The translations under genes were made by a program, and so were the position numbers. A stretch of 21,990 nt of DNA from Chrysophaeum taylorii (taxonomy: Eukaryota; Sar; Pelagophyceae; Pelagomonadales; Pelagomonadaceae): positions 1 to 21,990 of the forward strand of contig JAQMWT010000265.1 in the NCBI GenBank assembly GCA_029834535.1, read 5' to 3'. Shown here one piece after another: positions 1-21,990 of the stretch; within the stretch, counting starts at the first letter, position 1; each line of letters opens with the position of its first letter. Under the pieces are notes generated by a model. The model ran no database searches. It was not told the origin of the DNA and saw nothing but the letters and a program-made list of their open reading frames with translations.

Positions 1-14
1 GAGGGTGGTGTTGT

Positions 15-298
15 GTCTGTTGTTTGTCTGTGTAAATGTCGACTGCTAGAGAGGGTTGTGTGTGTGGGGAGCCTGATGGAGAAGGATGTGTTGGTTTGTG
101 GGTTAGTGACGATTGCCTGACGGGGGCGTCTTTTTGTTTGTCTTTAAATGTCGACCTGCTAAGAGGGGGGTTATGTTTGGGGGGTGAAGGTTGTTTGTTT
201 GTCTTTAAATGTCGACTGCTAAGGGGGGGTGTGTGTGGGAGCATGAAGGATGTGGGTGGGTTTTGGGGTATGAGGACGTGCCTGACCGGGCGGAGATA
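15..298 (+). repeat. Minisatellite, about three degenerate units
   Basis: Three imperfect units each start near a TTTGTCT...AAATGTCGACTGCTA motif (around 24, 135 and 197). They continue with a G-rich run, GAGC(A/C)TGA, GGATGTG and a CCTGAC box. The second unit is shortened. A reverse-complement single unit lies at 16093-16187 inside Helitron copy D, so the unit is dispersed as well as tandem. The short ORFs across it are repeat translations with no recognisable protein. Confidence 0.75.
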
Positions 299-975
299 GA
301 GTCGGGCGGGGGACCTAGGTCGTGTACTCGCCGGAGTCGTGGGGCGGCGAAGAGAGTACGTCCCCGCCCGTTAGGTCGTTTACGCATGCCTGCCGCCGGC
401 GGATGTTCGACGAAGGGTGACGTCCTGCGGGATCGGGCGGCCTGTTTGTGGTTCCCCGAGCGGCGACTGGTGGGTCGTTAGGAGGGCACCGCGAGTCCCG
501 GCCTAATGCGTTGGCGATCCCCCACATCACTGGTAGATGCGGGCGAGTTTGGGCCGCCTTTGCTCTGTGAAGTTGGCGCAAGCCGCTTGCCACCACGGTT
601 CCCAGCGCGAGCGCCCTGCGACTATGTTTGGTCAGGCGTTTCAACGCCGGGCGACTCTGCCGCACCGACGGCACCAAGACGAGGCCGGCGACGGTGGCCG
701 TAGCTACTTACCTCTTTTGCTCCCGTCCCATGAAGCCGAGGCTTGGTGCGGACCCTCTGTTATAGGCATTATGGCGGTCGTGCCGTGCGGCGTGTCTTCA
801 GGTATTCGGAGTGACTTGTCGCTGCGCGCCGATGCCTGACAGGCAATACGGGTGGGGGAGGGATGGGAGTTCTTTGTGCGTGTTACAACGAACTACAAGC
901 GGAGGGTGTTTGATGTCGTAGAAGTTGGCCTCCTGGTTGTCGAGCGTGGTGATGTTTCTGGGACCATTGTTTGTT
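299..975. other. GC-rich stretch with no assigned gene
   Basis: Several ORFs overlap here in both directions (for example 315-677 on - and 506-703 on +). None shows a recognisable domain and they contradict one another. On the - strand, roughly 800-980, a frame stays open for about 55 codons with a balanced composition (it includes TLDNQEANFYDIKHPP) and ends at a TGA near 800. It could be a gene fragment carried by the adjacent Helitron, but I cannot identify it. I see no RNA gene or regulatory site. Confidence 0.4.
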
Positions 976-1022
976 GTCCCTCGATTTAGGGTAAGGATCA
1001 GTTAGGCCCTCGAGACCAGACA

Positions 1023-1600
1023 GTGATCCTCCAAGCCGTCTACGGCGACCTCGCAGACTATTTCCACGACCCGCGGCGGCTCTTTCAGCGCGCCATTCTC
1101 ACGCCCCGTCGAAACGATGTTGTCGATGCTGACAACGCGCGCATGACCGCGGCCTTTTTCCCGGAGACGAGGCGTCGGAGTTCTTTTCGGCTGACTAGGC
1201 TGGGTCGGAAGACGACGCCTCGCTCTTTACAGTCGAGTTTTCAACTCCCTGACAACCAACGGCATGCTGACTTTGATCGCGAGCTTAAAGTCTTCGCAAC
1301 CTCGACCCGTCGCACGGCCACTGCAACGGTACCAGATACATGATCGATCGTGTCGTTGTCACCGAGGCTCCTCCAACCTGTATCCTTAAGGCCCGCCGAC
1401 GCCAAACGATCACAAGAGCCAGGGCCAGACGCCCCGCGAGGTCGGCGTCCTCTTGCCCAAGCCCGTCTTCTGCCACGTCCAGCTCTACGTGGCTCTCTGT
1501 CGATCGGCAACCCCGAGATATCTCATTCTGGGTCGACGACTCCCCCCTACCCCACACGTGCTGCGCAATACCGATAAGCCCCCTCCCGGCGTCTACACGC
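1023..1600 (+). pseudogene. Helitron Pif1-like helicase C-terminal remnant (copy A)
   Basis: This is the remains of the DNA helicase that unwinds the transposon strand in Helitron rolling-circle transposition. The first frame carries RAILTPRRNDVVDADN, the conserved 'RAIL.P.N..VD..N' block. After a frame change, RNLDPSHGHCNGTRYMI (about 1288-1340) matches the 'LLRN.D...G.CNGTR' helicase block. The final SQGQT and 'LPKPVF.H.QLYVALCR' block is present only across another shift near 1410. Only about the last fifth of a normal helicase is kept and no single frame spans it, so it cannot be functional. Confidence 0.75.
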
Positions 1601-1608
1601 GCACTGTA

Positions 1609-1943
1609 GGTGACTTACTTGGGAGGGACCAGGTGAACTTACTGGGGTTTGGAGATTGGGACTGTGGGACTGGTGACCAGGTGAAACTTACTGGGACCAA
1701 GTGAACTTACTGGGGTTTTTAGAGTGAACGCAAAGGCTGGCGGCGTGACGGATCAAAGCAGCTTAGATTGCGGAGGGAGAGCGACGAGTCTCAAAGGAGT
1801 AGTTGGTTGATTGTGTGTGAGCACGAGTGGGCTTACGCCGAACTTACTGGGGTTAGAGATTGGGACTAGGTGAACTTACTGGGATTAGGTGAACTTACTG
1901 GGGTTAGAGATTGGGAGTAGGTGAACTTACTGGCCTGCACTTG
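1609..1943 (+). repeat. Helitron subterminal repeats (right end, copy A)
   Basis: About seven copies of GTGAACTTACTGGGG or close variants occur between 1633 and 1933. They are interspersed with GAGATTGGGACTAG and a segment containing CAAAGCAGCTTAGATTG. The same arrangement occurs at the right ends of B, C and D. Such arrays may bind transposase or simply expand by replication slippage. The spacing is irregular and there are no unique spacers, so this is not a CRISPR array. Confidence 0.8.
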
Positions 1944-2045
1944 TATGTATCTAAGACATCGTGACCCCTGGCCCTTAAAAGAAACTCGGCATGTAGGCAT
2001 ATGTCTCGTAAGTGTAGGTCCCCGCGTTCTCGAGCAGAACACGTC

Positions 2046-2888
2046 ATGCAACCTTCTGGTCTTTTTTTCTCGCCTGATAACATCCTCTCTTTTAACCTTT
2101 CGCCAGCGTCGCCGGCAGAAGCTGTGTTGCATATCAGTAACCGAAACTCTTCAAGTGTTGTTTTCAAAGTTAAGACTACAACACCCGAACGCTATTTGGT
2201 CAAGCCCAACCACGGGCTGATTCTTCAAGGCGCTTATGCGGAAATCGCTGTCGTCATAGTGCAATCGAAAAAGAAGGAAATACTGGCAAGTGTTAATAAA
2301 GATCAGCCCATGAAGTGCAGTGACAAATTTTTGGTCCAGAGTGCCATAATTGATCAAGTACAGACCACTGACCTGACTACAAGCACACCGCGGGAGCTTG
2401 CAGATAGTATTTCACGACTATTTGGCTGCAAGGATAAGAATCATATGAATGCTAAAAAGTTGTTAGTTGATTACAATTTCAATGATTGCAACCAAACGGA
2501 ATGTTCGCCAAGCCAGCTACTGACAGGCGTTCACAAGCACGGTCTGATGTCGTCACAACGACATTCATCTTCTGAGCCGATACCTGGATCTCCGGAAGCC
2601 ATGTTTGCTGAGATAGTGGCTCTGCGAAAGAAGTACGATGATTTAGTTGCGTTTACAGTGAACCTGACAGCTGAACGTGATTCTTTATCAGCGGATTTGG
2701 CTAGTGTTCGCAGCCATGTTGCAACACGTTGCTCCGCAGCTGAAACATTTAGGACAGCAGAGCATATTTGTCATCAAAAAATAAAAGCAAGCCCTTCCAA
2801 TCGATCTGCAACTTTAGTATTTTGTCAGGTTGTTGCCCTACCACTGACTGCTTTCCTTCTTGGTCGAATTAGTGCACTCGTATTTTGA
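2046..2888 (+). CDS. VAP/Scs2-like MSP-domain protein, ER tail-anchored
   Basis: This is a 280-residue protein of the VAMP-associated protein family, which sits in the ER membrane and tethers FFAT-motif lipid-transfer and other proteins at contact sites. Residues about 7-103 form an MSP domain: FKVKTTTPERYLVKPNHG (about 40-57) is the classic VAP signature of the FFAT-binding face, and KCSDKFLVQS (about 90-99) is the second one. A coiled coil follows (about 184-227), then a hydrophobic C-terminal segment (about 256-280) ending almost at the stop, as expected of a tail anchor. I chose the ATG at 2046 because an upstream in-frame ATG at 2001 adds 15 basic residues before the domain and lies close to the Helitron end. 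No intron is apparent. Frame and length are intact, making this the only convincing host gene. The family is clear; its specific partners are not. Confidence 0.88.
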   Translation: MQPSGLFFSPDNILSFNLSPASPAEAVLHISNRNSSSVVFKVKTTTPERYLVKPNHGLILQGAYAEIAVVIVQSKKKEILASVNKDQPMKCSDKFLVQSAIIDQVQTTDLTTSTPRELADSISRLFGCKDKNHMNAKKLLVDYNFNDCNQTECSPSQLLTGVHKHGLMSSQRHSSSEPIPGSPEAMFAEIVALRKKYDDLVAFTVNLTAERDSLSADLASVRSHVATRCSAAETFRTAEHICHQKIKASPSNRSATLVFCQVVALPLTAFLLGRISALVF

Positions 2889-3690
2889 CAGGATGCATAG
2901 TCAACGCAGGCTGTTCACTTCGTGAGCACTTGAGTGGTGTGTAGTTTTCCCCCTATCAGCTTTAATGCTTCAAATTGATTTTTCTGGGTTTGTTTTCGAG
3001 GTTTTCACAGGGTCATTGCATGGAACTGCGCACAAACCGGTCTTTGGCATATCGCCCATGACTCGCATCGTCATTCTGTTACTGGTTGTATTGACGATGC
3101 CGAGCACCTGTCCTCTTACCACCTTGTAAAAGAAGGAACGCAGCTGCCTGACTGCCTTAAAACTCTCAACGTGTTTGAACGTTGTGGACGTACCTACCAC
3201 CAAGAACCGGCTTTCAGTGTCTGGTTTATGGGTTCATCATTTTGCTCTTTCTTATCAAGTTCAAGTCTACTCCGCCATAAGGTGTGACTTGACAATGGAT
3301 TTGCAGAACACATCGTGCGCATGCAACTTTGTAACTTGCGTGTCCCAAGTTTAGAATATCGCAACTGCGTGGATTTAAGCTCCCACGTGTTCCTTCTGTC
3401 TTCGAAAAACCGCCATTATGCGCATTGTTAGGATGATGTACCGATCTATCGTTCCTAGCAGATAAAGTGAGTAGTTTCTAGGTCGAGCCATGGCCGGATG
3501 GATGTGCTCTGTTTTGCGATGCGCACTTTTGCATACAATTTGCGAACCGAGTAATTTGTACTATGAACTGGCGTTTCCAGCATAGGCCACTAACACGTTA
3601 AGCTATTGCTTTGGCCAGACTAGAGGTGCACCTTCTCGAAATGAGGTGTCAGGCGCAGACTTTAATTTCCCCACTAACCACATATGTGCT
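2889..3690. other. Downstream non-coding stretch, no gene recognised
   Basis: This stretch is AT-richer than the elements on either side, matching the VAP-like gene, so it is probably host sequence including its 3' UTR. A + frame is open from about 2980 to 3287 without an early ATG and includes CLKTLNVFERCGRTYHQEPA. It could be an exon or chance, and I cannot assign it. No clear AATAAA follows the VAP stop codon. No RNA gene or repeat is seen. Confidence 0.45.
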
Positions 3691-5531
3691 TTAATTTACA
3701 TGCACCCTCCGTTTACGGATACGAAGCGGGATCTGACTGTATGCGGGCGCGTGGGTCGTGGCGGGGTCGTAAGCAGCGCGTGTGAGAAGATTTCGGCAGA
3801 CAATGTTCACGATGGTTAGCGTGCCGCTGTCGTCGAGGCAGGTGATGGCGCGAGAAAACGACGTCCTCCTGGCCGTGGGCAAGGAAATGATCGCGAGCAT
3901 CGAAGCACCCGGAAAGTCCGCGCTGGGATGGGGTTCGCTCGGTTGGGCAGAACGCGACGGACAGGTCGATTGTTCGTGGACCAACACGCCCGCGGCCTGC
4001 GACGCTTTTGCACGACCTCGCATAAGACCGCGCGCAGTGGCGGTACACCATCAACAAGTCCGTCCTCGTCCCTCGCCTCTGCCCCAACTGCGTGATTTTC
4101 CTCTGTGATTCCGTACCGGCTCCTGCCGGTCCGGCCTGGCTCCCATGCTTGGGAGAGGTCTGAAGTTAGTTAGTTAGTTAGTTAGCATCGAAGAGGCAGC
4201 GACCGAGTGTCTGGCCTTCGCTCTTGTGTGCGGTTATGGCGCAGGCGAGATTGAGCGGGAATTGGTGTCAAACGGCACGGTGTGCGCCGTAGATGCCGCC
4301 CGGTTCGAGCTATGACATCGGCATCATTATCACCAGCTGAGGGATTTCGATTTCCTTCTCGTGTGGAAGCGAATATTTCTTTACGGCGCAATAACATCGA
4401 ATATGCGAGCGAAAAAGAAGATACCGAGGCGGCCGTGCTCGACCGGTGACGGGAGCAAACTACAGGCGCTTGGGAGACTCGACGGGGTTCGAGAAGGCTT
4501 TGTCGGGGGTCGCGATCGCACGTAAATTGAGCTCGTGGGATTGAACAGATCTTACCTGTTTGTTGTTGCACTCGAATTCGGTTTTCCCCATAACGGTCGT
4601 TTGATGTCTGAACCAAACTTCGCAATGTGGGCCCTTTACCCGTGATTACGCTGCCCGTGTGCCGCGCGTGGTCGTGATACGGGTGTCGGAACTTCGTCAC
4701 GCAAAGCATGTCGGCCGGCCATCGCTGAGGCTATGGACGTTCACTCGGGCAACGCGACCGCCCAGCACACGCCTTCAGCGAAGTTGCGTGGGTACTTCGA
4801 ACGCCGTCGGCGATGAACCCCTTGTGGCGCAGGTGTCGACGCTCCAGTTCAGCACCGAATTCCTCTGTGCGAAGCTGCATCGCGTCCATCGGACGCAGCT
4901 CGACGAGCTCCAGCTCCTCCAGCTTCTCGACTACTCCTCTCCCTCTTCGACATCCTGCAGCACGTCGCCCTCGGCGACCTCCCTCGCCGCTTCCTCGAGA
5001 GACACCATCTTGGGCGTTGTCGTTGTTTACGAGGGTTACCGTAAGCACGTGGCAATGCCGCTGCGGGCGAAATCCAACTTGCGGTCTCCGAAGCCACGCC
5101 AGGGTTGCGCTTCGAAGGACCGGGGCACTGTCGACGAGCGGGCGCGGGATGTCGCCCTGGAGCTGGTTGACCAGCCTGTAGGCAGTGACTTTGGTGCTCG
5201 ACGGCACCCAGATGAACTGTTGGCCGCGAGCTCGGCGCCGAGGTGTGGGGCGGCGGCAAGGAAGGCGCGGGCTGGCGTCTGAAAGAGGACCTCAACGTCG
5301 GCCGTCTTCACGTCGAGGTCGCTGCGCCGATTCAGCTCGTCAATGAGCGTGGTATTGGAATACCACCAGGCCCGCGCTGAGTCCGGGAGGCCGGCCGAGG
5401 ACGAGCTGGAGCACGTGGGGGTCGTCGCGGCAGCCACCCCTCGGGCCCTGCTCGACGGCCGCGCCGTCGTCAGCGGGAAACACGTGGGCGCGGAGTACGG
5501 GAAGCTCCTTCGTAAGTAGGAGCCACGCCAC
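3691..5531 (-). pseudogene. Broken Pif1-like helicase gene, interrupted by a retroinsert
   Basis: Read on the - strand, several frames carry pieces of a Pif1/RecD-like DNA helicase. FPLNLACAITAHKSEGQTLG (about 4200-4265) is the late helicase block of the form 'A.TAHKSQGQT'. DARDHFLAHGQEDVVFSR (about 3852-3905) matches the following 'HGQ.YVA.SR' block. After a one-base shift, LTIVNIVCRNLLT (about 3775-3815) resembles the usual 'N.VY.EVL' ending. Upstream, TLIDELNRRSDLDV (about 5310-5350) may be an earlier helicase segment. The text differs clearly from the Helitron helicase remnants here, so it comes from another family. Stops and frameshifts are frequent, and the retroinsert at 3906-4185 splits the two conserved blocks. 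The exact ends are uncertain; the block identity is fairly secure, but the upper half (above 4750) is weak. Confidence 0.6.
3906..4185 (+). mobile_element. TTAG-tailed, 5'-truncated non-LTR retroinsert (copy 1)
   Basis: The insert ends in five TTAG units (4166-4185). It is bounded by a direct 10-base repeat, AGCATCGAAG, at 3896-3905 and 4184-4193, a target-site duplication. Deleting 3896-4183 rejoins the - strand helicase frame exactly between its two conserved blocks, which independently supports both boundaries. The last about 60 bases before the tail (from 4105) match those of the second insert (from 11609) with about five differences. A + frame includes DRAQWRYTINKSV, loosely like the C-terminal end of a LINE ORF2. 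A short 5'-truncated LINE is the simplest reading; a SINE using the same 3' end is possible. Confidence 0.72.
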
Positions 5532-5714
5532 GGCGTCCGTGAAAATCGACGGCCGATGTGGCGGTAGCCCTTACACCGCCGTCCTTACCCCTAGTTCTAT
5601 CGAGTTCTCTACCCCAATTTCCCGTTTACTGGACTCTACTTCAACCCCTGACGCACGTATTTGTAACGCCACCAGGCGTTTACTCCTTTCAAATCGATTG
5701 GAATAGATCTACAA
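5532..5714. other. Spacer between helicase relic and Helitron B
   Basis: No coding frame, RNA gene or repeat is recognised here. The base immediately flanking the Helitron B right end (5714, A on + and T on -) fits the A|T target shared by the family. Confidence 0.4.
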
Positions 5715-6713
5715 CAAGTGCAGGCCAGTAAGTTCACCTAGTCCCAATCTCTAACCCCAGTAAGTTCACCTGGTCCCAGTAAGTTTCATATAAGTTCACC
5801 TGGTCAGTAAGTTCACCTACCTCACACCAACTCCTTTGAGCTCGTCGCTCTCGCCTCCGCCAATCTAAGCTGCTTTGATCCGCACGCGCCGCCAACCTGT
5901 GAGTTTACTCTAAAAACCCTTTACTCTAAAAACCCCAGTATGTTCACCTGGTCCCAGTTTCACCTGGTCACTCAGTTCACCTAGTCCCAATCCCAAACCC
6001 CAGTAAGTTCACGTGGTCCCAGTAAGTTCACCTATGGTGCGCGTGTAGACGCCGGGAGGGGGCTTATCGGTATTGCGCAGCACGTGTGGGGTAGGGTGGA
6101 GTCGTCGACTCAGAAGAGGATATCCTCGGGGTTGCCGATCGACAGGGAGCCACGTAGAGCTGGACGTGGCAGAAGACGGGTTTGGGCAAAAGGACGCCAA
6201 CCTCGCGGGGCGTCTGGCCCTGGCTCTTGTTGATCGTTTGGCGTAGGCGGGCCTTAAGGGATACAGGTTGGAGGAGCCTCGGTGACAACGACACGATCGA
6301 TCATGTATCTGGTACCGTTGCAGTGGCCGTGCGACGGGTCGAGGTTGCGAAGACCTTAAGCTCGCGATCAAAGTCAGCATGCCGTTGGTTGTCAGGGAGT
6401 TGAAAACTCTACTGTAAAGAGCGAGGCGTCGTCTTCCGACCCAGCCTAGTCAGCCGAAAAGAACTCCGACGCCTCGTCTCCGGGAAAAAAAGGCCGCGGT
6501 CATGCGCGCGTTGTCAGCATCGACAACATCGTTTCGACGGGGCGTGAGAATGGCGCGCTGAAAGAGCCGCCGCGGGTCGTGGAAATAGTCTGCGAGGTCG
6601 CCGTAGACGGTTTGGAGGATCACTGTCTGGCTCTCGCGCCTACCTGATCCTTACCCTAAATCGAGGGACAAACAGACAGACAGACAAACAGACAAACATC
6701 TGTCGATTAGTAG
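5715..6713 (-). mobile_element. Helitron-like element, copy B (complete ends)
   Basis: On the - strand the element begins CTACTAATCGACAG (at 6713) after an A and ends CCTGCACTTG (at 5715) before a T. It is 999 bases long. The left end carries a TTTG/TCTG microsatellite and the ATTTAGGGTAAGGATCA block. The right end carries the GTGAACTTACTGGGG array. Between them lies the helicase remnant. It is non-autonomous and lies head to tail with copy C, separated by only three bases (6714-6716). Confidence 0.78.
6053..6640 (-). pseudogene. Helitron helicase remnant (copy B)
   Basis: The clearest part is the final helicase block in one frame at 6064-6294: TINKSQGQTPREVGVLLPKP, followed by VFCHVQLYVAPCRSATP. 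The 'CNGTR' block lies in another frame near 6300-6340. The frames are not continuous, and a conserved L in 'YVAL' has become P. The upstream Walker motifs and the Rep nuclease are absent. Confidence 0.75.
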
Positions 6714-7011
6714 TTACAAGTGCAGGCCAGTAAGTTCACCTAGTCCCAATCTCTAACCCCAGCATTTTCACCCTGTTAAGTTGCGTAAGCCCACTCGTGC
6801 TCACATCCACTCACCCCACTCTCCTTCGAGCCCGTCCCTCTCACCTCCGCCAATCTAAGCTGCTTTGATCCGTACACGCCGCTAGCCTTTGCGTTCACTC
6901 TAAAAACCCTAGTAAGTTCACTTGGTCCCAGTAAGTTCACCTGGTCACTCAGCTCACCTAGTCCCAATCTCCAACCCCAGTAAGTTCACGTGGTCCCAGT
7001 AAGTTCACCTA

Positions 7012-7607
7012 CAGTGCGCGTGTAGACGCCGGGAGGGGGCTTATCGGTATTGCGCAGCACGTGTGGGGTAGGGTGGAGTCGTCGACCCAGATGAGTATAT
7101 CCTCGGGGATGCCGATCGACAGAGAGCCACGTAGAGCTGGACGTGGCAGAAGACGGGCTTGGGAAAGAGGACGCCGACCTCGCGGGGCGTCTGGCCCTGG
7201 CTCTTGTTGATCGTTTGGCGTAGGCGGGCCTTAAGCGATACAGGTTGGAGGAGCCTCGGTGACAACGACACGATCGATCATGTATCTGGTACCGTTGCAG
7301 TGGCCGTGCGACGGGTCGAGGTTGCGAAGACATTAAGCTCGCGATCAAAGTCAGCATGCCGTTGGTTGTCAGGGAGTTGAAAACTCTACTGTAAAAAGCG
7401 AGGCGTCGTCTTCCGACCCAGCCTAGTCAGCCGAAAAGAACTCCGACGCCTCGTCTCCGGGAAAAAAAGGCCGCGGTCATGCGCGCGTTGTCAGCATCGA
7501 CAACATCGTTTCGACGGGGCGTGAGAATGGAGCGCTGAAAGAGCCGCCGCGGGTCGTGGAAATAGTCTGCGAGGTCGCCGTAGACGGCTTGGAGGATCAC
7601 TGTCTGG
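7012..7607 (-). pseudogene. Helitron helicase remnant (copy C)
   Basis: The frame at 7041-7271 keeps TINKSQGQTPREVGVLFPKP and the following HVQLYVALCRSA block, the best-preserved helicase ending in the window. Earlier blocks are out of frame with it. The remnant is about 590 bases, against several kilobases for a full RepHel protein. Confidence 0.75.
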
Positions 7608-7653
7608 CTCTCGCGCCTACCTGATCCTTACTCTCGCGCCTACCTGATCCTTA
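7608..7653. repeat. 23-base tandem duplication in Helitron C left end
   Basis: Two adjacent copies of a 23-base unit starting CTCTCGCGCCTACCTGATCC occur at 7608 and 7631. Copy B has the unit once at the matching place (about 6635-6660), so the duplication arose in C. Confidence 0.85.
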
Positions 7654-7725
7654 CCCTAAATCGAGGGACAAACAGGCAGACAGACAGACAGACAAACAGA
7701 CAGACAAACATCTGTCGATTAGTAG

Positions 7726-7971
7726 TTAGGATTAAGAACCACCTATGCGCGCCGAAATTCCGGGGCCGGGGTGTGTGAGCAACAGGTGATTTTTATGTGC
7801 GCAAACGACGCGTCTTGGGCCTCTCTACGCGTAGGAAAATCGCGAAGATCCAATTCGACGATGTGTGAAAGTTTCTAGAGCTCGACTAAATTCGCCTTTT
7901 CGGAAAGTAATTAATTATAGACTCAAATTAAGAACTCTCCTTAATAATGACTTCTAGAGGTGAGAAGACCA
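7726..7971. other. AT-rich tail after the copia-like integrase ORF
   Basis: No coding frame is supported. On the - strand the integrase ORF stops at 7972 and several stops follow. There is no reverse-transcriptase text, although copia-type elements place RT here. The element was therefore cut off before RT, or the RT lies elsewhere. Confidence 0.45.
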
Positions 7972-10539
7972 TCACAGACTCGTCCGTGAGGTCCCCATGC
8001 TACCGCCACACTGGCGGCAGCGTCCAGGGCGATATTGGACCTTATTTTCATACGAAAAATCCTGTTCGGGTGTCGCGTCGCTGACGGGACTATAATCAGC
8101 AGCGGGAGTTGGATCCGGTTCTTCGTGTTGGTCGTCATCGCTAGGTTTATCATCATGCTCGTTTTCGTGAGTCTCGCCCTCATTTTTTGATTCCTGTCTA
8201 ACTTCCGGCACTTGCTGTTCGCTTATAGCTGGTAGCGGGTCCTCTTGTCGTGTATTTGTTGGGATCTGTGCGAGTGCTTTGATCCGTGCGATCTCCTTGT
8301 TACGATTGACTGGCATGTCTGCGTCGACATGACAGTTGTAAGGGATTATTTTCCCATATCGCCCTTGATGTACAAGCAAGATAGAGCTGTGAACATCTCG
8401 AATAAATCGGTCCGCTCCGGGGAGGTTCGGGAGATAGTTGTTACTATGGAAGTAAGAGGCGGAGACGCTGGAGGGTTCCAGCTCGCGACTTTGAGGGTAG
8501 ACGAACGTGACAGGTTCGCCAAAGGGGAGAAGCTTCAAGAGCGGTGCCATGGGTGACATGATACGCCGGGGAACGGTGCATGTCATGTTTGTGCGCGAGG
8601 GCAGTCCATGAGAGCGCTCGTTGTCGGCTTGGATCTTATGCAGGAGAGCAAATGGGTGATAATACTCAGCGGCAATAGACTTTCCTTCGGTGCGTACACT
8701 GCGAAGGGTGAGGAGCCGAACTACGGTGCCTCGGGTGTTTTCCTTGCTAATGTTTTCAGCAAAGTTCCGCTGGTGGAGGTGGCGACCAAGGATTTGGAGT
8801 TGGAGACCAAGCTGCACCTTGAGGGGGTGGAAAGCTTCAGAGCGAAAAGTTGAGAAGGCATCAAACGATGTGATCTTCAAATTGACATCGAATTCGACTT
8901 TAATCACATTGACCACATAGAGGATGCCGGCCAGAACATCCTGTGCGTCTGATTTCCGCAGGAAATAGACCCATTTGTGTGCTGAGATAATACACACAAA
9001 GTGCATGATGTAGCGAAATCCGCCGTAGCACATGCTGATGCTCGGGTATGATACATCCATGTGGAGGTGTTGGCCAGGAGCATAGTCCAGTTCACCCTGG
9101 GACCAGGAATTGCTCTTGTGACGGAAGCTCACCTGCGATTGGCAGCGCTTGCATTCATTGCAGTCTTGCAGATACCGATCATCACCTGGGCGGAGATTCG
9201 TTACATTAGCGGCAATCGTTCGGCAAAGAATCTCGGGTTGTTGGTGGTGTACGCGGTGCCAGCGAGTGACCAAAAGCACTCTTTTGGCGTGCTGAATGGT
9301 GCCGGGCTGGTGCAAGGGAGCCAGAGCAGCAGTCGAGGCGCTGGGGGGGCTGGGTCGCTTGTCGACTCGGATTTTATCAACGGTTGCCTCGGCAAGCAGC
9401 GTCTCGAGGTTTGTTGATTTGCTTGGTTTGCGGATCGCATCATGGTGAGCATCTGCAACAGCATTGAAGAGGGAGGTGAGGTTCAGGTCTTCCTCTGATA
9501 AGAGACGGCTGGAGATGGCCGAGAAGTACTCTGCAACCTGGTTGATGTCTCCGGGGCTGGGGGTGCCTTGGCGTATCGTGGCCCATTCGACGTGAAGGTT
9601 CAAGTGGTGGTGCGATTCGTGGAATGCGAGGACAGCGCTGTACTCTGCCTGCAGCATGTGGCGCGGGACGGCGTTGGCCAGTGCCTTAAACGCGAAGTAC
9701 GGCGGGTGCTGTTGGAACAGTCGGAGCAGTTCCGGGTCCGAGTGGTGTCCAAACTTTGCGATTTCGTTGAGGGTCGCATAGCGGATGTGGTCTGGAGAGA
9801 TCGGCAGCAAGGCGTTGGAGTAGCCCGCGTTGGTTGGGTACGAGCCAGTGACCGAGTAGCACTTGGTGCTCGTCTGAAGCGTGCCTCCGATGTGGCCGAC
9901 ATAAGCCGCGTAAGTGGGACGTGCTTTGGACATAATGAGACCCTTGGGGTCATCGAGAGCAATTCGCCCTTGTGAGTCGATCGCGGCAAGGCCAAGATGC
10001 GAACGATTCATATAGTGGACCCAAGTGGACGGGCGCGAACAGCTGTGAGCGGCGGCCAAGGAGGCGGTGTAAGCGACGACCAGAAAGGCGGTGCCCTTGG
10101 GAACATCCAGGGAAAAGGAGTGCGTTGGGGAGAAGACTGCGGGTTGATGGGAACAGTCCAAAGTCTGAGGGGGCCTGGAATGTAGTGTGAGGGAGGCGCG
10201 CGATAAGTATCCACATGCGACGGCAGTAGCGGCGGTGTCGGTGATGGCTCCATCCAAATGGTAAGCACATTGAGACTCTGAGGCATGAAAACAGCGGACG
10301 GTGTTCCAAGCGGCGAGAGTGGGGTGTCGCGACAAATGGTTGTGCAGGAGTGTGAAAACCAGGAGGTGGGGTATGGACGCCATTGCGGCGTAGGAGGTGC
10401 CGTCTGCATCTAGACCGAGATCCGTGAAGGGCTTGGTGAGACGTGCGAGCATTTGGCAGATGCGGGCATTCTCGGAAATCGAGAGTTTCGAGGCGTTGGC
10501 GGGCTTGTAGGAGTAGGTGGCCTTGTGCTGGTAGTAGTC
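7972..10539 (-). pseudogene. Copia-like polyprotein: methyltransferase C-terminal part, zinc motif and DD35E integrase
   Basis: This open frame runs from just after a TAG at 10540-10542 to the stop at 7972. It is 826 residues counted from the first ATG at 10452, the numbering used here. The first 40 residues complete methyltransferase motifs IX-X. Residues about 200-275 hold a second IX-X-like segment. H399, H403, C431 and C434 (or C434/C437) form the GAG-pre-integrase zinc motif (WHRVHH ... CNECKRCQSQ). The integrase catalytic triad is D466 (HLHMD), D531 (ITSFD) and E566 (NFAEN), with 35 positions between the last two. After this comes a copia-like C-terminal region (LPFGEPVTFVY, about 642-652; GRYGKIIPYNCHVDAD, about 697-712). 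The tail from 735 is acidic and ends before any RT. Integrase inserts the cDNA copy into host DNA. The triad is intact, but the chain is cut off from Gag/PR by breaks. Confidence 0.8.
9613..10332 (-). other. Extra module between methyltransferase and integrase, with a second motif IX-X-like segment
   Basis: Residues about 41-280 of the integrase-bearing frame are not needed for integrase. Their end, IRYATLNEIAKFGHHS (about 223-238) followed by FKALANAVPRHMLQAEYSAV (about 255-274), lines up with C5-methyltransferase motif IX (R.LT..E.A...GF) and motif X (GNAVP, here ANAVP). No second PCQ or ENV is seen before it. Either a degenerate second methyltransferase C-terminal half is fused here, or the target-recognition region is unusually long and this is the true IX-X, making the segment at 10320-10500 a mimic. 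I favour a duplicated C-terminal half, with moderate doubt. Confidence 0.5.
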
Positions 10540-11322
10540 CTATGTGGAGCGGGGCACTGTACCACGAAGGGCGGGTTTGGCGATTCAGAGATCGTCAGGG
10601 ATGGTGTGACTGGGGTCCAGGAGAGGAACCATGCTCGGAGGCGAGGTTAACCAAGGAGAGGCGGTTTTCTCGAGGTTGTAGCCGGTGAGCGGGTGCCGGG
10701 CATACACAGCGAGATAGCGTGTCTTGCTGATGACGTCACCAAAAGCAGAGGCATTGTAGACGCCGGAGTGGCGGAAGTAGCCTAAGCGCTGATAACCTTT
10801 GGCGAGTTGAGCATACTCGTGGTGAGTTCGGGGGTTGGGAGGTACGTTCTCGACAATGGCATAGGTCGGGAGCGTGCAACGAACGAAGCGGATTTGTTCT
10901 TTGACGAAAAGGTCGGCGGTAACCGGAGTGGCATAGCCGTCGTATTCTTTCATTACACTCCGATGTTGGCAGGGCAAGGTAAAAACTGCCAGGTCGAATG
11001 TAGGGAGTCGTGTTTCGTCGGTTTGGAGTGCGGCATTGAGTTTTCTTAGGTCCGCATAGTGCTGGGCGTGCGGGAAGAGTTGTTGCGCACGGGTGCGCAG
11101 GATATCGTTGATTTCGCAGGTGACCACGACAGTAAGGCGTTTGTCGAATCGTTTGCGAAAAGTGTCGAAACCTTCCTGGTGAAGTCCACCTGCAATAATG
11201 GCGGTTTTGACCAGATGGATTGGTGTTTGCACAGAGATGTGTGCTGTGCCATTGAAGGCGTAGTGGACGACAGGATGTTGGGGGTTGAGCAGCTCGTTGA
11301 GATACAGAGAATGGTTCTGTTA
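10320..11322 (-). pseudogene. C5-cytosine DNA methyltransferase domain inside the retrotransposon
   Basis: This is an enzyme domain that transfers a methyl group from S-adenosylmethionine to carbon 5 of cytosine in DNA. Numbering from the GTG at 11232: TAIIAGGLHQEGFDTF (10-25) stands for SAM-binding motif I, VVTCEIND (36-43) is motif II, YADL (59-62) is motif III, and FTLPCQHRS (84-92) is motif IV with the catalytic cysteine C88 (10969-10971). YAIVENVP (124-131) is motif VI with the catalytic glutamate, and ASAFGDVISKTRYLAVYAR (161-179) is motif VIII. A short target-recognition stretch follows. After a TGA (10585-10587) and a TAG (10540-10542) in the same frame comes motif IX (LSISENARICQM), then motif X-like YAAMASIPHLL. 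Upstream the frame continues through the retroinsert at 11323-11685. Motif I is atypical because the usual FxGxGG is reduced. The domain identity is very likely; activity is excluded unless the stops are errors or are suppressed. Confidence 0.82.
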
Positions 11323-11685
11323 CCCTGATCGCCGACCGCATGGTTGCGATGGAGGACGGTGCCTCATGAATCCTGAGCCTTGCGAGGGCATCCGCCCTCC
11401 CGGCGTAGGTTGGCACCTATTCGCCTCTCGGGCGGGCCGGTTGGCAGCCGGAACGTTCGCAGTGGGGCGGGGTATGGCCGGGGGGCGCAGACGGAAGGTT
11501 ATCGACGAGTTGGTTGTCAGTCACATCGCGGTCTCCTCGTCGCATGGCGACAAGCTTGATGATCACTCTCCGCCGACCCACCTTTCGGCGCCCCTCGTCT
11601 ACAGGCCCGTGATTCCGGACTGGCTCCTGTCGGTCCGGGCTGGCTCCCATGCTCGGGAGAGGTCTGAAGTTAGTTAGTTAGTTAG
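11323..11685 (+). mobile_element. TTAG-tailed, 5'-truncated non-LTR retroinsert (copy 2)
   Basis: The insert ends in four TTAG units (11670-11685). Imperfect 15-base direct repeats, AGAATGGTTCTGTTA at 11308-11322 and AGAATGGCTCTGTAA at 11684-11698, differ at two positions and mark the target-site duplication. Removing 11308-11683 gives a continuous - strand frame from the protease side into the methyltransferase, which confirms that the insertion interrupted coding sequence. The 3' about 60 bases match retroinsert copy 1. The + strand ORF over it is not a recognised protein. Confidence 0.78.
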
Positions 11686-12462
11686 AATGGCTCTGTAACT
11701 TCGCAAAGTCAAGCGTGTGCGATTGTGAGAGTGTCTTTGCGACATGCTGTGTGATGTGTGCAATCTCATCTTGAGTGACATTCGTTTTCTTGTGTGAAAG
11801 CTGACCACAGTGGCGAGTATTTGCTTTGGGTGGGATGGCAGGGACAACAGGCCGTTAGGCTTGCGAGTGGCAAGTACGACGGCGGTCTTTCCTATAAGTG
11901 TTGCGTAATTGTGGGAGTCTGAGGTCGAGGACTTTAGAAGCTCATAAAGGTAGGGCTCGTGGGGCAGTGGCGGTTCTGTTGCTGTACATGCAGCTTTGAG
12001 CTGAGATGTTGCGGTAACTTGAAGACCTTGCCTGAATTGCGGGACGACCATAAATACGAGATATAAAGCGTAACCGGTTTTGTCTTTTGTATCCTTTGAA
12101 GAGAGACCTGCAGCCTGCAGATACAACGGTTTAACACCGATGAAGAAGCTGGTGAGAGTGCCTCGTCCCATATGAATGGTGTGTTCGGGAATTCGGCGTG
12201 TGGTCTCAGGAACAAAATTTTGAATTGTGCGCGTAAAGCAAAAATACGCGCCACCGTCGATCAAGGAGGTTTCGGTGCCGGGTCCATTGCACCCGTGCAG
12301 CGAGTTAGTCTTCTTTGAGGTCTTTCCTGGAGTGTAAGTTGCACAAAGAAAATCTGCGACTCTGGGTGAGATAGTTGATGAGGTCGGGAAATTCGTCATT
12401 TTGAGGTTTGGTGCCTGATGGAGTAAGGTGTGGTTGGCGGCACAGGCGTCGTCGGCAACCAT
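11686..12462 (-). pseudogene. Copia-like protease segment and start of the methyltransferase region
   Basis: The frame from 12462 contains TETSLIDGGAYFCFTRTIQN and then RIPEHTIHMGRGTLTSFFIG. This is the layout of a copia aspartic protease: a catalytic D-(S/T)-G-A followed by a 'G.G....' flap-like stretch. The catalytic aspartate would be residue 69 (12256-12258), and the usual Ser/Thr after it is Gly (DGGA). VVPQFRQGL further on corresponds to the protease C-terminal 'V...LLSV' region. This enzyme would cut the Gag-Pol polyprotein into working parts. The displayed frame is lost near 11800: between there and 11699 the better frame is one base over (it contains DEIAHITQHVAKTLS), and that frame leads into the methyltransferase across the retroinsert. 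Confidence 0.6.
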
Positions 12463-12906
12463 CAGCGAAAAAGCCGACTCTGGCGGAGAGCACGCATGTA
12501 GTCATTGTGACGTTTTGCGTAGTCTTCGGCGGAGTCTCTTCGGCGGAGTCTTCTTCATCATTGGTTTCGGGAATGGTGTCGTCGTAGAGGTCTAGCTGAC
12601 CGTTGTCGTCATAGAAACCGAGGTGTCCTTTGTCGTCTTGTTCATCGGTTTCGGCTTCGCCCTCATCAGGTGGATCGTCCTGGGGATCGGACGTTAACAT
12701 CTGGAGGAATTCGGCGGCGTCGTTTTCTGCTTCAGAGAGAAGTATCTCATCGGAGATTGTATTGTGGTGATGAGGTTGATTAGCTTGTTCATGTGTTCGG
12801 AGCTGGACGTATGTTGGCGACCGGCTTGGCTAAGATTCCGTATGGTTTGGAGCTTGCGACGGACTTCACGAAGGGGGACTTTGAAGCGTTGGTCAGGAGT
12901 AGATGG
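12440..12906 (-). pseudogene. Acidic linker between Gag and protease
   Basis: After the Gag stop at 12907 the same frame reads on with RFKVPLREVRRKLQTIRNLS to about 12760. After a shift, a strongly acidic frame (12700 to about 12440) contains DDPPDEGEAETDEQDDKGH and DLYDDTIPETNDEEDS. No zinc knuckle is visible. The stop and shifts suggest one former Gag-Pol reading with either a programmed or a degenerate junction. The function is unknown beyond spacer or assembly. Confidence 0.5.
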
Positions 12907-14679
12907 TTAGGGTGGATGAGGTTGTGTGGGGAGAGTGACCTTGCGAAGATGCGGGTGCTCGCGTTTGTCAGGGGTGACAGGAGGAGCGCGGGGACGGTGC
13001 TTGTTCTTCGGTGGGGTGACAGGGGTGGCCTTGGGCTTAGGACTGTCATTGATGTCGTAGTAAGACGGGGAGCGAGGATTAGGAGGCTTTTTGCCTGGAT
13101 GATTAGGAGACTTTTTGCCTGGAGGGGGCTTCTTGAGGTGCCGCGAGATCTGCTTCTTGCGGTAGGCGTGGAGTTGGTGAATGAGGTCATTGTCTTCCTC
13201 TTGATCAAGATTGGCCTCCGTGATAAAAACAGCGACGGGGTTGGCGTCTTCGACGGGGTCCGGTGGGGTGTCGTCTTCAGAGGGAGAGGTGTCATCGTCT
13301 TCGGTGAGGTGGAGACCGTGACGGCGGGAGCGAAAGCGGAGGTTGTCTTTGTCCTTTGTTGGCAGACGACCAAAGTCGGTGACGAAGCGCAAAGCCTTGA
13401 AGTTGAGAGTTGGGTGAGGCTTGAGGTGAGCCCAAAAGTTGCGCTCGAACGTTGAAATGACGGTGATGCGAGCGATGAGCTTAGGAAGGTGGTGGATGGC
13501 TTCCTTGTCTTCGTCGAGTAACAGCGAGTCGTTGGGATTGCGCAGACAGTTAGCAAGACGTGCAAAGCCCTTGATATGAGTTGGGGCGCGGTAGTCAAGC
13601 AAGCTTGGGGGGTACTTGAAACGAAGAATTTGGTGAAATTCTTCGAGGATCTTGTCGTCGGGAAGTTGGAGAGCAGCGTCGGTGGTAATCTGGCGCAGTT
13701 GCTGCTGGACATGGCGCATGTAGTCGATGTAGTGAGCAGGCTCATGTATTTCGGGGTTGAACGGCGTATCCAGAAAGGCATTATAGACATAATGCGCATG
13801 GTGGATGTGGTTCTGGCCCGTGTGCTTGTCGAGTGCTAGGCGAACTTGAAGCACAAATTCGAGTCCTATCGGGCAGGAGGATTCGAGTGCATCGATTTCG
13901 TCGTATGCTGGGTGCTTGACGGAGTCGCTACCGGCATGTAGGAAACGGCGAACTAGGGGGTGTGCGGTCTCGCGGAGATATACGATGAAGTCGGCTTCTT
14001 TTCCTTGGAGGTGGGGTTGGGTGATTGGATATAACTTGCCTTTTGTCATATCGGCTGGGTCCCTGTCTTTAGCTTTGAGTTCTTGGGGCTTTGGCTCGTA
14101 GACGTTGTCCAGGAAGTGCTTGCCGAACTTGCGGTAGACACTCTTGTAGTAGACGTAACGGCCTTGGAAATCTGGCGTGTTCCCGGCGGTAGAGTGGTGG
14201 TCGGGGTCCTTGTCGTATTCGTCGATACACTGGCTTAGGAGGGCGTCAGCGAGATCATTGGATCCGCGCAGGACGGATTCCCACGTGTAGAAGCACTGTA
14301 GGAGGTATTGAGTTGCACCTGTTTCAGGCATCAGGTGTTCGACGAACAATTGCATGACGCGAAATGAAAGCATCTGGGGTGTGACTTGAGCGTTGTCCAT
14401 TGACTTGAGGACGGCGCTAGGGGGGTCACTAAAGGTGTTGACCTTAGACTTGGGATCTTGTTGAGCCGGAGTGGGAGGCGGAGCCGCAGCAGCGACGGCA
14501 GGTGGTGGTGCTTGCGTTGCTTGCACTTGGGCGGTCAACGCGTTGAATTGAGCGTTGAATTGTGCCATCAAGCGGGCTTCTTGGTCTTGCATCTCTTTTT
14601 GATGCCTTGCTTCTAAGCGAGCTTCCATGCGAGCTTCTTGTTCTCGCATCTCCTTTTGGAGTTCATGATTGGTTAACAT
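12907..14679 (-). CDS. Gag-like structural protein of the copia-like element
   Basis: I place the start at the ATG at 14679 (MLTNHELQKEMREQ), giving about 590 residues. An earlier in-frame ATG at 14760 would add 27 residues of leader-like sequence. The N-terminus is a long charged coiled coil (QKEMREQEARMEARLEARHQ onward, about 50 residues), then a Pro/Ala-rich linker and a long, mostly helical region. The C-terminal 75 residues are very basic and rich in Pro/Lys (repeated PGKK(S/P)PN). These could bind RNA in place of the usual CCHC zinc knuckle, which is absent. The frame is intact. Its role as Gag is inferred from position, the coiled coil and the basic tail; I do not recognise a named Gag family. 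The long reverse-overlapping ORF at 12789-13799 is a shadow. Confidence 0.68.
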   Translation of the reverse strand: MLTNHELQKEMREQEARMEARLEARHQKEMQDQEARLMAQFNAQFNALTAQVQATQAPPPAVAAAAPPPTPAQQDPKSKVNTFSDPPSAVLKSMDNAQVTPQMLSFRVMQLFVEHLMPETGATQYLLQCFYTWESVLRGSNDLADALLSQCIDEYDKDPDHHSTAGNTPDFQGRYVYYKSVYRKFGKHFLDNVYEPKPQELKAKDRDPADMTKGKLYPITQPHLQGKEADFIVYLRETAHPLVRRFLHAGSDSVKHPAYDEIDALESSCPIGLEFVLQVRLALDKHTGQNHIHHAHYVYNAFLDTPFNPEIHEPAHYIDYMRHVQQQLRQITTDAALQLPDDKILEEFHQILRFKYPPSLLDYRAPTHIKGFARLANCLRNPNDSLLLDEDKEAIHHLPKLIARITVISTFERNFWAHLKPHPTLNFKALRFVTDFGRLPTKDKDNLRFRSRRHGLHLTEDDDTSPSEDDTPPDPVEDANPVAVFITEANLDQEEDNDLIHQLHAYRKKQISRHLKKPPPGKKSPNHPGKKPPNPRSPSYYDINDSPKPKATPVTPPKNKHRPRAPPVTPDKREHPHLRKVTLPTQPHPP

Positions 14680-15016
14680 TTTTCTTGGGTTCAGGAACGT
14701 CAGTGAGCGGGGCTTGTCTGGGAATCCTGAGGCTCTGCTGATACCGGGACTGGTGCCCAATACCTAGAGAACAGTAATCACAACTGTGTTACCCTTCAGC
14801 AGAGCGTGAGAACAGTGGTAGTCTGTCCTCGAATCTGTCTCTTAATCGAGGACAGCCGGTGTGAATAATACTGCGATTCCTTAAATCGAAAGGTGGCAAG
14901 GTTAGGAGAACTAACCCTAGAAGAAGGGGTACTAACCCTAATTCGGATTTTCTGTCTCTAGCAACACCTGTGAGAGACAACTCGTCAAGCTCGACCTCGC
15001 CGCCAACGAGATCAGG
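14680..15016. other. Leader or LTR-like region before gag
   Basis: No gene is seen. It contains a strong inverted repeat (14823-14855) and a G/A-rich stretch with repeated CTAACCCTA (14910-14940). A CCCTAGAAGAAGGGGTA block here (from 14914) resembles CCCTAGAAGAGGGGTA at 17306 beside the gypsy element. It lies where the 5' LTR and leader of the minus-strand element should be, but no second LTR copy is available to prove it. Confidence 0.4.
14823..14855. repeat. Perfect inverted repeat, possible hairpin
   Basis: CTGTCCTCGA (14823-14832) and TCGAGGACAG (14846-14855) are exact reverse complements around a 13-base loop. It lies about 150 bases upstream of the Gag start on the - strand, so in the transcript it could be a leader hairpin (packaging, dimerisation or a transcription stop). 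This is inference only. Confidence 0.7.
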
Positions 15017-15634
15017 ATGTCAACACAACCTTTGACACCTGTAGTCCCGACATACACACGGGCGCAGCAAACAATCTTCATACGTGGACAACTGGAACCC
15101 ACAGACTTTCACCAGCATGACCACTTGACCTATGAGGACACTTGTCAGCGTACAACTACAGTCTCTGGCTCTACAGACGCTGAAGCCATGATGGACGCCT
15201 TACTCATCCTGCACACATATATTGTATCGCGTGACATTCTCACCACCAAGTTCACATACAACGAGTTTACACGCGATTACACAGTCGAATTGAAACACGA
15301 ATACCTTGTCCCTGTACACGACATGCATACAGCTCACCTTAAGAATCAGGTGCAATGCAAACCGCACACCAGGGGGTGTGAGATACACATGCTCTCTGCC
15401 TTGAACAATACGACGATCGCACGAAGCACGTGCATCGCGTCAAACATCATTTGCTGTTCTTACGCCTGTGAACATTTTAAGTCAGACGCTGAAGCATACA
15501 AGTTGCATTCCCGCGCTAAAGACTCTGGACTACTTGCATCACTCCAAGACCATCTGCAAGTCCCAAGCAAGGTCATACGGACACTACCAACCCACCACTT
15601 CACAGTGGGCCTCCCAGGCCACTGCACTGGTTGA
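15017..15634 (+). CDS. Unidentified 205-residue ORF
   Basis: The frame opens with MSTQPLTPVVPTYTRAQQTI and runs 205 residues to TGA at 15632-15634. Codon choice is rich in ACA and CAC, unlike the flanking Helitron and Gag text. The protein is polar, with several Cys/His in the second half (CKPHTRGC, SNIICCSYACEH), but no complete zinc motif, membrane segment or enzyme motif is recognised. From about 15600 a neighbouring frame (TALVDLDKPAPSIILHHF) looks more protein-like, so the gene may be longer and broken by a shift. It could be a fragment of another mobile element or a host gene. Confidence 0.4.
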   Translation: MSTQPLTPVVPTYTRAQQTIFIRGQLEPTDFHQHDHLTYEDTCQRTTTVSGSTDAEAMMDALLILHTYIVSRDILTTKFTYNEFTRDYTVELKHEYLVPVHDMHTAHLKNQVQCKPHTRGCEIHMLSALNNTTIARSTCIASNIICCSYACEHFKSDAEAYKLHSRAKDSGLLASLQDHLQVPSKVIRTLPTHHFTVGLPGHCTG

Positions 15635-15969
15635 TCTGGACAAACCTGCGCCCTCAATCATTCTTCATCACTTCATGGCACGTCAACAACAACAAGATCA
15701 CCTGATGTTACCGTGCCTCCTGCTTAGTAGTCAAGGAAATCAACGTGGACCGTGCTCACAGCTCAGTTCACATGCATCGCTGTCTTGTGGAAGGATTCCA
15801 CCGCCCCTCACCTTTACGTCACCCATCGTCCGTCTTGACTGAGTCATGACACGTACGTACGAACGACCTTCATGCTTACCCCGAGCACCGAAGTATCGTT
15901 CGAGGGGGTGTTCAGTGACATCAACGTTGACCCTTACCCTTTACCCTCCCTACTCCCCTTTTATCCTTA
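15635..15969. other. Possible continuation of the unidentified gene, no intact frame
   Basis: The + frame of the preceding ORF resumes with protein-like text at about 15845-15960 (TPSTEVSFEGVFSDINVDPY) but with stops between. Another frame stays open to 15842. Nothing here is recognised. The region ends at the A that flanks Helitron copy D. Confidence 0.35.
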
Positions 15970-16092
15970 CTACTAATCGACAGATGTTTGTCTGTTTGTT
16001 TGTCTGTCTGTTTGTCCCTCGATTTAGGGTAAGGATCAGGTAGGCCCGCGAGCCAGACATTGATCCTCTCCGCCCGCCAGACATTGATCCTC

Positions 16093-16187
16093 CCCGCCCG
16101 TCAGGCACATCCCTCATACCCCACAAACCCACCCACATCCTTCATGCTCCCCACACACACCCCCCTCTTACAGTCGACATTTAAAGA
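16093..16187 (-). repeat. Minisatellite unit inside Helitron D
   Basis: On the - strand this segment matches the units at 15-298 (AAATGTCGACTG, the G-rich run, GAGCATGAAGGATGTGGGTG, GGGGTATGAGG, CCTGACGGGCGG). It sits between two copies of CAGACATTGATCCTC, suggesting gain by a template switch at the direct repeat. Confidence 0.75.
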
Positions 16188-16193
16188 CAGACA

Positions 16194-16775
16194 TTGATCC
16201 TCCAAGCCGTTTACGGCGACCTCGCAGACTGTTTCCACGACCCGCGGCGGCTCTTTCAGCGGGCCATTCCCACGCCCCGTCGAAACGATGTTGTCGATGC
16301 TGACAACGCGCGCATTACCGCGGCCTTTTTTTCCCGGAGACGAGGCGTCGGAGTTCTTTTCGGCCGACTAGGTTGGGTCGGAAGACGGCGCCTCGCTCTC
16401 AAGAGTCGAGTTTTGAACTCCCCGACAACCAACGGCATGCTGACTTTGATCGCGAGCTTAAAGTCTTCGCAACCTCGACCCGTCGCACGGCCACTGCAAC
16501 GGTACCAGATACTTGATCGATCGTGTCGTTGTCACCGAGGCTCCTCCAACCTGTATCCCTTAAGGCCCGCCGACGCCAAACGATCACCAAGAGCCAGGGC
16601 CAGACGCCCCGCGAGGTCGGCGTCCTCTTGGCGAAGCCCGTCTTCTGCCACGTCCAGCTCTACGTGGCTCTCTGTCGATCGGCAACCCCGAGGATATCCT
16701 CTTCTGGGTCGACGACTCCACCCTACCCCACACGTGCTGCGCAATACCGATAAGCCCCCTCCCGGCGTCTACACG
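16194..16775 (+). pseudogene. Helitron helicase remnant (copy D)
   Basis: The first frame includes MILQAVYGDLADCFHDPRRL and AIPTPRRNDVVDADNARI. The final block, TITKSQGQTPREVGVLLAKP then HVQLYVALCRSATP, is in a second frame at 16523-16753. The same text as in copy A but with different substitutions (SQGQT is in frame here) shows that the copies decayed separately. Confidence 0.75.
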
Positions 16776-17079
16776 CGCACTGTAGGTGAGCTTACTGGGA
16801 CCAGGTGAACTTACTGGGGTTGGAGATTGGGACTAGGTGAACTTAGTGACAAGGTGAACTTACTGGGGCCAGGTGAACTTACTGGGGCTTTTAGAATAAA
16901 CTCAAAGCTTAGCGGCGTGTGCGGATCAAAGCAGCTTAGATTGGCGGGGTGAGAACGACGAGCTCAAAGGAGAGTGGGGTGAGTGGGTGTGGGTTTACGC
17001 CGAACTATAGAGATTGGGTTTACGCCGAATTTACTGGGGTTAGAGATTGGGACTAGGTGAACTTACTGGCCTGCACTTG

Positions 17080-17389
17080 TTCTCTACTGTGGCGTAAGGA
17101 GAATTTTAGGGGCTACCTGGCGTGCCTTCGAATCCTGGCTCGCCGATCGCGTCCGTGCCCTTGGTGGGATCACTGGACGAGGATGGCCGTTCTCCCGCCA
17201 CGCGACCACAAACAACTTCCGTGCCTGGTCCTCTCAACTTGAGGATCGGCTGTTGCTTTATGATCATCATCGGAACGGAGTAGGGTGCCCCTGATAAGGG
17301 GGGGCCCTAGAAGAGGGGTAAGCCTTAGGAGGCGGGAGTTGCCGCCACAGGACTCCCCTGGTAAGAATTCGAGCTGCCCCAGCGAGGTG
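17080..17389. other. Candidate 3' LTR fragment of the gypsy element
   Basis: No gene is seen. On the - strand the integrase ORF stops at 17390. A purine-rich run with a following TGTGGCGG (around 17345-17365) could be a polypurine tract and the start of an LTR. Helitron D would then have cut the LTR off at 17080. The matching 5' LTR is not in the window, so this is unproven. Confidence 0.35.
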
Positions 17390-19540
17390 CTAGCGCGAGG
17401 AGCGCGGCTTCGCCTTACGAGCATCTCGTGAACGAATCTTCTGGTAAACGCGGGTGATGATCGGTTCAGGAACTCGACCACTGCGTAAAGTAAACTTGGG
17501 GACCAACACGTCAATCTCGTGCGGAGCGTAATCCGTGACACAAGGAGTTGTGTTGGAGGAAATTCGGGACTTGTCGGTGAAACTTCGACCTTCGACGTCC
17601 TTGAATTCGGGCTTGAGCTTGCGGTGCGAAAGATGAGAGGTCGGCTTGAAATAAGCGACATCATCGTTCGGACCTAAATCGGAATAGAAATGTAGAGCAA
17701 CACGATCATTTTGGTAATCGTAAGGCTCGTAAACTTCAGCAACATAAACCTTCTTGCGCCAATCGGAGCGCTTCCGGTCGGGAATTCGGAAAACAACAAA
17801 CTTACCATGCTGATAATCATCACGGAAGGTTTCTTCGGGTTTGCGGATGGCTTGATCAACAATCGGAGGTACCATCACAGGCGTGATCTGACTTACATGA
17901 ACACGCCGCTCTTCGGGCGGCGAGTCGAGAGACTCAATCCTATAGGTGACCGGGGAGAGGCGTTCCTTGATAATAAACGGTCCTCGCCATTCCGGTCGAA
18001 GTTTGTTCTGAAGGAAAGGGATGTAGAGCAAAACGTGCGATCCTTCCTTGTATTCAACATCAACATGATCAGCATTGTAAGCCAATCGCTGTTTCTTCAA
18101 AGCCTTATCACGAGCCTCGCGGACGATCTTTGTATAATATTTCAATCGTTCGCGAGTCTCGGCGACTGCATCAGAGCGAGTCTTCGGCAACAATCGTGTA
18201 TCAAAATCCATGAGCGTGTAGTCAGTCGGCAGCATCGGCTGACGGTTCAGGCGCAGCATAAAGGGAGAAATCTGCGTGCCTGGAATAAACTTGCGGTTGT
18301 AGCAAAACGCAATATAATGAGCAAAGTCAGGCCAATCCGTGATGTTCCGGCCTTGAAGGCAAGCACGGAGGAAGGCCTTGATAAATCGGTTGACACGCTC
18401 AGCCGGGTTCGACTGGGCATGATAGGGAATCGTAGTTTGGTATCGTGTGTTAAAGAGATGGCAAAACTCACCCATCAACTTGTTCACGAACTCTTTACCG
18501 TTGTCGGTACGAATCATCTGGGGCAAGTAGCCCTTGAGGAGAATGTTAATGACAAAAGACTCGAGAATGGACTCGGCGGCCTTATCATTCAAAACATCCA
18601 GAATCAAGAAATGCGAGAACGGATCAAAAAATACTAGAAGATACGTCTCGGGACCAGCGCTGGGCAAGGGTCCAAATAAATCCATGCAAAGAACAGCGCC
18701 ATCACCATCGTAGACGGGCTGCTGCAAGAGTCCAGCTCGTTTCGGCTCAGGCGTACGAGCTTTCTGACAAACTAAGCATTCCGCAATGAAGACTCCAACT
18801 TCGTTCGACATGTGAGGCCACCAAAATCGTTCTTGGATAGCCTGGACGGTACTGTGACGTCCCATATGACCACCGTTAACCGGAGTGTCATGATAGAGTC
18901 GAATAATGCGCTTGCGCAACGTAGCAGGTGCAACAATCATCGGGTGCGAATCAGCAGAAATGCGATAAAGAACATCTTTAACGACTTCGAATCGTTCGTT
19001 CGCTCGAGAACGTCGCGGCGTCTGACCTTGGGCCATTCGGTAGCGAATATCCTCGCAAGTAGCATCAGATTCTTGCTCACGTGCGATCTCAGCGAGCGTC
19101 ATATTATCGGGTATCTTATCGATATAATCTTTGTAAGCGGCTGCGTCCTTGAAGATCTGTGGCTCATCACGCGCACGGTTCTTCCGACGTTGTCTCGTAG
19201 CGTGAGACGTAGCCAATTTCATCGGATCCTTTTCAGGGTCTTCGTCTTCGTCTTCCGGCAGTTCGGTCGTAACAAACGACATTATGAAGTGGCAGCCAGA
19301 GACGGGAACTCCTCGGTCATCAACAGGTCGGGGAAGCTCTTGGAACACTAAATACGCGTGGTTCAAAGGTTCTCCAAACTCGTCAGTCTCGATGACATGA
19401 TCTATCGGGTTGCGGGAGAGACAGTCAGGGATACTCATTCCCGGTGACTTTCCCGGCTTGTAACCAAGTTCAGGGTCAAACTTGGCGAGGCGCATCGCCG
19501 AACGAGCAAGCTGCCCAGACGAGTGCGTCGCCTTACGTAA
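17390..19540 (-). pseudogene. Gypsy integrase with RNase H end and extra C-terminal module
   Basis: This frame is 701 residues from the ATG at 19495 and is open upstream to about 19550. The start MRLAKFDPELGYKPGKSPGM...DCLSR is the end of RNase H. The integrase zinc motif is H202, H210, C240, C243. The catalytic triad is D272 (CMDLFG), D331 (RTDNGKEF) and E366 (NPAERVNR), exactly 35 apart for the last pair. A GPY/F-type module follows at about 484-525 (LRPEWRGPFIIKERLSPVTY). A further 150 residues (from about 560: GKFVVFRIPD, VYVAEVYEP, VALHFYS, RKLKPEF) have an alternating pattern suggestive of a small beta-barrel (Tudor/chromo-like) targeting module. The chain is intact within this ORF but is separated from RT/RNase H by a shift. 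It integrates retrotransposon cDNA. Confidence 0.88.
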
Positions 19541-20078
19541 AACAAATTCGGTGATCGGTCTCCAAAACAGTCCGGTGCCCTTCGATGTAGGCTCGAAAGT
19601 GCTCTAGAGAAAGTATAACTGCCAGCAGCTCTAGCCGACGAGGCTCATAATTCCGCATCTCCTTCGGCACAGCTCGGCTCCAGTATTCAATTACTCGTTC
19701 TTCTCGAGTCACTCTTCCGGCATCGTCCTTGACTTCGACAATCCGGAAGAGATATGCTCCAAGTCCATCCTTGGAAGCATCGGATCGGATCTGAAAAGGC
19801 AGATCATAATCGGCGTGGTAGACTCCACGGGAATCAACCAAAGCTTCAATAATCGCATCCCAAACTTTCTGACACTCGGGCGTCCACTCGAACTTTACAC
19901 CTTCGAGGCATAATCGTCTCAACGGTTCCACAATCTTCGAGTAGCCCTTCACATATCGCCGGCAGTAATTACTCATGCCGATGAAAGAACGTATCTGGGT
20001 CTTCGGGGAAGTATTCGGTAAAGTACCTGGAATCGGCATCTTCTGCAGTGCTTCCAGCGTCTTCGGATTCGGCTTCAA
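19541..20078 (-). pseudogene. Gypsy RT thumb/connection and RNase H
   Basis: The frame 20078 to 19533 begins KPNPKTLEALQKMPIPGTLP and IRSFIGMSNYCRRYVKGYSK, the 'FLG..NYYR.F' connection. It continues with PLRRLCLEGVKFEWTPECQK and then RNase H: IRSDASKDGLGAYL (first Asp), EYWSRAVPKEMRNYEPRRLE (Glu) and VLETDHR (Asp). It degrades the RNA strand of the RNA:DNA hybrid during cDNA synthesis. The frame is lost right after TDHR, where the neighbouring frame resumes with KATHSSGQLARS. Confidence 0.85.
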
Positions 20079-20745
20079 GCCTTCTGGGGTTGTGTCCCAG
20101 AAATTCTATATCATCCTTGAGAAGGGGAACTTCGCGGTTCGACCGCTGTACCCTCTCTGTGCCAAATGACACATCACTTCGATCAAAACTTGTAAATGTC
20201 GATGAAGATCGTCGGATCCCATCATAATATCGTCAACAAACGCAACCAAGTCTGATACATCCATTTCGAAAGGTCGCTCGCCATTTGCTTGCAGAAAAGA
20301 GCTCCGGCTGTCTTCACACCTAGAGGTAATCGCAAGAAACTGTGAGCGCCAAGTGGGCTAACCATCGTGACAGCGTCCTGCGCTGCCGGATCCAGACGAA
20401 GGTTGTGGTATCCCCATCAATATCAATGCATGTCCGCCATCGTCTCATCGCGAGAAAGGCTAAAGCATCATCTTGTCGAATGTTTGGCCAACTGTCATTG
20501 ACCAATTGATCGTTGAGCTGACGTAAGTCAACTGCAGCACGGAACGCGTTTGACGTTCCAATCTCAGCTCCTTTCTTCGGAAGCATCAACACAGGAAAGC
20601 CCCAAGGTGAGTTGGCCGGACGAATGACTCCATCCCGGCACCACTCGCTGATCTGCTTGCGGAGACAATCGAGCTTCGCAGGCGTCAATCGGTAGGGCGT
20701 CATCTTGATCGGTCGCGGATTCGCGTCTTTGAATCGTAGAGACAC
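20079..20745 (-). pseudogene. Gypsy reverse transcriptase (fingers/palm), frameshifted
   Basis: PYRLTPAKLDCLRKQISEWC and VIRPANSPWGFPVLMLPKKG start the RT. AVDLRQLNDQ and WRTCIDID are the following blocks, with the first catalytic Asp. After a shift near 20418, the next frame has YHNLRLDP and FLRLPLGVKTAGALFCKW. After another shift, VAFVDDIMM (about 20221-20250) supplies the catalytic Asp pair, as FVDD. All main RT motifs can therefore be found, but in three frames. It copies the element's RNA into DNA. Confidence 0.85.
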
Positions 20746-21066
20746 AGGAGGCGAGCGAGTCCACAGGTCTCATAATCGGGTCGAAAAGGCCCAAGAATAT
20801 TGCACACCGTGACGGAGCATCAGTTTCGCCTCATCATCTAAGTGCGGATTGTCAGGAATTCCCAACTCCTGAACAACCTTATCAACTTCTTCCTTCGTAG
20901 GAATTTTAACTTTCATTGCTTCGTTATCCTTGACATGCTCGCGAGTCTGCGGGCTGTGCGGCACCTCAGCATCGCGCGGCGCATCTTCCATGGCACACGA
21001 ACTTTTTCGTATTTTAGTTTCACTTCCGGTGGCTTTTGTTTGATCCTTCGCCTTTGACACGAACAC
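20746..21066 (-). pseudogene. Region just upstream of gypsy RT
   Basis: The frame 21066 to 20770 is charged at first, then contains EEVDKVVQELGIPDNPHLDD and EAKLMLRHGVQYSWAFSTRL, typical of the protease-RT linker that leads to the RT 'PYRLTP' start. No protease D(T/S)G is visible in it. It ends at a stop just before the RT frame. Confidence 0.6.
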
Positions 21067-21990
21067 TCGGCTCGCTCTTAATCTTCGGTTCCCGATCTGC
21101 TCGGATCTGGCGGAACGTCCAAATTTGGTTGTCGGGGGGCAGCAGAAGAAGCATGAGACGTCCCCGGCTCATCTGTTGCAGGCGGAATCAACGGTACTCT
21201 CTGGAGGTTTCATTTGGTGCGATCTTGAAGATCATCAGTCGACACCCATCTTACGACGTGTGTGCGTGTTTAACAGCGGAACTTGTACGTGACGAAGGGT
21301 GGTTTCATCAATTTGCAAATAATAATCAAACGGTCGGTCGTGCGACTCAACGCCGACGGCAAAGCTTCGCCGCTCAGGTGGTCCTGGTCACCAGTTGTGC
21401 AGAATCCAATAAGGTCATCGTCAGGTGGCACGACGGACGCCAAGCGTTTCAATGAGGTAGTCCTGGAGAAGCCGGCCCAATCAAAATCAGGGGGCATCGT
21501 CACAACTCCGGTCATTTCCAGATCTCACGATCCTAAAACGGTGCGGTCCTACGCGAAGCGGGACGTAATGTTAAGCTGCGTCTGTCGCGGCTCGTGATGA
21601 TCCTCAACGTTCATCTGAATGTCGTTCGTCATGGGCCCGCCGCGGCGCACCCTTGCTGCGCTTCTGTGTCTTGGAACTGCGCGCAATGGAGCTGTTTGCT
21701 GGAAACCCACAACCGCACGCTACACTCATCAACCGCGCGTCATGTCGTAAAATTGACGACGATACGTATGGTGCCAAACCAGTAACGTAAGAAACGACGC
21801 TCTCCTGCTCTATCAACCACATGAAGAAACCGCCATCTTGCTGCTGTATTTCATCGTCCGCCAGCGGTTCCTTTCCCAACACCCCGGAAGTCAAGTTGCA
21901 CAGAGCGAGTGTACGCAGGGTGGCGACGCGACACATCGACGACTACCATTCCGCTGTAGGAGCAATACGTAACTGAACGAAGTACACCGA
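21067..21990. other. Probable gypsy Gag/protease side, not resolved
   Basis: Short frames exist on the - strand (21270-21515 and 21604-21936), and one upstream stretch is Pro/Ser-rich (PPATDEPGTSHASSAAPRQP, about 21135-21195). I find no zinc knuckle, protease active site or LTR. By position it should be the upstream coding part of the gypsy element, but decay or a foreign insertion is equally possible. Confidence 0.35.

What the first reader, a model, noticed from the sequence alone, without database searches (positions are those of the whole stretch)
10320..11322. Cytosine methyltransferase built into a copia-like retrotransposon
Seen: a domain with PCQ (C88 at 10969-10971), ENV, motif VIII and motif IX lies between a protease-like segment and a DD35E integrase, all on one strand, and shares the integrase frame. 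Known: C5-methyltransferases carried by retrotransposons have been reported in dinoflagellates and charophyte algae, where self-methylation was proposed. Inference: this element used its own enzyme to mark its cDNA or the host genome. The placement between PR and INT and the compact, Dcm-like motif set may be a separate acquisition.
Basis: partly seen in the sequence, partly recalled or inferred. Interest (0 to 1): 0.92.

Follow-up and report, generated by a model that had tools for sequence, protein, structure and literature searches.

The report
Copia retrotransposons carrying a DNA methyltransferase
In this probably algal genome several families of copia jumping genes carry, inside their own polyprotein, an old and still selected cytosine methyltransferase domain, so copying and DNA marking may be coupled in one element.

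Summary
The window holds a decayed copy (8052-14961, -) of a Ty1/copia element; PF00145 scores 34.4 bits, above cut-off. In two unbroken genomic copies the domain and RVT_2 reverse transcriptase share one long frame; one copy has LTRs and a 5-bp target duplication.

It is not a chance insertion. The window's family gives 152 matches. Three more copia families, 17-21% identical to the window's domain, carry it; two give 138 and 143 matches. Catalytic Cys, Glu and Arg are kept in all nine sequences aligned. Selection is purifying. Trees join the families, suggesting one old acquisition.

Published retrotransposon methyltransferases sit in LINE, DIRS and Gypsy elements; one later sentence names Copia. 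Activity is untested. Self-marking of cDNA is the favoured but inferred mechanism; the sequence footprint of methylation is weak. Fold prediction never ran.

The parts
14754..14961 (-). 5' LTR of the window copy (about 208 bp by alignment, inner end approximate)
   Evidence: blastn to copy L021 begins at 14961; LTR extent from the 5'/3' LTR match of copy C96
12789..14760 (-). gag-like region (frames broken in the window)
   Evidence: ORFs 12907-14760 and 12789-13799; colinear with the gag-like ORF of L021; no Pfam hit below E 0.1
11674..12462 (-). start of pol with protease-like segment (LIDGGAYFCFT in the window)
   Evidence: ORF; motif by eye, no Pfam hit
11321..11684 (.). later repeat insertion (SINE-like, TTAG-rich end) between protease-like segment and methyltransferase, 12 bases repeated at its edges
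   Evidence: two blastn pieces overlap by 12 bases in L021; related repeat at 4105-4181
9595..11217 (-). C5-methyltransferase domain: motif I about 11202-11170, catalytic Cys 10969-10971, ENV Glu 10849-10851, motif VIII Arg 10717-10719, motifs IX-X about 9786-9622
   Evidence: PF00145, ungapped alignment to L021, residue numbers, IX-X by profile
10540..10587 (-). two in-frame stops (TGA 10585-10587, TAG 10540-10542) that break the window copy inside the domain
8380..9252 (-). integrase (zinc-binding H/C residues and D,D,E by eye; weak rve match); coordinates approximate
   Evidence: rve E 0.051 in the window ORF, 0.0061 in L021, both below the curated cut-off
8052..8053 (-). 3' break of the window copy, before reverse transcriptase
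   Evidence: alignment to L021 ends here

Best explanation
A clade of Ty1/copia retrotransposons in this genome acquired a cytosine-5 methyltransferase once, between protease and integrase, and has kept it through the split into at least four families. The protease probably frees the enzyme, alone or joined to integrase, inside the virus-like particle. There it most likely methylates the element's newly made double-stranded cDNA at particular cytosines before or during integration, so that the copy is not treated as foreign, or takes a chromatin state that the host's methylation machinery (a DNMT5-like gene is present) then maintains. Shown: the architecture, the copy numbers, the sharing between families, conservation of catalytic residues and purifying selection. 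Inferred: single origin, processing, activity, substrate and benefit.
For: PF00145 in the window and in two unbroken copies that also hold RVT_2. LTRs at 89.4% identity and CTCAC on both outer sides of copy C96. 152 family-1 matches from 628 candidates, 150 scored. Family 2 hits family 1 at best genome-wide E 5.3e-15 and family 3 at best 6.1e-8; family 4 is 52% identical to family 3. 65 of the 150 best RVT_2 loci have a listed domain 3-7 kb upstream on the same strand, 0 at that distance downstream. Cys, Glu and Arg invariant in nine sequences of four families. Family-1 shared variants N/S 62/156 against singletons 177/152, Fisher p 5e-9. Family-3 dN/dS 0.05-0.086 in the 4 of 6 pairs measurable. 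Three-family profile matches M.HhaI at 3e-7, against 0.86 to another bacterial enzyme for a family-1 profile. Host DNMT5-like ORF.
Against: No activity or methylome data. In families 2-4 ENV reads EMT or EMR, PCQ reads PCT or, in family 2, ECT, so catalysis there is unsure. Selection on the family-1 domain is weaker (ratio 0.25) than on integrase (0.12) or RVT_2 (0.09). CpG decay is weak and points to no target; G/A differences after C (0.146) are not above those after A (0.156) or G (0.240). Pfam does not detect families 2-4. No homologue at E 0.001 in two protein searches with the domain alone. Both trees carry long-branch warnings. Fold not predicted.
Confidence: 0.5

Rival explanations
1. 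The domain works mainly as a DNA-binding and target-choosing module for the integrase: its long target-recognition region brings the integration complex to chosen sequences or chromatin, and methylation is secondary or lost in families 2-4.
For: About 300 residues between motifs VIII and IX; by eye the best conserved stretch of the family-1 alignment is the part leading to IX-X; ENV altered in families 2-4; the domain adjoins integrase.
Against: Cys, Glu, Arg and the motif II Glu are invariant in the nine sequences of four families and kept in 23, 22, 23 and 23 of 24 family-1 copies, which pure DNA binding would not need.
Confidence: 0.2
2. The enzyme acts on the host genome: it methylates host or rival-element DNA, changing silencing or insertion-site chromatin.
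For: Hundreds of matches; the host has a DNMT5-like gene, which could maintain marks made de novo.
Against: No strong CpG loss in the few loci measured (CpG o/e 1.0-1.43).
Confidence: 0.13
3. The substrate is RNA (element RNA or primer tRNA), as for DNMT2.
For: The three-family profile also reaches 3qv2 (E 1.2e-4), a chain that the host DNMT2-like gene matches; reverse transcription in this class is tRNA-primed (recalled).
Against: The best profile match is a DNA enzyme, M.HhaI, and the start of the recognition region aligns with a phage DNA methyltransferase.
Confidence: 0.1
4. A chance gene capture, now a passenger without function.
For: The window copy itself is broken; many copies carry stops.
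Against: Shared by four families with purifying selection.
Confidence: 0.02

Closest known systems
SymbioDIRS-Dnmt3 and KnitGypsy-Dnmt3 (de Mendoza et al. 2018, PMC5890265; abstract and sections 6, 9, 11 read)
   Same: C5-methyltransferase inside Pol, several to many copies, purifying selection, cDNA self-methylation proposed.
   Different: Those are DIRS and Gypsy elements with a Dnmt3-type enzyme; here Ty1/copia, between protease-like segment and integrase, with an enzyme nearest to bacterial/phage ones among what was searched. That paper states that Symbiodinium Copia lacks any DNMT domain (passage).
SymbioLINE-Dnmt (same paper)
   Same: Orphan-type methyltransferase in a retrotransposon.
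   Different: LINE, domain in an ORF upstream of the RT ORF, no free cDNA before insertion.
Phage/bacterial C5-methyltransferases (phrog_116, phrog_363, M.HhaI)
   Same: Motifs I-VIII, and IX-X further on; start of the recognition region aligns with phage vir335.
   Different: About 18-25% identity; about 300 residues between VIII and IX; free-standing proteins.
Ty1/copia polyproteins of plants, algae and others (P0003-P0122)
   Same: Integrase before RVT_2.
   Different: None of the 120 listed of 373 proteins has PF00145 among its precomputed domains, and alignments cover 9-17% of the query; the other 253 were not seen.

Membership tests
C5 cytosine methyltransferase (PF00145) | sequence match above curated cut-off | tested here: met
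   family 1: 34.4 bits against 22; families 2-4, one copy each, have no Pfam hit to it
C5 cytosine methyltransferase (PF00145) | catalytic Cys (IV), Glu (VI), Arg (VIII), SAM-site Glu (II) | tested here: met
   invariant in nine sequences of four families; motif roles recalled
C5 cytosine methyltransferase (PF00145) | full PCQ and ENV triplets | tested here: inconclusive
   family 1 yes; families 2-4 ECT/PCT and EMT/EMR
C5 cytosine methyltransferase (PF00145) | motifs IX and X after the target-recognition region | tested here: met
   C-terminal profile ranks three phage enzymes first (E 1.9e-4, 0.03, 0.15) ahead of 120 copia decoys; only the first is strong, and the other ten methyltransferases in the set did not stand out
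C5 cytosine methyltransferase (PF00145) | fold and enzyme activity | not tested
   structure queue full at all 19 requests; no assay possible
Ty1/copia LTR retrotransposon | RVT_2 reverse transcriptase downstream of integrase | tested here: met
   copy C96: RVT_2 E 1.6e-38 at 1686-1933, rve weak (E 0.0061) at 1016-1110; copy C314: RVT_2 and PF00145, no rve hit; RT absent from the window copy
Ty1/copia LTR retrotransposon | LTRs and 5-bp target duplication | tested here: met
   LTR pair 89.4% over 208 columns, CTCAC on both sides; one copy examined
Ty1/copia LTR retrotransposon | aspartic protease and RNase H | tested here: inconclusive
   protease motif by eye, no Pfam hit; RNase H by eye, not scanned
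DNMT3-type retrotransposon methyltransferase | groups with DNMT3 | tested here: inconclusive
   no entry named DNMT3 among the 19 structure-library hits up to E 10; no DNMT3 in the tree

The most novel reading that the evidence does not exclude
A whole clade of copia elements depends on one captured bacterial- or phage-type methyltransferase with a greatly enlarged recognition region, placed next to integrase, so that marking and integration are one act; families 2-4, with ENV changed to EMT/EMR, have evolved altered chemistry or substrate, in family 3 under very strong selection.
Probability: 0.2. Interest if true: 0.88.

Novelty: new variant of a known kind. Interest (0 to 1): 0.72.

Why it matters
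It extends retrotransposon-borne cytosine methyltransferases to the Ty1/copia superfamily with an enzyme that looks to be of another type. It also shows that such a domain can become a lasting, selected part of several families in one genome, at hundreds of matches. Because copies with unbroken frames exist and the host has a DNMT5-like gene, the question whether such elements mark their own cDNA can be tested directly in one organism.

Tried and rejected
Rejected: chance insertion (many copies and four families).

Led nowhere: protein database searches with the domain alone (none at E 0.001); viral-contig search with a family-1 profile; hhalign of the family-1 profile to host DNMT2-like, host DNMT5-like and E. 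coli Dcm; context-specific C-to-T decay. Eighteen of 73 close RT hits (63-100% identity) had no listed domain upstream. One of them, C441, was fetched and does carry it, so the list limit explains at least that one; the other 17 were not examined. L062 (C445, RT 43%) showed no domain upstream in the 8 kb fetched, tested with the family-1 polyprotein only.

Host identity: not established. A light-harvesting ORF (best matches VCPI-6, FCP8, PCPI-8) lies beside the host DNMT2-like gene, so the host is probably a photosynthetic eukaryote of the red-plastid line (inference).

Full report
What is in the window. The window is one whole contig (C265) of a 70.8-Mb genome. Its minus strand from 14961 to 8052 is a copy of an LTR retrotransposon, shown by alignment to another copy, C96, fetched as L021. 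ORF 10588-11319 matches PF00145 with E 2.1e-8 and 34.4 bits, above the curated 22. The copy is dead: a 364-bp repeat with 12 bases repeated at its edges sits at 11321-11684, stops lie at 10585-10587 and 10540-10542, gag is in pieces, and the reverse transcriptase end is missing.

What the element is. In C96 a 1952-aa open frame holds DNA_methylase (349-475), a weak integrase match (1016-1110, E 0.0061) and RVT_2 (1686-1933, E 1.6e-38); in C314 an 1868-aa frame holds DNA_methylase and RVT_2 with no rve hit. The C96 LTRs of 208 and 196 bp are 89.4% alike, and CTCAC stands on both outer sides. The 3' end of that element (query position 1182-1192) is shared by 39 of the 46 other matches listed. 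Protease and RNase H are by eye only.

How common it is. A search with the window's domain gave 152 matches from 628 candidates, 150 scored. Some matches are fragments of one copy or lie in near-duplicate contigs, and the tool calls its counts lower bounds. A search with the family-1 RT gave 147. Of 78 long RT hits picked by eye, 55 have a listed domain 2.5-8 kb upstream, median 4117: 55 of the 73 with 63-100% identity, and 0 of the five with 42-43%. Two of those five were fetched. C560 proved to carry a diverged domain (family 2; 24% over protease-like to methyltransferase, E 1.4e-20 against that one 8-kb locus); C445 showed none upstream. Family 2 hits family 1 at best genome-wide E 5.3e-15 (down to 9e-6) and a third family at best 6.1e-8 (down to about 4e-6). 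Family 3 gave 138 matches from 1030 candidates. Family 4, found upstream of a frequent RVT_2 type, is 52% identical to family 3 and gave 143 matches from 1093 candidates. Of the 150 best RVT_2 loci, 65 have a listed domain 3-7 kb upstream on the same strand and none at that distance downstream; 85 have none listed, and with capped lists this neither shows nor excludes a domain there.

Is it the same enzyme? In a nine-sequence alignment of the four families the 14 invariant columns include a motif I Gly, the motif II Glu, the motif IV Cys, the motif VI Glu and the motif VIII Arg. The family 3 and 4 sequences keep textbook forms of motifs I, IV and VIII (C[SA]G, SPC/PPC, QxRxR) that family 1 has partly lost, while family 1 keeps PCQ and ENV, which the others changed. 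A three-family profile hits M.HhaI at E 3e-7, where a family-1 profile reached only 0.86, to another bacterial enzyme. The C-terminal profile ranks three phage methyltransferases first, ahead of 120 copia proteins (E 1.9e-4, 0.03, 0.15), aligned at IX and X; only the first is strong, and the other ten methyltransferases of the 13 in the set did not stand out.

Selection. In family 1, single-step variants seen in one copy have N/S 177/152, and those shared by several copies 62/156 (Fisher p 5e-9). Protease region 31/108 shared, integrase 22/123, RVT_2 6/47, and the linker, which includes the second half of the methyltransferase, 38/60. Summed pairwise dN/dS is 0.25 for the domain, against 0.18 protease region, 0.31 linker, 0.12 integrase and 0.09 RVT_2. 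Those sets keep only copies without stops: 19 of 24 for the domain, and 11 of 18, 15 of 17, 12 of 15 and 7 of 8 for the others. Family 3, four sequences, gives 0.05-0.086 in the 4 of 6 pairs where dS could be computed; two of these have dS above 2.4 and are near saturation. Catalytic residues in 24 family-1 copies: Cys 23 (one gap), Glu 22, Arg 23, motif II Glu 23.

Origin. RT sequences of families 1-3 form one group (100/99) against 35 public copia rows, the first 35 of the long matches; the program warned of long branches and an unsettled bootstrap, and family 4 was not in that tree. Domain sequences of all four form one group (99/100) against twelve others, again with long branches and without DNMT1 or DNMT3. 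One capture by a common ancestor is the simplest reading. The donor is unresolved; phage or bacterial type is nearest among what was searched.

Mechanism. A DNMT5-like gene (PF00145 match; helicase part by eye) and a DNMT2-like gene are present in the host. Element DNA has CpG o/e 1.02, two host gene loci 1.31 and 1.43. Third-position C/T differences are at most modestly raised before G (0.158 against 0.097-0.132 over 14 loci; 0.107 against 0.071-0.104 in the 8 closest), and G/A differences after C (0.146) are not raised over those after A (0.156) or G (0.240). So there is no strong methylation scar and no target site can be named. Marking of cDNA inside the particle is preferred because the enzyme is made with protease, integrase and reverse transcriptase, but it is inferred.

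Literature. The abstract and sections 6, 9 and 11 of PMC5890265 were read and passages searched: LINE, DIRS and Gypsy carriers, and Symbiodinium Copia without the domain. A passage of PMC12344493 says DNMT3 members sit in elements of 'LTR Copia and DIRS families', citing that paper; whether this is a slip or a finding I cannot tell. Passages only of PMC9998398 and PMC6338049 were seen. No paper on a copia element of this kind appeared in the titles and abstract starts listed. One search listed 8 of 28 papers and 12 of 7,182; PMC5670126 and PMC12210899, listed, were not opened; the library is open-access only.

Noticed in passing
window 17390-20745 (-): A separate Ty3/gypsy-like pol in pieces: integrase zinc-binding, rve and RNase H-like RT domains in ORFs 17390-19495 and 19533-20078.
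   Followed up: no
window 1016-1624, 5959-6632, 6847-7609, 16185-16947: A repeat of about 0.6-0.8 kb present four times, two in each orientation, pieces 89-99% alike.
   Followed up: no
window 4105-4181 and 11609-11685: A repeat with TTAG-rich end; the same repeat (by eye, from its translation) seems to interrupt the methyltransferase region of the family-2 copy L061 as well.
   Followed up: partly
window 2001-2888 (+): ORF with a major sperm protein (VAP-like) domain, E 1.8e-15, probably a host gene.
   Followed up: no
L039 4168-9900 (C621): Host DNMT5-like gene in one long frame: methyltransferase (PF00145) followed by SNF2-type helicase sequence (by eye).
   Followed up: partly
L038 4322-5401 (C634): Host DNMT2-like gene (E 3.9e-39 to DNMT2 chain 1g55) just beside a light-harvesting protein on the other strand.
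   Followed up: partly
L021 1957-2391: A 218-bp tandem duplication in the gag-like region of copy C96.
   Followed up: no
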